From positions 1,612,001 through 1,676,000 of the forward strand of contig NZ_PTRA01000001.1 in NCBI RefSeq assembly GCF_002943425.1: DNA of 64,000 bases, read 5' to 3'. How positions within the stretch are numbered: the first letter of the stretch is position 1; each line of letters opens with the position of its first letter. The stretch comes from Siphonobacter curvatus (GTDB taxonomy: Bacteria > Bacteroidota > Bacteroidia > Cytophagales > Spirosomataceae). Both the position numbers and the translations under genes were made by a program. The notes beneath the pieces were generated by a model. That model did no database searches. It saw nothing but the letters and a program-made list of their open reading frames with translations, and was not told the origin of the DNA. Below are positions 1 to 64,000 of the stretch, piece by piece.

Positions 1-89
1 CTACCCCCGCCAAAACCTGGAATTTTCAGCTTGGCCCGTTCGCGGTGCACGGGGCGATAGTAGGGGTTTTCCTGTGGTGTATTGCTCAT
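1..89 (-). CDS. Unidentified protein, N-terminal fragment (gene runs off the left edge)
   Basis: An ATG on the minus strand at 89 opens a frame that stays open for 29 codons to the window edge. The visible protein starts MSNTPQENPYYRPVHRERAK and then reaches a Gly-rich stretch (IPGFGGG). It has no signal peptide and the visible part is polar and proline-containing. A TACTTTTG -7 element lies upstream on the same strand (228 to 221), which supports a real gene divergent from secA. The family cannot be recognised from so short a piece. Confidence 0.55.
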   Translation of the reverse strand, partial: MSNTPQENPYYRPVHRERAKLKIPGFGGG

Positions 90-220
90 AGTGAAAAGAT
101 TCAGTGCTGATTTTAGAACGTAGATTCGCTCGAATCCGTTTCAATCCAAGAGGATAATTTCCCAAGTATAAAAGGGAGAACCACTAGGGAAAGATTTTGC
201 CAATTCGGGCGTTATACCTA

Positions 221-249
221 CAAAAGTAATGGTTTCCCCTGCAAAACAA
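221..249 (-). promoter_or_regulatory. Bacteroidota-type promoter for the leftmost minus-strand gene
   Basis: Read on the minus strand, TACTTTTG occupies 228-221 and a TTG lies at 249-247, 18 nt upstream. This fits the Bacteroidota sigma consensus (TTG, about 18 nt, TAnnTTTG). It would give a leader of about 125 nt before the ATG at 89. Confidence 0.5.
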
Positions 250-372
250 CCGTTTCTACTTCCCAGGCAATAGCCTCGAAAAACACTGAACTGCTGTCAA
301 TTTGTCCGATTCATTAAACCTTTTGTCCACTTTCGAAGCTAAACCATTATTTAGGAATTGTTTTTTTGCTCT

Positions 373-398
373 TGGGTGGAAAGAATCGAGTAAATTTG
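373..398 (+). promoter_or_regulatory. Bacteroidota-type promoter candidate for secA
   Basis: TTG at 373-375 and TAAATTTG at 391-398 match the Bacteroidota -33/-7 pattern with a short spacer. The position would give a leader of roughly 120 nt before the secA ATG at 527. Confidence 0.45.
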
Positions 399-526
399 TG
401 TTCTACCTATTGTTTAACGACCCCAGGTTGGGGGTTTCATTTTAAGTCCACTGAACCGACTTGATTATGAAATCAGCACGTGTACGGGCTGACTAACCAC
501 GAATAACGGTGCTTTAGCACATAGCT

Positions 527-3500
527 ATGCTTAAACTCATCACCAAAATTTTCGGTACAAAATCCGATCGGGATTTAAAAGAACTCTATCCTTACGTCGG
601 AAAAGTCAATACCGAATTTGCCAAATTAAAAGATCTTTCGGATGACGAACTTCGTCAGCAAACCGCTGATTTGAAGGCAGTCATCAAAGAAAGACTTGCT
701 CCCATTGATCAACAATCCGAAGCGATTCGTCAGCGTATTGATGCGAATCCGGATATGGACATTAATGAAAAAGATTCGCTCTTCAAGCAGATTGATGCCC
801 TCGAAGTACAGTCGGATCAGAAGCTGGAGGACGTATTACTTGAAATCCTGCCCCGGGCTTTCGCGATTGTGAAAGAAACGGGTCGTCGCTATACCGAAAA
901 TGGTCAGTTGGTAGTTACGGCTAACCTACATGACCGTTTTGTAGCTTCCAGAAAGTCGAACGTCATTATCGACGGCGATAAAGCAATCTGGAAAAATACC
1001 TGGAATGTCATGGGTCAGCCCATCACCTGGAACATGGTGCACTACGATGTACAGCTGATTGGTGGGGTGGTACTGCATCAGGGTAAAATTTCCGAGATGG
1101 CTACCGGGGAAGGTAAAACGCTGGTATCAACGTTACCCGCTTTCCTGAATGCCCTGGGCGGAAAAGGCGTACACATTGTAACGGTCAACGATTACCTGGC
1201 CAAACGTGACTCCGAGTGGAATGCTCCGCTGTTCGAGTTTCACGGCATGAACGTAGACTGTATCGACCGTCACGAACCTAACACGCATTCGCGTCGTCAG
1301 GCGTATCAGGCTGATATTACCTACGGTACCAATAACGAATTTGGTTTCGACTACCTCCGCGATAACATGGCTCGCACACCGGAAGAATTGGTGCAGCGGA
1401 AACACCATTACGCCATGGTCGATGAGGTCGATTCTGTATTGATTGACGACGCCCGTACCCCCTTGATCATCAGTGGGCCGATGGTGAAAGACAATGACGT
1501 ACAGGAATTTGAAATGTTAAATCCCCGGATTGAGCGTCTGGTGGATGAGCAGCAAAAACTCGTACAGGGCTTTCTGACGGAAGCTCGCCGGTTGATCGCT
1601 GCGGGGAATACTAAAGAGGGTGGATTGGCTCTGTTCCGGGCACACCGGGGATTGCCGAAATACAAACCGCTGATCAAATACCTCAGTGAGCAGGGCAATC
1701 AGGCCATCATGCGGGCTACTGAAAATGACTACTTGCAGGAACAAGGCAAACGGATGCCCGAAGCCGATGCTCCGTTGTACTTCGTCATTGAAGAGAAAAA
1801 TAACTCCGTAGAACTGACGGAGAAGGGTATCGACGTGATGACCACGAAGAATGAAGATCCTAATTTCTTCATTCTGCCGGATTTGTCGGTAGTCCTGAAT
1901 CAGGTTGAAAAATCAGATCTTTCTGAAGCAGATAAAATCCACAAGAAAGACGAGATTATCCGCGATTACTCCATCAAGACACAACGGATTCACACGGTTA
2001 ATCAATTGTTGAAGGCTCATACGCTTTTTGAAATTGACGTGGAATACGTGATCATGGATGGAAAGATCAAGATCGTCGATGAGCAGACGGGCCGGATTAT
2101 GGAAGGTCGTCGGTACTCGGACGGTTTGCACCAAGCCATTGAAGCCAAGGAACGCGTTAAAGTGGAAGACGCGACGCAAACCTACGCGACGGTTACCTTG
2201 CAAAACTACTTCCGGATGTACCATAAACTTTCGGGTATGACGGGTACGGCCGAAACGGAAGCGGGTGAGTTCTGGCAGATTTACAAACTCGATGTAGTAG
2301 CCATCCCAACCAACCTGAAAATTGTTCGGAAGGACGAAGAGGATAAGGTATATAAAACCGTTCGGGAGAAATACAATGCCGTTGTTCAGGAAATCGATGA
2401 GCTGGTGAAAGCCGGTCGTCCGGTACTGGTGGGTACAACGTCAGTTGAAAACTCGGAAATCCTGAGCCGTTTACTGCGGATGCGGGGTATTCAGCACCAG
2501 GTACTGAACGCCAAACAACACCAACGCGAAGCCGAAATCGTGGCATCAGCGGGTCATTCGCGTAACGTAACCATCGCGACCAACATGGCCGGTCGGGGTA
2601 CAGATATTAAGCTGACGCCTGAATCGAAAGCATCTGGTGGTTTAGCGATTATCGGTACGGAACGTCACGAATCGCGACGGGTTGACCGTCAGTTACGCGG
2701 TCGGGCGGGACGTCAGGGTGACCCAGGATCGTCTCAGTTCTTCGTATCGCTGGAAGATAACCTGATGCGTCTGTTCGGTTCCGAACGGATTGCCAAGGTG
2801 ATGGACCGCATGGGTATGGAAGAAGGAGAGGTAATCCAGCACTCAATGATTACGTCTTCGATTGAGCGAGCTCAGAAGAAAGTAGAGGAAAATAACTTCG
2901 GTATCCGGAAGCGTCTGTTGGAATACGACGACGTGATGAACTACCAGCGGGAAGCCATTTACAAACGCCGGAAAAATGCGTTGTTTGGTGACCGTCTGGC
3001 TCTGGATATTGCCAATATTACCTACGACGTTTGCGAAGAACTGGTCAACAATAATCCAAGCTTCGAAGAACTTGAATTGCGGGTGATTGAGACCCTTGCT
3101 ATTCAGTTGCCCTTCACTCGGGATGAATTCCTGCGGATGAAGCCTGAGCAGCGTACGCACCAGCTACACACTGCTGCCGAGACTCACTATCAGGCGAAAG
3201 GTGCGGATATCGCTCAACGGATGCGTACGTTCTTCCAGGATCTGTTCGAAGCTAATCAGGGTAATGTTAATGAGCAATCGGTCATTGGATTGCCCTTTAC
3301 CGATGGGGAGCACGTGATGGGCTTCCAGGTGAATTTCCTGAAAGCATTGAACTCTGAAGGCCGGGAAGTAACCCGTGAAATTGAAAAGAATATTGCTCTG
3401 ACGGTGATCGACCAGGAATGGAAAGAACACCTCCGCGATATGGATGACTTGAAGCAATCGGTACAAAATGCCGTATTCGAGCAAAAAGATCCTTTGCTGA

Positions 3501-3895
3501 TTTACAAGTTCGAATCGGTTGACCTGTTCAAGCAGTTCATCAATAAAGTCAACTTTGACATTGTTCAGTTGCTCATGCGTTACGATGTGCCTGAGCTGTT
3601 TGTTGATCAGCCGCAGGTGCCTCAGCCGCCGCGTCGGCCTGAACCACAGCCCCAGCTACAGACGAGTAAAGACGATGTATCGGGACTGACGGGTGGAAGT
3701 GGACCGAGCGTAGAAGAGCTTGAAGAAATGGCTCCTGCCATAGAACGGCCTCGTCAGCAACCCATTCGTGTTCAAAAGATTGAACCTAACCAACGGGTAT
3801 CGGTTCAGTACATGGACGGTCGCGTAGAGCGGGACGTGAAGTTCAAGAAAGTAGAAGAAGATGTGAAACGTGGCGTATGTGTACTTATTGATTAG
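527..3895 (+). CDS. secA: Preprotein translocase subunit SecA
   Basis: SecA is the ATPase motor that pushes unfolded preproteins through SecYEG at the inner membrane. The 1122-aa product has the Walker A motif GEGKT (194-198) in MATGEGKT, the Walker B-type DEVD (299-302), and the motor motif [11 protein letters not shown] in the second helicase domain. It is about 220 residues longer than Escherichia coli SecA. The extra length includes a segment after NBD1 (around [10 protein letters not shown]) of the kind common in Bacteroidota. The C-terminus ends KRGVCVLID and lacks the Cys-rich zinc motif that binds SecB in proteobacteria. The gene stands alone and is followed by a terminator. Confidence 0.98.
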
Positions 3896-3914
3896 TATCG
3901 TTTGCTAGCGTTAA

Positions 3915-3952
3915 TAAAAAAGGTCAGTCTCTGGTAGAGGCTGGCCTTTTTC
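3915..3952 (+). terminator. secA intrinsic terminator
   Basis: A hairpin 20 nt after the secA stop pairs AGGTCAGTCTC with GAGGCTGGCCT (with G-U pairs), loop TGGTA, followed by a T-run. Confidence 0.75.
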
Positions 3953-3965
3953 CGTTTCCAGTTTC

Positions 3966-4135
3966 TTAGGTAAAATCCAATAAAGATAGCGGGACGGGTT
4001 ATCGGTAGCATTGGCTACGGACGCAAAAATTGGTAGGCTGTGCCTACCGGGCTGGACGATTTCCCGCATGTCATACGGGGCTAATGATAGTGAACCCCTT
4101 CGGGGTTGGCGGGTCGGAAAGCAAGCCTGAATGAA
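3966..4135. repeat. Dispersed hairpin-rich intergenic repeat, copy 1
   Basis: This non-coding block aligns over about 150 nt with 60255-60412. The shared core is GCTACGGACGCAAAAATTGG followed by GTAGGCT-GCCTACCGGGCTGG, then a CGCATG/CGTATG-ATACGG stem and a GAAC-CC-GGGGTTGGC hairpin. It contains several self-complementary pieces (GGTAGGC/GCCTACC, AACCCC/GGGGTT). It lies between secA and the DinB gene. No ORF in it is supported. Confidence 0.75.
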
Positions 4136-4181
4136 CTCGGGGAGGTGTGGCCGTTTAACCCCGGAGGGGGGGATTTGATTA

Positions 4182-4280
4182 GCCATGGGTGCAACTCATG
4201 GTTAGCATCGCATTGAATTCCACCTATGGTATAAGGGGTTATTTAGAGTGAACCTCTTAAGGGTTGGGTATGATTGGAAA
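4182..4280. repeat. Diverged continuation of the hairpin-rich repeat
   Basis: Directly after copy 1 the sequence carries a second, degraded version of the right-hand half: CCATG..CATGGTTAGC, then GGTATAAGGGGTTAT and GTGAACCTCTTAAGGGTTGGG. It has the same order of stems as 4065-4110. The rest of the gap up to 4506 shows nothing recognisable apart from the DinB upstream region. Confidence 0.45.
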
Positions 4281-4506
4281 AGGGCGACTGATGTAGGTTT
4301 GGAAATTCGCACCAATTAGATGGTCTGCAGCATCTTTTTAAGGTTGGGTTAGACTTAGAACTAGCATTTTCCTACAACCGATCTGATTAACAGATCATAC
4401 CTGATTTTACTTCCCCATACAAACTAAAATTTCCCAATTCCTGCTGACATAGGGCTGTCATCGGGCCCTTCTACTTTTACATCCGAACCACAAACCAGCT
4501 GAGACG

Positions 4507-5004
4507 ATGGAACTGATTCCGATGTTTTTAAAAGAAATGGAGCAGGAAGCTCAAACCACCCGTAAGATGTTATCCCGTGTACCCGATGATAAATTGGATT
4601 GGGCTCCGCACGAACGAAGTATGCCAATGCGAACTCTGGCAACGCATATTGCCGAACTACCTACCTGGGTAACGATGACATTAACGACGGATGAGCTGGA
4701 CTTTGCTTCCAACCCTTATCAAAAGCAGGAGATCCATACGAATGCAGACCTAATGGCGTTTTTCGAAAAAAGTCTGGAGGATGGGAAGACACAGTTAGTA
4801 TCCGAAAACGAAGGTATTCTCAACGAACCCTGGACGTTACGAGACGGTGAAACCATCTACAGTATCCGGCCCAGACACGAAGTCATCCGTATGGCTTACA
4901 ACCAGATCACCCACCATCGGGCTCAGTTAGGCGTATACTTACGTTTGCTGAACATACCAATTCCGGGTAGTTACGGGCCCAGTGCGGATGAGATGAATTT
5001 CTAA
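4507..5004 (+). CDS. DinB family protein
   Basis: The 165-aa product fits the DinB/YfiT four-helix-bundle metalloprotein superfamily. It opens with a helix containing EMEQEAQTTRKMLSRVP and a W-P-H-ERS segment. It has a THIAELP motif (first metal His about residue 47) and a late NQITHHRAQLGVYLR motif (metal His pair about 138-139), the usual three-His site. Members include thiol-dependent S-transferases (for example bacillithiol-dependent), but substrate cannot be read from sequence. A YpdA-type bacillithiol disulfide reductase gene is at 40950-41963, which makes a thiol role plausible but unproven. Confidence 0.85.
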   Translation: MELIPMFLKEMEQEAQTTRKMLSRVPDDKLDWAPHERSMPMRTLATHIAELPTWVTMTLTTDELDFASNPYQKQEIHTNADLMAFFEKSLEDGKTQLVSENEGILNEPWTLRDGETIYSIRPRHEVIRMAYNQITHHRAQLGVYLRLLNIPIPGSYGPSADEMNF

Positions 5005-5041
5005 CGAAGAAAACCAGCCTTTGGGTTGGTTTTCTTCGTTT
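5003..5041 (+). terminator. DinB gene intrinsic terminator
   Basis: A perfect 14-bp stem pairs AACGAAGAAAACCA (5003-5016) with TGGTTTTCTTCGTT (5028-5041). It lies directly on the DinB stop codon. It also covers the upstream TTG codon at 5021 that opens the next frame, so translation of the next gene is unlikely to begin there. Confidence 0.75.
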
Positions 5042-5056
5042 CAGGGGAAATCTTTG

Positions 5057-6325
5057 GTGAGTATCAGCATTCTTGCGTACCTAACCTCTTACCTGATGAA
5101 CCACCTGCCTGTCAGCCAGCCGATCCGTTGGCATTACCTCCGTCGTACCGCTCTTTGGTTCGTTGCCCTTTATACCATTCTGTATACGCTCCCACTTACC
5201 GATATGGAGGCGATTATTGAGTTGACGGAATGGGTAGGCCCACAGGTGTTACATCTGGATAATGCCAAAAAAATATGGAATACGGGCAGTGGCGATACCT
5301 CTTTTTCCTATGCGTACCTGTTTGTACTCAGTTCGTTTTGCTTAGGCATGGCGGTTCTACTGGCGGCAGTAGTTGGACCTCGCCGAAACTATACGTTGTT
5401 TTACGTACTCACGCAAACCTTTGTTCGCTATTACCTGGCTTACTTTATGCTTTTTTACGGGTTTGCCAAAGTGTTTGAAGGTCAGTTTATTTCGCCACCA
5501 CTCATTTCGCTGGAGCAAACCTATGGTAATTCTTCACCCATGGGCATCGTCTGGGTAATGATGGGATTGTCCAAAGTGTATGCCGTTTTTGGAGGATTAG
5601 GCGAGGTAGTCGGAGGATTACTACTCTTTTTCCGGCGAACCAAGACCCTGGGAGCCCTCCTGATTGTGGCCGTGATGACCAATGTTGTCATGCTGAATTT
5701 CGCCTACGATATTCCGGTGAAGTTATTTTCGAGTTATCTACTCTTGTTGACCTTTTTTGTATTAACACCGGATATTCCCGCCTTGGTGCGACTATTTCTG
5801 TTACAACAACCAGCTCAGTTGAATCAGTCGTCACTGGCTTTATCCGGGAAGGGGCAACGTCTCACGCATACGATCGGTAAAACGCTGGTGATCCTGTTTC
5901 TAATCATGAAAACCAGTGGCAGCTTCAAGCCCTTTCCGGATGCTGATATTGCTCTGCGGGGTACCTACAAAGCTGAAACCTTTGTCCTGGGAACGGATAC
6001 GCTGCCGCCCCTTACTACTGATAGCATCCGCTGGCAGAAGCTACTGATTGAGAATAGTTACGGAATTTTATTACGCATGAATAACAAACAGGAATACTAT
6101 AACACTAAAATCGATGAGCAGAAGAAAACCATTCGCTTTACGAATCAGTATGATTCAACCCAACGATATACGCTGAACTACGTTTGGGCAAAAGATACGT
6201 TTCAACTCAGAGGTGAATGGGAAGGAAAGCCCTTGCAGGCCAGCTTCCGGCGTAGAAAAGTAGAGGACTATACGTTGACAGGTCGCGGTTTTCATTGGAT
6301 CAGCGAATATCCCTATAACCGGTAG
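5057..6325 (+). CDS. DoxX-like multi-pass membrane protein
   Basis: A roughly 420-aa protein with about six or seven hydrophobic helices in the first 260 residues. One segment, YYLAYFMLFYGFAKVFEGQF, resembles the first helices of DoxX-type proteins. A soluble C-terminal domain of about 140 residues follows (from KTSGSFKPFPDADIALRG). The frame is open from a TTG at 5021, but that codon lies inside the preceding terminator. GTG at 5057, behind AGGGGAAA, or ATG at 5096 are better starts. No catalytic motif was recognised and the role is unknown. Confidence 0.7.
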   Translation: MSISILAYLTSYLMNHLPVSQPIRWHYLRRTALWFVALYTILYTLPLTDMEAIIELTEWVGPQVLHLDNAKKIWNTGSGDTSFSYAYLFVLSSFCLGMAVLLAAVVGPRRNYTLFYVLTQTFVRYYLAYFMLFYGFAKVFEGQFISPPLISLEQTYGNSSPMGIVWVMMGLSKVYAVFGGLGEVVGGLLLFFRRTKTLGALLIVAVMTNVVMLNFAYDIPVKLFSSYLLLLTFFVLTPDIPALVRLFLLQQPAQLNQSSLALSGKGQRLTHTIGKTLVILFLIMKTSGSFKPFPDADIALRGTYKAETFVLGTDTLPPLTTDSIRWQKLLIENSYGILLRMNNKQEYYNTKIDEQKKTIRFTNQYDSTQRYTLNYVWAKDTFQLRGEWEGKPLQASFRRRKVEDYTLTGRGFHWISEYPYNR

Positions 6326-6370
6326 TGGTACAGTTTATTTAGATTTTCTGCGATTCCATAGTTCAATTAT

Positions 6371-6535
6371 ATGTCACATCGCAAGCCTCATCTACCCACA
6401 AAAATCTGTCCGGTTTGTCAGTTACCGTTTAGCTGGCGGAAGAAATGGGAACGCAATTGGGAAGAGGTAGTGTATTGCAGTGACAAATGCCGAATGAATA
6501 AATCAACCATTAAACCCAAGTCTGAAAACATATGA
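6371..6535 (+). CDS. Small DUF2256 zinc-ribbon-like protein
   Basis: A 54-aa ORF starts at ATG 6371 and ends at the TGA at 6533-6535. The product has two CxxC-like pairs (CPVC about 14-17, CSDKC about 38-42) around [18 protein letters not shown]. This is the DUF2256 signature and suggests one bound zinc. DUF2256 genes often sit next to photolyase/cryptochrome-related or DUF-type genes, but none is visible here. The stop overlaps the ATG of the next gene (ATGA), so the two are probably translationally coupled. Confidence 0.85.
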
Positions 6536-7230
6536 AACCTTTCATCTATGTTTTATTACTAATCAGTTTTATAGCTTGCAAAAATAAAGACGCCGACTCG
6601 CTGGTAGGGAAGTGGATGACGAGTGGCCAGAATCCCGAGGCCTGGGGCTTTGTATTGGATAAAGAGGGAATCGCTACAGCTTTGCCCGTTAAGGGCGTTC
6701 AGTACAAAACCTGGGAACAGGTAGGCAGTAATCTGGTCCTGCACGGTACAAAATCAGAAGAACCGTATACGAACAGCTTTAAGATTCTTTCCCTGAAAGA
6801 CAACACCCTGGTGGTAGAAGACGAGAACGGTCGGGAACTTACCTTTACCAAAACGTCAGCGATGAACGTCAGTGATCAGGATGAGGAAGCCTGTTATTCC
6901 TACACCATGAATCAGGATACTGTTTTTCTGCACCTGACAGCAACGCGTCCACGGGTGACGGGCGATCTAACGTACCAACTTCACGAAAAGGACGCGAATC
7001 GTGGTAGTATTCAGGGAAAAATGAAGGGGGATACGCTTTTGGCCGAATATACCTTTAATTCCGAGGGTCGCTCTTCTGTACGCGAAGTGGTTTTCATCAA
7101 AAAAGGGGATACGTTGGTAGAAGGATTTGGCCCAGTCCATGATAAAGAAGGTAAGGTAGTTTTTCAAAATCATAAGGACATTACCTTTACGAATGGCCTT
7201 ACGCTGAAAAAAGTCAATTGCGTGAAATAA
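6532..7230 (+). CDS. Lipocalin-like lipoprotein
   Basis: A 232-aa protein with a lipoprotein signal ending FIAC (Cys16). After it comes [14 protein letters not shown], the G-x-W start typical of lipocalin-like Bacteroidota lipoproteins. The first half (to about 105) and the second half (from [15 protein letters not shown]) both look beta-rich, so two small barrel-like domains are possible. It is expected to be anchored in the outer membrane or periplasm. The ATG overlaps the DUF2256 stop by 4 nt. No ligand can be named. Confidence 0.75.
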
Positions 7231-7268
7231 GCTTTTAGTGGGATTTTATCATTTTCCAATTCAATTCG

Positions 7269-7297
7269 AGACAGTCCAGCAGGGCTGTCTTTTTTTC
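7269..7297 (+). terminator. Intrinsic terminator after the lipoprotein gene
   Basis: GACAGTCC / GGGCTGTC stem (one G-U), loop AGCA, followed by seven T. Confidence 0.8.
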
Positions 7298-7354
7298 TAT
7301 CCGCTCATTCGTTTCTTCTGTTAATTTTATGCGTTCATTAGTCAACGCTCATCC

Positions 7355-9553
7355 ATGTCTAACCGCTTTACTACGCAGTGTACGCTTTTCGTGTCCCTGC
7401 TGACCACCTCTATTCTATACGGACAAGTTATTCCCATCGAAACGCAGCAAAATGCACTGGTACTCCAAACGGATGCCAGTAAGCGAGTAGGAATTAGCTA
7501 TTTCGGTCCTCGCCTGCAGCAAACGGCTGAATACGGCTCCATCATCAAGGAAAGTCGCCAGCAGGACGAAAATGCAGGTATTTATAACTCAGCCTATACG
7601 CCGAGTGGCTCCTGGAGTTTGTGCGAGCCCGCTATTCGCATTACGCACGCCGATGGCAATACCTCGCTTGAATTACAGTACCAAAGCCACCAAACGCAAA
7701 AGCAGGACGATAATGTAAGCCTGACAACGGTAGTACTGAAAGATCCGGCGTACGCGGTTGAGGTTACGCTGTATTACAAAACCTACGCGAAGGAAAATGT
7801 AGTGGAGCAATGGAGTACGATTCGCAACCAGGAAAAGGGTACCATTATCCTGCATAAATACGCTTCGGCAAATCTGTACTTCGTTGGGAAGCAGTTTCAC
7901 CTGACGCATTACCACGGGGGCTGGGCTCACGAAATGAATCCCGAAGAAACGCAGTTAAAAGCCGGTATCCTTTCGCTGGATTCCAAACTGGGTACGCGGG
8001 CGAACCTGTTTCAGCCGCCTACGTTTATGCTTTCTTTCGATAAACCCGCTTCGGAAGAAGAAGGCAAAGTACTGCTTGGAACGCTGGGCTGGTCTGGGAA
8101 TTTCAAGATTGACTTTGAAACGGATACGTACAACAACCTTCGTCTGATTGCGGGCATCAATCCCCACGCGTCGGAGTATCCGCTAACGGCGGGGCAGGAG
8201 TTTAAAACGCCTTCGTTTATCTACACGTATTCAGATCACGGAAAGGGTGAGGCCAGCCGCAATCTGCACCGCTGGGCTCGCAAGTACCGGATTCTCGACG
8301 GAGAAGGTTCTCGTCTGACGCTCCTTAACAACTGGGAGGCTACCTATTTCGATTTTAACGAGCAGAAACTAACGGGCTTGTTTGCGGATGGGAAGAAACT
8401 CGGCGTTGATTTATTTCTGCTCGACGATGGCTGGTTCGCCAACAAGTATCCCCGGAATGGTGACAATGCGGGTTTAGGTGATTGGAAAGAAAACGTCAAG
8501 AAATTGCCGCATGGAATCGGTTACCTGGTTAAAGAAGCTCAGAAAGCGGGAGTTAAATTTGGAATTTGGGTAGAGCCGGAAATGGTGAATCCCAAGAGTG
8601 AGTTGTACGAGAAACACCCGGAATGGGTGATCAAACAGCCCGCTCGTCCGGAACATTATTTCCGTAATCAGTTGGTCCTGGACTTGTCGAATCCGAAAGT
8701 ACAAGACTTTGTCTTTGGTGTCTTGGATGATCTGTTTACGAAGAATCCGGATCTGGCGTTCATTAAGTGGGACTGCAATGCGGTAATCTATAACGCTCAT
8801 TCAGAGTACCTCAAAAGTACTAAACAAGCGGAATCGAAACTATACGTAGATTACGTACTGGGACTTTACAAAGTGCTCGAACGCGTGCGGGCCAAGTACC
8901 CGAAAGTGCCAATGATGCTCTGCTCGGGGGGCGGTGGACGCGTGGATTACGAAGCCCTGAAATACTTCACTGAATTCTGGCCAAGTGATAATACCGATCC
9001 GCTGGAACGCATCTTCATGCAGTGGGAATACTCGTATTTCTATCCGACGATCGCTCACTGTGACCACGTCACCGACTGGGGTAAACAACCCCTCAAGTAT
9101 CGGACCGATGTGGCCATGATGGGTAAAATGGGATATGATATTGTGGTCAGCAAGCTCGACGAAAAAGATCTGCAATTCAGCCAGCAATCCGTAGCAACGT
9201 ACCGCTCCATCAGCGACGTAGTCTGGCACGGCGACCTGTACCGGATGGTGAACCCTCGCGAAAATGACTTTGCTTCGCTCATGTTCGTGAATGGAGACAA
9301 GAGTCGTTCGGTGTGGTTCAACTACATGGTAAGCAGTAGATTTGGAGCGGGTTCTGGTCGGGCAGTACCCTTAAAAGGACTTGATCCGAAGAAAAAGTAC
9401 GCCTTGAAAGAGATCAACTTATACCCCGGCACGCAATCAAAAATTACGAAAGAAGCCGTTTATACGGGCGATTTCCTAATGACCGCAGGCTTTAATCCTG
9501 CTGTTAATCTGAATCGTACCAGCGTTATTATTGAGCTGACGGAAGTGAAATAG
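7355..9553 (+). CDS. Alpha-galactosidase, glycoside hydrolase family 36
   Basis: A 732-aa secreted enzyme with an N-terminal signal peptide (to about ILYGQ, residue 24). It hydrolyses terminal alpha-1,6-galactosides such as melibiose or raffinose-type sugars. The GH36 layout is intact: N-terminal beta-sandwich (about 25-310), TIM barrel and C-terminal sheet. The nucleophile is Asp473 in IKWDCN. CSGGGGRVDYEAL precedes the acid/base Asp545 in WPSDNTDP. The length matches the family. It stands alone with its own terminator; no adjacent SusC/D pair or regulator was seen. Confidence 0.93.
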   Translation: MSNRFTTQCTLFVSLLTTSILYGQVIPIETQQNALVLQTDASKRVGISYFGPRLQQTAEYGSIIKESRQQDENAGIYNSAYTPSGSWSLCEPAIRITHADGNTSLELQYQSHQTQKQDDNVSLTTVVLKDPAYAVEVTLYYKTYAKENVVEQWSTIRNQEKGTIILHKYASANLYFVGKQFHLTHYHGGWAHEMNPEETQLKAGILSLDSKLGTRANLFQPPTFMLSFDKPASEEEGKVLLGTLGWSGNFKIDFETDTYNNLRLIAGINPHASEYPLTAGQEFKTPSFIYTYSDHGKGEASRNLHRWARKYRILDGEGSRLTLLNNWEATYFDFNEQKLTGLFADGKKLGVDLFLLDDGWFANKYPRNGDNAGLGDWKENVKKLPHGIGYLVKEAQKAGVKFGIWVEPEMVNPKSELYEKHPEWVIKQPARPEHYFRNQLVLDLSNPKVQDFVFGVLDDLFTKNPDLAFIKWDCNAVIYNAHSEYLKSTKQAESKLYVDYVLGLYKVLERVRAKYPKVPMMLCSGGGGRVDYEALKYFTEFWPSDNTDPLERIFMQWEYSYFYPTIAHCDHVTDWGKQPLKYRTDVAMMGKMGYDIVVSKLDEKDLQFSQQSVATYRSISDVVWHGDLYRMVNPRENDFASLMFVNGDKSRSVWFNYMVSSRFGAGSGRAVPLKGLDPKKKYALKEINLYPGTQSKITKEAVYTGDFLMTAGFNPAVNLNRTSVIIELTEVK

Positions 9554-9569
9554 CCCTTAAAATGACGAG

Positions 9570-9609
9570 CAAAACAGGCTATCTCTGAGGAGGTAGCCTG
9601 TTTTTTTTG
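9570..9609 (+). terminator. Alpha-galactosidase gene terminator
   Basis: AACAGGCTATCTC / GAGGAGGTAGCCTGTT stem followed by a run of eight T. Confidence 0.85.
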
Positions 9610-9617
9610 TAAAGGGA

Positions 9618-9675
9618 TGCTCCCCGCATGTCATACGGGGGCATTACATTGAACCCCTACGGGGTTTGGCTCCTG
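9618..9675. repeat. Dispersed hairpin-rich intergenic repeat, partial copy 2
   Basis: CCCGCATGTCATACGGGG followed by ATTACATTGAACCCC and CGGGGTTTGGC matches the right-hand half of the repeat at 3966-4135. It carries the same two stems. The left half is absent. Confidence 0.65.
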
Positions 9676-9835
9676 TGTTAAAAAATAAATGGAACAGGTT
9701 ATAAATATTTTTCCGATCTCGTAAACTATTTCACAACTATTTTTATTTACATGTATATACATATATGTTTGTACGCCTATTCATAAGGCTGTAGAAACTA
9801 TACCTGAATCGAATTGTCTTTAACAAAATATTTTT

Positions 9836-10468
9836 ATGAGTCTCCTCAGTGATTTAGAGTGGCGTTACGCTACTAAAAAAATGAACGGCGTTCCCGTTCC
9901 TCAGGAAAAGGTTGATATTATTCTTGAAGCAGCCCGTTTGGCTCCGACGTCTTCGGGTTTGCAGCCCTTTGAAATCCTGGTCATCACGAACCAGGCTTTG
10001 AAAGAACAAATCCTGCCGATTGCCAACAACCAAAGTCAGATTGTGGATGCTTCACACGTACTGGTTTTTGCGGCCTGGGATGACCTGGATGCTCAACGTA
10101 TCAACGATATGTTTCTGCACACGACTCGTGAACGCGGCTTACCCGACGATCGCATGGACAGCTACAAAAACATGTTATTAAGCGTATACGGAGCTAAAAC
10201 TGCTGAGGAGAACTTCCAGGCAGCTGCTCGTCAGGCGTATATCGCTTTTGGTATTGCCATCGCAGCCGCCGCTGAGCAACGCGTAGATGCGACACCGATG
10301 GAAGGCTTCAACGCCGCTGCGTTGGATGAATTACTGAATCTGAAAGAAAAAGGCCTACGTAGTGTAACCTTATTACCCCTGGGCTACCGCGACGAATCAG
10401 GCGATTGGTTGGCTCCGATGAAAAAGGTACGGAAGCCGAAAGATCAGTTTATTACGGAACTGAATTAG
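9836..10468 (+). CDS. NAD(P)H-dependent nitroreductase family oxidoreductase
   Basis: A 210-aa flavoprotein of the nitroreductase (NfsB/YdgI-like) superfamily, expected to use FMN and NAD(P)H to reduce nitroaromatics or quinones. It starts MSLLSDLEWRYATKKMNG, with the usual R-x-x-x-K-x-[FM] FMN-binding start. It continues with ARLAPTSSGLQPFEILV and a C-terminal VTLLPLGYRDESGD segment that fits the family's LGYR/LGY motif. It is cytoplasmic and monocistronic. The physiological substrate is unknown. Confidence 0.9.
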   Translation: MSLLSDLEWRYATKKMNGVPVPQEKVDIILEAARLAPTSSGLQPFEILVITNQALKEQILPIANNQSQIVDASHVLVFAAWDDLDAQRINDMFLHTTRERGLPDDRMDSYKNMLLSVYGAKTAEENFQAAARQAYIAFGIAIAAAAEQRVDATPMEGFNAAALDELLNLKEKGLRSVTLLPLGYRDESGDWLAPMKKVRKPKDQFITELN

Positions 10469-10585
10469 TTTATGGTTGATAGTTGTTGGTTAATAGTGAG
10501 GAAAGCTTATCACTTTTAGAAAGTCTAAAGCTAAAAGTATATGGCTTTCCAAGACTATCCAACTCATCGAAAACCAACAACGAAT

Positions 10586-10630
10586 AAAAAAGCGAGGCGT
10601 TTCCAGATTCTGGAAACGCCTCGCTTTTTA
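10586..10630 (-). terminator. grpE-dnaJ operon terminator
   Basis: A 17-bp perfect stem, GCGAGGCGTTTCCAGA paired with TCTGGAAACGCCTCGC, lies directly after the dnaJ stop. It has A/T runs on both sides, so it could work in both directions. Confidence 0.85.
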
Positions 10631-11779
10631 ACTGAAGAAGTCCTTCATTTTTTCGAAGAACGATTTATCATTTTTCGTTGGACGCGGCTGGAAGTTCGGT
10701 GAAGTCCGTAGTCGTTCCAATATGCCTCGTTCTTCTGCGGAGAGTACGCGGGGCGTCCAGACGTTTACGTAAATCAACTGGTCACCCCGGCCGTAGCTGT
10801 TCAATTGGGGAATACCCTTGCCTTTCATCCGTAAGATCTTACCGCTTTGCGTACCGGGTTCCAGAGTAATTTTGGCCCGGCCTTCAATCGTCGGGACTTC
10901 TAGGGAGGTCCCCAGTGCCGCGTCTACAAAGTTAACGTACAGCTCATGCACGACGTTATTACCGTCGCGTTTCAGGTCGGCATTCTCTTCTTCCTCTACT
11001 ACAATGAGCAGATCGCCGGGAATACCACCCCGGGGCGGCACGTTACCCTTGCCGCCCATCGACAGTTGCATGCCTTCCGCTACGCCCGCCGGAATCTTGA
11101 TCGAGATTACCTCTTCGGCCAGCGTACGGCCTTCGCCCATACATACGTCGCACTTGGAATCTACGATTTTCCCTTCGCCGTTACAGGTCGAACAGGTGCT
11201 GGCCGTCACCATCTGGCCCAGCATGGTCTGCTGTACTCGGCGAACCTGACCTTGACCGTTACAGGTCGGACAGGTGCGTAAGGACGTACCGTTTTTTGAG
11301 CCATTACCACCGCAGGCATTACAGCTGACGTGGCGTTTTACTTTGATTTTCTTTTCAACGCCGTTGGCTACTTCCTGTAAATCAAGTTTGAGCTTGATGC
11401 GTAAATCCGAGCCTTTCCGAACGCGTTGTTGCTGACGGCCACCGCCCCCAAAGCCACCGCCGAAGAAGCTGCCAAAAGGACTGCCTTCACCAAAAATATC
11501 GCCGAATTGAGAGAAAATATCCTCGGCATTTTGCGGACCTGAGTACCCTCCGCCCATACCCGCGTGACCGAACTGGTCGTAACGGGCTTTTTTGTTGGGA
11601 TCAGAAAGTACTTCGTAGGCTTCTGCCGCCTCTTTGAATTTATCTTCCGCTTCCGGGTTGTCGGGATTTTTATCGGGGTGATACTTAATCGCCAGTTTCC
11701 GGTATGCTTTCTTAATCTCCTCTTCCGTCGAAGACTTGGAGACGCCTAATATTTCGTAATAGTCACGCTTTTGTGCCAT
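10628..11779 (-). CDS. dnaJ: Molecular chaperone DnaJ
   Basis: DnaJ is the Hsp40 co-chaperone that delivers substrates to DnaK and stimulates its ATPase. The 383-aa protein has a J domain with HPD at 34-36, a Gly/Phe-rich linker (about 72-115), and four CxxCxGxG zinc repeats between 153 and 220 ([32 protein letters not shown]). The C-terminal substrate-binding domains follow. It is a complete type I DnaJ. It lies 80 nt downstream of grpE on the same strand; dnaK is not in the window. Confidence 0.98.
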
Positions 11780-11795
11780 CTTTTTTCAATCAAGA

Positions 11796-11849
11796 AATGA
11801 GCGAATGAGGAAAAGAATGAAGTGGGGAAGAATTAATCATTCGCTCATT
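11796..11849. repeat. Long-armed hairpin between grpE and dnaJ
   Basis: AATGAGCGAATGA (11796-11808) is exactly complementary to TCATTCGCTCATT (11837-11849), with a 28-nt loop. It fills most of the grpE-dnaJ spacer. Similar GAATGA-type hairpins occur at 39957-40015 and 40861-40943. Confidence 0.7.
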
Positions 11850-11859
11850 CGAACTATGA

Positions 11860-12408
11860 TTATACCCCGACCACAACCTTCGCAAAGCGAATCACTTTGT
11901 CGCCCAAGTAATATCCTTTTTCTACCTCATCAATTACTTTTCCTTTCAGGTCTTCCGAAGGAGCGGGGAACTGGGTGATGCTTTCGTGCAGATCGGGATC
12001 GAAGGCCTGACCTTTCGATTCCATCGGCTTCAATCCTTTGCCGGCTACGGCTTTGGTCAGTTTATTGAAGATCAGCTCAATGCCTTGGGTATCCACTTTG
12101 CCATCTTCACCGTAGGTGGCCTGGGCCCGCTCAATATCGTCCAGTACGGGTAAAATGGCTTTGATTACGTTCTCAGAAGCCGTCTTTACCAGTTCGTCTT
12201 TTTCCCGCAGCGTACGCTTACGGAAATTGTCGAATTCAGCGACCAGGCGAATGTATTTATCTTTTAGCTCTGCATTCTCAGACTGTAGTTTCTGCTCTGC
12301 AGACGGCTGATCCGTCGTTTCAGCTGCTGATCCATTGGTCTCAGCAACGTTGTCAGCCTGGGGAGTTTGTTCGTTCTCTTCGGGTTGCGTAAATTCCGGA
12401 TTCGTCAT
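11860..12408 (-). CDS. grpE: Nucleotide exchange factor GrpE
   Basis: GrpE releases ADP from DnaK. The 182-aa product has an acidic, disordered N-terminus (to about 35), a long coiled-coil dimer helix, the family pattern YIRLVAEFDNFRKRT, and a C-terminal beta domain ending YYLGDKVIRFAKVVVG. It is the first gene of a grpE-dnaJ operon. A minus-strand TAATTTTG (12448-12441) about 35 nt upstream is a possible -7 element. No CIRCE-type inverted repeat was seen. Confidence 0.97.
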   Translation of the reverse strand: MTNPEFTQPEENEQTPQADNVAETNGSAAETTDQPSAEQKLQSENAELKDKYIRLVAEFDNFRKRTLREKDELVKTASENVIKAILPVLDDIERAQATYGEDGKVDTQGIELIFNKLTKAVAGKGLKPMESKGQAFDPDLHESITQFPAPSEDLKGKVIDEVEKGYYLGDKVIRFAKVVVGV

Positions 12409-12631
12409 GTCTTATGTACTTTTTTACCAGTAAAGTTTCGCAAAATTAGCTTGCCAATGCGGTTTTCGCTGACAGAATGACATTTTACTTTAGAAAGTCA
12501 GAAAAGTAAACCGACAAAACCAAAGATTCACATCGTAATACATTCTGTAGATCAGTAGGCTAGGAGCGGTAAACTGAAAAGACACATCGCTGGAATGAAT
12601 TGAGCCCATCAGCGGTTTACAGGCAAGAACG

Positions 12632-12639
12632 TACTTTTG
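12632..12639 (+). promoter_or_regulatory. Promoter -7 element for queG
   Basis: TACTTTTG at 12632-12639, 31 nt before the queG ATG, matches the recurrent TAnnTTTG element. No clear -33 TTG was assigned. Confidence 0.4.
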
Positions 12640-12669
12640 CAGTAGCAAGTAAAGGCTTCATCACTTTCT

Positions 12670-13611
12670 ATGACCGTTTCCGACATCATCCAGCAAGAAA
12701 ACGCGTTGCGTATCAAAGAAATCGCCCGGGATTTGGGCTTCGATTTTTGCGGGATCTCGCGGGCAGATTTTCTGGAAGAGGAAGCCCCCCGCCTGGAAAA
12801 ATGGCTACGGCTGGGCCGTCACGGGAAAATGCAGTACATGGAAAATCACTTCGACAAACGGCTGGATCCCCGCCTGCTGGTGGAGGGAGCTAAATCAGTC
12901 GTATCGCTGCTGTACAATTATTATCCCGAAGAAACCTTACCCGAAGGTGATGAAGATCTGAAGATCGCCAAGTACGCGTACGGCGTCGATTACCACTTTG
13001 TCATCAAAGATAAACTCAAGGATTTTTTAAGCCGGATTCAGGAAGAAATCGGGGCAGTAGATGGGCGTTGCTTTGTCGATTCGGCTCCCGTGATGGAAAA
13101 AGCCTGGGCCAAACAGGCGGGTTTAGGCTGGATCGGTAAAAACAGTAACCTGATTACCCGCAAGAGCGGTAGTTTCTTTTTTATCGCCGAACTCATCATT
13201 GATCTCGACCTGCAACCCGACGGCCCCATGGCAGATTACTGCGGCACCTGCACCCGCTGCATCGATGCCTGTCCCACGGATGCTATCTCCGAACCCTATG
13301 GCGTAGACGGTAGCCGTTGCATCAGTTACCTGACCATCGAATTAAAAGAATCCATTCCTGAATCATTTAAAGGACACACGAAAAACTGGGTGTTTGGCTG
13401 TGACATTTGTCAGGACGTTTGTCCCTGGAATCGTTTTTCCCAACCCCACCGGGAATCCGCTTTTCACTTACCCGACGAACTCAAAACTTTCCAAGCCCGT
13501 GATTGGCAGGAACTTACCGAAGAGACCTTTCGCCGCGTCTTTAAAAAATCGCCACTGAAGCGTGCTAAGTACGAAGGACTTCAGCGAAATGTACTATTTG
13601 TAACAGAGTAA
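12670..13611 (+). CDS. queG: Epoxyqueuosine reductase QueG
   Basis: QueG carries out the last step of queuosine synthesis, reducing epoxyqueuosine in tRNA with cobalamin and two [4Fe-4S] clusters. The 313-aa protein has the catalytic-region motif [15 protein letters not shown] (about 133-147). The two cluster motifs are [12 protein letters not shown] (Cys191, 194, 197, 201) and [11 protein letters not shown] (Cys244, 247, 251) with Cys217. It lacks the long C-terminal HEAT repeats found in some homologues. Start at ATG 12670. Other queuosine genes are not in the window. Confidence 0.95.
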
Positions 13612-13713
13612 AAAATATTCAACTGTAGAAAACTTTCTGCACATTTTCCTACGTAGGTATGCAGGAACGCTATTTTTCACTTACGGTTCACAATTTTTAC
13701 TCTCACTTCAATC

Positions 13714-14364
13714 ATGAAAAAGTACATTTTTGCTGCTTTCCTGGCAATCGCCATGGTCCGGGGAGCTCAGGCACAGGATAATTTATCTTGGGGCCTTATG
13801 GGTGGTGTTTCAATCGCTAAGTTTGGCGGCGGTGGAGCAGGTAACGCCAATTTTAAAACCGGTGGTACGGGCGGTCTATTCATCAACTACAGCATCAACG
13901 AACGCTTTGGGGTAGGTGGACAAGCTTTGTATACCCAACTGGGTAGTAAGTTTGGTGGTCTGCCTACGGAAGTACGATTGAATTATCTGCAAATTCCGAT
14001 CCTGGCTACTTTCTACCTGAACGATCGGGGAGCAGCCTTTCGTCCTAAAATTTTCGCGGGTCCTTATGTCGGATTTCTCCTGGGAGCCCGTAATGAAAAT
14101 GGGGACAACATCAACGCAAACAAGGATCGTTACACGGCGGCTGATGCCGGTCTGCACTTAGGAGCGGGCTTTAATTACCGTTTGAGCGACCGCGTATGGC
14201 TTAATTTCGATGCCCGTTACGGCTTAGGTCTGGTGAATGTAGCCAAGCCCGTATACGGCAGCGGAGACATTAACAACCGGAACATTGGTATCAACCTGGG
14301 CGTTAGTTTCCCATTAGGAAAATACCAGCCCAGCACGGGTCGGTTTACGTCCTCCCGTCGATAA
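13714..14364 (+). CDS. PorT-family outer-membrane beta-barrel protein
   Basis: A 216-aa secreted protein with a signal peptide ending AQAQ (about 20) and a Gly/aromatic alternating beta-barrel pattern. It includes GGVSIAKFGGGG near the start, LRLNYLQIPIL-type strands in the middle (LNYLQIPILATFYL) and a terminal strand IGINLGVSFPLGK. This is the Bacteroidota outer membrane beta-barrel (PorT-like) family. The function of this member is unknown. It is monocistronic with a strong terminator. Confidence 0.85.
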   Translation: MKKYIFAAFLAIAMVRGAQAQDNLSWGLMGGVSIAKFGGGGAGNANFKTGGTGGLFINYSINERFGVGGQALYTQLGSKFGGLPTEVRLNYLQIPILATFYLNDRGAAFRPKIFAGPYVGFLLGARNENGDNINANKDRYTAADAGLHLGAGFNYRLSDRVWLNFDARYGLGLVNVAKPVYGSGDINNRNIGINLGVSFPLGKYQPSTGRFTSSRR

Positions 14365-14383
14365 GTTTGACGAACGTATAGGT

Positions 14384-14416
14384 AAAAGAGACGCTCTGCA
14401 CAAGAGCGTCTCTTTT
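14384..14416 (+). terminator. Terminator after the PorT-like gene
   Basis: Perfect stem AAAAGAGACGCTCT / AGAGCGTCTCTTTT with loop GCACA. Confidence 0.85.
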
Positions 14417-14483
14417 CGTTTGTAAAGGGGGCTGGTCCACTTTTATTAAAGCTCCAGCATAGGTATCTAAACCTCTGCAAACT

Positions 14484-15485
14484 ATGTTTATTGTCGATCA
14501 GCCTACACTGGCCGTATTTTTCTGTTTGATTACGATGCTTTGTTGGGGGTCCTGGAGTAACGGGCAAAAGATTGTCACACAGTCGGCTCCCTTACAGGTA
14601 TTCTATCGGGATTATGTATACGGAATTGTACTCCTATCGCTGATTCTGGCTTTTACTTTAGGGAGTATCGGCGAGGAAGGCCGCCCCTTTCTGGAAGACA
14701 TTCAGCAGGCAACGCTTCAAAATCTGGCCCTGGCTTTGGCGGGCGGTATTCTGTTTAATATTGGCAATACGCTGTTAACCGTCGGAATCAATCTCTCCGG
14801 AATCGCCATTGCCATGCCCGTCGGTACGGGGCTTTCGATGGCTCTTGGTATTATCGTTAATTACATTGCCAAACCTGATGGGGATTTGACCTTATTGGCC
14901 ATCGGCGGCGGACTGGTACTGGTTTCCATCGGCATGTGTGCCCTGGCGTATGTGGCCCGGGAAGAAGATAGCGAGGAAAAATCCGATAGTAAAGGTATTT
15001 GGGTAGCTCTGGCGGGCGGATTGGTTTCGGGCTTTTTCTTTCTGGTGATTACCAGTTCGATTATTGAAGAACTATCCTTTCCGCAGAAAGATAAACTGAC
15101 GCCGTATACAGGTCTCGTACTCTTTGCGTTTGGCATATTGCTAAGTAATCCGTTGCTGGAACGCATCCTCGAACGACTCAAGCTGACGGGCGATGATAAC
15201 GAGACGCCTTACAAAGAAGTACCTCGTCGGGAGCATCTGCTGGGGTTGGCGAGTGGTTTGCTGTGGTGCGTGGGTATGATTACCCTTTTACTAGGTTCGC
15301 AGGAAGCAGGCGATGCCATTTCGTACGGGCTTAGTCAGGGGGCAACCGTAGTTTCCGTACTGTGGGGTTTATTCGCCTGGAAAGAATTTAAAGATGCTCC
15401 TGCCAAAGCGAATCGATACCTCTGGCTGATGGGAGCATCTTATGTCGTAGGGCTAGCCCTCATTATTATGGCTCGCAGCTCATAG
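14484..15485 (+). CDS. DMT-superfamily sugar/solute transporter (GRP/RhaT-like)
   Basis: A 333-aa inner-membrane protein with ten predicted hydrophobic helices in two repeats. It begins with CLITMLCWGSWSNGQKI, the conserved G-S-W first-helix pattern of the glucose/ribose porter (GRP) and RhaT families. A charged loop (about 165-175, EEDSEEKSDSK) splits the halves. Import of a sugar by proton symport is inferred from the family, and substrate is not determined. Its last 6 nt overlap the convergent GH76 gene. Confidence 0.8.
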   Translation: MFIVDQPTLAVFFCLITMLCWGSWSNGQKIVTQSAPLQVFYRDYVYGIVLLSLILAFTLGSIGEEGRPFLEDIQQATLQNLALALAGGILFNIGNTLLTVGINLSGIAIAMPVGTGLSMALGIIVNYIAKPDGDLTLLAIGGGLVLVSIGMCALAYVAREEDSEEKSDSKGIWVALAGGLVSGFFFLVITSSIIEELSFPQKDKLTPYTGLVLFAFGILLSNPLLERILERLKLTGDDNETPYKEVPRREHLLGLASGLLWCVGMITLLLGSQEAGDAISYGLSQGATVVSVLWGLFAWKEFKDAPAKANRYLWLMGASYVVGLALIIMARSS

Positions 15486-16538
15486 TTTAAGGGTTTGTAA
15501 GCGGGCGTACATTTCCAGCATGGCCGCCTGGTCAATTAACGTTTTCCAGGGCTTTTTGCCGATTAGTTCCTTTGCGTCTTTTTCTTCTTTCCAAATTCGT
15601 TCCGCATCCTGTTTGAAGAGTTTCAGGTACTGAGGGTCAGCATCAACCTGATACAACTCAATATACCCCCGTAGCAAGACTACATTAAACCAGTAGTGAT
15701 CCGGAAATTTCTGTTTCCGGAAAAAATGCTGGCGAGCGGCTTTGGCTACCCGTTGAGCTTCCTGCAGGTATTTCTTCTCTTTGGTAAGTTCATACAGCAA
15801 CACACTTGACTGGAGCATGGTCCCCGTATTGTAGGTGTATATCGCGGAATCGATCTTCATACTGGGCAATTTTACTGCGTCGTAGTATACACCCGAAGGA
15901 GCCTGTAAATGCGTATTCGTCCAGCGGTACAGATCCAGAGCTGTATCGAGGTACTTCCGATCTTTTTTGATTTTATAGAGTTGCAGGGCAATTAGGACGC
16001 CCGGCCCGTTTGAGCAGGTATTTTTGGTCGTCTTATCGTCTTCTTTCCAGTAGATACCGCCGCCACCGGCCTGATCGTAGCCCGTCATCATAAAGCGATA
16101 AATCAACTCGGCCGTATCGAGATAGGATTTCTGTTTGGTTCGCTGATACGCATCCAGACAGGCTATGGCAATCCATTGATTATCATCGAAAAACCGCGTA
16201 TCGATCTTCTCCTTGGTCACGTAAGCCTGGTACCCCGGTGCTGGCGGATTTTCGTTGTAATACTGCTGGATGGTTTTCAGGACTGGACCGAGGTAGGACT
16301 GTTTCGGCTCCAGTACTTCCATTTCATTGGCGGCCTGAACCAAAGCACACAAGGGCCAGAGGTACGAATGCGGCTTTTCATTATGAGCCGCGTCGTTGGT
16401 CTCCTTATATAAGGCCGAAGCGGGGTCGTAGAAGACGGTTTGAATGTTTTCCTGAATGCGGTGCAGGCGTTCAGTCTGGGCCTGAAGAGTACCGGCTAGC
16501 GACAACAGGCCGGCCAGCGTGAAGACTATTTTTTTCAT
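15480..16538 (-). CDS. Secreted glycoside hydrolase family 76 (alpha-1,6-mannanase-like)
   Basis: A 352-aa protein with a signal peptide ending LQAQ (about 21) and an alpha/alpha-toroid pattern. FFDDNQW carries the paired catalytic Asp118-Asp119 of GH76. GGGIYWKEDD and NTCSNGPG are further GH76-type motifs. GH76 enzymes cut alpha-1,6-mannan backbones. The gene converges with the DMT transporter, so shared carbohydrate use is possible but not shown. No SusC/D pair is nearby. Confidence 0.85.
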   Translation of the reverse strand: MKKIVFTLAGLLSLAGTLQAQTERLHRIQENIQTVFYDPASALYKETNDAAHNEKPHSYLWPLCALVQAANEMEVLEPKQSYLGPVLKTIQQYYNENPPAPGYQAYVTKEKIDTRFFDDNQWIAIACLDAYQRTKQKSYLDTAELIYRFMMTGYDQAGGGGIYWKEDDKTTKNTCSNGPGVLIALQLYKIKKDRKYLDTALDLYRWTNTHLQAPSGVYYDAVKLPSMKIDSAIYTYNTGTMLQSSVLLYELTKEKKYLQEAQRVAKAARQHFFRKQKFPDHYWFNVVLLRGYIELYQVDADPQYLKLFKQDAERIWKEEKDAKELIGKKPWKTLIDQAAMLEMYARLQTLKL

Positions 16539-16615
16539 ACTTAGGTTTAAAGGGTTTCCTTCTGTATGAGATAGTAATGACAGGGACCGGATAACTCTGC
16601 TTTGGTGAAGAAAAC

Positions 16616-16951
16616 TTAGAGACTTGCCAGTTTCTCACTTTCCAGGTTCAGAAATTCCTGGAAACGTTCATGAATGTTTTGATAAATCCCTACCCAGCGT
16701 TTCCCTTCTTCGGTTAATACGGCCCCGCCACCGCGTTCGCCGCCCGCTTGGGTACTCACCAGCGGACTAGGGGCCTGCTTGTTGACTGACTGAATCAGAT
16801 CCCAGGCTCGTTTGTACGACATCCCCAGGGCTTTGGCCGAGGCCGAAATGGAGCCCGTCCGTTCGATTTGTTCCAGTAAACGCAACTTGCCAATGCCGAT
16901 AAAACGGTCTTCGCCTTCAATCCAGATGCGGCCATTTAGTTTGAATGCCAT
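16616..16951 (-). CDS. ModE-type winged-helix transcriptional regulator
   Basis: A 111-aa protein consisting only of the N-terminal ModE/LysR-like DNA-binding domain. It includes GIGKLRLLEQIERTGSISASAKALGMSYKRAWDLI and the wing-region Gly-rich stretch GGERGGGAVLT. The molybdate-binding TOBE/MOP domain of full ModE is absent. Such short ModE-like regulators usually control molybdate uptake or molybdenum enzymes; none of these is adjacent. mogA lies 3.4 kb away. The role is inferred from family only. Confidence 0.85.
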   Translation of the reverse strand: MAFKLNGRIWIEGEDRFIGIGKLRLLEQIERTGSISASAKALGMSYKRAWDLIQSVNKQAPSPLVSTQAGGERGGGAVLTEEGKRWVGIYQNIHERFQEFLNLESEKLASL

Positions 16952-17027
16952 TGTGAGTAAATAAATTAACGGTGGTAATGCTGGGACGAAAGTACAGCTG
17001 GAGGAAGATACTATGTCTTAAAAATGA

Positions 17028-17064
17028 AACTTCCCAATCGTTTGTAAGCGATCGGGAAGTTTTT
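17028..17064 (-). terminator. Terminator of the TetR-MFS operon
   Basis: AACTTCCCAATCG pairs with CGATCGGGAAGTT (one wobble), loop of 8 nt, with A/T runs on both sides. It lies directly after the MFS gene on the minus strand. Confidence 0.7.
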
Positions 17065-17086
17065 AAAACTCTAATTCGGGCCGATT

Positions 17087-18325
17087 TTACACGGGTACTG
17101 CCGGTGTGGCCAATTTTCGCTGGACCATCTGATTGACGAAGTACATCATCACAATGGCCAGAATGGAACCGGCAATGACTACGTAACTCAGTCGGTCGTA
17201 ATGCTCGATGTAACCCGAGGGCGTTTCCGAGACAATGAATCCGGCGGCAGCGGCGGCCAGCCCACCAGCCATTTGCTGCACCGAAGCATTAATGCTCATA
17301 AACGCTCCGCGGTCCTGCGGCTTGGGAATAGCCGTCATCAAAGCTGAGGAAGAAATGATACGGGACGTGATGCCCATGAAAAGAAAGACGTTGATAACAA
17401 TGACAATCCAGATCGGGGTAGGGCCTAGGTTTCCATAAATCCCCGTCATGATCATTGACAGGATCGATCCGATTACAAACAAACGGTACTTGCCAATGAC
17501 ATCGCTGTATTTCCCAATAAGCGGCCCGGCAATCATTGAGCTGATCCCCGTTACGATGTAGACCATCGGAAGTTTATCAAACGGAATTTTCAGGTTATGG
17601 ACACTGAACGCACTGCCAAAGGGCATTAGCATGTAGCCGCCCATCGCCAGTAAGGTCGTCGTAGCGAAAGCCAGCAGGTAGTTGGACTGCGAAAGCGTTT
17701 GACCCAAGTGCTTGAAGGCGTTATGCTCCGTATTAAGTCCCAGGTGTTTGTCGATGGGCTTTAGATACACCAAAATCAGAATGCCGATGATGATACAGAA
17801 AAGTACAATCATCGTAAAGGGCGAATGCCAGCCAAATTCATTAGCTAAATACAATCCAATGGGGATGCCCAGTACCTGACTGGTAGCAAAGGCCATTTGC
17901 ACAAAACCCATCACGCGACCCCGTACTTCAAGGGCAAACAAATCGGTAATGATAGCCGAGCAAATCGAACCAATAACGCCGCCGAACAAACCCGTAAAAA
18001 TGCGGGCAAAGAGCAGAAAGTGAAAATCCGTCGCGATGCTGCACAAAAAGGTACCGAGCGTAAAACCCGTATAGAAAAACAGGAGCAGCTTTTTGCGGTC
18101 AAAATTGTCAGCGAAGCCCGCCGCCAGCAGTCCTGAAGCTCCGGCACTGAAGGCGTACGCCGACACAACCCAGCCAAACTGTACAGGGGTGATGTGTAAG
18201 GTTGGCATCAGGATGGCTCCGAGCGGCGAAAGAACCATGAAATCCAGAATAATGGTAAACTGTAAAATGGCCAGTACGGCGATGACGAAGCCTTCGTAGC
18301 GGGTAAAACGTGCGGAAGATGCCAT
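17087..18325 (-). CDS. MFS transporter, drug-efflux type (DHA1-like)
   Basis: A 412-aa inner-membrane protein with 12 predicted helices. Loop 2-3 carries GFADNFDRKKLLL, the MFS motif A (G-x-x-x-D-x-x-x-R/K). ILDFMVLSPLGAILMP resembles the helix-1 region of DHA1 efflux pumps, and ALEVRGRVMGFVQMAFATSQVLGIPIG matches motif C-like sequence. It lies 72 nt downstream of a TetR regulator on the same strand, so export of a compound sensed by that regulator is the likely role. The substrate is unknown. Confidence 0.88.
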   Translation of the reverse strand: MASSARFTRYEGFVIAVLAILQFTIILDFMVLSPLGAILMPTLHITPVQFGWVVSAYAFSAGASGLLAAGFADNFDRKKLLLFFYTGFTLGTFLCSIATDFHFLLFARIFTGLFGGVIGSICSAIITDLFALEVRGRVMGFVQMAFATSQVLGIPIGLYLANEFGWHSPFTMIVLFCIIIGILILVYLKPIDKHLGLNTEHNAFKHLGQTLSQSNYLLAFATTTLLAMGGYMLMPFGSAFSVHNLKIPFDKLPMVYIVTGISSMIAGPLIGKYSDVIGKYRLFVIGSILSMIMTGIYGNLGPTPIWIVIVINVFLFMGITSRIISSSALMTAIPKPQDRGAFMSINASVQQMAGGLAAAAAGFIVSETPSGYIEHYDRLSYVVIAGSILAIVMMYFVNQMVQRKLATPAVPV

Positions 18326-18397
18326 GAATTGAGTTAGGAAGAGAAAAAGGATAATGGTTTACAAGAGTAGTTCTACGCGAACGACACCCGCATAACC

Positions 18398-18991
18398 CTA
18401 AGGTTTAAGTGCTTTTAAAACTAATTCCAGAGCCTGTAGAAGAACCGACTCCGTGAGCTGAAACGCCGGGTGGTTAGGGAAGCTCCGGCCCTGAACATGA
18501 AATTTCACCAGTTGATACAAGGGCGAAAAAGCTACTGACCAGTAGACTTCGAACGGGAGACTAACCAGTTCATTGCGGGCAATATTGTTTCGTACAAACT
18601 GACCTAGCTTTTGGTGAAACTCCGGTCCCAGTAATTCGCTAGCCCGCTGATGGTACGGTGAATGACGAATTTGTTCCATGAACAGCGAGGCCATCGGGTT
18701 TTCCAGACAAAAGCGAGCCCGATTCAGCCATTGAATCCGCAATCCTTCCGCAAAGGACATGTCAGGATTGAAATGCTCCAGCGTAGCGATCATCATACGA
18801 CGGTTTTCTTCCACGCTCAGCTGGACAATCAGATCATCCCGATCATGATAGTAAATGTACAGCGTGGCTGGAGAGACATTGGCGGCCTTAGCCAGGCGTT
18901 GCATACTCAAGCCATCCAGACCGCTTTCCACAATCATGGTAATGGCCTTTTCGCGAATGGCCTGTTCTTTAGTTTCGTCTTTGTACCTCAT
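18398..18991 (-). CDS. TetR/AcrR family transcriptional repressor
   Basis: A 197-aa protein with a TetR N-terminal helix-turn-helix (about 12-60): AITMIVESGLDGLSMQRLAKAANVSPATLYIYY. The C-terminal domain is the variable ligand-binding region. It is the first gene of a two-gene unit with the downstream MFS exporter. A near-perfect 24-bp palindrome at 19001-19024, 9 nt before its start codon, is the probable operator, which indicates autorepression. Confidence 0.9.
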   Translation of the reverse strand: MRYKDETKEQAIREKAITMIVESGLDGLSMQRLAKAANVSPATLYIYYHDRDDLIVQLSVEENRRMMIATLEHFNPDMSFAEGLRIQWLNRARFCLENPMASLFMEQIRHSPYHQRASELLGPEFHQKLGQFVRNNIARNELVSLPFEVYWSVAFSPLYQLVKFHVQGRSFPNHPAFQLTESVLLQALELVLKALKP

Positions 18992-19000
18992 TTTGTTAGC

Positions 19001-19024
19001 AAATAAATGAACGTTTGTTTATTT
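19001..19024. promoter_or_regulatory. Palindromic operator candidate for the TetR regulator
   Basis: The half-sites AAATAAATGAAC (19001-19012) and GTTTGTTTATTT (19013-19024) are inverted copies matching at 10 of 12 positions. The size and position, just upstream of the TetR start codon at 18991, suit a TetR-dimer site. Confidence 0.65.
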
Positions 19025-19305
19025 ATACAATAGCAGACGAATCCTTTTCTTGACACTAGGGTCGAATGAGGTAAGCATGCCGCACTAGTGGGTGGAATTT
19101 CTATACTTGGCAAGAACTTAGCAATCGTCTATTCGCAAACGGTTGGGGCATTGTAAAAACAACATGTTTTAAATGGTGCCCTGTTTATCAGTGGTTTACG
19201 TAAATTGATTTTTCATTGATTGGTAAACGTTTGTAGCGTTTTGGCTCGCTTGAGGTATGGCTTTTTCAACAGAAAAGGTACAACCCAACGTAAAGAACTA
19301 AAAAC
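19025..19305. other. Intergenic region between the TetR and DJ-1/PfpI genes
   Basis: Together with the operator this gap is 314 nt. It should hold divergent promoters for the TetR gene and the PfpI-like gene. I see no ORF, repeat copy or strong hairpin in it, and no clear TAnnTTTG element close to 19306. Confidence 0.4.
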
Positions 19306-19863
19306 ATGGAACAGAAACTGCAAGGTAAGAAAGTAGCAATCCTGGTAACGGATGGCTTCGAGCAAGTAGAGTTAACGGAACCCCAACAAGCATTGATTGA
19401 TGCCGGGGCTGAAACCAAAATAATCTCTCCGAAAGACAAAGAAGTAAAAGGATGGGATCACACGGATTGGGGCGATACGTTCAACGTAGATGTACCGCTG
19501 TCACAAGCTAATCCCGAGGATTACGACGCCCTATTATTACCCGGTGGTGTGATGAATCCTGACTCACTGCGGATGGAAACAGACGCAGTCGCATTTGTCG
19601 AACACTTCTTTGAAAGTGGTAAGCCCGTGGCCGCTATTTGTCACGCTCCGATCATGCTGATTGAAGCAGACGTAGTAGAAGGCCGTAAACTGACCTCCTA
19701 TCCCTCACTGAAAACGGATTTAATCAATGCCGGTGCTGAATGGGTAGATGAAGAAGTGGTTACCGACAACGGTTTGGTAACCAGCCGTAAACCCGATGAC
19801 ATTCCTGCCTTCAACGCAAAAATGATTGAAGAAATCGCGGAAGGTCAACACGCACCAGCGTAA
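19306..19863 (+). CDS. DJ-1/PfpI family protein (YhbO/YraA-like type 1 amidotransferase fold)
   Basis: A 185-aa protein of the DJ-1/PfpI superfamily. The nucleophile elbow is AAICHAP with Cys112 followed by His113. LLLPGGVMNPD precedes it, and KLTSYPSLKTDLINAGAEWVDE and VVTDNGLVTSR are typical of YhbO/PfpI stress proteins. Family members act as general stress proteins, sometimes described as glyoxalase or deglycase. A specific activity cannot be assigned. It is cytoplasmic and a single-gene unit. Confidence 0.92.
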   Translation: MEQKLQGKKVAILVTDGFEQVELTEPQQALIDAGAETKIISPKDKEVKGWDHTDWGDTFNVDVPLSQANPEDYDALLLPGGVMNPDSLRMETDAVAFVEHFFESGKPVAAICHAPIMLIEADVVEGRKLTSYPSLKTDLINAGAEWVDEEVVTDNGLVTSRKPDDIPAFNAKMIEEIAEGQHAPA

Positions 19864-20021
19864 ATAGGCGGTAGGAGATCATATCGCTAACAATTAAAAC
19901 ATTTACGCTTAGTGTATTTTACATAAAACGTAGATGGAATAGTATTTTTGATATACATCATAGTAACTAAGAGGTGTGAAACGATTCCAATTCGTTCGGA
20001 TCTCATTAACCTAGAAAGACT

Positions 20022-20294
20022 ATGGAAAATCAGCAAAATCAATCTGGTCAGCAACAAGGTTCTGACGAGAATCAAACGAATCGTAACCAAAATCAGGGCA
20101 ATCAGCAAGCTCAGCAGGCGGGTCAAAATCAGTCACAGCAGGGAGCTGAGCCTAACCGCGGTAGTGGTAATCAGAGCGGCCGTGGTGCAGGTAATGGTGG
20201 AATTGGCACGGGTGAGTACGAAGGTACTGACCAAAATAATGAAACGCCGCAACGCGATTCCTATACACAGGAAGAACGTACAAGTCGGTTATAG
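20022..20294 (+). CDS. Small Gln/Asn/Gly-rich disordered protein
   Basis: A 90-aa protein of extreme composition. Residues 1-45 are almost all Gln, Asn, Ser and Gly, followed by RGSGNQSGRGAGNGGIGTG and a charged tail with TPQRDSYTQEERTSRL. It has no signal peptide, membrane segment or known domain. ATG at 20022 and the strong terminator just after the stop support a real transcription unit. Small stress-induced or DNA-binding-like disordered proteins of this kind are common in Cytophagales, but the function is unknown. Confidence 0.6.
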   Translation: MENQQNQSGQQQGSDENQTNRNQNQGNQQAQQAGQNQSQQGAEPNRGSGNQSGRGAGNGGIGTGEYEGTDQNNETPQRDSYTQEERTSRL

Positions 20295-20311
20295 TGCTTA
20301 GACGATAGATG

Positions 20312-20349
20312 AAAAAAGACCTCCTGTTCGTAAACAGGAGGTCTTTTTT
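20312..20349. terminator. Bidirectional terminator between the Q/N-rich gene and mogA
   Basis: Perfect 17-bp stem AAAAAAGACCTCCTGTT / AACAGGAGGTCTTTTTT with loop CGTA. It lies between convergent genes. Confidence 0.9.
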
Positions 20350-20362
20350 GTAATAATTTGTA

Positions 20363-20896
20363 TTAAGCCGATTTCGGACGAAAGGCTTTAATCACCGCTT
20401 CATTCGTTTGTAGAAACGGACCGTCGATCAAATCAATGCAATACGGAATAGCGGGAAACACCGCATCTAGACATTGCCGAATAGCCGAGGGCTTGCCGGG
20501 CAAATTAACGATCAGACACGCCCCACGAATACCCGCCGTTTGTCGGGAAAGGATGGCCGTCGGTACGTATTCCAGACTCACTTTCCGCATCAGTTCCCCA
20601 AAACCGGGCATCATTTTCTGACAGACGGCTTCGGTAGCTTCCGGCGTTACGTCGCGGGGAGCGGGACCCGTACCCCCCGAGGTAACCACCAGACAGCAGC
20701 CCTCCTGATCGGCCAATTCAATAAGCGTCTGGGAAATGAGCTCCTGTTCATCGGGAATGACCCGATACACGGGTTCCCAGTCATTAACCAGATACTCCGT
20801 CAGCGTCGAGAGAATAGCTTTCCCCGGAATGTCTTCGTAAATACCCGCACTGGCCCGGTCCGAAACATTGATGATTCCTATTTTAATCGGCTTCAT
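20363..20896 (-). CDS. mogA: Molybdopterin adenylyltransferase MogA/MoaB family
   Basis: A 177-aa enzyme of the MogA/MoaB fold. It adenylates molybdopterin ahead of molybdenum insertion. TSGGTGPAPRDVTPEAT is the family substrate-binding motif, and LVINLPGKPSAIRQCL is the second conserved motif. It lies 12 nt downstream of metG and is probably co-transcribed with it. Other cofactor genes (moaA, moaC, moeA) are absent from the window. Confidence 0.9.
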   Translation of the reverse strand: MKPIKIGIINVSDRASAGIYEDIPGKAILSTLTEYLVNDWEPVYRVIPDEQELISQTLIELADQEGCCLVVTSGGTGPAPRDVTPEATEAVCQKMMPGFGELMRKVSLEYVPTAILSRQTAGIRGACLIVNLPGKPSAIRQCLDAVFPAIPYCIDLIDGPFLQTNEAVIKAFRPKSA

Positions 20897-20908
20897 ACAG
20901 TCAGTACG

Positions 20909-22951
20909 TTAGGAGATGGTACCACCATTCCAGACGGGCTCGCCCGGACGGATAAACTGTAACTTACCATCCCGGTCTTCCGCCATCAGAATCATTCCCT
21001 GGGATTCGATGCCCATCATCTTACGCGGAGCCAGGTTTACCAGCAGCGACACCTGCTGACCAACGATAGCCTCGGGTGAAAAGTGTTCGGCAATACCACT
21101 CACCACTGTTCGCGTATCCAATCCCGTATCCAGCGTTAGTTTCAATAACTTTTTGGATTTGGGGACGGCTTCGGCGGCCGTAATCGTAGCTACGCGGATA
21201 TCGAGTTTAGCGAAGTCGTCATAGGTAACCGATTCTTTCGCGGGAGCGGGCGTTTTGGAGGCCAGTTCGTTCATTTTCTTCGTATTCAGTAATTTCTGAA
21301 CCTGAGCTTCAATCACAGAGTCTTCGATTTTTTCGAACAGAAGACCCGTGTTTTCAATCACGTGACCCTCAGGTAGCAGATTCAGGTGACCTGCTTTGGA
21401 CCAATCCGCCTCGGCGAAATGTAGTGTATTCCGCAGTTTTTCCGCCGTGAAAGGCAGGAAGGGTTCCGCCAGAATCGCCAGGGTAGCCGTTAACTGTAGG
21501 CCCAGGTTTAAAATCGTAGCGGCCCGATCTGGATTTTCCTTCAGTACTTTCCAGGGCTCAGTTGCTGCTAAATACTGATTACCCAATCGGGCTACTTCCA
21601 TGAACAAACTCAAACCTTCGCGGAGGCGGAAGTTTTCCAGCGAATCAGCGATGCGGGCGGGGTACTGAGCCAGATCGTCCAGCATTTTCTGATCCACTTC
21701 GGTCAGCTCGCCCCGAGCGGGTACGGCCGGTCCGAAGTTTTTTTCCGTTAGTACCAAGGCACGATTCACGAAGTTACCCAGGATTCCAACCAGCTCGGAG
21801 TTGTTTCGTGTCTGGTAATCTTTCCAGGTAAACTCTGAATCTTTCGTTTCGGGAGCATTGGCAATCAGTACATACCGAAGTACATCCTGCTTGCCGGGCA
21901 TGTCTTCCAGGTACTCGTGCAGCCAGACGGCCCAGTTCCGGGAGGTCGAGATTTTATCACCTTCCAGGTTCATGAACTCATTGGCCGGTACATTATCCGC
22001 ACCAGGAATAAACCGTCCATCGGCCATCAGCATCGCTGGGAAAATCAGGCAATGGAAGACAATGTTATCTTTTCCGATGAAGTGAACCAGTCGCGTATCG
22101 TCGGCTTTCCACCATTTTTCCCAATCATCGCGCTTCAGTTCTTTCGTAAAGGTGATGTAACCAATGGGAGCATCAAACCAAACGTACATCACTTTGCCCT
22201 CCGCATCGGGTAAGGGTACCTTGATGCCCCAGTCCAGATCCCGCGTCATCGCTCGGGGCTTCAGACCTTCGTTGAGCCAGGAGCGTACCTGTCCAGCCAC
22301 GTTGGTTTTCCATTCGGGGTGACTGGCCACGTAGGCTTCCAACTCGGGCTGCATGGCGTCGAGGGGAAGGTTCCAGTTCTTGGTCGCTTTCAGAATCGGC
22401 GTTTCACCAGACAGCATCGAGCGGGGATTAATCAGTTCCCGAGGACTCAGCGTACTGCCACAACGTTCGCACTGGTCACCGTAGGCGTTTTCGTTGCCGC
22501 ATACGGGGCAGGTTCCCACGATATAGCGATCGGCCAGAAACTGACCCGCTTTTTCGTCGTAATACTGCTCGGTAACTTCCTCCACAAATTTGCCTTGGTT
22601 GTACAATTGTAGGAAAATATCCTGCGACATTTCGTGGTGTACCGGCTTGGAGGTACGGGAATAAATGTCAAAGTTGATCCCGAAATCCGCGAACGATTTA
22701 CTGATCTGGGTGTAATACTTATCAACAACTTCCTGGGGCGTGATGCCTTCTTTCTGGGCCCGAATCGTGATGGGGACACCGTGTTCGTCGGTACCCGAAA
22801 TAAAGGCTACCTCCTTGCCTTTGGCTCGCAGGTAGCGTACATATACGTCAGCTGGTACGTAGCATCCCGCCAGGTGCCCGATGTGAATGGGACCATTGGC
22901 GTAGATGAGAGCCGCGGTGACGGTGGTTCGATTAAATTTCTTCTCAGACAT
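20909..22951 (-). CDS. metG: Methionine--tRNA ligase MetG
   Basis: Methionyl-tRNA synthetase of 680 aa. It charges tRNA-Met and initiator tRNA. The class I HIGH motif is at 23-26 (PIHIGHLAG). A zinc-ribbon insertion has [19 protein letters not shown]. The KMSKS loop is degenerate (DKISTSR). The C-terminal EMAP/Trbp-like tRNA-binding domain starts near [15 protein letters not shown] (about 580), so this is the dimeric long form. A TACTTTTG promoter element precedes it, and mogA follows. Confidence 0.98.
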
Positions 22952-22973
22952 GAAAAAAGGGTCATTAGAGCCG

Positions 22974-22981
22974 CAAAAGTA
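22974..22981 (-). promoter_or_regulatory. Promoter -7 element for metG-mogA
   Basis: Minus-strand TACTTTTG (22981-22974), 22 nt upstream of the metG ATG, gives a very short leader. Confidence 0.45.
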
Positions 22982-23050
22982 AACATTTTTAAAGGACTCC
23001 GTTCAGCGAATAGATACGAGCCACGAAGTTCAGCAATTCCCAAAAATGCG

Positions 23051-23058
23051 TACTTTTG
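23051..23058 (+). promoter_or_regulatory. Promoter -7 element for the epimerase gene
   Basis: TACTTTTG at 23051-23058. Because the element lies just inside the longest possible reading frame (ATG 23046), it favours the downstream start at 23154. Confidence 0.4.
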
Positions 23059-23153
23059 AAGCATCAGTACGGAAGGGTGGTCAAATACCGAACCGATTTC
23101 TGCTGACCGGGCTCCGGCTCTTCTTGATAGTAGTATCGTTTCTGCTTAATCGA

Positions 23154-24167
23154 ATGATTCTTCTCACCGGGGCTAATGGCCTGATTGGTAGTTTTATAGC
23201 TAAAAAATTTCTTGCGGAAGGGATTTCCGTACGGGCCATTCGCCGGGCTGGTAGTGACCTGTCGTTGGTACAAGACGTAGAATCGGAAATTGAGTGGGTG
23301 GAAGGCGACGTGCTGGACGTATCTTCGCTCGAAATCGCTCTTCAGGATTGTACGCAGGTCGTACACGCCGCGGCAATGGTATCCTTTTCGCCGAAAGAAA
23401 AAGCAAAATTATATCAGGTTAACGTGGAAGGTACGGCTAACGTCGTCAATGCCTGTCTGCACGCCGGAATTCAGAAACTGGCCTACATCAGTTCCGTAGC
23501 GGCTCTGGGCCGACCCGCCCAGCAGAGTACGAATCCGGATCGGCCCACGGTCGTAAACGAAAACCAGAAGTGGGAAGATTCGCCGCTGAACTCCCATTAC
23601 GCCATTTCGAAATACCAGGCTGAACTGGAAGTATGGCGGGGCATTTCCGAAGGCTTACCGGCCGTCATTGTCAACCCCAGCGTGGTCATCGGCGAGGGCG
23701 ACTGGCACCGGAGTAGTACCGCCCTGTTTAAATACGTATACGATGAAAAGCCTTTCTACACGAATGGTACGCTGAATTACGTCGATGTGCTGGATGTAGC
23801 CGAAGCGATCTACCAGTTGCTGCAAAGTGACATCCAGGATGAGCGATTCATCGTGAGCGGCGGGAAAACATCCTACAAACATTTTTTTGAATTAATTGCT
23901 CAGTACATGGGCAAGAATGCCCCCCGTTACGGCGTTACACCCATGCTAGCCGAGGTGGCGTGGCGGTGGGAAGCCTTCAAAGCCGTATTCACCCAGAAAC
24001 AACCGTTAGTGACGAAAGAAACGGCCCGTACTTCACAATTACACTTTTTCTACCCCAGTACTAAACTGGAACAAAGCCTGAATTTTCAATTTCATTCGCT
24101 GGAAGCGAGTGTTCAGCGGATTGCTGAGCAACTGCTGAAAGTAGAACAGGAACCAAAAACTGTTTAA
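23154..24167 (+). CDS. NAD-dependent epimerase/dehydratase family protein (extended SDR)
   Basis: A 337-aa Rossmann-fold enzyme. It starts MILLTGANGLIGSFIAKKF, with the GxxGxxG cofactor loop at residues 6-12. The catalytic YxxxK is in SHYAISKYQAELE, and VIVNPSVVIGEGDW is the typical extended-SDR motif after it. It is closest in style to dihydroflavonol-4-reductase-like/3-beta-HSD SDRs. The substrate is unknown. The frame is open from ATG 23046, but the first 36 codons run over a promoter element and MILLTGANG is the natural N-terminus. Confidence 0.88.
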   Translation: MILLTGANGLIGSFIAKKFLAEGISVRAIRRAGSDLSLVQDVESEIEWVEGDVLDVSSLEIALQDCTQVVHAAAMVSFSPKEKAKLYQVNVEGTANVVNACLHAGIQKLAYISSVAALGRPAQQSTNPDRPTVVNENQKWEDSPLNSHYAISKYQAELEVWRGISEGLPAVIVNPSVVIGEGDWHRSSTALFKYVYDEKPFYTNGTLNYVDVLDVAEAIYQLLQSDIQDERFIVSGGKTSYKHFFELIAQYMGKNAPRYGVTPMLAEVAWRWEAFKAVFTQKQPLVTKETARTSQLHFFYPSTKLEQSLNFQFHSLEASVQRIAEQLLKVEQEPKTV

Positions 24168-24237
24168 CGAAAGCTTTTTACTACGCTAAAAAAAATATTG
24201 TTTTGCCATTATTCCAGGCTAACAGATACAACCACTC

Positions 24238-24738
24238 ATGAAGACGCTCTTACCCATTCTTACGCTTGTTGTGGCAAGCTTTACGGCTCAGGCTCAAAGC
24301 GAAGATGCTGCGATTAAGGAAACGCTCCAAAACTATATTGATGGTGGAGCAACCGGCGACACAGCCAGTCTGAACCGGGCATTCTACCCCACGGCAAACC
24401 TGCGTAGTCTGGCCAATGGCCGCGTAACGAGCACACCTGTGAAGGAATTTATTGGTCGTACGCCCAAAGGTGGAGCCAACTGGACGGGTCGGATTGTATC
24501 CTACAGTTATTTGGGTACGGCGGGTTCGGCCGTACTGGAAATGCAACTGGAGTCTTTTAAATTTGTTGACTTTTTGTCGCTGATGAAAATCGGAAACGAC
24601 TGGAAAATCGTAAGTAGAGTTTTCACACGGGCTGAAAAAGATCAACCCATTACTTCAGTGGGAGGAGGAAAAACTGCCGTTGCTCAGAAAAAAACTGTAG
24701 CGAAGCCCAAGCCGAAATCGGACGATGGCTGGGAATGA
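24238..24738 (+). CDS. Secreted NTF2-like (DUF4440/lumazine-binding type) protein
   Basis: A 166-aa protein with a signal peptide ending TAQAQ (about 19). An NTF2-like cone domain follows: AIKETLQNYIDGGATGDTASLNRAFYP, then MKIGNDWKIVSRVFTR at its end. The Lys/Pro-rich C-terminus (VAKPKPKSDDGWE) looks disordered. Such periplasmic proteins have no defined activity in most cases. It lies 26 nt upstream of the DUF937-OmpA gene on the same strand. Confidence 0.8.
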   Translation: MKTLLPILTLVVASFTAQAQSEDAAIKETLQNYIDGGATGDTASLNRAFYPTANLRSLANGRVTSTPVKEFIGRTPKGGANWTGRIVSYSYLGTAGSAVLEMQLESFKFVDFLSLMKIGNDWKIVSRVFTRAEKDQPITSVGGGKTAVAQKKTVAKPKPKSDDGWE

Positions 24739-24764
24739 GAAACCGAACCTCCTAATTACTACCG

Positions 24765-26006
24765 ATGAATATTTTTTCGTACCTGAAAGACTATCTCTCC
24801 GCCGATCTGGTGGAGGCTATGGCTTCCCATATTAATGAAGATGCCGGAAAAACCCGGCAGGCAGCGGAGGTAACGGCTTTGTCCGTAGTAGCTGCTTTTT
24901 TGAAAAGGTCATCGACCGAGAGTGGGGCAAAGGCCATGTACAAAGCCATTGAGCGAGAAAACCTCTATGGCAATCACTTAGGACCCCTGTCTGCTCAATT
25001 CCGGGATCGGGATCAGGCTAGCCAGATTATTCAGAAAGGAAGTAATCTGTTTAGTCACTTATTGCCCGACAAACGGAGTGTTCTCATTGCGATGATTGCC
25101 AGCCATGCTCGCATTCGGAGTTCTTCGGCTACCAGCGTGCTGGGAGCAATGTCGTACCTGACGTTGGATATTCTGGGTAAGCAGGTGAAAGATCAGAATC
25201 TGGACCCGGTTGGGCTAGCTATGGTCTTGCGTAACCAAAAAGATTACCTCATCAAAGAGGCCGATCCCGAATTGCTGGATAAAGTCGTAACGACACTTTC
25301 CATTGAAGATATGGAACGGATTGGTTACGTAACGCCCACGGAGGAAGCTGAAGCCGAGGTAGTATCGCGAACCCGAACCCGCCCTCAGACGGAAAATCCT
25401 TACGCGGATCTAACGGAAAATCCTACCTTTCCCTGGAAGGCAATTCTAGGAGGGGTGGCTTTGCTGGTAGTACTCGGCGGTGGCTATTACGCTTGGCAAC
25501 AGTACGGAAGTACGGTGCAGTCGGCGGCTCTGCAGGATACAACGGTTACCGAAGAAGTAGCCTTACCCACGGATTCAACGGCTCGCTATCCGGATTCAAC
25601 ACAAGTAGCAACAACACCTGCTACGGCGACGACGCCCGCTGGTGAATCATTGGCCGATAAGCTGACCCAACATCTGAATAATCCGCTGAGCAAAGCGGGC
25701 AAAACGTTCGTTTTTGAAGGGATCACCTTTGATCCGCTAACGAACGAGCCTACGCCCCAATCCATTCCGGCCCTTGATGGGCTAGCTGCCGTGCTCAAGA
25801 AGAATCCAAACTTGCAACTCAAGTTTACCGGAGTAACGCGGCAGGCGGCAAACAAGAAAAACGTATTCAAGCAAGCCAATAGTATTAAAGCTTACCTGAC
25901 TCGGGCGGGGGTTGACATCATCCGACTGGATGTGGCTAGCTTTGTGACCCAAGATGCGGGGAGATCGGGTGAAGATTTTATAGTTGTGAAAGTAGTACAA
26001 CAATAG
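24765..26006 (+). CDS. DUF937 domain protein with transmembrane helix and OmpA-like C-terminus
   Basis: A 413-aa protein in three parts. Residues 1-180 form an alpha-helical DUF937 domain (DYLSADLVEAMASHINED, LTLDILGKQVK). One transmembrane helix lies at about 225-245 (AILGGVALLVVLGGGYYAW). After a Thr/Ala-rich linker comes an OmpA-like domain from about 322 (TFVFEGITFDPLTNEPT, then LKKNPNLQLKFTGVT). The C-terminal part resembles the peptidoglycan-binding OmpA family but is shortened. The arrangement suggests an inner-membrane protein with the OmpA part outside. Function unknown. Confidence 0.8.
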   Translation: MNIFSYLKDYLSADLVEAMASHINEDAGKTRQAAEVTALSVVAAFLKRSSTESGAKAMYKAIERENLYGNHLGPLSAQFRDRDQASQIIQKGSNLFSHLLPDKRSVLIAMIASHARIRSSSATSVLGAMSYLTLDILGKQVKDQNLDPVGLAMVLRNQKDYLIKEADPELLDKVVTTLSIEDMERIGYVTPTEEAEAEVVSRTRTRPQTENPYADLTENPTFPWKAILGGVALLVVLGGGYYAWQQYGSTVQSAALQDTTVTEEVALPTDSTARYPDSTQVATTPATATTPAGESLADKLTQHLNNPLSKAGKTFVFEGITFDPLTNEPTPQSIPALDGLAAVLKKNPNLQLKFTGVTRQAANKKNVFKQANSIKAYLTRAGVDIIRLDVASFVTQDAGRSGEDFIVVKVVQQ

Positions 26007-26022
26007 GTTATACTCGACTGAA

Positions 26023-26061
26023 TAAAAGAGGTCCCGGTGATTCACCACCGGGACCTCTTTT
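26023..26061. terminator. Bidirectional terminator between DUF937 gene and histidine kinase
   Basis: Perfect stem TAAAAGAGGTCCCGGTG / CACCGGGACCTCTTTTA with loop ATTCA, between convergent genes. Its right edge touches the kinase stop codon. Confidence 0.85.
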
Positions 26062-27331
26062 ATTCATCTACCTTCTTTTTGGTAATGCAAAATTCGTGAA
26101 TACCTCCGATTTCGGCGTAGCGGATCTGAAGGCCATAATTATCGCATATTTCTTTCACAATTGATAAACCCAAACCTACGGATTCGGAAGAACCTCCTTG
26201 CTTTTTAAAGCGGGAGAATAAATCGTTCGGATCATTCTGTAAAGGATGCCCCGTATTGCTAAGGCACAAGGCAGAATCGGTAGAGCGTAGGCGGATTTCG
26301 CCTTGGGGCACGTTATGACGTAAGGCATTACTGACCAGATTGGTAACCAAATTTTCGGCCAGTACGGGTGGCAGGTTAGCCCAAAACGGAGCTTCCACGG
26401 CTGTATGTAACCGGATGCCTTTGTGTTGAAGCAATTCTTCCATGTCCCATAATCGCTCCAACAACTGATCGCTAAGATTGATAGGTTGTTCGTTGGCAAA
26501 CTGCCGATTTTCAATCTTGGCCAGTAATAGCAAGCCCTGATACAGTCGTGACATCCGCAGCGATGCTTCGTAGATGGTTTGAATCCAGCGAGTCTGCTTT
26601 TCCGTCAGATGCTCGGACTGAATCAGCTCTTCTACTTTAGCCGTAATCAGGGCCAGCGGGGTTTGTAATTCGTGAGAAGCGTTTTCGGTGAATTCCTTCA
26701 GGTTCAGATAATCGTGCAGTATCTGATCGGACATTTTCTGTAACACTTCATTCAATTCCTTGAATTCAATGATGTCGGGCTGATCAAGTTGCAAATGCTG
26801 ACCACGGACCAAGTCGAACTGCTTAATGCGAGATAATGTCTCGTAAAAAGGCTGCCAGATACGTCCTGAGAGGCGATCCTGAAACCAGTACGTACCCGCA
26901 AGTAATAGAGCAAGTACCGTGGCCATCGTGAACGTAATCGCCTCCATAAGCCGGTACGACTGAATCATGGATTTGCGAATAGCTACCCGATGCTCAACGC
27001 CTTTAATGGACTCGTAAAACGTCAGTTGCCGAAAGGGAACCAGCTTTTGCGTATACCGATCTTCGATCAGTGTATCCTTAAATGATTCCTGAAAACCTGC
27101 GGGTACGCGGCCTAACTCTACTTCAATCTTGTTCTCGACGAAGTATGAGTTGGCCGTCCACCCGTAATGCTGGATATAGAGTTGAAAATCCCGCTTTTCT
27201 ACCAGTAATCGGTTTTCTACTTCATCGTAAATGAGCCATTTGATAATTCCGTAGAACGCCAGAGCCGTAGCCAGATACAAGATCACCGAAAAAAGCAGAT
27301 AGATCCGGTTGGTTTTTTCGAGCAATCTCAT
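26060..27331 (-). CDS. Two-component sensor histidine kinase
   Basis: A 423-aa membrane kinase with transmembrane helices at about 11-33 and 131-150 around a roughly 95-residue periplasmic sensor. The HisKA dimerisation domain holds the phospho-acceptor His220 in NASHELQTPLALI. The N box is LVSNALRH and the G2 box is GLGLSIVKEICDNYG. The sensor has no recognised domain. The ATG overlaps the response-regulator stop by 4 nt (ATGA), so the pair is translationally coupled. Confidence 0.93.
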   Translation of the reverse strand: MRLLEKTNRIYLLFSVILYLATALAFYGIIKWLIYDEVENRLLVEKRDFQLYIQHYGWTANSYFVENKIEVELGRVPAGFQESFKDTLIEDRYTQKLVPFRQLTFYESIKGVEHRVAIRKSMIQSYRLMEAITFTMATVLALLLAGTYWFQDRLSGRIWQPFYETLSRIKQFDLVRGQHLQLDQPDIIEFKELNEVLQKMSDQILHDYLNLKEFTENASHELQTPLALITAKVEELIQSEHLTEKQTRWIQTIYEASLRMSRLYQGLLLLAKIENRQFANEQPINLSDQLLERLWDMEELLQHKGIRLHTAVEAPFWANLPPVLAENLVTNLVSNALRHNVPQGEIRLRSTDSALCLSNTGHPLQNDPNDLFSRFKKQGGSSESVGLGLSIVKEICDNYGLQIRYAEIGGIHEFCITKKKVDE

Positions 27332-28005
27332 GCCGTTCCAAATTTGTAGCCAATGCCGTAAATGGATCGAATATAATCGCCACTTCCTTTTTCGACGAGC
27401 TTGCGACGCAGGTTTTTAATGTGCGAGTACACCATATCCAGCGAATCGGCGGAGTCGATGTGGTCGCCCCAGAGGTGCTCGGCAATGGATGCTTTCGTGA
27501 GAGCTACGTCGATATTCGCCAGAAAGTAGAGTAACAGATCATATTCTTTGCGGGAAAGCACCGTTTCCTGCTGATTCACGAACACTTTACGAGCCTGAAC
27601 CTGCACGAGTATTTCACGATACTGAATTTCGTTGTGGCCGCCAAAATTTCGCCGCCGAATCAGGGATTTTACGCGGGCATTGAGTTCGGAAAGATGAAAG
27701 GGTTTGGTCAAATAGTCATCTGAGCCTACTTCCAGTCCTTTAATTCGATCTTCCAGAGCATTACGGGCCGAAATGATAATGATCCCCGTCGAGGCCGTTC
27801 GCTTTTTGAGCGTTTCGATGAGTTGCAGGCCATCGCCGCCGGGTAGCGTTAGGTCTACAATGACGCAGTCGTATTCATACAAATACATTTTTTCATCGGC
27901 TTCGGCGTAGGTAACGGCCATTTCACAGCGGTATCCTTCCCGCGATAAATAAGCCGAAATACTTTCGGCCAGGCCCTGTTCATCTTCCACCACCAACATT
28001 TTCAT
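27328..28005 (-). CDS. OmpR-family response regulator
   Basis: A 225-aa DNA-binding regulator. The receiver domain starts MKMLVVEDEQ and has the phospho-acceptor Asp51 in VIVDLTLPGGDG and the conserved Lys in DDYLTKPF. The winged-helix C-terminal domain ends SGDYIRSIYGIGYKF. The frame is open further upstream to 28170, but the first 55 codons do not belong to a receiver domain, so ATG 28005 is used. It is the partner of the downstream kinase. Target genes are unknown; the next unit upstream is the FucP-like symporter. Confidence 0.93.
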   Translation of the reverse strand: MKMLVVEDEQGLAESISAYLSREGYRCEMAVTYAEADEKMYLYEYDCVIVDLTLPGGDGLQLIETLKKRTASTGIIIISARNALEDRIKGLEVGSDDYLTKPFHLSELNARVKSLIRRRNFGGHNEIQYREILVQVQARKVFVNQQETVLSRKEYDLLLYFLANIDVALTKASIAEHLWGDHIDSADSLDMVYSHIKNLRRKLVEKGSGDYIRSIYGIGYKFGTA

Positions 28006-28232
28006 AGCTTTTTCGTAAGGATTGACGGAGCGAAAATAGAAGGTCAATTTTGGAAATATCTGGGAAGAGCCGTTAATAAAAGGTTGAATAGTATAGGTTT
28101 GGCGGGGGAGAGTCGTTAGGAAAACAGCCATGGGTTGCCCGTCAGCGGTAGGCCTTGGATTACCCCGCATAAATTGGGTATACTGGTGCAGGTTTCCAAA
28201 ACTGTACCCACCATGGAGCAGTTTCTAACTGC

Positions 28233-28292
28233 CTTATGCTAAACGAAAAGGTCCTCCGGTTTAAACCGGAGGACCTTTTCGTTTAGCATAAG
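28233..28292. terminator. Perfect 60-bp palindrome, probable terminator of the sugar symporter gene
   Basis: Two exact 30-nt inverted arms (28233-28262 and 28263-28292) meet without spacer; the outer ends are CTTATGCTAAACG/CGTTTAGCATAAG. It begins 5 nt beyond the symporter stop on the minus strand. The inner AAGGTCCTCCGG/CCGGAGGACCTT part resembles the other terminators here. Confidence 0.8.
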
Positions 28293-28297
28293 CAAAA

Positions 28298-29548
28298 TTA
28301 AGCCGTTGGTTTAGCGAATTTCGCACCGAAAATAAAGATCACCGCGTAACAGATGATGGGCAGATAATACGCAGAAGCTACGTCCGTGTTAGCAATCGTT
28401 CCCATGATGTAGGGAAAGAAAGCTCCACCAACCACACCCATCGAAATGAATGAAGACCCCTGTTGCGTATGGCGACCCAGATCTTTCAATCCAAGACTGA
28501 AGATCGTAGGGAACATGATACTAAAGAAGAAGTTCAGCATCAGCAAAGCGATAAACGACGGCCAGCCAAAGCTTTGAGCCACGATCAGACACATCAGAAT
28601 ATTACCTAGTGCAAAGGCAGCCAGCAGTTTATTCGGAGCAATGTATTTCATCAGGAAGGTTCCTACAAAACGACCTACGGTCATCATCACCATACTAAAG
28701 GCGAAGTAGTAACCAGCCGTTTCGTCAGAGAAGCCCATTTTCTCGTGGCCGTAGTTGATGAAGTACGCCCAGGTACCGCCTTGAGCTGCGGCGTTGAAAA
28801 ACTGAGCAATGGCCGCCCACACAAAATGACGGTGTTGAAAAAGCTTTTTCTCACTTTTAAAAGCTTCGGGATGGGCTGCGTACGCCTCGGGCGATACAGC
28901 GTGAGCATCCTGAAATACCGGAACTTTCACAAACGAAAACAGCACGGCAATCCCGGCAATCACAAAACCAATAATCAGATACAGAGATTTAACCGATTCA
29001 AGATCGTGGCTTTCACTGCCTTCCCGTAACAGCAGATACGTACCAACGAGGGGTCCAATGATGGTACCGAGACCGTTGAAAGACTGGGCGAAGTTGATTC
29101 GCTGGTCACTCGTACGTTCGTCGCCCAGACCCGCTACGAAAGGGTGAGCAACGGTTTCAAGCGTCGCCAGTCCGCAGGCCAGAATGAACAGAGCAATTCG
29201 GAAGAATCCGAAGGATTCCGAACTCGCTGCCGGAATGAACAAAAAGGCCCCGCATGCGTACAGAATCAAACCCAGCAGTACGCCGTTTTTGTAACCGAAT
29301 TTTTTCATGAAAAATCCGGCAGGCAAACTCATAATGGCATACGCTCCGAAAATGGAAAACTGAACCAGTCCGGAGTCGGCCTTGGATACGTGCAGAACGT
29401 TCTGAAAGTGTTTATTGAGTACATCGCCCATGGAGATTGCAAAGCCCCAGAGCATAAATAAAGAAGTAACAAAAACGAGTGTGACGAGGTATTTCTTCTC
29501 GGTAAACTTTGCTTTTTGTTCCGATGCGGCTAGTGTAGAATGAGCCAT
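28298..29548 (-). CDS. Sugar:H+ symporter, FucP/GluP-type MFS permease
   Basis: A 416-aa protein with 12 predicted helices. The FHS-family pattern is clear: VTSLFMLWGFAISMGDVLNKHFQ in helix 1, then FGAYAIMSLPAGFFMKKFGYKNGVL and ETVAHPFVAGLGDE. Members take up fucose, glucose or galactose with protons. The exact sugar cannot be called. A minus-strand TATTTTTG (29585-29578) is a possible promoter element. The alpha-galactosidase at 7.4 kb is far away, so a link is only speculative. Confidence 0.9.
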   Translation of the reverse strand: MAHSTLAASEQKAKFTEKKYLVTLVFVTSLFMLWGFAISMGDVLNKHFQNVLHVSKADSGLVQFSIFGAYAIMSLPAGFFMKKFGYKNGVLLGLILYACGAFLFIPAASSESFGFFRIALFILACGLATLETVAHPFVAGLGDERTSDQRINFAQSFNGLGTIIGPLVGTYLLLREGSESHDLESVKSLYLIIGFVIAGIAVLFSFVKVPVFQDAHAVSPEAYAAHPEAFKSEKKLFQHRHFVWAAIAQFFNAAAQGGTWAYFINYGHEKMGFSDETAGYYFAFSMVMMTVGRFVGTFLMKYIAPNKLLAAFALGNILMCLIVAQSFGWPSFIALLMLNFFFSIMFPTIFSLGLKDLGRHTQQGSSFISMGVVGGAFFPYIMGTIANTDVASAYYLPIICYAVIFIFGAKFAKPTA

Positions 29549-29758
29549 GAAGAGCGGTTTTAGAATGCTTTGACTGACAAAAATAGACCTCCTGACTTAT
29601 AAACTAGCCTTTGTCCCTTAATTATTCGTATTTTTAGATTAGTACAGGATTATCCAAAGAATAAAAGAGCTAGAGAGAAAAGCTTAGCGAGGATTTACAT
29701 AATTCTGGAGATTGTTTACAAAACGATTGAAAAATCAGCGAGATACGGAAATACAATT

Positions 29759-29766
29759 TACCTTTG
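29759..29766 (+). promoter_or_regulatory. Promoter -7 element for the HYC_CC_PP gene
   Basis: TACCTTTG at 29759-29766, 20 nt before the ATG, is a candidate promoter of the metal-handling island. Confidence 0.45.
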
Positions 29767-29785
29767 TACCTAAATCATCTACGGC

Positions 29786-30229
29786 ATGAAACCGTCGTTA
29801 CTTTTCCGCTTGTTTAACGTCTTTATGGTGCTGATCGTCCTGATCAGTTCTACTGGTTTCGGCTTGGTGGAGCACACGTGCCATATCCGGAACAAGAAGA
29901 AAGTATCGCTGGTGTCGATGGATAAGAAGAGCTGCCCTGCCTGTACAAAGAATGGCAGTTCAACGCCAACGCATCAGACCTTCAAAAAGCAAAAATGCTG
30001 TGAGGAAGAAGTACGGTACGAACACGTTCCGTATACCTCGTCGCTAACCAAGCTGGCGGCCAAATTCGTGAAAATGGTCGTAGAGTTTACGGCTCATTTT
30101 GCGTTTACCTTCTTTCAGTTACTGACCGAAGCCATTCAGTCGCTACTCTACGGTACGGCTTCGGCTCGGGCGGCGGTCCCGCTAGCGGGGCGTACCCTGC
30201 TTTCCTTTGTCCAATCTTTCCTAATTTGA
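29786..30229 (+). CDS. HYC_CC_PP family membrane-anchored Cys/His protein
   Basis: A 147-aa Bacteroidota-type protein. A hydrophobic N-terminal segment (about 8-27) is followed by EHTCHIRNKK (Cys31), a CPAC pair (Cys50, Cys53) and a Cys-Cys pair in KQKCCEEEV (72-73). This fits the HYC_CC_PP family. The spaced Cys and His residues suggest metal binding. It is the first gene of the putative copper island; the next start codon (30306) is 76 nt on, with no terminator in between. Function is not established. Confidence 0.8.
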   Translation: MKPSLLFRLFNVFMVLIVLISSTGFGLVEHTCHIRNKKKVSLVSMDKKSCPACTKNGSSTPTHQTFKKQKCCEEEVRYEHVPYTSSLTKLAAKFVKMVVEFTAHFAFTFFQLLTEAIQSLLYGTASARAAVPLAGRTLLSFVQSFLI

Positions 30230-30305
30230 GTACGGCTGGTTGATCGTAACCTTCGGAGCCTGGCTTCGAAGACGAATCCTTTTTGTTCAACAAAGCCATC
30301 ATTTT

Positions 30306-32516
30306 ATGTTTTTTCAGCGAATACGATTCACTGGAGTATTGCTCCTGTGGAGTGTTTCGGCTGCTTTTGCTCAAACGTTAACGGGGAAAGTAGCTGAAGC
30401 CGACGGCAAAAACGAGCCGCTGGTTGGAGCAAACGTCTACTGGCTCGGTACGTCCATTCATACGCAAACCGATCCGGAGGGAGCCTTTTCCATTCCCAAA
30501 ACTGTCGATCAACGCCGACTGGTAGTCTCGCTGGTGGGTTACCAAAGCGATACTTTAATGATTGATTCGCTGACTTCGGTAACGATTTATCTGAAATCGA
30601 CGAATCAGTTGCAGGAAGTTACTGTCACGAGTTCGGCCACCAGTATCGACCGCCTTAATCCCATTCAAACGGAAATTATTACCAGCAAGGCCCTGGCGAA
30701 AGCCGCCTGTTGTAACCTCTCGGAAAGCTTTGAAACCAATGCTTCCGTATCAGTCAATTACGGAGACGCTGTAACCGGAGCCAAGCAGATTCAGTTGCTC
30801 GGACTGGCCGGAAATTACGTCCAGATCAACACCGAAAATATTCCCAACATCCGGGGCCTGAATACTACGTTCGGTTTGAATTATACGCCAGGCACCTGGA
30901 TCAGCTCCATCGATGTATCCAAGGGCGTGGGTAGCGTCGTGAACGGTTATGAAGCCATGACCGGAGCCATTAATATCGAGCTGGCCAAACCCGACGGTCC
31001 CGATAAACTTTTTTTGAACGGCTACGTCAACAGCTTTGGTCGGGGTGAGCTGAATCTGAATCTGGCTCGCAAACTCAACGAAAAATGGTCGGTGGGTTTA
31101 CTGAGTCATGGAAGCACGCTGCAAAACCGCATTGACAAAAACGGCGACGGCTTTCTGGATGTGCCTCTGTACTCGCAGGCCAATGTGATCAATCGCTGGA
31201 AGTATCAGTCCGACCGCTGGATGACGCAATTTGGCGTGAAGGCTTTGTACGAAGACCGGACGGGTGGACAAACTCAGGCGGGCAAAGACCGCCCCGGCGT
31301 GTACGAATTTGGTAACCTGACCCGCCGCGTGGAAGTATTCAGCAAGACCGCTCAATTATTTCCCTCCAAACCCTACAAAGGGGTAGCCTTGATTTTGAAT
31401 GGCGTCTACCACGATGCGTCGGCCCGGTTTGGATTGCGAAATTATTCGGGTATCCAGCAGACTTTGTACGGAAACCTGATTTATCAGAATATCATCGGCG
31501 ATACGCGGCATACGTATAAGGCCGGAGCGAGTTTCATGCTGGATGATTACAACGAGCGTTTCCAGGATTCAACGTTCACGCGGAAAGAACTCGTGCCGGG
31601 CCTGTACGGCGAGTATACCTACACCATTCCCGAGAAACTAACGCTGGTAGCGGGTGGTCGGGTGGACTTTCACAATCTGTACGGAACCCGGTTTACGCCG
31701 CGAGTACACCTATTGTACCACCTGCCCGCTGAATTCGATCTGCGACTGAGTGTCGGAAAAGGCTGGCGAGTGGCGAATGCCGTAGCCGAAAACTACGGGA
31801 TGCTCGTCAACTCTCGCACGTGGTCGGTACTGGATCGGCGGCTGAACCCGGAAGAAAGCTGGAACTACGGAGTGGGTCTGACGAAAGCCTTGCAATGGTT
31901 TGGCCGCAAGGGAAATTTCACGCTGGATTTTTATCGAACGGACTTCCAGAACCAGCTCATCATCGATATGGAAACGGCGGACCGGATTTCGGTGTACAAC
32001 CTGCGGGGAGCGAGTTTCGCTAATAGTTTTCAAGTAGAATGGAACATCGAGCCGCTGCCGCGTACGGAGGTTAAATTGGCGTATCGCTGGTTCGACGTTC
32101 AGCAAAGCGTACAAACGCCCGGCGGCGAAACGGTACTCTTACCCAAGATGTTCGTCAACCGGGATCGGGTGTTGTTCAACGTGGGTTGGGCGAGTGACAA
32201 ATACGAAAAATGGAAAGTAGACTTTACCTGGCAGTGGAACGGTCGGCGACGGATTCCAAATACCGATCATAGTCACGATGGTACACTGACCTCCGTATAC
32301 GCTCCGGCTTTTTCCAATTTCAATGCTCAGGTAACCAAGAATTTCCGAACCTGGGCCTTGTACGTAGGCGGTGAAAACCTGGCTAATTTCACTCAGAAAA
32401 ATCCAATCATCGGAGCAAACGATCCGTTCGGAAAAAACTTCGACGCCTCCATGGTCTGGGGCCCTGTCATCGGAAGAATGATCTACGTGGGATTTCGGTA
32501 TAAAATTGGGGAGTAG
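30306..32516 (+). CDS. TonB-dependent outer-membrane receptor with Cys-Cys plug motif
   Basis: A 736-aa receptor. The signal peptide ends AAFAQ (about 22). A CarboxypepD_reg-like domain comes next (about 23-110), then the plug domain and a 22-strand barrel ending MIYVGFRYKIGE. Early in the plug KAACCNLSESFETNASV places an Ala-Cys-Cys pair where most receptors have none; related Bacteroidota receptors carry the same ACCNLSESFE motif and are seen beside HMA domains. Copper or another soft metal as substrate is inference from motif and neighbours. ATG 30306 is preferred to the upstream frame opening at 30240. Confidence 0.9.
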   Translation: MFFQRIRFTGVLLLWSVSAAFAQTLTGKVAEADGKNEPLVGANVYWLGTSIHTQTDPEGAFSIPKTVDQRRLVVSLVGYQSDTLMIDSLTSVTIYLKSTNQLQEVTVTSSATSIDRLNPIQTEIITSKALAKAACCNLSESFETNASVSVNYGDAVTGAKQIQLLGLAGNYVQINTENIPNIRGLNTTFGLNYTPGTWISSIDVSKGVGSVVNGYEAMTGAINIELAKPDGPDKLFLNGYVNSFGRGELNLNLARKLNEKWSVGLLSHGSTLQNRIDKNGDGFLDVPLYSQANVINRWKYQSDRWMTQFGVKALYEDRTGGQTQAGKDRPGVYEFGNLTRRVEVFSKTAQLFPSKPYKGVALILNGVYHDASARFGLRNYSGIQQTLYGNLIYQNIIGDTRHTYKAGASFMLDDYNERFQDSTFTRKELVPGLYGEYTYTIPEKLTLVAGGRVDFHNLYGTRFTPRVHLLYHLPAEFDLRLSVGKGWRVANAVAENYGMLVNSRTWSVLDRRLNPEESWNYGVGLTKALQWFGRKGNFTLDFYRTDFQNQLIIDMETADRISVYNLRGASFANSFQVEWNIEPLPRTEVKLAYRWFDVQQSVQTPGGETVLLPKMFVNRDRVLFNVGWASDKYEKWKVDFTWQWNGRRRIPNTDHSHDGTLTSVYAPAFSNFNAQVTKNFRTWALYVGGENLANFTQKNPIIGANDPFGKNFDASMVWGPVIGRMIYVGFRYKIGE

Positions 32517-32668
32517 AGTAGACTAGTTTTCAACGGTCCGCCGCTGCGGTTGACGGTTTCCAGTTTTCAATGAATTGAGACCCAGTCAAAACGGAAGTTA
32601 AGTTTTAAGTACGATTGTGACAGCTATTTTAACTGAAAACCGTCAACAGTAAACCGACAACTGAAACA

Positions 32669-33214
32669 ATGAAATTATACATCAAAAACATGGTTTGCGA
32701 TCGCTGCAAGCTGGTGGTTCGGCAAACTTTGGAAGACCTGGGCATGACGCCAGAACGCGTCGAACTGGGTGAAGTGGAAGTAAACGGTGACGTGCCGGAC
32801 TGGTCCCGCCTGCAACAGCGACTGGAGCAACTGGGCTTTGAACTCCTGGAAGATAAACGCAAGCAACTCGTCACCCAGATCAAACGGCTGGTGCTGGCGT
32901 ATATCAACCAGCCCGCCCGGCAGAACCTGTCGGACTATCTGGCCGAGCAGCTTAACCGTGAGTACAGTGCGTTAAGCAAGCTGTTTTCGGAAAGTGAACA
33001 GCAAACCATCGAGCAGTACGTGATTCGACTGAAAATCGAGAAGGCAAAGGAATTACTCAGCTATCGGGAACGCAACCTCAGTGAAATTGCCGATGAATTA
33101 GGATACAGCAGCGTTGCTCATTTGTCGAATCAGTTCAAAAAAGTGACGGGAGTAACGCCCAGTCAATTTCGACTCACCGAGGCCGTAAACCGGCAGTCAC
33201 TCGATCAGATCTGA
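32669..33214 (+). CDS. AraC-family regulator with N-terminal HMA-like domain
   Basis: A 181-aa protein. Residues 1-70 resemble a heavy-metal-associated ferredoxin-like fold, starting MKLYIKNMVCDRCKLVV with a CxxC pair (Cys10, Cys13). Residues about 85-175 form an AraC DNA-binding domain with two helix-turn-helix motifs: RNLSEIADELGYSSVAHLSNQFKKVTGVTPSQFR. It is therefore a candidate one-component metal sensor. It is placed between the TonB receptor and the His-rich outer-membrane protein. The fusion recurs in Bacteroidota, but no ligand or target is known to me. Confidence 0.88.
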   Translation: MKLYIKNMVCDRCKLVVRQTLEDLGMTPERVELGEVEVNGDVPDWSRLQQRLEQLGFELLEDKRKQLVTQIKRLVLAYINQPARQNLSDYLAEQLNREYSALSKLFSESEQQTIEQYVIRLKIEKAKELLSYRERNLSEIADELGYSSVAHLSNQFKKVTGVTPSQFRLTEAVNRQSLDQI

Positions 33215-33270
33215 CGAAATCGTATAAAAGCCATCCAGAATCCTGTAAAAAGGGTGATACGGTGCGTAAG

Positions 33271-33278
33271 TACTTTTG
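33271..33278 (+). promoter_or_regulatory. Promoter -7 element for the His-rich outer-membrane protein gene
   Basis: TACTTTTG at 33271-33278, 41 nt before the ATG. Confidence 0.4.
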
Positions 33279-33318
33279 TTGAATCCGGAAAACGAACCCA
33301 GTTTTTCCCTACAAAGCC

Positions 33319-34653
33319 ATGAAAAGTTACCTCATTATTGGATTGCTGACCGTATCAAGCTCCGTATGGGCTCAGCACGAGCCGCATCACATGCACGCCG
33401 ACAGTACAAAAAAGCCGATGGTTCACCACGATTCCACGGCTCATGGACGTATGCACGAGCATACCATGACGCATTTGTACTCGCTGAGCCTGCCCATGAA
33501 CCGGAATGGTTCGGGTACGGGCTGGCAACCCGATGCGACACCTTTGTACGCCTGGATGGCCCATCGGTCGAAGTGGATGTACATGGTTCACGGAAGCGTT
33601 TTTCTGCGGTACACGGCTCAGAATTTTACGAATTCCGGTAAGCGGGGGCAGGATAACCGAATCTCGGCACCGAACTGGGTGATGGGGATGGCTCAGCGAC
33701 AAGTGGGCAAAAACGGACTCTTTGCGGCTACATTGATGGTTTCGCTCGATCCTTTGACGGAAGGCGGGAATGGGTATCCGCTCTTATTTCAAACGGGCGA
33801 AAGTTGGAATAATCGCCCCTTGATTGATCGGCAACACCCGCACGATCTGATTTCTGGATTGACCGTAGGCTATACCCAACGATTGAGTAAACAGGTGGAT
33901 GTCTCGGCCTACGTCGGCTATCCGGGCGAACCAGCGTTGGGGCCCGTTGCCTTCATGCACCGTTTCTCGGCCTGGAATAATCCGGACGCTACCCTGAGTC
34001 ACCACTGGCAGGATGCGACGCATATTACGTACGGAGTAGCAACGCTGGGCGTACGGGTAGGGCAGGTGAAACTGGAAGGGTCGAGCTTTACGGGACGCGA
34101 ACCCGGCGAAAATCGGTACAATTTCGATCGTCCCCGCTTTGATTCGTATAGCTACCGGGTTTCCTGGAATCCTTCCATGCACTGGTCTCTACAGGCTTCG
34201 AGAGCTTACATTCATTCCCCCGAATCACTTCATCCCAGCGAAAACGTTAATCGAACGACTGCGTCCGTACAACACCTGAAAACCCTGGGCAAAACGAGCT
34301 GGTTGGGTACCACGGCTTCCTGGGGCTACAATGACGCGGGTGATCATCATCAGGAACACTCAATATTATTGGAATCCAATTGGCAACACGCCACCTGGGC
34401 CTTGTACGGTCGCTACGAATGGGTACAGAAATCGGCTGAAGAATTAGTGATACCGGGTAATGCTCTGTATAATGTTCATGCCCTGAGTTTGGGGTACAAT
34501 CATCAGGTGGCTCAGGTTGGCAAATTATGGCTGGTCGCTGGGGTGCAGGGTACAGTTTTCTTGAAAGATCAGGCGTTAAATAACCTCTACGGAAGTACGC
34601 CCGTATCGGGTCAGGTGTATGTGCGACTCACGCCAACCCGCCTGAAGATGTAA
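33319..34653 (+). CDS. Secreted outer-membrane-type protein with His/Met-rich N-terminus
   Basis: A 444-aa protein with a signal peptide ending VWAQ (about 19). Residues 20-55 are packed with His and Met (HEPHHMHADSTKK, MVHHDSTAHGRMHEHTM), a likely metal-binding segment. The remainder is rich in aromatic/polar alternation and ends SGQVYVRLTPTRLKM, consistent with an outer-membrane beta-barrel. No known family was recognised. Its place between the HMA-AraC gene and the copper-storage-like gene suggests periplasmic or outer-membrane copper handling. Confidence 0.75.
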   Translation: MKSYLIIGLLTVSSSVWAQHEPHHMHADSTKKPMVHHDSTAHGRMHEHTMTHLYSLSLPMNRNGSGTGWQPDATPLYAWMAHRSKWMYMVHGSVFLRYTAQNFTNSGKRGQDNRISAPNWVMGMAQRQVGKNGLFAATLMVSLDPLTEGGNGYPLLFQTGESWNNRPLIDRQHPHDLISGLTVGYTQRLSKQVDVSAYVGYPGEPALGPVAFMHRFSAWNNPDATLSHHWQDATHITYGVATLGVRVGQVKLEGSSFTGREPGENRYNFDRPRFDSYSYRVSWNPSMHWSLQASRAYIHSPESLHPSENVNRTTASVQHLKTLGKTSWLGTTASWGYNDAGDHHQEHSILLESNWQHATWALYGRYEWVQKSAEELVIPGNALYNVHALSLGYNHQVAQVGKLWLVAGVQGTVFLKDQALNNLYGSTPVSGQVYVRLTPTRLKM

Positions 34654-34717
34654 AAAGGATCAAACTTCCTTCAACGCTTACATTTCAAACATTATACCAA
34701 CCAAACCTTGATTGCTT

Positions 34718-35053
34718 ATGAACATGGATGCTTGTATCGAGGCCTGTCTGGCCTGCGTGAAAACCTGCGAAGCCTGCGTTACGAATTGTGTAACGAAGAT
34801 GGATCACGACATGGACCGTACCCAGTGTATTCAGTTATGCCGGGACTGTGCCGAAGTTTGTACGACCTGTGCCCGGTTATGTGCCCGGGATTCTCAGTTT
34901 GCCATGGATATGTGTAAACTCTGTGCAGAAGTATGTAAAGCTTGTGCGGCCGAATGCGAAAAGCACGCCCAGCACGGCGACGAAGTCTGTGCCCGCTGTG
35001 CCGAAGCCTGCCGCCACTGTGCGGAGGTATGCGAAAGCATGGTTGCCGCTTAA
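34718..35053 (+). CDS. Four-helix-bundle copper-binding protein (Csp-like)
   Basis: A 111-aa protein with 22 cysteines, mostly as CxxxCxxC on amphipathic helices (for example CIEACLACVKTCEAC, CARCAEACRHCAEVC). This is the pattern of copper storage proteins, whose inward-facing thiols bind many Cu(I) ions within a four-helix bundle. There is no signal peptide, so a cytosolic Csp3-type role is likely. The start is ATG 34718; a TTG at 34712 is a less likely alternative. It sits between the His-rich outer-membrane protein and an exported HMA protein. Confidence 0.92.
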   Translation: MNMDACIEACLACVKTCEACVTNCVTKMDHDMDRTQCIQLCRDCAEVCTTCARLCARDSQFAMDMCKLCAEVCKACAAECEKHAQHGDEVCARCAEACRHCAEVCESMVAA

Positions 35054-35056
35054 TAG

Positions 35057-35087
35057 TGTATCCCGACTGGCTTCAAACCAGTCGGGA
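35057..35087 (+). terminator. Hairpin after the copper-storage-like gene
   Basis: ATCCCGACTGG pairs exactly with CCAGTCGGGAT, loop CTTCAAA, followed 8 nt later by TTTTT. It is probably a terminator. Confidence 0.6.
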
Positions 35088-35089
35088 TG

Positions 35090-35132
35090 CCGTCATTTTT
35101 ACGAATGAAAGTAGCAAAAGGAAAAATGACGG
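35090..35132. repeat. Second inverted repeat ahead of the HMA gene
   Basis: CCGTCATTTTT (35090-35100) is the exact reverse complement of AAAAATGACGG (35122-35132). It lies between the preceding hairpin and the HMA start codon at 35175, so it is placed in the leader or spacer of the HMA gene. Confidence 0.5.
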
Positions 35133-35174
35133 AATGATTTGAAAACCCTCTTTGTTTATCATTTAATCAATATT

Positions 35175-35528
35175 ATGCGTATGTTAAAATCACTCGTATT
35201 CAGCTGCTGCCTCTTATTGAGCGGACTGGTTTGGGCAAAGGACGAACCCAAAACCGTAAAAATCAAAACCTCGGCCATTTGTGGCATGTGCAAAGCCCGG
35301 ATCGAAAAGAATCTGGCTTTTTCGAAAGGAGTTAAAGAATCCAATCTGGACCTAAAAGATAAGGTCGTAACGATAACGTACGACCCCAAGAAGACGAACG
35401 AAGAGCAGATTAAGGAAACCATCATGAAAACGGGTTACGACGCCGACAGCGTACCCGCCGACGCGAAAGGCTACGAAAAACTGCCCGCCTGCTGCAAGAA
35501 AGACAGCAAAATGAGTCACCACGAGTAG
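35175..35528 (+). CDS. Exported heavy-metal-associated (HMA) domain protein
   Basis: A 117-aa protein with a signal peptide (to about VWAK, residue 21) and one HMA domain. Its metal site is ICGMCKARIEKNL (Cys36, Cys39), a CopZ/Atx1-like CxxC. The tail adds LPACCKKDSKMSHHE, with another Cys pair and His-His. It is expected in the periplasm as a copper chaperone or sink. The frame is open from a TTG at 35139; ATG 35175 (or 35181) fits the signal peptide. It is the last gene of the island and has a terminator. Confidence 0.87.
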   Translation: MRMLKSLVFSCCLLLSGLVWAKDEPKTVKIKTSAICGMCKARIEKNLAFSKGVKESNLDLKDKVVTITYDPKKTNEEQIKETIMKTGYDADSVPADAKGYEKLPACCKKDSKMSHHE

Positions 35529-35579
35529 TTTAGTTTACCGTTTTCGGTTTACTAATTTCAGTGGATTGGCGTTAAGAAG

Positions 35580-35629
35580 GAAACCCCAGCGTTATTGAGG
35601 AATTTTGTTCCGAATGACGCCGGGGTTTC
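35580..35629 (+). terminator. Terminator after the HMA gene
   Basis: GAAACCCCAGCGT (35580-35592) pairs with ACGCCGGGGTTTC (35617-35629) with one G-U pair, long loop. No further gene is supported between here and 35795. Confidence 0.6.
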
Positions 35630-35794
35630 GTGTTTGTAGTCTTGAAGGAAATAATTTTGCGGCATGTCGCGTCGGAGACGCTTAACCATTGCTGCACCGA
35701 TCAGTCCATGACGGTTTTAAATCGGTGCAAGCGTACCTTTGTGAAACGTAGTACCTTCGTACCGTTGGGACAAAAACGGAAAACAGCAAACGAA

Positions 35795-36964
35795 TTACTC
35801 CACCAGATGCCCCGAGAACTGAGCGGAGTTATCCAGAATTTTCCCGCCCCGACGAAAACCTAACCCGCAGCCTTCTCCCGCGAAGAAAACCCCCGCCTGA
35901 TAGCGATTACCCTGTGGATCCACCGGAAATTCCACGTATTCCTGATAGATGGAATCCTGTTCTCCGTATTCACCCTCGGCCTGGTCGGTAGCTTTCCCCT
36001 GCGGATCGAGCATTTCTACATTGGCCCCTTCCCGGCCAAAGAGTACTTTCCGAACCGAAGCCTTGCCCGCTAAGGGTTGGGCCTGCGTTTGCAGCAGGAG
36101 CGGATGATTGGGATTCAATTCCCAGAGAACTTTCAAAATAGCCTTGGACTGGAATAGCAGGGTATATGCGGGGTTAATAATTACCGTTTTCCGGTTTTTA
36201 ACCACCTGCGTCAGAATATCCGCCAGATCCGGTTCTTCCCAGGCAATGTATTCCCAAGGAACAAGTTTGAACCAGAAATCAAAGCGTTCAAACGTGCCAT
36301 TTTGCGAATTTTGGCGAAAAAGGCCTTCACTTGGCGAAAATTCCACTTCATCCACGTAGGCATACTCTACATCAAAACCGGCCTCTTTGGCCGCTTCGCC
36401 AATCACCTGTACGTTGGCGTCGTCTTCGGGTGTATCCCGCATGGCCGATACCAGCAGGGTAGGCGTCAGATCAGAGTTGAGATTCCGTAGAATTTCAAAG
36501 TTCTCTACCAGCGATTCGTACAAGGTATTAAACTGAGCGGCTTCGTCGAGCCCGTTGGCCTTCAGGTGGGCCCACTGCACAATGCCCGTTTCGGGGATGC
36601 AGGTAGCTGTATCGGCATTGAACTCAATCAGTTTAATGGGCTTGCCGTCAATGCCTCCAGCCAGATCGAAGCGACCGTACAGGTGCAAATGGCGGTCGTC
36701 GTTCCAGGAGAGTTTGATCAGTTCAATCAGGTTTTCGGGAATGCCCAGTTCCGCAAAACGTTCCTGATCAATCACGGCTTGTCCAGCTTCTACAAATAGT
36801 TCGTACAAATCATTGGCCGCGTCATAATACGCCTGAGCCTCAGTCTGGTTAATACTTACCAACTCATGAGTCAAGTAAGGAAGTGTATCGGAACCCAGCA
36901 TCCAGTCCCAGCCAATTTGACGAAGCTGGGCTTCTGGAGCCGTAGGTAAGGTTTTAATTTTCAT
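35795..36964 (-). CDS. Glutathionylspermidine synthase-like ATP-grasp protein (YgiC-like)
   Basis: A 389-aa protein of the glutathionylspermidine synthase preATP-grasp/ATP-grasp family without the amidase half. FDLAGGIDGKPIKLIEFNADTATCIPETG matches the family core around the D-G...E-x-N-A-D-T motif, and LLVSAMRDTPEDDANVQ follows. Stand-alone members (YgiC/YjfC-like) are thought to make carbon-nitrogen bonds on an unknown, perhaps peptide, substrate. It is directly downstream of a Gly/Ser/Arg-tailed lipoprotein gene, the same kind of pair as in several other phyla. Confidence 0.88.
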   Translation of the reverse strand: MKIKTLPTAPEAQLRQIGWDWMLGSDTLPYLTHELVSINQTEAQAYYDAANDLYELFVEAGQAVIDQERFAELGIPENLIELIKLSWNDDRHLHLYGRFDLAGGIDGKPIKLIEFNADTATCIPETGIVQWAHLKANGLDEAAQFNTLYESLVENFEILRNLNSDLTPTLLVSAMRDTPEDDANVQVIGEAAKEAGFDVEYAYVDEVEFSPSEGLFRQNSQNGTFERFDFWFKLVPWEYIAWEEPDLADILTQVVKNRKTVIINPAYTLLFQSKAILKVLWELNPNHPLLLQTQAQPLAGKASVRKVLFGREGANVEMLDPQGKATDQAEGEYGEQDSIYQEYVEFPVDPQGNRYQAGVFFAGEGCGLGFRRGGKILDNSAQFSGHLVE

Positions 36965-37011
36965 TCGATTGAGGGGATATTCTTCAACAAGTATTCAATA
37001 GATACGTACGC

Positions 37012-37638
37012 TTAGCCACCATAACTACGGCTGCGGCTACCGCCAAAGAATCCGCTACGTCCACCCGATGGACGTGACGTACGGACCGTTTGGGTTCGGC
37101 GGGAGCTTTGTACTTCCTGACGTACGTTGTTTGAACGGCTGAAGACCGCTGGGTTAGTATAAAAACGGGAACGCTGCTGATCGCCGTACTGCGTCTGATA
37201 TTGCTGATACCGTCGGTTGTTGAGCGAATTGGCCAGGAAATAGCCCATACCCCCCCAAAGCAGAGCACTACCCAAACCACTATGTCCGGCGTGATACTGC
37301 TGATTGTTAATGACTTCCTTGTCAATGAGTGCTTTGGCAGCCTGAGCCGTCAGCGTATCGCGGTGGCCGTCGTAGTACCGCACAATGGCTTGAGCACTGT
37401 CGGCAGCTACGGATACTTCGTCCGTGATCTTGAATTCGCCCGGACTGGTTTCGGTGATGTACGTACGTACGCCTTTGCCGAAGGTAGTCTCCTCGCGGGT
37501 TTCGTACTGCCGTTCCTCTGAATTATTTCCGCAGCTTTGTAAAGTGATCGCTCCAGTGAGTAGAGCGAGCGTGAGGGTACCGCCAATTGTGATGTCTTTC
37601 GCTTTACGAACAAAGGTTCCTTTTTTGGTGGGTGTCAT
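37012..37638 (-). CDS. UPF0323/YgiB-like lipoprotein with Gly-Ser-Arg tail
   Basis: A 208-aa protein with a lipobox ending LQSC (Cys36). A central glycine-zipper-like segment (SGLGSALLWGGMGYFLANSLNN) is followed by a Gln/Tyr/Arg-rich stretch and a tail GGRSGFFGGSRSRSYGG. The order matches UPF0323 lipoproteins of Epsilonproteobacteria as I recall them. It lies 47 nt upstream of the ATP-grasp gene and is probably co-transcribed. The tail may be the substrate of the ATP-grasp enzyme (inference). ATG 37638 is preferred to the open frame up to 37767. Confidence 0.75.
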   Translation of the reverse strand: MTPTKKGTFVRKAKDITIGGTLTLALLTGAITLQSCGNNSEERQYETREETTFGKGVRTYITETSPGEFKITDEVSVAADSAQAIVRYYDGHRDTLTAQAAKALIDKEVINNQQYHAGHSGLGSALLWGGMGYFLANSLNNRRYQQYQTQYGDQQRSRFYTNPAVFSRSNNVRQEVQSSRRTQTVRTSRPSGGRSGFFGGSRSRSYGG

Positions 37639-37840
37639 AGATGTAATGTTAAGTACGAGTTTAACGCTAGTGTAGCAGGTTAAGATGTTCCGGAATGTTC
37701 TACAAAAATGGTACGAGCCCCGGATGGAACGAAACCGGATGGGATCAGCGGTAAATTCTCGGATCACTCATCCGGAGATTTTGGGATGAATTTCAGCAGA
37801 GCCGGGTACATGTGAGCGGGAACCCGTTTCTTTGTACCGT

Positions 37841-38911
37841 ATGATGTCTTTGCTTGATGCTCTAGTAAAACACCTTTCGTCGCTTCAATCCCGGGGTGAT
37901 GCGTATTACCCCGCCGGACTTTTTCCCAGTCAGCGACTCAAAACAGAACTCGGATACCGCCGGGAAGATTCCAATATCTTCTTTACGGCCATTACGGTTT
38001 TTGCACTTCAGGAAATCCGTGCCCGGCTTTCGCCCGAAAGTCAGCAGTGCGTTGATACAATAACGACCCAGGCCGCCGCTACGTACCCGCTCTACCAGAA
38101 CAAAGATGGGCTGGCGACGTATAACTTTTACCAAACCCAACCGTCCCGTCATTTTCCAAACGGTATACTCATGCACCGAACGCGGCACTTCAAACTGCCC
38201 GACGACGTGGACGATACGGTCATGATTTACCTGATTACGCCCCGAACGCCGGAAGAAAATCAATGGCTGAAGGCCAAGTTAAGGGCTCACGCGAATACCA
38301 TTAAGGGTTGGGCCGAAACGGGACCGCAGACCTTTCGGAAGAAAAAAATCTACTCGACCTGGTTTGGTGAAAACATGCCGATTGACTTCGATACTAGCAC
38401 GCTTTCGAACGTAATGCTCTGGGTCTTTCGCCAACAATTACCACTCGATGGATTTGATGAGGATGTACTGGAATTTATTGACTACAGCATCCGTTCAGGT
38501 GAGTACCTGAAAAATCCGCTGGAACTGTCGGCGTACTATGCCACTACGCCGCTGATTATGTATCACGTAGGCCGACTGCTGGCAGAGGTGCCCGTACTGC
38601 CAGATTGCCGGGAACGCCTGATTCAGGATATGAAAGCGTATCAATGCCGTACGTTCATGGATCAGATCATGCTGGCGACGACGTTGCTGCGATTGGGCGA
38701 AACGGTACCGGAACTCATTCCCGCGGATTGGTCGCTGAAAACGTTGATCGAGAAAAGCCGGAATCATTATTTTTCCATCGCCCCGCTACTGAATTATTAT
38801 CCTCAAACCCGCTGGCTAGCCTCCTGGAAATTGAGCCATATTAACTGGGAATGTCCGGCACATTCGCTGGCGTTGGTGGCGGAATATCTGGCGTTGCAAT
38901 CGGGCGTTTAG
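37841..38911 (+). CDS. Uncharacterised alpha-helical protein with DDVDDT motif
   Basis: A 356-aa cytoplasmic protein of unknown family. It appears largely alpha-helical, with LPDDVDDTVMIYLI (DDVDDT at about 121-126), a second acidic spot in NMPIDFDTSTLSNVML, and repeated helical pairs such as YYATTPLIMYHVGRLLAEV. The fold pattern recalls prenyltransferase/squalene-cyclase alpha toroids and the acidic motif recalls metal-diphosphate binding, but neither is demonstrated. Start ATG 37841; a second ATG follows immediately. No operon partner. Confidence 0.7.
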   Translation: MMSLLDALVKHLSSLQSRGDAYYPAGLFPSQRLKTELGYRREDSNIFFTAITVFALQEIRARLSPESQQCVDTITTQAAATYPLYQNKDGLATYNFYQTQPSRHFPNGILMHRTRHFKLPDDVDDTVMIYLITPRTPEENQWLKAKLRAHANTIKGWAETGPQTFRKKKIYSTWFGENMPIDFDTSTLSNVMLWVFRQQLPLDGFDEDVLEFIDYSIRSGEYLKNPLELSAYYATTPLIMYHVGRLLAEVPVLPDCRERLIQDMKAYQCRTFMDQIMLATTLLRLGETVPELIPADWSLKTLIEKSRNHYFSIAPLLNYYPQTRWLASWKLSHINWECPAHSLALVAEYLALQSGV

Positions 38912-38992
38912 CCACGAAGGCTCACTAAGAAATTAAGGTAATAAATAGCTTTCCGAATATGGTAAGCTTTCTTGTTGGTGAACCTTCGTGGC
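38911..38992. repeat. GCCACGAAGG inverted repeat between convergent genes
   Basis: GCCACGAAGGCTCAC (38911-38925) and GTGAACCTTCGTGGC (38978-38992) are inverted copies with one mismatch. They separate two convergent genes and could form a large terminator stem. The CCACGAAGGCNCACTAAG wording resembles a repeat scattered in many environmental bacterial genomes. Confidence 0.6.
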
Positions 38993-38998
38993 CATCCA

Positions 38999-39919
38999 CT
39001 AACCAAGAAACTGTCGTACGTAATTCCGGGAAGTTAGAATAGCCGTTTGTACATCTTTTAAACTGCCTTCGTACGCTTTATCTTCTACCTCAATCACCAC
39101 CGGACCACGGTACCGAACATCGGTCAGGGCCGCGAAAAAGCCCCGCCAGTTTACGTCACCCAGTCCAGGTAATTTCGGCGAATGGTAATCGGATGGATTC
39201 GCCATAATACCCACCCGATTGAGCTTCTCACGGTATACTTTTACATCTTTGAGGTGAATGTGGTGCAACCGGTCTTTGTAGTCGTAAATGGGACGGATCT
39301 CGTCCATCATCTGCCAGATCAAATGGCTTGGGTCGTAGTTCAGTCCCAGAATAGGGGACGGAATAATCTCAAACATCCGATCCCAGATGGCTGGTGTCGT
39401 CGCCAGGTTTTTGCCGCCGGGCCACTCGTCGTCGGTATACCACATCGGACAGTTTTCGATACCAATCTTTACATTGTGTTCTTCGGCCACTTTCACAATC
39501 GCGGGCCAATGTTCGGCGAAGAGCTTGAGGTTCTCCGTGATCGTCAGCTTCGGATTACGCCCAATGAACGTGTTTACCATCGGAATTCGCAACTGAGCCG
39601 CCGCCCGAATGATTTTCTTGATATGTTCCCGGTAAAACTCCGCTTTTTCCGGATCGGGATCGAGCGGGTTGGGATAGTAGCCCAACCCGGAGATCGAAAC
39701 GCCGTATTCTTTGGTACGGTTGCGGATCGTAGCAATGGTTTGGGCGTCCAGATCATCTACATCAATGTGGGTCACGCCCGCGTATCGGCGGGCTTCTGAA
39801 TTTTCCTTTGGCCAGCACATGATTTCCACACATTTGAATTCGTGCTGGGAAGCAAATTTCAATACATTTTCGAGGTTATAATCCGGCAAAATGGCCGATA
39901 CAAAGCCGAGGTCAAGCAT
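38999..39919 (-). CDS. Sugar phosphate isomerase/epimerase (xylose-isomerase-like TIM barrel)
   Basis: A 306-aa TIM-barrel protein of the IolE/AP-endonuclease-2-like superfamily. Motifs are VKIGIENCPMWYTDDEWPGG, LGLNYDPSHLIWQMMD and HHIHLKDVK (metal-ligand Glu, Asp/His and His). A near C-terminal VVIEVEDKAYEG supplies the last metal Glu. Members isomerise keto-sugars or inositol-derived compounds; the substrate is unknown. deoC follows 90 nt away on the same strand, with a hairpin repeat between them. Confidence 0.88.
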   Translation of the reverse strand: MLDLGFVSAILPDYNLENVLKFASQHEFKCVEIMCWPKENSEARRYAGVTHIDVDDLDAQTIATIRNRTKEYGVSISGLGYYPNPLDPDPEKAEFYREHIKKIIRAAAQLRIPMVNTFIGRNPKLTITENLKLFAEHWPAIVKVAEEHNVKIGIENCPMWYTDDEWPGGKNLATTPAIWDRMFEIIPSPILGLNYDPSHLIWQMMDEIRPIYDYKDRLHHIHLKDVKVYREKLNRVGIMANPSDYHSPKLPGLGDVNWRGFFAALTDVRYRGPVVIEVEDKAYEGSLKDVQTAILTSRNYVRQFLG

Positions 39920-39956
39920 TCGTTGGTTATTGGTTTATCGTTGTAAGTTGATGGGC

Positions 39957-40015
39957 TGAGTGAATAGTAGAAAGAGCCGTCGTGATTTACACTCACTCCT
40001 TCTACTATTCACTCA
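39957..40015. repeat. Long-armed GAATGA-type hairpin between isomerase gene and deoC
   Basis: TGAGTGAATAGTAGAAAGA (39957-39975) pairs with TCCTTCTACTATTCACTCA (39997-40015) at 18 of 19 positions. It is placed upstream of the isomerase start and downstream of deoC, on the boundary of the two minus-strand genes. Confidence 0.7.
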
Positions 40016-40692
40016 TTCAAAATTGAACTCGTTGAGCTGGTACCGATGCGTCGCACGCCCATGGCCTGCAAGTGGCGTACTTGTTCCAGCGTGCGGATAC
40101 CTCCCGAAGCTTTAACGGCGACGTTCGGACCGATGTGATCAAGCATGAGTTGTAAGTCTGCCAGCGTGGCTCCCTGCGATTGAAACGAACCATCGGGTTG
40201 TTTGACATATCCGAAACCCGTGGAAGTTTTGACAAAGGCCACGCCAATTTCCGTACAGATTTCGCAGAGTTTGATTTTATAGGCATCGGCAGGAAGAAAA
40301 TCGTTTTCAAAAATGACCTTTAAAAGGGCTTCCTGTTGCTGACAAGCTTTCTGAACGGCCTGAATTTCCTGCCGAATGTAGGTCCAGTCTTCACTCAGTA
40401 CTTTTCCGATATTCACCACCATATCAATTTCCGTAGCACCGTCCCGACAAGCCTGGATGGTTTCGGCTACTTTTACCGCCATGGTATTACTGCCGTGCGG
40501 AAAGCCAATTACCGTACAGACGCCTACATGGCTACCCGCTAACCATTGGGCTGCCCTGGAAACGGCATAAGGTTTAATACAAACTGTGGCTACATCGTAT
40601 TGAATCGCCAGCCGACAACCGGCTTCCAATTCGGCATCCGTCAGGGTAGGGTGGAGTAGGGCATGATCAATCAGCTTGGAAAGGACGGACAT
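40009..40692 (-). CDS. deoC: Deoxyribose-phosphate aldolase
   Basis: DeoC splits 2-deoxyribose 5-phosphate into glyceraldehyde 3-phosphate and acetaldehyde. The 227-aa protein has the Schiff-base Lys155 in FVKTSTGFG, the proton-relay Asp in EIDMVVNIGK and the second Lys in VAVKASGGIRT. The length is normal. Its 3' end overlaps the right arm of the hairpin at 39957-40015. Confidence 0.96.
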   Translation of the reverse strand: MSVLSKLIDHALLHPTLTDAELEAGCRLAIQYDVATVCIKPYAVSRAAQWLAGSHVGVCTVIGFPHGSNTMAVKVAETIQACRDGATEIDMVVNIGKVLSEDWTYIRQEIQAVQKACQQQEALLKVIFENDFLPADAYKIKLCEICTEIGVAFVKTSTGFGYVKQPDGSFQSQGATLADLQLMLDHIGPNVAVKASGGIRTLEQVRHLQAMGVRRIGTSSTSSILNE

Positions 40693-40784
40693 GGATCGTT
40701 GGTAGTTGATGGTTAATCGTTGTTGGTTGGTGGTTGTTAAGGCAAGAACCTCAGTGCTGACTCAATTCGCACACCTAAGGTTAC

Positions 40785-40860
40785 CAGGCCCCTAGGAAAA
40801 AAGTCCCTAGGACTGACACCAGCCTCGGATTTCAATCCGGGGCTAAGAGGAGCAATGATA
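40785..40860. repeat. Hairpin-rich non-coding block between YpdA-like gene and deoC
   Basis: It holds two CCCCTAGG/CCCTAGGAC pieces (40788-40812) and a strong stem CCTCGGATT-TCA-AATCCGGGG (40823-40842) followed by CTAAGAGGAG. The ending CGGGGCTAA recalls the CGGGGCTAATGA ending of the repeat at 3966-4135, so it may be a distant relative. Confidence 0.45.
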
Positions 40861-40943
40861 TGAATGAATAATAGAATGAGTACAGAAAAATACGGATGCA
40901 ATGTATAATCAATGACGCCACCCCTCTATTCTATCATTCACTC
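40861..40943. repeat. Imperfect GAATGA-type hairpin
   Basis: GAATGAATAATAGAATGAG (40862-40880) is partly complementary to CTATTCTATCATTCACTCC (40926-40944). It belongs with the hairpins at 11796-11849 and 39957-40015 by motif and by position in a spacer between same-strand genes. Confidence 0.5.
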
Positions 40944-40949
40944 CTTAGT

Positions 40950-41963
40950 TCATGCATTTACGGCCAGCCGCTCCGCACTGATTTTCTCAATAATCTTCTC
41001 CGCATGGATACGGGAATTTTCGATGAACCAGACGTGCGTGTCCATGCCACCGCACACAACGCCCGCCAGATAAACGCCGGGTTTATTACTTTCTTGGTTC
41101 TCAGGATCGTAGGAAGGATACCGCTTTTCGTCGTCGGAAAGTACGATGCCAGAGCCCGTCAGAAAATCGAAATTAGGCTGGTAACCCGTTGCCGCTACCA
41201 CAAAATCATTAGGAATGGTAACCAGACCATCGGGCGTTTGAATATCCACTTCCGTTTCCCGAATCTCCGTCAGGTTGGAATGGAAATAGGCTTTAATGGA
41301 CCCCTCAGCAATCCGGTTTTCAATGTCAGGTTTCACCCAGTATTTCACCCGGCGTCCAATTTCACCCGCCCGAATCACCATGGTCACATTCGCTCCTTTG
41401 CGATACGTTTCCAGAGCGGCATCCACGGACGAATTATTGGCTCCAACGACCAGCACGTTCATGCCCGCGTAGAAGTGCGGTTCTTGATAATAGTGCGTTA
41501 CTTTCGGTAAATCTTCGCCCGGAATGTACATGAGGTTGGGCGTATCGTAAAAGCCAATGGCAATCACCACGTTAGCCGTCAGGTAAGAAGCCTTGCTGGT
41601 TCGCACCAGATACTGACGATGTTCAATCGCTTCGATGCTTTGCGTATGATCCTCAATCGCTTCTACTTTCTCAAAAAGCCGGATATTGAGTCGGTACGAC
41701 ATCGCCACGCGGCGGTAATACTCCAGGGCCTCCGAACGCGTCGGTTTGGCATTGTTGGATACAAAAGGAACGCCACCCACTTCCAGACGGTCGCTGGTGG
41801 AAAAAAACGTCATGTTGGCGGGGTAATTATAAATGGAATTGACCAGACAGCCTTTTTCCAGAATCACATATCGAAGACCCTTTTTCTGGGCTTCCAGTCC
41901 GCAAGCCAGCCCAATCGGACCGCCGCCAATGATGACTACGTCGTATAATTGATGATCTGCCAT
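40950..41963 (-). CDS. ypdA: YpdA-type FAD-dependent thiol-disulfide reductase (putative bacillithiol disulfide reductase)
   Basis: A 337-aa flavoprotein. It has an FAD GxGxxG site near the start (VVIIGGGPIGLACGLEAQK), YPANMTFFSTSDRLEVGG, which is typical of YpdA, and an NADPH Rossmann site NVLVVGANNSSVDAALE. It lacks the CxxC redox pair of thioredoxin reductases. YpdA (Bdr) reduces bacillithiol disulfide with NADPH. Whether this organism makes bacillithiol is not visible here. ATG 41963 is used; a TTG lies 6 nt upstream. Confidence 0.88.
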   Translation of the reverse strand: MADHQLYDVVIIGGGPIGLACGLEAQKKGLRYVILEKGCLVNSIYNYPANMTFFSTSDRLEVGGVPFVSNNAKPTRSEALEYYRRVAMSYRLNIRLFEKVEAIEDHTQSIEAIEHRQYLVRTSKASYLTANVVIAIGFYDTPNLMYIPGEDLPKVTHYYQEPHFYAGMNVLVVGANNSSVDAALETYRKGANVTMVIRAGEIGRRVKYWVKPDIENRIAEGSIKAYFHSNLTEIRETEVDIQTPDGLVTIPNDFVVAATGYQPNFDFLTGSGIVLSDDEKRYPSYDPENQESNKPGVYLAGVVCGGMDTHVWFIENSRIHAEKIIEKISAERLAVNA

Positions 41964-42019
41964 GTTCAAAAATCAGAAGAAAGGTTCCTGTAAAAGCAAC
42001 AAACCCATCCGCGAAAGGT

Positions 42020-42646
42020 TCAGTTGGCCGGTTCATCCAGGGCCTTGATTTCCCATTCAATGTTGCTGCGGGCCTGCTGTTCGTACTGGTGCTGAAAGGC
42101 TTCCGTTTTAAAAATGGAAGGCATGGCTAAAAAGACGCCCAGAATGCGTTTCCGACCTTCGCGGTACATCAGCTCCGGTACTTCGTGAAACTCTTGTCGA
42201 ATCTGTTGTGCATACAGGCGATAACGATCGGGATCACTACCCAGAATAGACAAATCAAAATCCAGCAGATAGTCCAGATCCTGATCTTCGGTATGATTGG
42301 CGTGCGTTTTCGTGGAAAGAATGTACTCGTATACTTTGCGAATGGATTCCGTGGGAAGGTCCGTTTTGGAAAGCCATTCCTGAGCCCGTTCTGCACTTTG
42401 CAATTCGTTATTAGTATACAGCGGCTGATAGATCACGTCATGGAAGTAGATTGTGAGCAATACCGCCTCGGGATCGTGCAGCTGAGACTGATGGGACCGG
42501 AATAAGTCCATCATCTCATGGATGTGTTCCCAGTTATGATAGGGACGAGTTTGAGTATCTCCGTAATGTTTGTCCAGAAAAGCTCCCAGCTTTTCAGCGT
42601 ACGACGCATCCGATACGGATTGTATAAGCGATTGCAGTTCCTCCAT
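42020..42646 (-). CDS. HD-domain metal-dependent phosphohydrolase
   Basis: A 208-aa protein of the predicted metal-dependent HD phosphohydrolase group. The metal ligands appear as YHNWEHIHEMMDLF (H...H), then TIYFHDVIYQP (the HD pair) and a late DLDYLLDFDLSILG. The natural substrate is unknown. It lies 56 nt upstream of the YpdA-like gene on the same strand and may be co-transcribed with it. Confidence 0.87.
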   Translation of the reverse strand: MEELQSLIQSVSDASYAEKLGAFLDKHYGDTQTRPYHNWEHIHEMMDLFRSHQSQLHDPEAVLLTIYFHDVIYQPLYTNNELQSAERAQEWLSKTDLPTESIRKVYEYILSTKTHANHTEDQDLDYLLDFDLSILGSDPDRYRLYAQQIRQEFHEVPELMYREGRKRILGVFLAMPSIFKTEAFQHQYEQQARSNIEWEIKALDEPAN

Positions 42647-42701
42647 GTACCAAACCTATGAAAAAGTAGGTGAGAACAAAATGATCGGAGGTATAAAAAG
42701 A

Positions 42702-42730
42702 AAACGGCTCGCGGGTGGGCGAGCCGTTTA
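42702..42730 (-). terminator. Terminator of the small lipoprotein gene
   Basis: AAACGGCTCGC pairs with GGCGAGCCGTTT, short loop, followed by TTTTCTTTTT on the minus strand. Confidence 0.8.
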
Positions 42731-42745
42731 AGATAATTGATGTCT

Positions 42746-43270
42746 TTATTTGCTGATAAGCGTCAGCATAACGTCGACCGTTTTATTTGACTTGGTTATA
42801 TCAATTTTTTCACGGCCTAGTAGAAGTGCATAAGCTAGTTCAAATCCGTTCTGTTCAGCGATGGAGAGCGTTTCAGGATTTTTAGTAGGATCTAAATTTT
42901 TAGCTAAATCAATTGTTAAAGTTTTGTCCTTTAATTCGTTAACAACAAGATCAAACGTTCCTTCGTCGTCTTTGATTTTGATCGTTTTGTTTTCGAGAAC
43001 CCAGGTGCTGGTATCATCATCATTATCTGCACTGATGATTACTTCTCCATTATCCTTAAATAAAAAGGAAATATCTGTTAACGTTTGTTCCGTGCCATAC
43101 GAATAGGTTTTGCCGTCATATTTAATGGCTGTTCCAGTTGTTACCCACGTCTTGTTAATTAAACTAGCTCGGTCAAGTTGATTCGCTGGCTTTTCTTCAT
43201 CTTTCGAACAACTAACAAAAGCAAACGTTGAAATACATAAAATCGCAATAGCAAAACGTAAAAAAGACAT
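42746..43270 (-). CDS. Lipocalin-like lipoprotein
   Basis: A 174-aa protein with a lipoprotein signal ending FVSC (Cys21) and an acidic linker. A single beta-rich domain beginning SLINKTWVTTGTAIKY follows, the lipocalin-like start. STWVLENKTIKIKDDEGTFDL resembles the repeating strand pattern of the family. The gene is visibly more A/T-rich than its neighbours. Function unknown. Confidence 0.75.
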   Translation of the reverse strand: MSFLRFAIAILCISTFAFVSCSKDEEKPANQLDRASLINKTWVTTGTAIKYDGKTYSYGTEQTLTDISFLFKDNGEVIISADNDDDTSTWVLENKTIKIKDDEGTFDLVVNELKDKTLTIDLAKNLDPTKNPETLSIAEQNGFELAYALLLGREKIDITKSNKTVDVMLTLISK

Positions 43271-43405
43271 GTTAGTAGGAGTTTATAGTAATTACACTCG
43301 CAATATGTACTTTACTTTGAAGCATTTGCAAGTTTATTTTAAATTCATAAAAACGTTAATAACAAATTGAATTTTTAAAGAATTAAAACCTATAGAGTTA
43401 CGCAA

Positions 43406-43443
43406 AAAAAAGTCGGTTTTCTGTAAAAGAAAACCGACTTTTA
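43406..43443 (-). terminator. M3 peptidase gene terminator
   Basis: AAAAGTCGGTTTTCT pairs with AAGAAAACCGACTTTT, loop GTAA, with T/A runs on both sides. Confidence 0.85.
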
Positions 43444-43459
43444 AATAAAGTAATTAAGC

Positions 43460-45595
43460 TTACTGAACAATCAAACCTGAGCGACGTAACATTGCATCCG
43501 GTTGCGGTTCGCGGCCCCGGAATTTTTTGTATAGTTCCATGGGTTTTTCCGTACCACCTTTCGACAGAATGTTGTCACGGAATGAATTAGCTACCTGCTT
43601 ATTGAAGATGCCTTTTTGCTTGAACAAATCAAACGCATCGGCGTCAAGTACTTCACTCCACATGTACGAGTAATAACCCGCCGAGTAACCACCCGCGAAA
43701 ATGTGAGCAAAAGCCGGGCTCATCGCCGTACCTTCCACAATCGGATACACTTCCGTTTGGGCCGCTACTTTGGCTTCCACCTGAGCTACGCTTTCACCCG
43801 TGGGAGCCTGTCCGTGCCAGGCCATATCCGTCAGACCCAAGTTAATCTGACGAGCCGTACCTACGCCCGCCATGAAGTTAGACGAAGCTTTCAGTTTTTC
43901 GATGTATTCCTGCGGAATGACTTCGCCCGTCTGATAATGTTTGGCAAACAGCTTGAGTACTTCGGGTTCCAGACAGAAGTTTTCCATGAATTGACTGGGC
44001 AACTCCACGAAATCCCAGGATACGCTCGTACCGCTCAAGGCGTCGTATTTCACGTGTGAACTCATGGCGTGCAGGGCGTGACCGAACTCGTGAAAGAGGG
44101 TTTCCACTTCGCGGAAAGTCAGCAGCGAAGGCATCGTTTCGGTCGGACGAGTGAAGTTACAAACGTTCAGTACGTGCGGACGAATGTCTTTACCGTTCTC
44201 GAAATGCTGGGAACGCGTACCGGAATTCCAGGCACCGGCCCGTTTGCCGGGGCGTGGGAAGTAATCACCGTACCAGATCGCCAGCAATTTACCTTTGTCG
44301 TCCAGAATTTCGTAGGTCTTTACCTCTTCATTCCAGGTTGGAATGTCCTTGCGTTCCTTAAATGTCAAGCCGTACAGTTTGTTGGTCAACTTAAAGAGAC
44401 CATCCAATACGTTTTCGAGTTTGAAGTACGGCTTCAGTAACTCATCGTTGATGGCGTATTTTTCCTTCTTGAGTTTTTCGGCGTAATAGCCCGCATCCCA
44501 GCGTTGCATCACAGGTTCGGTGTAGCCCTGTGATTTGGCAAAGTCCGTCAGTTCCTTAATTTCACGCTCAGCGGCAGGTTTGGCATAGCTCAACAGGTTT
44601 TTCTCGAATTCGAGTACTTTCGTTGGATTTTCGGCCATGCGTTCTTCGAGTACGTAGTCCGCCCAGGTTTTGTACCCGAGTAACTTGGCTTTTTCGTACC
44701 GCAGCTTCACGATTTTCTGGATGATTTCCTGATTATCGTTTTTATCGCCTTTAAATCCGCGTTTGTTGTACGCTAGCCAGAGTTCTTTCCGCAATTCCCG
44801 GTTATCGGCGTACTGCATGAATGGACCGTAACTTGGAGCCTGGAGCGTAAATACCCAGCCTTCTTTGTTCATTTTCTTGGCCGTAGCTTTAGCGGCTTCC
44901 TTGACAAAATCAGGGAGTCCCGACAGTTGTTTTTCGTCGGTTACCACTAAGCTGTACTCATTCGTTTCGGCCAGGTTGTGCTCGTTGAATTCAATCGACA
45001 GTTGCGACAAATCCTTGTTGATGGCCCGGAGTTTGTTCTTGTCGGCTTCCGACAGGTTGGCTCCGTTGCGGGCAAAACCTTTGTAGGTTTTCTCCAGCAA
45101 CATCTGATCTTCTTTGTTGAGTTTCAGCTTGTCGCGTTCATCCCAAACGGCCTTTACACGAGCAAACAGCTTCTCGTTCAGGGAAATATCGTTGCCATAC
45201 TCGGTCAACAAAGGTGACGCTTCACGAACTACTTTCTGTAATTCAGGCGAAGTTTCGGCACTGTTCAGGTGAAACAGAACGGGGGTAACCCGACTGAGTT
45301 GCTGACCCGCATTTTCCAGAGCAACAATCGTGTTCTGGAACGTAGGCTTGGAGGCGTTATGAACAATGATATCGATTTCTTTCCGACCCTGAGCCATCCC
45401 TTCTTTGAGGGCGGGGAGGAAATGTTCTACTTTGATTTTATCGTAGGGAGGCGTTTCAAAAGGCGTATTAAATGCCTGTAACAGAGGGTTTTCTTCCATA
45501 GGTACGGACTTAACAATAACATTTGGACCTTGAGCCTGCACAAACAGGGGCCCAGCCGTTAGTGTTAACATTAGCGGCAACTGTTTAAGTTTCAT
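43460..45595 (-). CDS. dcp: M3 family peptidyl-dipeptidase (Dcp-like), secreted
   Basis: A 711-aa zinc metallopeptidase with a signal peptide ending VQAQ (about 22), so it acts in the periplasm. The zinc site is VETLFHEFGHALHAMSS (HExxH), with the third ligand Glu shortly downstream in FVELPSQFMENF. The M3A Dcp family removes C-terminal dipeptides. The length is close to the usual 680-720. Its minus-strand unit is monocistronic with its own terminator. Confidence 0.94.
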   Translation of the reverse strand: MKLKQLPLMLTLTAGPLFVQAQGPNVIVKSVPMEENPLLQAFNTPFETPPYDKIKVEHFLPALKEGMAQGRKEIDIIVHNASKPTFQNTIVALENAGQQLSRVTPVLFHLNSAETSPELQKVVREASPLLTEYGNDISLNEKLFARVKAVWDERDKLKLNKEDQMLLEKTYKGFARNGANLSEADKNKLRAINKDLSQLSIEFNEHNLAETNEYSLVVTDEKQLSGLPDFVKEAAKATAKKMNKEGWVFTLQAPSYGPFMQYADNRELRKELWLAYNKRGFKGDKNDNQEIIQKIVKLRYEKAKLLGYKTWADYVLEERMAENPTKVLEFEKNLLSYAKPAAEREIKELTDFAKSQGYTEPVMQRWDAGYYAEKLKKEKYAINDELLKPYFKLENVLDGLFKLTNKLYGLTFKERKDIPTWNEEVKTYEILDDKGKLLAIWYGDYFPRPGKRAGAWNSGTRSQHFENGKDIRPHVLNVCNFTRPTETMPSLLTFREVETLFHEFGHALHAMSSHVKYDALSGTSVSWDFVELPSQFMENFCLEPEVLKLFAKHYQTGEVIPQEYIEKLKASSNFMAGVGTARQINLGLTDMAWHGQAPTGESVAQVEAKVAAQTEVYPIVEGTAMSPAFAHIFAGGYSAGYYSYMWSEVLDADAFDLFKQKGIFNKQVANSFRDNILSKGGTEKPMELYKKFRGREPQPDAMLRRSGLIVQ

Positions 45596-45779
45596 AGTTT
45601 AGTTGATAGCTCAGTAAAACAACCAACGAAATTGCTAAGGAATGCGGGATTTCCCAAACCATTCATGGAAAATCAGGGGGCCGGTTTAAGGTTCATTTGA
45701 TAAAAATCAGTCTATATACGTTATCCCGTATTGCTAAAAATTGACTTCCGTGATCGGGCTTTCGTGCGAAGGAAGCCAC

Positions 45780-45787
45780 TACTTTTG
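45780..45787 (+). promoter_or_regulatory. Promoter -7 element for the small gene at 45831
   Basis: TACTTTTG at 45780-45787, 43 nt before the ATG at 45831, supports transcription of the two small genes that follow. Confidence 0.4.
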
Positions 45788-45830
45788 TGGGAGTGAATAA
45801 CCTATCCTGTATCCCTTGATATCTGATGTA

Positions 45831-46049
45831 ATGATTTCTCGAAAACCTTGGCCAGCCTTATGGGCTTCCTTGGATTCGTCCTTTAATCAGGCTACTCAGG
45901 TTGTACCCAAAGGTGCTCTTCTTCTGGTATCCGATGATCGGATGGTTTACCTGGATAGTCGGATGACTGGGCCTTTGTCTGACGCTTACGTGAAAGCCCT
46001 GTATATTTTGATAAGTGAACGCCCCCAGGTGATGGGACTTCCGTTATAA
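45831..46049 (+). CDS. Small uncharacterised protein
   Basis: A 72-aa product with no known domain. It has a plausible globular composition, VVPKGALLLVSDDRMVYLDSRM followed by a helix SDAYVKALYILISERP. ATG 45831 is favoured; an in-frame TTG lies at 45816. A promoter element precedes it and the DUF1877 gene starts 36 nt after its stop, so it could be a partner of that gene. It could also be spurious. Confidence 0.5.
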   Translation: MISRKPWPALWASLDSSFNQATQVVPKGALLLVSDDRMVYLDSRMTGPLSDAYVKALYILISERPQVMGLPL

Positions 46050-46085
46050 TACGCACCAATTAATTATCTTTTTAAAAACACCTGT

Positions 46086-46598
46086 ATGAGTTTAGGACTT
46101 TGGTTTCTCCGCGTCAGTGAGCATCGATTGAGACAGTATCAGATTAATGAAAAATTGGGCGAAGAAAACTTGCTGAAAAGTGATCTGGATGAGCCTAACG
46201 AACACTTACCCGAAGAATCCCGAACGGATGTTGACAAGGCTTGGGAAGGGATTATTTATCTATTGACGGGTAAACCCTTAAGCGAAGCGTTCTCGAACCC
46301 GCTAACCGTGCATATCTGTGGGAAACATAGTCTGGATGTCCCTTTAGAGTATGCCATGGTTTCACCCCGGTTTTTAACCGCGGCGGATGTAAAGGAATCG
46401 CTGGGAATACTAAACTTGCTGACGGATGATGTCTTAAGAAATCGTTTCAATGCGGAAGAAATGAATGCCTTAGATATTTATCCGGGGTATTGGGAAGAAA
46501 TTGAAGCCGACTATGTTCTAAATCAGTTTCAACATTTAAAAGAATTTTATGCGAAAGCTGCCGAGCAAAACCAGGCCGTTATTATGTATTTGTCTTAA
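46086..46598 (+). CDS. DUF1877 family protein (YfbM-like)
   Basis: A 170-aa protein of the DUF1877 family. It carries DVDKAWEGIIYLLTGKPL, the best-conserved stretch, and SPRFLTAADVKESLGIL, matching the usual R-x-L-T/S-x-x-x-V element. It is cytoplasmic. Members are often encoded near polymorphic toxin or immunity genes, but no toxin is visible here. It is followed by a strong terminator. Confidence 0.85.
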   Translation: MSLGLWFLRVSEHRLRQYQINEKLGEENLLKSDLDEPNEHLPEESRTDVDKAWEGIIYLLTGKPLSEAFSNPLTVHICGKHSLDVPLEYAMVSPRFLTAADVKESLGILNLLTDDVLRNRFNAEEMNALDIYPGYWEEIEADYVLNQFQHLKEFYAKAAEQNQAVIMYLS

Positions 46599-46601
46599 CA
46601 A

Positions 46602-46633
46602 AAAAAGGTACGGATAAGCATCCGTACCTTTTT
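46602..46633. terminator. Bidirectional terminator between DUF1877 and DUF4394 genes
   Basis: Perfect stem AAAAAGGTACGGAT / ATCCGTACCTTTTT with loop AAGC, between convergent genes. Confidence 0.9.
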
Positions 46634-46651
46634 ACTTTCTTGACGTAAAAC

Positions 46652-48181
46652 TTAAAAACCAAGTCCTAACGCAAAGCCGCTTACGCTGCGGTTAAAGGGA
46701 ATCGCTGGCGTTAGCTGACCCGAAGTCAGGTTTACCTTATACAGAGACGTGCTGCCACCGGAACGAAGCAGAGCCCAGGCATTGCCCGTCGTACCGCCAA
46801 TGTCGAAACCGTTGGCACCCGTTGCATCTACGCCCGTGGCCCCTACGGCTACTTGCGTACCATTATTCGGAGGTACCTGCTGCGTCAATTGATCGGTATT
46901 GGTATCAATGTTGAAAAGCGTCGTAGCCGTGGTACCAGCGTAGTTGTTGGTATACGCCGAAGCGGTCACCGTAGGCGTGCCGGGATTGAGCGTACCATCA
47001 ACGGTAGCAACCAGATCTGCTGGATTTACCCGCAGGTTCTGACCTGTATTGCTGATGATGCGAATGCGATCCGCTACCGGATTAAAGTCAAAGCCGAAAT
47101 CCGTACCATCCAGCTTCACACTGAGTTCACCCGTACCGGCCGCTAGTGCAGCGGCTCCCGATGAAGTGTTAAGGATATACACCCGGCTAGTACTGCCCAG
47201 AGCGTACAATTGGCCCGTAGCCGGGCGGAAGTCAATACCCAGAATTTTTTCATTGGCCTGAATGCCTGTGATGGGTTTGGCTACTACAGATGCCGCATCC
47301 CCCGGATTAAAAATCAGTAATTCGTTACTTGCCGCATCTACTGCGTAAGCTACCGCTTGCGGAGGAAGGGCAATACCTAACAATTCCTGGCTCAGGTCGC
47401 CCAGTTTTTTCAGGCTGCCGTTTCCTACATCCACCTGCGTAATTTCCCATTTGCCTTCCACTTTGACAGAAGCCAGCGTAAAGGAATTATCCGGAGCGAT
47501 GTCAAAACCACCCACGGCTTCTACGTCCAGTCCCAGGGGGCCTACCGGAACGAGCGTACCATTGTTGGGGGGATCTTGTTTATATAATTGATTCGTAACG
47601 GGATCAATGTCGTACAGAACGGTACTGGTTGCCCCAGCTTTGCTATTGGTATACGCCGCTGCCGTAATGGCAGCCCCGCTAATGCCGTTAATGACTCCGT
47701 CTACTGCTGCAGTAGCTCCCGTCTCGGGATGCAGTCGCAGGTTTTGACCTTTGTTCGTAACCAGACGAATCCGATCAACGGTAGGGTTAAAATCAAAAGC
47801 TACTTCGGTACCATCCAGGGCCGGTGCAAAAGGCTGCGAACCTACCTGGGTAGCGGTACCGGCGGCGGTTCCTTCGGTCAGGTTGATGGTATAGAGCTTG
47901 CTGGCGTCGGTCACTGCGTACAATTGACCCGTAGCCGGACGAAAATCGATGGCTAACACTCGCTCATTCTGCGGAACGCCGATTTTCAGGGTTCGCGTAG
48001 GAGCATTGGGTGATTGGACATTGAGTTCCAGCAACTGATTGCCGGCAGTGAGACCAAAAAATTTCTGGTTGGGCAGTGGGTCCGGTGGGGTGCGGTGGTC
48101 TGTACAAGATTGCAGGGCGACCAGAGAAGCCAGGGTAAGGATGGCTCCGACCTTACGGATGCCTTTGTACGCATGTAGCAT
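46652..48181 (-). CDS. Lipoprotein with two DUF4394 domains
   Basis: A 509-aa lipoprotein with a signal ending LQSC (Cys26). Two tandem DUF4394 units of about 230 residues follow (about 40-270 and 275-505). Each repeats the same strings: ILGIDFRPATGQLYA (first copy VLAIDFRPATGQLYA), DRIRxxxNxGQNLR and VxAVGGFDI/VDATGANGFDI-like segments. The repeats suggest internal duplication into a beta-propeller-like structure. It is expected on the cell surface or in the periplasm. Function unknown. Confidence 0.88.
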   Translation of the reverse strand: MLHAYKGIRKVGAILTLASLVALQSCTDHRTPPDPLPNQKFFGLTAGNQLLELNVQSPNAPTRTLKIGVPQNERVLAIDFRPATGQLYAVTDASKLYTINLTEGTAAGTATQVGSQPFAPALDGTEVAFDFNPTVDRIRLVTNKGQNLRLHPETGATAAVDGVINGISGAAITAAAYTNSKAGATSTVLYDIDPVTNQLYKQDPPNNGTLVPVGPLGLDVEAVGGFDIAPDNSFTLASVKVEGKWEITQVDVGNGSLKKLGDLSQELLGIALPPQAVAYAVDAASNELLIFNPGDAASVVAKPITGIQANEKILGIDFRPATGQLYALGSTSRVYILNTSSGAAALAAGTGELSVKLDGTDFGFDFNPVADRIRIISNTGQNLRVNPADLVATVDGTLNPGTPTVTASAYTNNYAGTTATTLFNIDTNTDQLTQQVPPNNGTQVAVGATGVDATGANGFDIGGTTGNAWALLRSGGSTSLYKVNLTSGQLTPAIPFNRSVSGFALGLGF

Positions 48182-48521
48182 GTTTACAGGGATTTTAGAA
48201 GCGTTAGTGATAGAAGCGGGGCGGTATAGGTTTATGGCACTAACATTTGTTAAGCCCTCGCTAACCTAACTGTAAAATTTTAATATGGTTTTAACGTGGT
48301 TTTAATTTTTTATCGTGAATACTATTTGTGAAGGATAATTATTATAGATAATTTATTGATTTTCAGAATATTAAATGTAGTTAATAAAAATTGATTTTTA
48401 TCAATATTTTTTGTCGAGCTGATAACCTAAGCTAATCTTTAATGGCTAGGATTGACGTTAATCGTGCGTATTTGCAGGAGTTTTGAAGTCGCAAGAAGCT
48501 GTATCTTTGTTAAAAAAGTAG
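48182..48521. other. AT-rich divergent intergenic region
   Basis: 340 nt between the divergent DUF4394 gene and the kinase-like gene. 48290-48440 is strongly A/T-rich. TATCTTTG at 48502-48509, with TTTTG at 48481-48485, is a promoter candidate for the plus-strand gene. I saw no ORF, hairpin or repeat copy. Confidence 0.45.
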
Positions 48522-49559
48522 ATGAGCGAGGACGTAACTATTCATAAGAAGAAGCCCCTTTTTCCAATCAGTGCGGAACTACATAGATATTTGCATACCT
48601 ATCAGCGGGAAGCCCGCCTTCCCATTGGCTACAATGATCTGATGAACTTTCGGGAAACGATTCCGGTGATTGACAAACACGGAAAAGATACCCTTTGGGA
48701 ATCGCCTATCTATCCGCCCTACGACATCGACCGGATTCATAATGGTTTGAAGAAAATATACGCCATGCTGAATACCTCGGGGAACATCGATATCGTCGAG
48801 CATAAGTACATCGACCGGATTGACTACTGTACCTTTGGCAACACGCATCCTTTCCGAATCCGAATCGTGAATCGGCTCAATGACGTCTATGATTACTTCT
48901 ACGTCAAAAAAGCCGACGCTTCCCGGATTTATGGGTTGGAACTGGAACATACGCTTTCTCCCAACCACGTCAACTACCTCGTCGATCATACTACGCTCAT
49001 TGAAGAGCACATTGCGGGTATTCCGGGTGATATTTTTCACCACAAATACATGCAGAATGCGGAGTACAACCGGATTCGTATTGCTAAAGAGTTTGTGAAG
49101 TTCAACGAACGCTGCCTGATTATGCTACTCGGTGACATGCGTTCGTACAACTTTGTCTGGCAGATAACCCCCGATTTTGATGACTTTCAATTTCGGATTC
49201 GCTGTATTGATTTCGATCAGCAGTTTTACGAGGGAAATCGCCGGGTGTACATGCCTCAGTTTTTCAAGGAAAACCTGCCGTACGTGAAACTGGCGATGGA
49301 GCACCTGACCGATAAAACCGTCTGGCAGTACCAGCAGGAGGAACGGTCGATGCTTGTACACCGCATTCGCAGTGAACGGCACCGACTGGCTCATCTGCGA
49401 GACGTAGCGAATCGAAACCCCCTTTCATCGCCCGATAACATTGTAACGTTGAAAAAAGGACTGGCGGATTATTATAAAAATAGACTGTATCTGAAGTGTA
49501 ACAGCATGGTTGATATTGTGGAGTTGAATATCAAGAATGTAATTCGCCAGATTATTTAG
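48522..49559 (+). CDS. Uncharacterised protein with kinase-like (APH-type) motifs
   Basis: A 345-aa cytoplasmic protein of no recognised family. Three short motifs in kinase order are visible: YDYFYVKKAD (possible ATP Lys129/130), LIEEHIAGIPGD (hinge-like, about 159-170), GDMRSYNFVW (204-213, like the catalytic G/H-D-x-x-x-x-N loop) and RCIDFDQQFYEG (229-232 IDFD, like the metal Asp). A eukaryotic-like or aminoglycoside-phosphotransferase fold is therefore possible. It is led by TATCTTTG and overlaps the end of the convergent glycosyltransferase gene by 8 nt. Confidence 0.8.
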   Translation: MSEDVTIHKKKPLFPISAELHRYLHTYQREARLPIGYNDLMNFRETIPVIDKHGKDTLWESPIYPPYDIDRIHNGLKKIYAMLNTSGNIDIVEHKYIDRIDYCTFGNTHPFRIRIVNRLNDVYDYFYVKKADASRIYGLELEHTLSPNHVNYLVDHTTLIEEHIAGIPGDIFHHKYMQNAEYNRIRIAKEFVKFNERCLIMLLGDMRSYNFVWQITPDFDDFQFRIRCIDFDQQFYEGNRRVYMPQFFKENLPYVKLAMEHLTDKTVWQYQQEERSMLVHRIRSERHRLAHLRDVANRNPLSSPDNIVTLKKGLADYYKNRLYLKCNSMVDIVELNIKNVIRQII

Positions 49560-50781
49560 CCGAACTTTTTGCAGGGAAAAAAGCCGCCACATACAGAAAG
49601 ACGAAAGGCATGGCAGGGATCATATAGCGTAGGAGTGGAATCAAGAGTAACGTCGTTCCCCAGAAATAAAGAATTAACAACGCAGGCAGTACTGAAATTA
49701 AAGTCAGACTCTTTGTGCGATAGTAACGAATGAAACCTGCTAGAGCTAGCAATAAATAACTGAGCTGAATCCATTTAGTAAAGGATTCGTATGGATTATT
49801 CCAAAGGCCATACCAGCAACGCGTAGCTTTCAAGCCGATAAGTTGCAGGAGTACACCGCCATTTGAATGAAGAAGCTCATGCATCATAGCCTGGGTAGTA
49901 GGCTTAGCATGAGCGATCCGGTCCATTAAGACATACACTGAGGCGGGAACCGAGACACGTTGGCCATGATACATCTCGTGACCAAATAGCAAACCTTGCT
50001 GGATAACTAAAACAGATTTACCTTGAACGGGAATCCATTCATCATTGTGTAAATAAACGTATAATTCCCAAGGAAAGACAACGAGTAAAAAGCTCAAAAC
50101 CCAAACTAATAAAGCATACTTTAGTTGGCCACTACTCTGGACATCCTTAGTGGATAAAAAAGTACGTTTAAAAACTAAAACTATGGCCCAGGCAATGGCT
50201 AGGTAAAGGGTAATAGGACGAATTAAACAGGAGATTCCCAGACAAAGACCACTGCCGATTAAATACGATAAGGTAGGGCGAGTCAGAAATTTACCTAACA
50301 GAAAAATCGAAGCTAGAAAAAACAGTAAAAAAGGGACTTCACTGTTAGGCTGAATGATTAAAATCAATTGAAAAGGATACGTACACCAGAGGAGAGGTAC
50401 TAATTCCGCTCGTTGATCCTGAAAATAAATTCTAGCAATACTTCTGATCAAAAGTAAAGATCCAGCCCCAACCCATAGATTCATTCCAATAACAACCAGG
50501 GGCCTGGAAACATGGATAAGGTCGGCGAAGAGATGTAATGGAACTAAATACAGGGAGTAGCCCGGCGGAAAAAAAGTAAAAGCTTTTCCTTGATCTATAT
50601 AACCATTCCCAGCTAAAATCACATCCGTTATTCGGGTATACGTAGCATAGTCCGGGGGTAGGGGACGTTTCCCGGAAAAAATCAATACTACGATCAACTC
50701 AAACAATAAACTTCCAACCAGCCAAATCCATTTTTTACGGGTTTCGCTGACTGGAAGTTTATGAAGAAAGGTGTGTATCAA
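49552..50781 (-). CDS. Membrane glycosyltransferase, GT39/ArnT-like
   Basis: A 409-aa polytopic membrane protein with about ten helices. The first extracytoplasmic loop has PPDYATYTRI and TFFPPGYSLYLVPLH, matching the acidic residue and P-G-Y pattern of polyprenyl-phosphate-sugar-dependent GT39/GT83 transferases. A periplasmic loop follows later. The acceptor is unknown. It lies 9 nt downstream of pyrF. The sequence looks more A/T-rich than the surrounding genes, and recent acquisition is possible. Confidence 0.78.
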   Translation of the reverse strand: MIHTFLHKLPVSETRKKWIWLVGSLLFELIVVLIFSGKRPLPPDYATYTRITDVILAGNGYIDQGKAFTFFPPGYSLYLVPLHLFADLIHVSRPLVVIGMNLWVGAGSLLLIRSIARIYFQDQRAELVPLLWCTYPFQLILIIQPNSEVPFLLFFLASIFLLGKFLTRPTLSYLIGSGLCLGISCLIRPITLYLAIAWAIVLVFKRTFLSTKDVQSSGQLKYALLVWVLSFLLVVFPWELYVYLHNDEWIPVQGKSVLVIQQGLLFGHEMYHGQRVSVPASVYVLMDRIAHAKPTTQAMMHELLHSNGGVLLQLIGLKATRCWYGLWNNPYESFTKWIQLSYLLLALAGFIRYYRTKSLTLISVLPALLILYFWGTTLLLIPLLRYMIPAMPFVFLYVAAFFPAKSSAK

Positions 50782-50790
50782 AGTTTTAGC

Positions 50791-51636
50791 TTACAGATAA
50801 GTTTCCAGATAACCAGCCATTTCCTGTTGTACCTTACGAGCTTCATCAGCGGCCCGTTCGGCAAAATCAGCACCCGAAGAGGCGTAAATAATTGCCCGAG
50901 AAGAGTTGACCAGTAGTCCGCACTGCCGATTCATACCATACCGCGATACTTCTTCCAAACTACCACCCTGGGCTCCCACACCGGGAACGAGCAGAAAATG
51001 CTCGGGTGCCAGCTCACGAATGCGTTGGAGTTGGTCGGCCCGAGTAGCTCCGACTACGTACATGAGCTGATCATGGCTGCCCCAGTTTTGCGAGGTCATC
51101 AATACCTGCTCAAATAAGGCTCGGGCGTGGGGGACTTCCGCGTTTTTAACGACTTCGAGACGTTGAAAATCAGAGCTTCCGACGTTGGAAGTTAAGGCTA
51201 GTAGAATAACCCATTTCCCTGGAAAGGCCAGAAAAGGTTTCACGGAATCTTCGCCCATGTACGGAGCAACGGTTACCGAATCAAAATCCAGTCCGGAAGC
51301 CGACTTGTCAAAAAAAGCCCGAGCGTACAAACCTGATGTATTTCCAATATCGCCTCGTTTAGCATCCGCAATGGTGAAGCATTCCTTAGGAATAATTTCC
51401 AGCGTTTTTTGCAGACTTTCCCAGCCTTTCGGCCCCAGTGCTTCGTAAAAAGCCAGATTAGGCTTATAGGCTACGGCGTATGCCTGCGTTGCTTCGATGA
51501 TAGCCCGATTAAACGCAAAAATGGGGTCGGGTTCATTACGAAGAGAAGGGGGTATTTTCTGGATGTCCGTATCCAGACCCACGCAGAGGTAGGAAGACTT
51601 GGCTTTGATTTGAGCAAAAAGTTCAGAACGAGTCAC
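50791..51636 (-). CDS. pyrF: Orotidine 5'-phosphate decarboxylase
   Basis: PyrF converts OMP to UMP in pyrimidine synthesis. The 281-aa protein belongs to the longer type-2 PyrF group. The active-site charged network is [13 protein letters not shown] (Lys93, with Asp91 and Asp96). [15 protein letters not shown] is the phosphate-binding motif. It is divergent from rfbC and followed by the membrane glycosyltransferase gene. Confidence 0.96.
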
Positions 51637-51758
51637 GGGAAAAAAAGAAAAGGATTGATACAGCGGTCCTTGCTGAGGGTCAGGAATTCAATCTAAGCAC
51701 ATTCTCACCGTTCCATAAACTTTCGTTAATAAAAACGTAGCTGGCTTTAGGATTTTCC

Positions 51759-51766
51759 TATTTTTG
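51759..51766 (+). promoter_or_regulatory. Promoter -7 element for rfbC
   Basis: TATTTTTG at 51759-51766, 52 nt before the rfbC ATG. It also lies upstream of the first in-frame codon (51777). Confidence 0.4.
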
Positions 51767-51818
51767 TCCGACAAAATTGTCTTGCTATTTTCAAACTCGC
51801 AACCCTTTTACACATTGC

Positions 51819-52388
51819 ATGGAATTTCGTCCTGGTCACCTAACCGGATTAGTTGAACTTTTCCCCCGGATTTTTGAAGATGAACGCGGCTTCTTTTGGG
51901 AGTCGTATAATGAGCCAGTTTTCACCCAGGCGGGCCTTCCAACGGCCAGTCAGTTCGTTCAGGATAACCACTCTTGGTCTAAAAAAGGCGTCTTGCGTGG
52001 TTTACACTGTCAACACGAACCTTTTGCTCAGGGAAAGCTGGTACGGTGTACGCAGGGAAAAGTACTCGATGTTGTGGTCGATATTCGCCCCGATTCTCCG
52101 ACGTTTGGCCAGCATGAAAAATTTCTGCTGACGGCAGAACGTGGAAACATGCTTTGGGTACCACCGGGGTTTGCTCACGGATTCATTGCTCTAGAAGAAG
52201 CAACGTTCATGTACAAGTGTACCAACTTGTATAATAAACCCGCCGAATCAGGTCTGTTATGGAATGACCCGGAGTTGGGTATCGACTGGGAATTCGAAAC
52301 GTATGGTATCGAAACTCCCATCGTATCCGAAAAAGATCAGATCCTGCCTACCTGGAAAGACTTCCAGTCTCAGGTGGCCGTTAAATAA
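51819..52388 (+). CDS. rfbC: dTDP-4-dehydrorhamnose 3,5-epimerase
   Basis: RfbC epimerises dTDP-4-keto-6-deoxyglucose in dTDP-L-rhamnose synthesis. The 189-aa cupin has the catalytic His63 in VLRGLHCQ, preceded by QDNHSWSKKGV. LWVPPGFAHGFIAL and TNLYNKPAESGLLWNDPELGIDW are hallmark motifs. ATG 51819 is the natural start (MEFRP); the frame is open from TTG 51777. rfbA, rfbB and rfbD are not in the window. Confidence 0.96.
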   Translation: MEFRPGHLTGLVELFPRIFEDERGFFWESYNEPVFTQAGLPTASQFVQDNHSWSKKGVLRGLHCQHEPFAQGKLVRCTQGKVLDVVVDIRPDSPTFGQHEKFLLTAERGNMLWVPPGFAHGFIALEEATFMYKCTNLYNKPAESGLLWNDPELGIDWEFETYGIETPIVSEKDQILPTWKDFQSQVAVK

Positions 52389-52403
52389 TACGTTTGATTA
52401 ACA

Positions 52404-52432
52404 GAAAAGCCCGGTATACGCCGGGCTTTTTC
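52404..52432 (+). terminator. rfbC terminator
   Basis: AAAAGCCCGG / CCGGGCTTTTT stem with loop TATACG. Confidence 0.85.
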
Positions 52433-52440
52433 GTTGGGTT

Positions 52441-52965
52441 ATGAATAATAAATCATGTACGCGGGGACTGGCCATTGCAGAGGTGCTGAAATCATTTCGG
52501 TCGCCCAACTTATGGGGATTCGTAATCGCTCGTCTGGACGTAACAGCTTCTTTGCAAACGGAACAGGACCAATACTGGCGAAATGCCCGAATGGTCGTAT
52601 TACGCCATCCGCTGGGAGCCGATCAACTATCCGTACTGCTAGTGAAACCACCCGTTGACCCAATCCCCGGTTTGGTAGTACAGGAGGGAGGCGATAACTT
52701 TTGTACCGGAGCTCAGGTCGATGCCTACCTGCAACATACGGGAGACGATAACCCGATTCATCGCGGTCCGGCGGCTTTGGTACCCGGCTTGCTGTTACTG
52801 TCAGAGCTGGAAAAACAGTTTCTCTGCGAGCCCCTACGATTTTTTTCCGTACAGTTTAAATCGGCTTTACGCGTGAATGAGCCGTTTGTGGTGGATAGGC
52901 AGGAACTCGGGCGTATCCAGGTAAAAAAAACTGACGGCACGCTGATTTTACGCGTACAACTATGA
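52441..52965 (+). CDS. MaoC-like/hotdog-fold protein
   Basis: A 174-aa protein of the hotdog superfamily. TGDDNPIHRGPAALVPGLLLLSEL (GDDNPIH at 101-107) is the MaoC dehydratase signature. The helix after it normally continues with Gly-Thr/His for CoA binding; here it reads LVPGLLLL. A hydratase or dehydratase acting on acyl thioesters is plausible, but activity is unproven. Its stop overlaps the ATG of the TenI-like gene by 4 nt (ATGA), a coupling that links it to thiamine genes. Confidence 0.78.
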   Translation: MNNKSCTRGLAIAEVLKSFRSPNLWGFVIARLDVTASLQTEQDQYWRNARMVVLRHPLGADQLSVLLVKPPVDPIPGLVVQEGGDNFCTGAQVDAYLQHTGDDNPIHRGPAALVPGLLLLSELEKQFLCEPLRFFSVQFKSALRVNEPFVVDRQELGRIQVKKTDGTLILRVQL

Positions 52966-53528
52966 AATCATTTTTATTGGTGGGTATTACCGAAGATACC
53001 CCTCTGCCGTCTTCACTCGTCGAAACATTGCTCGAAACGGGTCTGGATTACTTGTACTGGCGAAAAACCAACCTCATGGCGGACCCGCCACCGCATCCAT
53101 CCGCTGAACGCATTTTAGTGGCTTCGGCTACCCCGATTCCGGGAGCCCATCGCTGGCACGTGAAAGAGCGGCAACAGGCGGCGTTAAAGTCGTGTGCCCC
53201 TTTTTCGACCAGTATTCATGATCTGGCTCAGTGGCCGAAGTGGGCGGGTCGGGCAACGCTGGTGTTTTTTAGTCCCGTGTTTCCCAGCATCAGTAAGCCC
53301 GGTTACGGCCCTTCACTGCCGTTGGAGCAGCTACAACAGCAAATCGCGGCGATTCGCTCGGCGGCTACTGAACCGTTGCCCCAGTTGATTGCTCTGGGTG
53401 GCGTACACGCCGGAACTATTGCACGGGTACAGCAGGCCGGTTTCGACGGGGCTGCGATCATGGGAGCACTCTGGAAAAGTTCGGATCCGGTAGCCGCTTT
53501 ACGGGAATTGAAAAGTCAGGTTCGCTGA
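52962..53528 (+). CDS. Thiamine phosphate synthase-related protein (TenI-like)
   Basis: A 188-aa TIM-barrel protein resembling ThiE/TenI. YLYWRKTN replaces the substrate-contact QLR-K motif of true ThiE. VFFSPVFPSISKPGYG and QLIALGGVHAGTIARVQQAGFDGAAIMGAL match the phosphate-binding C-terminal half. Shorter second ThiE-like proteins of this kind in Bacteroidota are thought to be TenI-type thiazole tautomerases, but that is inference. It is convergent with the thiF gene, overlapping its 3' end by 30 nt. Confidence 0.82.
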   Translation: MKSFLLVGITEDTPLPSSLVETLLETGLDYLYWRKTNLMADPPPHPSAERILVASATPIPGAHRWHVKERQQAALKSCAPFSTSIHDLAQWPKWAGRATLVFFSPVFPSISKPGYGPSLPLEQLQQQIAAIRSAATEPLPQLIALGGVHAGTIARVQQAGFDGAAIMGALWKSSDPVAALRELKSQVR

Positions 53529-54566
53529 GTCCCGAACGGCCTGAATGCCACCGCGTAAGGAGTACACCCGCGTAAATCCTTTATCCTGCAAAAACTGAAC
53601 GGCTTTCTTGCTGCGAACGCCCGACTGGCAGTGGACAACGATGGTACGATCCCGAGGTAGACTTTCGTAGCTGTCAGACAATTCCGAGAGCGGAATAAGC
53701 TGACCACCGAGATGATCCAGTTCATACTCCTGAGGCTCCCGAACGTCGAGCAGAAGCAACGATTCATCCGCGTTCATTCGTGCGAGCCATTTCTCAACGG
53801 AAAGCTCCGGTATGATTTCCACGGGGGCGGACAACGCGGTAATACGCCGGTTTTCCGGATTCAACGCAAACGAAAAACTGGAAAATGAAAAGTTCAGGAC
53901 GTTGAACGTCAGGATTATTCCGCTTAAAGGCTCACCAATTTCCGTAATCAGTTTGATGACTTCCGTCGCCATTAGGCAACCCGTTAAGCCCGGTAAAACG
54001 CCCAGGACGCCCACAATGCTACAGGCTTCCAGTTCACTAGGCTCCGGGTACAGGCAACGGTAGGTGGGACCGCCCTGGTAATTGAAGACGCTGACCTGCC
54101 CCTCAAATTTGTAAATCGAGCCAAAAATCAGCGGTTTGTTTAGTAGCACGCAGGCATCATTGACCAAGTACCGCGTAGCGAAATTATCGGAACCATCCAC
54201 GACGAAATCGTAAGAAGCCAGAATCATTTCGGCGTTTTCAGGCATCAGGAAACAGGCATGAACAGTGTAGTCGAGATGTGGATTCTGCTGGTATAAAACC
54301 TCGGCCGCCACTTCGGCCTTATTACGACCCATGTGAGCGGTTGAAAACAGAATTTGTCGCTGAAGATTACTCAGTTCGACCGTATCCCCGTCGATGATGC
54401 CCAGCGTACCCACGCCCGCCGCTGTGAGGTATTGCAGTACGGGGCAACCCAATCCACCCGCCCCGACGACGGCCACACGGGCGTTTTTCAAGCGTTCCTG
54501 TCCAGCCAGACCCACTTCTGGCAGACGAATGTGGCGGCTGTATCGTTTGAGTTCGTCTTCGTTCAT
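53499..54566 (-). CDS. thiF: ThiF/MoeB-type adenylyltransferase with C-terminal rhodanese domain
   Basis: A 355-aa E1-like enzyme that adenylates the C-terminus of ThiS and helps load sulfur. It has the ATP site VVGAGGLGCPV (about 34-44), NFATRYLVNDACV, and Cys171/Cys182 in RCLYP and EACSIVGVLG, one of which is the persulfide or acyl acceptor. A rhodanese domain (about 265-355) with VVHCQSGVRSKKA (loop Cys) follows. The two CxxC zinc pairs of MoeB/ThiF are missing. Context in the thi operon and its 4-nt overlap with thiH favour thiF over moeB. Confidence 0.9.
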   Translation of the reverse strand: MNEDELKRYSRHIRLPEVGLAGQERLKNARVAVVGAGGLGCPVLQYLTAAGVGTLGIIDGDTVELSNLQRQILFSTAHMGRNKAEVAAEVLYQQNPHLDYTVHACFLMPENAEMILASYDFVVDGSDNFATRYLVNDACVLLNKPLIFGSIYKFEGQVSVFNYQGGPTYRCLYPEPSELEACSIVGVLGVLPGLTGCLMATEVIKLITEIGEPLSGIILTFNVLNFSFSSFSFALNPENRRITALSAPVEIIPELSVEKWLARMNADESLLLLDVREPQEYELDHLGGQLIPLSELSDSYESLPRDRTIVVHCQSGVRSKKAVQFLQDKGFTRVYSLRGGIQAVRDSANLTFQFP

Positions 54567-55678
54567 ACAAAAGAAGGGTCCCAGTCTTTCCAGACGGGTA
54601 CGTACCCCTGATTACGGATTACCGATGAAATTTGAGCGGGCGTACGTTCGTCCGAAATCTCGAACTGCTCCAGCGATTCCGGTTCGACGGCGTAGCCACC
54701 CGGATTGGTTTTTGATCCGGCACTCATACTCGTAATGCCAAGCTGGATGAGGTGATCGCGGAAGCGGGGCGTTTCCCGCGTAGAAAGTGAAAGCTCTACG
54801 TCTTCATTGAACAGCCGATACGCACAGATCAGCTGTACTAACTCACGGTCGCTCATGCAGGACTTGAAGCGGTGTACCTCATCCGTAAGCTGAATGGGGC
54901 GTAAGCGGGGAAACGAAATGCTGTACTTGCTTTGCCAATAGGTTTTCTGGAGATACTGCAGGTGCAGAGCCGTAAAAAAGCTATCCGCCCGCCAGTCTTC
55001 GAGGCCCAGCAGGGCTCCTAAACCCATTTTATGAATATTAGCTTTGCCCAGTCGGTCGGGCGTATCGAGTCGGTAGCGGAAGTTTGATTTCTTGCCCTTG
55101 GGATGGTGCGTTTTGTACGTTTCTTCGTGGTACGTTTCCTGATAAACCAGTACCGTATGCAGGCCTTCGGTAATGAGTGTTTTGTATTCCGGAAGATCCA
55201 AAGGCTGCACTTCCATCGAAATATGAGCGAACAAGGGACGAATCAGCCGAATAGCGTGCTGGATATACTCAACGCCTACGGTCTGATTGGCTTCGCCCGT
55301 GACCAGCAACACGTGGTCGTACCCAAGCTTTTTAATGGCCTGAGCTTCGATCAATATCTCCTCATCCGTCAGTGTTTTGCGGCGGATTTTATTATCCAGA
55401 CTAAAGGCACAATACGTGCAGATGTTCTGACATTCGTTGGACAAATACAGCGGGGCATACATCTGGATCGTCTTGCCAAATCGTCGCTGTGTGAGCTGAC
55501 GACTTTGCTGGGCCATTGGTTCCAGATACGGCAGAGCTGCGGGAGAAATCAACGCCTTGAAATCATCCAGACTGCGTTTGGACGTTTCCAGAGCCTGTTC
55601 GACCCGTTGTGGCGTGGTCTCCTGAATGTCACCAACGACCGTATCCCATGCATAGCGGTCAAACCAATCTTTAAACAT
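54563..55678 (-). CDS. thiH: 2-iminoacetate synthase ThiH
   Basis: A 371-aa radical SAM enzyme that cleaves tyrosine to dehydroglycine for the thiazole ring. The [4Fe-4S] motif is ECQNICTYCAFS (Cys83, Cys87, Cys90). ATG 55678 gives MFKDWFDRY; the open frame extends 14 codons further upstream. Presence of ThiH and absence of ThiO indicates the tyrosine-dependent, anaerobic-type route. It lies 70 nt downstream of thiG and overlaps thiF by 4 nt. Confidence 0.95.
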   Translation of the reverse strand: MFKDWFDRYAWDTVVGDIQETTPQRVEQALETSKRSLDDFKALISPAALPYLEPMAQQSRQLTQRRFGKTIQMYAPLYLSNECQNICTYCAFSLDNKIRRKTLTDEEILIEAQAIKKLGYDHVLLVTGEANQTVGVEYIQHAIRLIRPLFAHISMEVQPLDLPEYKTLITEGLHTVLVYQETYHEETYKTHHPKGKKSNFRYRLDTPDRLGKANIHKMGLGALLGLEDWRADSFFTALHLQYLQKTYWQSKYSISFPRLRPIQLTDEVHRFKSCMSDRELVQLICAYRLFNEDVELSLSTRETPRFRDHLIQLGITSMSAGSKTNPGGYAVEPESLEQFEISDERTPAQISSVIRNQGYVPVWKDWDPSFV

Positions 55679-55748
55679 ACCAGAATCTGATTTACGGTCG
55701 GGCCCACAATAGGCCAACAACCGTAGTGAATGCTACGAATGAGAATTC

Positions 55749-56525
55749 TTACGAAAGCTCGTCCAGAAAAGCCGTCAGCGGACTGCTGGCCTGAGCCCAG
55801 GTAATGGGCTGGGCCAATTGGGCTTCGTAGGCCATGCGTCCGGCTTCAACGGCTCGTTTAAACGCCTGGGCCATGCGTACTGGGTCGGATGAGACGGCAA
55901 TGGCGGTATTTACCAGTACGGCGTCGGCCCCGAGTTCCATCGCAGCAGCGGCGTGGGAGGGAGCTCCCAAACCAGCGTCTACGACCACGGGAACGGTACT
56001 TTGTTCGATGATGATTTCCAGGAAATCCAGCGTTCGCAGACCCTTGTTGGTACCAATGGGAGCCCCCAAAGGCATGACGGCGGCTACGCCTACTTCTTCC
56101 AGACGCTTACACAAAACGGGATCGGCATGGATATAAGGCAGCACAACAAAGCCCAATTTTACGAGTTCTTCCGCCGCCTTAAGTGTTTCAATAGGATCGG
56201 GAAGGAGGTATCGCGGATCGGGGTGAATTTCAAGTTTCAGCCAGTGGGTTTCCAGAGCTTCCCGGGCCATTTGGGCGGCAAATACGGCTTCTCGGGCCGT
56301 TCGAACACCCGAGGTATTCGGCAACAGATGGGCCGTCGGCAGGTGGGAAAGTAAATCATCCTCCTGCGTATGCGTAGCGTCCACTCGCTTGAGAGCTACC
56401 GTAATCAGCTCCGTACCCGAAGCGTGCAGAGCTTCCTGCATGAGGGAAGAAGACCCAAACTTGCCCGTTCCCGTGAAGAGGCGGGACGTGAAGGTTTTAT
56501 CGGCGATGGTCAGCGATGGATTCAT
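55749..56525 (-). CDS. thiG: Thiazole synthase ThiG
   Basis: ThiG forms the thiazole phosphate from DXP, dehydroglycine and ThiS-thiocarboxylate. The 258-aa TIM barrel has its Schiff-base Lys97 in [30 protein letters not shown] and [30 protein letters not shown] match the family. Its 5' end overlaps the thiE 3' end by 29 nt, a sign of tight operon packing. Confidence 0.96.
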
Positions 56526-57125
56526 ACAAAAGAGTTAAAAACAAACGGGTTTGTTCGGCGGGATCAGCCGCGGCAGAAACGGCTGAGGAAACGGCAATGC
56601 CGTGAACGCCCACCTGCCGCAGGAGTGGGACATCGGTTCGCGTAATTCCCCCAATGGCAATAACCGGAATGGAAATTCCTTGCTGTTGCAAAGCTTCCAT
56701 GATGCCTTTGTATCCAGCGAGTCCCAGAATAGGGCTGAGCTTTTCTTTCGTGGTGGTAAAGCGATAGGGACCCAGACCGATGTAATCCGCTCCACTTTGG
56801 TAGTGCTGGACAATATCCTCGAGTGTATTGGCCGTTCCGCCAATAATTACCTCCGAACCTACTAACTTACGGGCCTGGGCAAGGGGCATATCTTCTTTGC
56901 CCAGGTGTACGCCGTCAGCCCCGATTTCTCCGGCCAGATGCGGATTGTCATTGATAATGAGGCGGGCACCGGAAGCCTGGCAAACGGCCAACGTTTCCTG
57001 AGCAATGGCTTTCCAGTCTTCGTACGGTTTGTTTTTCAGGCGAAGCTGAATCCAGTCGGCCCCCGCCGAGCAGGCCACTGCGGCCTGCTCGGGTTGGGTA
57101 ACGATGTAGTGAAACGAACTAATGG

Positions 57126-57129
<4 letters not shown>
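56497..57129 (-). CDS. thiE: Thiamine phosphate synthase ThiE
   Basis: A 210-aa TIM barrel that joins HMP-PP and thiazole phosphate to give thiamine phosphate. True ThiE motifs are present: [37 protein letters not shown] and [19 protein letters not shown]. It overlaps thiD by 4 nt upstream and thiG by 29 nt downstream. It is the functional ThiE of the locus, distinct from the TenI-like protein at 52962-53528. Confidence 0.95.
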
Positions 57130-59957
<2,828 letters not shown>

Positions 59958-60067
59958 GGGACGTTTCATGTCGCATGAAAGCACAAGCCAGTAGGGGGAG
60001 ACGTAACGAGTGAAGAAGTACGAAAACAGCCGTAGTGACGGACGTTTTCCCGGAAAGAAATGATTCC

Positions 60068-60145
60068 TTACTTTTCCCTACGCAGGTCCTAACCTGGTCA
60101 GGTTCAAAGGGTATGTCTCAGCCCGAAACAACGGGCACCCCTAAA
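60068..60145 (-). promoter_or_regulatory. TPP riboswitch (THI box)
   Basis: Minus-strand sequence shows the whole THI consensus in order: AGGGGTGCCC, a short hairpin, GGGCTGAGA, ACCCTTTGAACCTGA, CCAGGTTA and ACCTGCGTAGGGAA. It lies upstream of thiS and should shut down the thi operon when thiamine pyrophosphate is plentiful. No clear terminator stem was seen between it and thiS, so control at the translation start of thiS is possible. Confidence 0.95.
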
Positions 60146-60164
60146 GTTTGGCTTTTCAGCAAGG

Positions 60165-60172
60165 CAAAGGTA
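60165..60172 (-). promoter_or_regulatory. Promoter -7 element of the thi operon
   Basis: Minus-strand TACCTTTG (60172-60165), about 20 nt upstream of the riboswitch. Confidence 0.5.
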
Positions 60173-60254
60173 AAAAGACTTGGGCGTTTACCTAGGAAAA
60201 TCAGTTTTAAGTTTTCGGTTTGCCGTTTTCAGCGACCGCCGCTGCGGTTTCCGG

Positions 60255-60415
60255 TGAAGTAAATCCGATAAAGTTATCGGGACGCGTTGTCCGTAGCATT
60301 TGCTACGGACGCAAAAATTGGTAGGCTAAGCCTACCGGGCTGGCTGATTCACGTATGAAATACGGAGCTAATCACATTGAAACTCTCCGGGGTTGGCAAG
60401 TCTGGATTGAAGTGG
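60255..60415. repeat. Dispersed hairpin-rich intergenic repeat, copy 3
   Basis: Aligns with 3966-4135 in the same orientation. CCGATAA/TTATCGG and TCCGTAGCA/TGCTACGGA stems come first, then the shared core with GGTAGGC/GCCTACC and CCGGGCTGG, then CGTATG-ATACGGAGCTAATCACATTG and a CTCCGGGGTTGGC end. Nothing else was recognised between 60415 and the rplI terminator. Confidence 0.75.
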
Positions 60416-60551
60416 CTCTTTCGGATTTGGGTCTGGAAAGGATTTGTAATCCCATGCCTTACAAATGCACAGAAGGCGGATTCCGGGTTACAAATCTGCA
60501 ACAGCGAATGTAGCGAAGTAGGAGGGTGCCAGAGGCAAACCGGTAAAAAAC

Positions 60552-60590
60552 AAAAAGCCCTGATCAGATTATCCTGATCAGGGCTTTTTA
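60552..60590 (-). terminator. rpsF-rpsR-rplI terminator
   Basis: AAAAAGCCCTGATCAG / CTGATCAGGGCTTTTT perfect stem, 6-nt loop, with T/A runs on both sides. Confidence 0.9.
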
Positions 60591-60604
60591 GGAGGGATCG
60601 AAGC

Positions 60605-61048
60605 TTATTCGCCTACGATTACGAATTTCACTTTGTGCTTCACTTCTTTGTGGAGGTCAAGCGTAGCGGTGTATTCGCCGAGTGATTTTACTTCAGAATC
60701 CAGCGTGATTTTCTTACGATCTACGTCAAATCCTTTCGTTTTCAGCGTGTCAGAGATTTGCGTGTTCGTTACACGACCGAAGATGCGTCCGCTCTCACCT
60801 ACTTTAGCAGGGATTTCCAGCGTCAGATCGCCGATTGCTGCGGCTAAATCTTCAGCATCTTTCTTCAGCTTTTCAGCTTTGTGAGCGGCTTGCTTGATGT
60901 TTTCAGCCAGTACTTTTTTGTTGGTTTCGCTGGCCATTACCGCGAAGCCTTGGGGAATCAGGTAGTTACGTCCGTAGCCAGGTTTAACCGTTACCAGATC
61001 GTTTTTATAACCCAATCCCGCGATATCGGTTTTGAGAATAACTTCCAT
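60605..61048 (-). CDS. rplI: 50S ribosomal protein bL9
   Basis: A 147-aa bL9. The N-terminal RNA-binding domain starts MEVILKTDIAGLGYKNDLVTVKPGYGRNYL, a long central helix follows (about 45-75), and the C-terminal domain starts at GRIFGRVTNTQI. It is the last gene of rpsF-rpsR-rplI, the common order. Confidence 0.98.
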   Translation of the reverse strand: MEVILKTDIAGLGYKNDLVTVKPGYGRNYLIPQGFAVMASETNKKVLAENIKQAAHKAEKLKKDAEDLAAAIGDLTLEIPAKVGESGRIFGRVTNTQISDTLKTKGFDVDRKKITLDSEVKSLGEYTATLDLHKEVKHKVKFVIVGE

Positions 61049-61135
61049 TTCTTTCGTAAATGAGTTTAAATAAGTTTTCTGTTTACAGTTTTGAGTTGTT
61101 CGTTAAAATCAGGAACGACAACCAAAAACGGAAAC

Positions 61136-61387
61136 CTACTTCAGTGAATCGCCAACGTAAGGTAACAAGGCAATGTGACGAGCACGTTTCACAGCCTGAG
61201 CCACTTTGCGTTGATTTTTGAGCGAAGTACCCGTCAGACGGCGGGGAAGGATCTTACCTTGCTCGTTCAATAACTTGAGAAGGAAGTTAGGATCTTTGTA
61301 ATCGATGTATTTGATGCCGGCTTTCTTGAAGCGGTCATATTTTTTGCGGTTCTGGTTTTTATCCAGAGGTTCGTTCTGCAATGACAT
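61136..61387 (-). CDS. rpsR: 30S ribosomal protein bS18
   Basis: An 83-aa bS18 with [20 protein letters not shown] and [28 protein letters not shown]. The cysteine-containing zinc motif of some bS18 paralogues is absent. ATG 61387 is used because the open frame above it is a run of spacer sequence. It is the middle gene of the operon. Confidence 0.97.
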
Positions 61388-61470
61388 AGTCGTGGAATAG
61401 TTTGGTTGTTGGTTATCAGTTGTTAGTTGTTCAATCAAACAACCAGCAACGAATAACTACTAACGTTTAA

Positions 61471-61833
61471 TTATTCAGCGGGAGCTTCTTGTTTCTTGCC
61501 CACCAGACCTTTACGCTTGCGTTCGTTGTACGCAATGGCATGCTTGTCCAGAGCAATCGTCAGAAAACGCATTACCCGCTCATCACGACGGTATTCCGTT
61601 TCAAGCGTAGCGATTACGTCCGGGTTCGCTGTGAATTCTACCAGGTGATAGAAGCCCGTTCCTTTTCCCTGAATCGGGTAGGCCAGTTTTTTCAGACCCC
61701 AAGATTCTTCGTGGATCAGTTCAGAACCGTTATCGGTCAGAATTTTTTTGAATTTGTCGACAGCATCCTTCGTCTGGACGTCAGACAAAACGGGAGTGAG
61801 GATGAATACTGTCTCGTACTGTTTTTGTGACAT
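61471..61833 (-). CDS. rpsF: 30S ribosomal protein bS6
   Basis: A 120-aa bS6 with [15 protein letters not shown] at the start, [20 protein letters not shown] in the middle and [21 protein letters not shown]. The C-terminus is charged ([16 protein letters not shown]) and free of Glu runs. It is the first gene of the rpsF-rpsR-rplI operon; the gap to rpsR contains GTTGGTT-type spacer sequence. Confidence 0.97.
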
Positions 61834-61884
61834 GTGTTAGTACGGAAAATGTGATAAAAAGGATAATACTCGAAAAATGAGCCG

Positions 61885-61913
61885 CAAAAGTACGTAAATT
61901 CTGTGATCTGCAA
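61885..61913 (-). promoter_or_regulatory. Promoter of the rpsF-rpsR-rplI operon
   Basis: Minus-strand TACTTTTG (61892-61885) with TTG at 61913-61911, spacer 18 nt, which is a good match to the Bacteroidota consensus. Confidence 0.6.
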
Positions 61914-61944
61914 AAACATTCCCTGGAAAAAAGCAGCACTGGAC

Positions 61945-61983
61945 AAAAAAAGGCGTCCTGACCTCTACGGTCAGGACGCCTTT
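61945..61983 (-). terminator. Terminator of the coiled-coil membrane protein gene
   Basis: AAAGGCGTCCTGACC pairs with GGTCAGGACGCCTTT, loop TCTAC, followed by a T-rich run on the minus strand. Confidence 0.85.
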
Positions 61984-62004
61984 GAGCAGTAAAATGCGGG
62001 TTAC

Positions 62005-62979
62005 CTAAAATAAACCAGAACGGACCTCGAAGATTCCATCGCCAATTTTCACACCCTCGGCGTACAGCTCAATTGTATGCTTTCCTTTCTTAAAGGGAAT
62101 GTTACGTTTATAGATCACGTCTACCTGTTGGTTATTTCCCTGGTAAGTAATATCCTTTTTAACAGTATAGATCATTTCCTTACTCTGGTACATAAACGTT
62201 CCCGAACCGGTGGCCATATCGGAGATAACTGCTCCGGTAGGATCAAGGACGCGAACGAAAATTTCCTTGCCATTACGTTCAGTCAGGGTATTATCGCCCA
62301 GCCCGAAAGCAATTCGAATTTGATCAATTTTGTCGGCTTTGATTTTTTCCCGCTCTTTACCTTTCGAATTAATGGCATATACCATGACATTCTGAGCTTT
62401 CAGAGCCGCCGCTACGCTGATCCGATCGTTTAATTCTTTGTTGTTGACTTTAAGAGCATTAACGGAATCATCGTACGCCTGTCTGGCCGAATTTAGCTCC
62501 GTTTTTAGTCCCTCATTGCTAGTGGCTAGCTCCTGATTTTGAGTCGTTAACGAGCCGTTTTCTTCTTTCAAACGAACAATATCCCGGTCTTTCTGCTTCA
62601 GTAAATCTTTATACTGTTCTAGTTTGGCTTCAAACTTTTTGACTTCATCGGCCGTTGCGTTTACCAGTCGCTGCTTGTCAATTTCCAACTGCGTTTTTAA
62701 CTGCATCAATTCGTCGATATTGCCGCCAAGCATACGTATTTCGGCAATTTTGGCGTCGAGCTGGGTTGCAATGGAATCGAGTTTAGTATTCGCCTTTAAA
62801 ATCTCTCGTTTCTGAACTACTGATCGAGAAGATAATGTTTCACGTTCATTACGTTCTTTAAAGTACAAAAAGCCTAATACTGCGACCAGTCCGGCCATCA
62901 CGACGAGAGCTGCAATGAAGTAACCTTTCTTGTCAGAATCTTTTTTCGGTGTTGATCGGGTGTAATCGTATGGTTCCAT
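62005..62979 (-). CDS. Membrane-anchored coiled-coil protein of unknown function
   Basis: A 324-aa protein. One transmembrane helix (about 21-41, GYFIAALVVMAGLVAVLGFLY) is followed by a coiled coil of roughly 130-150 residues (about 50-200, heptad-rich with TQLDAKIAEIRMLGGNIDELM and LKQKDRDIVRLKEENGSL). A beta-rich C-terminal domain follows (about 210-324, ending IELYAEGVKIGDGIFEVRSG). The topology suggests a periplasmic coiled coil with a capping domain. No known family was recognised. Confidence 0.8.
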   Translation of the reverse strand: MEPYDYTRSTPKKDSDKKGYFIAALVVMAGLVAVLGFLYFKERNERETLSSRSVVQKREILKANTKLDSIATQLDAKIAEIRMLGGNIDELMQLKTQLEIDKQRLVNATADEVKKFEAKLEQYKDLLKQKDRDIVRLKEENGSLTTQNQELATSNEGLKTELNSARQAYDDSVNALKVNNKELNDRISVAAALKAQNVMVYAINSKGKEREKIKADKIDQIRIAFGLGDNTLTERNGKEIFVRVLDPTGAVISDMATGSGTFMYQSKEMIYTVKKDITYQGNNQQVDVIYKRNIPFKKGKHTIELYAEGVKIGDGIFEVRSGLF

Positions 62980-63103
62980 ATAGAGTAATAATGATGGAGG
63001 TACGGGCAGACAAAACTACGCCTAAGCGTGGAGAAGTCAACCACTTACCGGAGAATTAGGCGGACAATCACTCGTAAAAGTAGTACATAGCCTAGATAAG
63101 CAC

Positions 63104-63111
63104 TACTTTTG
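63104..63111 (+). promoter_or_regulatory. Promoter -7 element for the YggS-type gene
   Basis: TACTTTTG at 63104-63111, 17 nt upstream of the ATG at 63128, leaves a leader of only about 10 nt. Confidence 0.45.
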
Positions 63112-63127
63112 TATAAACGTTTTAAGA

Positions 63128-63805
63128 ATGAACATCGTTGAAAATCTGAATAAAATTACCAAAAACATGGCTGGCTACCCGGCCCGTTTGATTGCCGTTA
63201 CTAAGACTCACCCCGTAGAAGTACTTCAGGAAACGTATGATGCCGGATGCAAAACCTTCGGCGAAAATAAAGTACAGGACATGGTAGCGAAGTGGGAAGT
63301 GTTACCGAAAGACATTGAGTGGCACATGATTGGTCATTTGCAAACCAACAAGGTAAAACCCATTGCTCCGTTTGTATCGTTGATCCATTCCGTAGACAGT
63401 TTTAAACTACTGCTTGAAATCAATAAGCAGGCAGCCAAGGCGAAGCGGGTGATTGATTGTCTGCTCCAAATTCACATTGCTCAGGAAGAGACCAAATTTG
63501 GTTTCAGCCAGCAGGAAGCCGAAGCAGCCCTCCACTCCGAAGCCCTGGCCGGATTAAAAAATATTCGCATCGTGGGTTTAATGGGTATGGCTTCTAATAC
63601 CGATGATCTAATTCAGGTTCGACTGGAATTTCGGGGATTGAAGCAATTTTTCGAACGCATGAAAGCTACCGTTCCCGTATCTGAGCGTTGTGAACTCAAA
63701 GAATTGTCGATGGGCATGAGCAGCGATTACGAGACGGCTTTGCAGGAAGGTAGTACTCTTGTTCGCGTAGGCAGTGCTATTTTTGGAGCTCGCGAATACG
63801 CCTAA
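63128..63805 (+). CDS. yggS: PLP homeostasis protein, YggS family
   Basis: A 225-aa single-domain TIM-barrel PLP protein (YggS/PLPBP). The PLP Lys is Lys26 in LIAVTKTHP. CKTFGENKVQDM, WHMIGHLQTNKVKP, VIDCLLQIHIAQEETKFGF and LSMGMSSDYETALQEGSTLVRVGSAIFG are signature motifs. It controls free PLP and amino-acid balance rather than catalysis. The GSCFA gene follows after a hairpin. Confidence 0.96.
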   Translation: MNIVENLNKITKNMAGYPARLIAVTKTHPVEVLQETYDAGCKTFGENKVQDMVAKWEVLPKDIEWHMIGHLQTNKVKPIAPFVSLIHSVDSFKLLLEINKQAAKAKRVIDCLLQIHIAQEETKFGFSQQEAEAALHSEALAGLKNIRIVGLMGMASNTDDLIQVRLEFRGLKQFFERMKATVPVSERCELKELSMGMSSDYETALQEGSTLVRVGSAIFGAREYA

Positions 63806-63809
63806 GATC

Positions 63810-63846
63810 CAGGGATTCGGCGTTTAAACCGGACGCCGAATCCCTG
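63810..63846 (+). terminator. Hairpin between the YggS and GSCFA genes
   Basis: CAGGGATTCGGCG pairs exactly with CGCCGAATCCCTG, loop of about 11 nt; the downstream T-run is weak (AAAATTTAAA), so it may only attenuate. Confidence 0.55.
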
Positions 63847-63861
63847 AAAATTTAAACCGGC

Positions 63862-64000
63862 ATGCACTTTCGCACCGAATTTTCCATTCCTCCTTCTTCC
63901 TGGAAACTAGGTTTACAATCCCGGGTCGTTTCGATGGGTTCCTGCTTTGCTGAAGTACTCGGAAAGCGGTTACAAGCTCATAAAATCGAAGGGATGTACC
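63862..64000 (+). CDS. GSCFA-domain protein, N-terminal part (runs off the right edge)
   Basis: 46 codons from ATG 63862 are visible. RVVSMGSCFAEVLGKRL contains the G-S-C-F-A motif that names the GSCFA family, an SGNH-type hydrolase-like domain found in Bacteroidota and Proteobacteria. The remainder, including any catalytic triad, is outside the window. Confidence 0.85.
   Translation, partial: MHFRTEFSIPPSSWKLGLQSRVVSMGSCFAEVLGKRLQAHKIEGMY

Follow-up and report, generated by a model that had tools for sequence, protein, structure and literature searches.

A predicted HMA-AraC copper regulator and a linked outer-membrane gene cassette in Siphonobacter curvatus and other Bacteroidota

A six-gene metal island in Siphonobacter curvatus raises the question of which metal these genes handle and which protein senses it. 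Copper sensing in Bacteroidota looks unsettled in the excerpted text of two sources: an inventory of Bizionia argentinensis reports MerR and CopY candidates without copper sites and proposes an ArsR-SmtB regulator (PMC11213822), and a survey of marine bacteria gives, for Bacteroidota among others, only two-component and ECF homologues (PMC10141476). The window analysed here is a stretch of 64,000 nucleotides, in which positions 29786 to 35528 carry the island with no other gene apparent between its members. A preliminary description had placed the six genes on one strand in a given order, and this is borne out by all six + strand frames. The genes and the predicted regulatory elements around them are as follows.

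29695..29725, - strand: predicted operator, reversed; tandem half-sites 21 bases apart, 14/16 consensus positions
29759..29766, + strand: Bacteroidota-type -7 box TACCTTTG, upstream of HYC
29786..30229, + strand: HYC_CC_PP family protein, 147 aa, with HxC and CC motifs; NF047658 34.7 bits, cut-off 28
30306..32516, + strand: TonB-dependent receptor, 736 aa; invariant plug Cys-Cys, C135-C136
32669..33214, + strand: HMA-AraC regulator, 181 aa; MVCDRC (C10, C13) and HTH_18 match
33218..33248, + strand: predicted operator AATCGTATAA-N11-AATCCTGTAA; 15/16 positions
33271..33278, + strand: -7 box TACTTTTG, 22 bases past the preceding operator
33319..34653, + strand: porin-like outer-membrane beta-barrel protein (OMP); His/Met-rich N-terminal tail
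34718..35053, + strand: Csp3-like four-helix-bundle copper storage protein (Csp), 22 Cys; no signal peptide seen
35175..35528, + strand: HMA protein; signal-like start (by eye), CGMC, C-terminal CC; PF00403 48.4 bits

Copper, the metal named in the preliminary description, is the likely one. The Csp packs its 22 Cys into 111 aa (given how frequent Cys is in the window's long frames, the binomial chance is 2.5e-23), scores over the DUF326 cut-off and has the Cys-rich four-helix bundle of Csp3, a tetramer that stores about 80 Cu(I). Its nearest solved structure is BsCsp3 (5fig, E 8e-18; 5arm, 2e-10), to which it is homologous over nearly its full length. No export signal, which would mark a Csp1, is apparent in its sequence, and the match to TIGR04401, which covers that model only from position 47 onwards, reaches 45.9 vs 100 bits. 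The characterised Csp3 proteins have 18 and 19 Cys in the excerpted text of PMC5171941, and the island protein differs from them in its 22. The outer-membrane protein contains 28 His and 15 Met and has no Pfam or NCBIfam match at E 0.1; a Pfam search that might have identified it as CopB-type, or as some other named copper protein of the outer membrane, gave a match at E 0.01 for 0/27 members.

In its modelled structure, gene three joins an HMA domain of ferredoxin-like fold to an AraC DNA-binding domain. The AraC part of this assignment, made already in the preliminary description, stands on profile evidence: the C-terminal half matches HTH_18 at 68.5 bits (cut-off 33.6), as expected of a two-HTH AraC/XylS protein, and the solved AraC-type DNA-binding domains 6swi and 3oio are among the top fold matches. 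The HMA part falls under the Pfam cut-off by sequence (17.4 vs 24.8 bits) and rests on the AF2 model (pLDDT 91.5), in which the chain takes the beta-alpha-beta-beta-alpha-beta HMA fold and the first loop carries CxxC. Compared with 4y2i, 2l3m and 2kyz, the modelled half gives TM 0.67-0.71 (by target) at E values of just 0.06 to 0.16. C10 and C13 are the only two Cys of the protein. The regulator was found in 119/247 phylum genomes and was absent from 128/247 at the threshold used, and it is also present on plasmids (31 records), where, among the matches listed and where annotated, it is named an AraC-family, helix-turn-helix or response regulator. In both of the two plasmids inspected (of 31), it adjoins CopA or a set of MCO and RND genes. 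A search of titles and abstract openings found no description of a copper AraC/HMA regulator in Bacteroidota; the protein looks like a hitherto undescribed copper switch common to many members of the phylum.

The P-type ATPase that the preliminary description had reported missing is indeed missing from the island but not from the genome, which encodes a CPC-type CopA (TIGR01511 627 bits, cut-off 397) about 228 kb away, followed by a small CopZ-like HMA gene. The island's 'missing' pump is displaced within the genome. The verdict that, for want of a pump, this was not a textbook copper operon finds no support in that form, as sister genera keep these genes in line: in Dyadobacter and its kin the HYC-receptor-regulator run comes after CopZ in 22/22 loci and after a CPC-type CopA in 15/22. 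The Siphonobacter genome also has seven RND pumps over the CusA/CzcA cut-off, and searches of it returned no multicopper oxidase by PF07732, no CueR (TIGR02044 at 1e-30) and no CsoR (PF02583 at 1e-8).

A conserved neighbourhood, looked for in relatives, was found. Family loci were picked as regulator matches among the matches listed, so that percentages are conditional on this choice, and two loci (L090 and L109) in which no regulator frame is labelled were left out of the order table. Among these matches, HYC, receptor and regulator are contiguous in 53/99 ordered loci, representing 14/23 genera; 12 of these 53 have a P-type ATPase on the same strand, and all six genes lie inside 7 kb in 24/99 loci (6 genera). 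CPC occurs in 26/27 DKTGT frames of >400 aa listed in family loci. Outside the family, a CPC ATPase lies within 7.5 kb of the regulator in 29/60 loci, and multicopper oxidases are among the genes at the regulator loci of relatives. When loci were sampled by the outer-membrane protein (best 80 of 558 relatives), another copper-set gene was present in 55/80, or 46/80 not counting the regulator alone; 9/80 overlap the earlier loci, and the remaining 71 give 46 and 37. The earlier view of a coherent copper set is supported: the set comprises a likely sensor, outer-membrane parts, an HMA protein of the periplasm and a Csp of the cytosol, and is conserved in relatives.

A predicted tandem site, AATNNTGTAA-N11-AATNNTGTAA, with half-sites 21 bases apart, would link these genes to the regulator. 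Motif discovery on whole upstream stretches returned mainly coding starts and coding DNA and was repeated with intergenic sequences anchored at the -7 box, whose consensus we take to be that of the Bacteroidota-type TAnnTTTG promoter; footprinting limited to the genus was too noisy. A gap of 11 stands out in family loci, with 95 matches in 1673 kb vs 0-25 matches for any other gap and 2 in one Markov resample, and again in 60 held-out loci (38 vs 0-14; at 15/16 positions, 17 vs 0-2). Of the 57 best forward intergenic sites, 34 are followed by a -7 box, always at 21-23 bases and in 27 cases at 22. The sole place in the genome with at most one mismatch to the tandem site is the operator at 33218..33248; at most two mismatches are found at 11 places in 6.39 Mb, 29695..29725 among them, vs 7 for a backward-read control. 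The island is singled out by the position of its tandem sites, not by their number. The genome's own CopA has a weaker copy upstream (13/16), one of 3 matches that good in 18 kb (gaps 10-12). Among the matches listed in family loci, -7 boxes are frequent upstream of HYC (51/80) and P-ATPase genes (19/27), at about 4 per kb, and scarce before the inner genes (regulator 2/104, receptor 2/70, HMA 1/72; 0.2-0.3 per kb). Upstream regions with a site of at least 13 outnumber those of a reversed-consensus control for HYC (24 vs 8 of 80), P-ATPase (15 vs 3 of 27), CopZ (13 vs 4 of 23), Csp (10 vs 5 of 34) and OMP (4 vs 0 of 44).

We consider the island probably to be a copper-homeostasis operon under a cytosolic HMA-AraC copper sensor, which includes an outer-membrane/periplasm cassette. 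We infer copper binding, activation and the direction of transport as follows. The island would be read as two predicted transcripts. Cu(I) in the cytosol would bind at MVCxRC on the tip of the HMA fold, upon which the AraC half, acting at tandem AATNNTGTAA half-sites that extend towards the -33 region, may switch on transcription. HMA-AraC would thereby control its own operon of HYC, receptor and regulator as well as the adjoining OMP-Csp-HMA transcript, and probably also CopA and the CopZ-like gene next to it, which lie elsewhere in the genome. The Csp, judging by homology, would store cytosolic Cu(I); copper may be handed on at the outer membrane and in the periplasm by the Cys pair in the receptor plug and the HMA protein's CxxC, as their invariance and HMA-receptor fusions suggest; and, as the weakest step, the probable role of the porin-like barrel and its His/Met tail is to bind copper at the outer membrane or to give it passage there. 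We also lean, by a little, towards a wider proposition: that HMA-AraC proteins rank among the main copper sensors in the cytosol of many Bacteroidota, an AraC activator having taken over an HMA chaperone domain as its sensor and acting at a 21-base tandem operator which extends to the -33 region of a TAnnTTTG promoter, and that HYC, Cys-Cys receptor and exported HMA form an undescribed outer-membrane copper relay, fused as HMA-receptor in some lineages.

The adjacent C135 and C136 are the only two Cys of the receptor. Among the family copies listed, CC is invariant in the receptor (68/68) and in HYC (81/81), as are CxxC and CC in the HMA protein (67/67). In five outside-family loci, HYC, Cys-Cys receptor and exported HMA stand as a cassette of their own, with HMA and receptor fused in two of them (2/5); no regulator, CopA or site of at least 14 was found alongside these five, and L165 and L231 are the regulator-bearing exceptions among outside-family cassettes. 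Titles and abstract openings yielded no description of HYC_CC_PP. These cassettes, with no exporter beside them, lend some weight to an acquisition role, in which the regulator would switch on receptor, HYC and HMA for uptake, Csp would stock copper for cuproenzymes and CopA would deliver metal to the periplasm rather than detoxify. Import is the general role of TonB receptors, this receptor may take up copper, and Csp can act as a store. The TonB families OprC and CrtA, to which the island receptor is alike in its link to copper, are importers in the excerpted text of PMC8610252 and PMC12914433. The same excerpts describe CxxxM in the plug and HxM in the barrel of OprC, whereas the island receptor has the invariant plug Cys-Cys and lacks both motifs in its 736 aa, which rules out an OprC-type receptor; CrtA, as described there, has no conserved Cys or Met and a PepSY_TM gene adjoining in >75% of loci, whereas the island receptor partners HYC and HMA, with PepSY_TM absent among the six island proteins. 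Moreover, among family members the cassette and CPC-type CopA have the tandem site in common, and this, together with the CopA or MCO/RND sets on the two plasmids inspected, indicates copper excess; we therefore regard acquisition as possible but doubtful, and retain copper homeostasis as the preferred reading.

A second alternative, which we think improbable, is that the regulator's HMA half, instead of sensing, plays a structural part or makes protein contacts, and that the AraC half answers another signal. Its sub-threshold Pfam score fits this, as does a Ser-type clade in which one Cys is lost and the same DNA site is retained: the tandem site lies near 4/13 Ser-type vs 13/47 Cys-type regulators, and therefore marks the regulator family, not copper. 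Against it, the metal loop of the modelled HMA half has the same position as in copper chaperones, both C10 and C13 are kept in 96/101 family copies among the matches listed, and the Ser-type clade is mostly without copper neighbours. A copper gene is present in 39/47 Cys-type vs 1/13 Ser-type loci (p 1e-6), and a CPC ATPase lies directly downstream in 18/47 vs 0/13 (a raw tally of 23/47 takes in 5 non-CPC or small HMA proteins); such Fisher values overcount, because the tree calls for no more than two switches between Cys and Ser. Least probable of all is an island without specificity for copper that answers soft metals in general (silver, gold, mercury, zinc, cadmium) or thiol stress, for although the gold chaperone GolB comes out best among the HMA fold matches of the regulator and several soft metals can bind HMA and CxxC, the linked pumps are mostly CPC-type, the genome's own CopA passes the TIGR01511 copper cut-off, the Csp comes closest to copper storage proteins and multicopper oxidases stand at the regulator loci of relatives.

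The predicted HMA-AraC switch shares with the CueR, CsoR and CopY sensors, as with CusRS/CopRS, a regulator beside CopA and CopZ and the use of Cys ligands, and differs from CueR, CsoR and CopY in its AraC-type DNA binding and in the HMA domain as likely sensor. It resembles AraC, MarA and SoxS in HTH_18 and in its AraC-type top fold matches, and departs from AraC/XylS activators in the ferredoxin-like HMA fold of its N-terminal domain. AraC itself acts close to the promoter through tandem half-sites spaced by about two helical turns, an arrangement that the island's half-sites resemble. What is new is the HMA-AraC fusion in many genomes of the phylum, the tandem site at a set distance from the -7 box, and the separate HYC/receptor/HMA cassette, which offers a concrete model for a possible hand-over of a metal ion across the outer membrane; with a regulator, two Cys, a site placed in constant relation to the promoter and a set of predicted target genes, the question of copper sensing becomes testable in one strain. 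The Bizionia argentinensis inventory likewise describes a Bacteroidota copper set with Csp, CopA and a TonB receptor, and differs in that the word AraC is absent from its main text (PMC11213822).

CueR (TIGR02044) was over cut-off in 0/247 phylum genomes, with weaker MerR-type matches at 1e-30 in 22. The CsoR family (PF02583) occurs in 74/247, 8 of which also have the regulator (p 2e-15 by genome; by genus 8/17 vs 63/105, p 0.43), and we do not rely on this exclusion because 54/74 CsoR genomes belong to one family code. The receptor genes share the tandem site with an exporter; co-regulation of an importer with an exporter would be odd, and counts against the copper-homeostasis reading. A two-component system on the left flank, considered as CusRS/CopRS, was dropped, its kinase being PorY-type (NF052314 440.9 vs 350 bits).

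All six frames of the island at 29786-35528 were found in the order given in the preliminary description, with family matches in profile and structure searches, in a genome of 6.39 Mb that is 99.9% complete. Since both flanking genes lie on the other strand, the island is bounded:

Left flank, opposite strand: L-fucose permease gene
29786-35528, forward strand: genes for the HYC_CC_PP protein (HYC), TonB receptor, HMA-AraC regulator, His/Met-rich outer-membrane protein (OMP), copper storage-like protein (Csp) and exported HMA protein (HMA)
Right flank, opposite strand: glutathionylspermidine-synthase-like gene

The window also encodes, at 26060-28170, a sensor kinase above the PorY cut-off (type IX secretion regulation) and an OmpR-type response regulator, whose cluster lies left of the island in four of five congeners; this pair is probably unrelated to copper.

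Conservation of the neighbourhood in relatives had been proposed as a test of the island. We searched 150 genomes of the host's family with the regulator and Csp, the latter being present in 79, and fetched 100 neighbourhoods for regulator hits among the matches listed (23 genus codes); gene order was readable at 99 loci (98 plus the window). The neighbourhood is conserved: HYC, receptor and regulator are contiguous at 53 of these 99 loci, all chosen as regulator hits, in 14 genera, and all six genes fall inside 7 kb at 24 (6 genera). A P-type ATPase gene lies on the same strand at 12 of the 53 contiguous loci. In a second sampling via OMP (80 named loci, the best 80 of 558 relatives), 55 loci carried one or more further copper-set genes, or 46 when the regulator alone is not counted; nine loci were already among those fetched, and the remaining 71 give 46 and 37, respectively. 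The order CopZ-HYC-receptor-regulator-HMA-OMP occurs at all 22 Dyadobacter, Telluribacter and Rhabdobacter loci of this sample, with a CPC-type CopA frame ahead of CopZ at 15. Given this CopZ- and CopA-linked order in sister genera, the six genes represent the Siphonobacter version of a wider copper locus, CopA and CopZ being located elsewhere:

Contig 1, about 1,875,830-1,878,490: CopA gene (TIGR01511, above cut-off) and a gene for a 69-aa HMA protein

The 69-aa product, which is above the Pfam cut-off and has no NCBIfam match, appears CopZ-like from its likeness to the relatives' gene. In many relatives two neighbouring frames, of about 430-500 and 640-730 aa, encode a CusA/CzcA-like pump, the family assignment having been checked for L074 and L077 only:

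Two-frame pump, fetched neighbourhoods: L034, L036, L037, L072, L074, L077, L088, L098, L099, L115, L119, L277

Because this form recurs in so many relatives, and also on the Runella plasmid pRUNSL02, it is probably a true split gene.

The predicted structure of the regulator (pLDDT 91.5) has the strand-helix-strand-strand-helix-strand arrangement of HMA followed by an AraC helix-turn-helix domain. AraC domains rank first in Foldseek; the N-terminal part matches the gold chaperone GolB, a copper-binding protein and TM0320, with weak E-values (0.06-0.16) yet TM-scores of about 0.7 over short targets. Cu(I) would be the regulator's ligand. Both cysteines (C10 and C13, MVCDRC in the window copy) are kept in 96 of 101 family copies, the other five having Ser-Cys. 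A copper-set neighbour lies within 7 kb at 90 of 94 Cys-type family loci; of the five Ser-type loci, four have none and the fifth has only a P-type ATPase without CPC. Among 60 loci from other families, a copper-set gene accompanies 39 of 47 Cys-type regulators versus 1 of 13 Ser-type, and a CPC ATPase lies within 7.5 kb of 29/47 versus 0/13. On the tree of 117 non-redundant copies the state changes only twice, which reduces the Cys/Ser contrast to one or two events rather than dozens. The Ser-type clade (MVSxRC; L025, L039, L078, L084, L106 and 13 of L130-L189) has long kinase-like and other non-copper neighbours, with the 21-base tandem site nearby at some loci. The regulator occurs in 119 of 247 phylum genomes at E 1e-25 (71 of 122 genera) and on 31 plasmid records. 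A literature search, with subscription papers mostly outside its coverage, returned no account of an HMA-AraC copper regulator, of the tandem site or of HYC_CC_PP; each part is of a known kind, the new element being their combination together with the widespread regulator.

Alignment of intergenic DNA at the -7 box TAnnTTTG, which we take to be the Bacteroidota promoter consensus, brought out tandem AATNNTGTAA half-sites. In 1673 kb (family loci and the window), pairs matching at least 14 of 16 positions number 95 at a gap of 11 and 0-25 at each of the remaining gaps between 0 and 35. A single Markov resample gave 2 at gap 11. The smaller excess at gap 23 (25 matches) is possibly another register. 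The consensus was derived from family loci and tested on the 60 other-family loci, where gap 11 again prevails (38 versus 0-14; for 15/16 matches, 17 versus 0-2). Sites (gaps 10-12) are densest upstream of CopZ, Csp, HYC and P-ATPase genes, at 1.2-2.6 per kb. OMP and the regulator have 0.4-0.5 per kb upstream, other genes 0.3 and HMA 0; coding DNA has 0.012 per kb. A reversed-consensus control finds sites in fewer regions, yet still some (8 versus 24 of 80 before HYC). Where the best site is forward (at least 13), a -7 box follows in 34 of 57 intergenic regions, always after 21-23 bases (27 at 22); the five reversed sites with a box have it at 33 or 44 bases, one and two helical turns further. 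Compared with the AraC/MarA promoter layout, this arrangement, which extends towards the -33 region, would fit an AraC-type activator, and the regulator may activate transcription. In the host genome, the best sites are:

29695-29725, reversed: two-mismatch site before HYC, one of ten in the genome
33218-33248: site before OMP, unique in the genome in having no more than one mismatch

None of the other nine two-mismatch sites, whose surroundings were inspected, precedes a gene recognised as copper-related, and the backward-read control pattern occurs at seven places in all (at most two mismatches). A 13/16 pair ending 22 bases before GAACTTTG at CopA is not significant by score alone; its position fits. 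One other-family locus, L145, carries three 16/16 sites, placed at 391, 2253 and -591 relative to the start of the regulator gene, and its 16.6 kb contain no recognised copper gene.

The -7 box is frequent before HYC (51/80) and P-ATPase genes (19/27) and nearly absent upstream of receptor (2/70), regulator (2/104) and HMA (1/72); the latter regions are shorter, and the contrast survives per kb (about 4 versus 0.2-0.3). HYC, receptor and regulator should therefore form a single transcript. A second box and predicted operator stand at the start of OMP-Csp-HMA in the window; a box ahead of OMP is exceptional in relatives (7/44).

Across the 247 phylum genomes, the receptor occurs in 65, HYC in 68 and both in 42 (18 expected); in 36 of the 65, a same-strand HYC gene precedes the receptor by under 1 kb. 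The Cys pair of the receptor shows no variation (68/68) and provides the only cysteines of the window copy. Five cassette loci outside the family, of 20 first selected, have these orders:

HYC-HMA-receptor: one locus
HYC-receptor-HMA: two loci
HYC and receptor with an HMA-like domain: two loci (receptors L191:2483-5065 and L193:1894-4596), the HMA-like domain preceding the CarboxypepD and plug domains

The N-terminal HMA-like stretches of these two receptors have HMA E-values of 0.001 and 5e-5, below the Pfam cut-off. Because regulator, CopA and any site of at least 14 are absent from all five loci, the cassette seems to be an independent module placed under the HMA-AraC regulator by the host's family; regulator and receptor do occur together outside the family at L165 and L231. 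The receptor may hand copper over to HMA, and Csp would store it.

OMP is modelled as a porin-like barrel (pLDDT 73.8) with OmpF-type matches (TM 0.4-0.5 by query length) and a low-confidence His/Met tail; none of 27 members has a Pfam family. The barrel presumably takes part in copper handling. The nearest named relative of the gene, in Siphonobacter sp. BAB-5405, is 98% identical (the window's own record was possibly left out). OMP is also found on two Sphingobium plasmids, and the one inspected encodes a heavy-metal P-type ATPase no more than 3 kb away.
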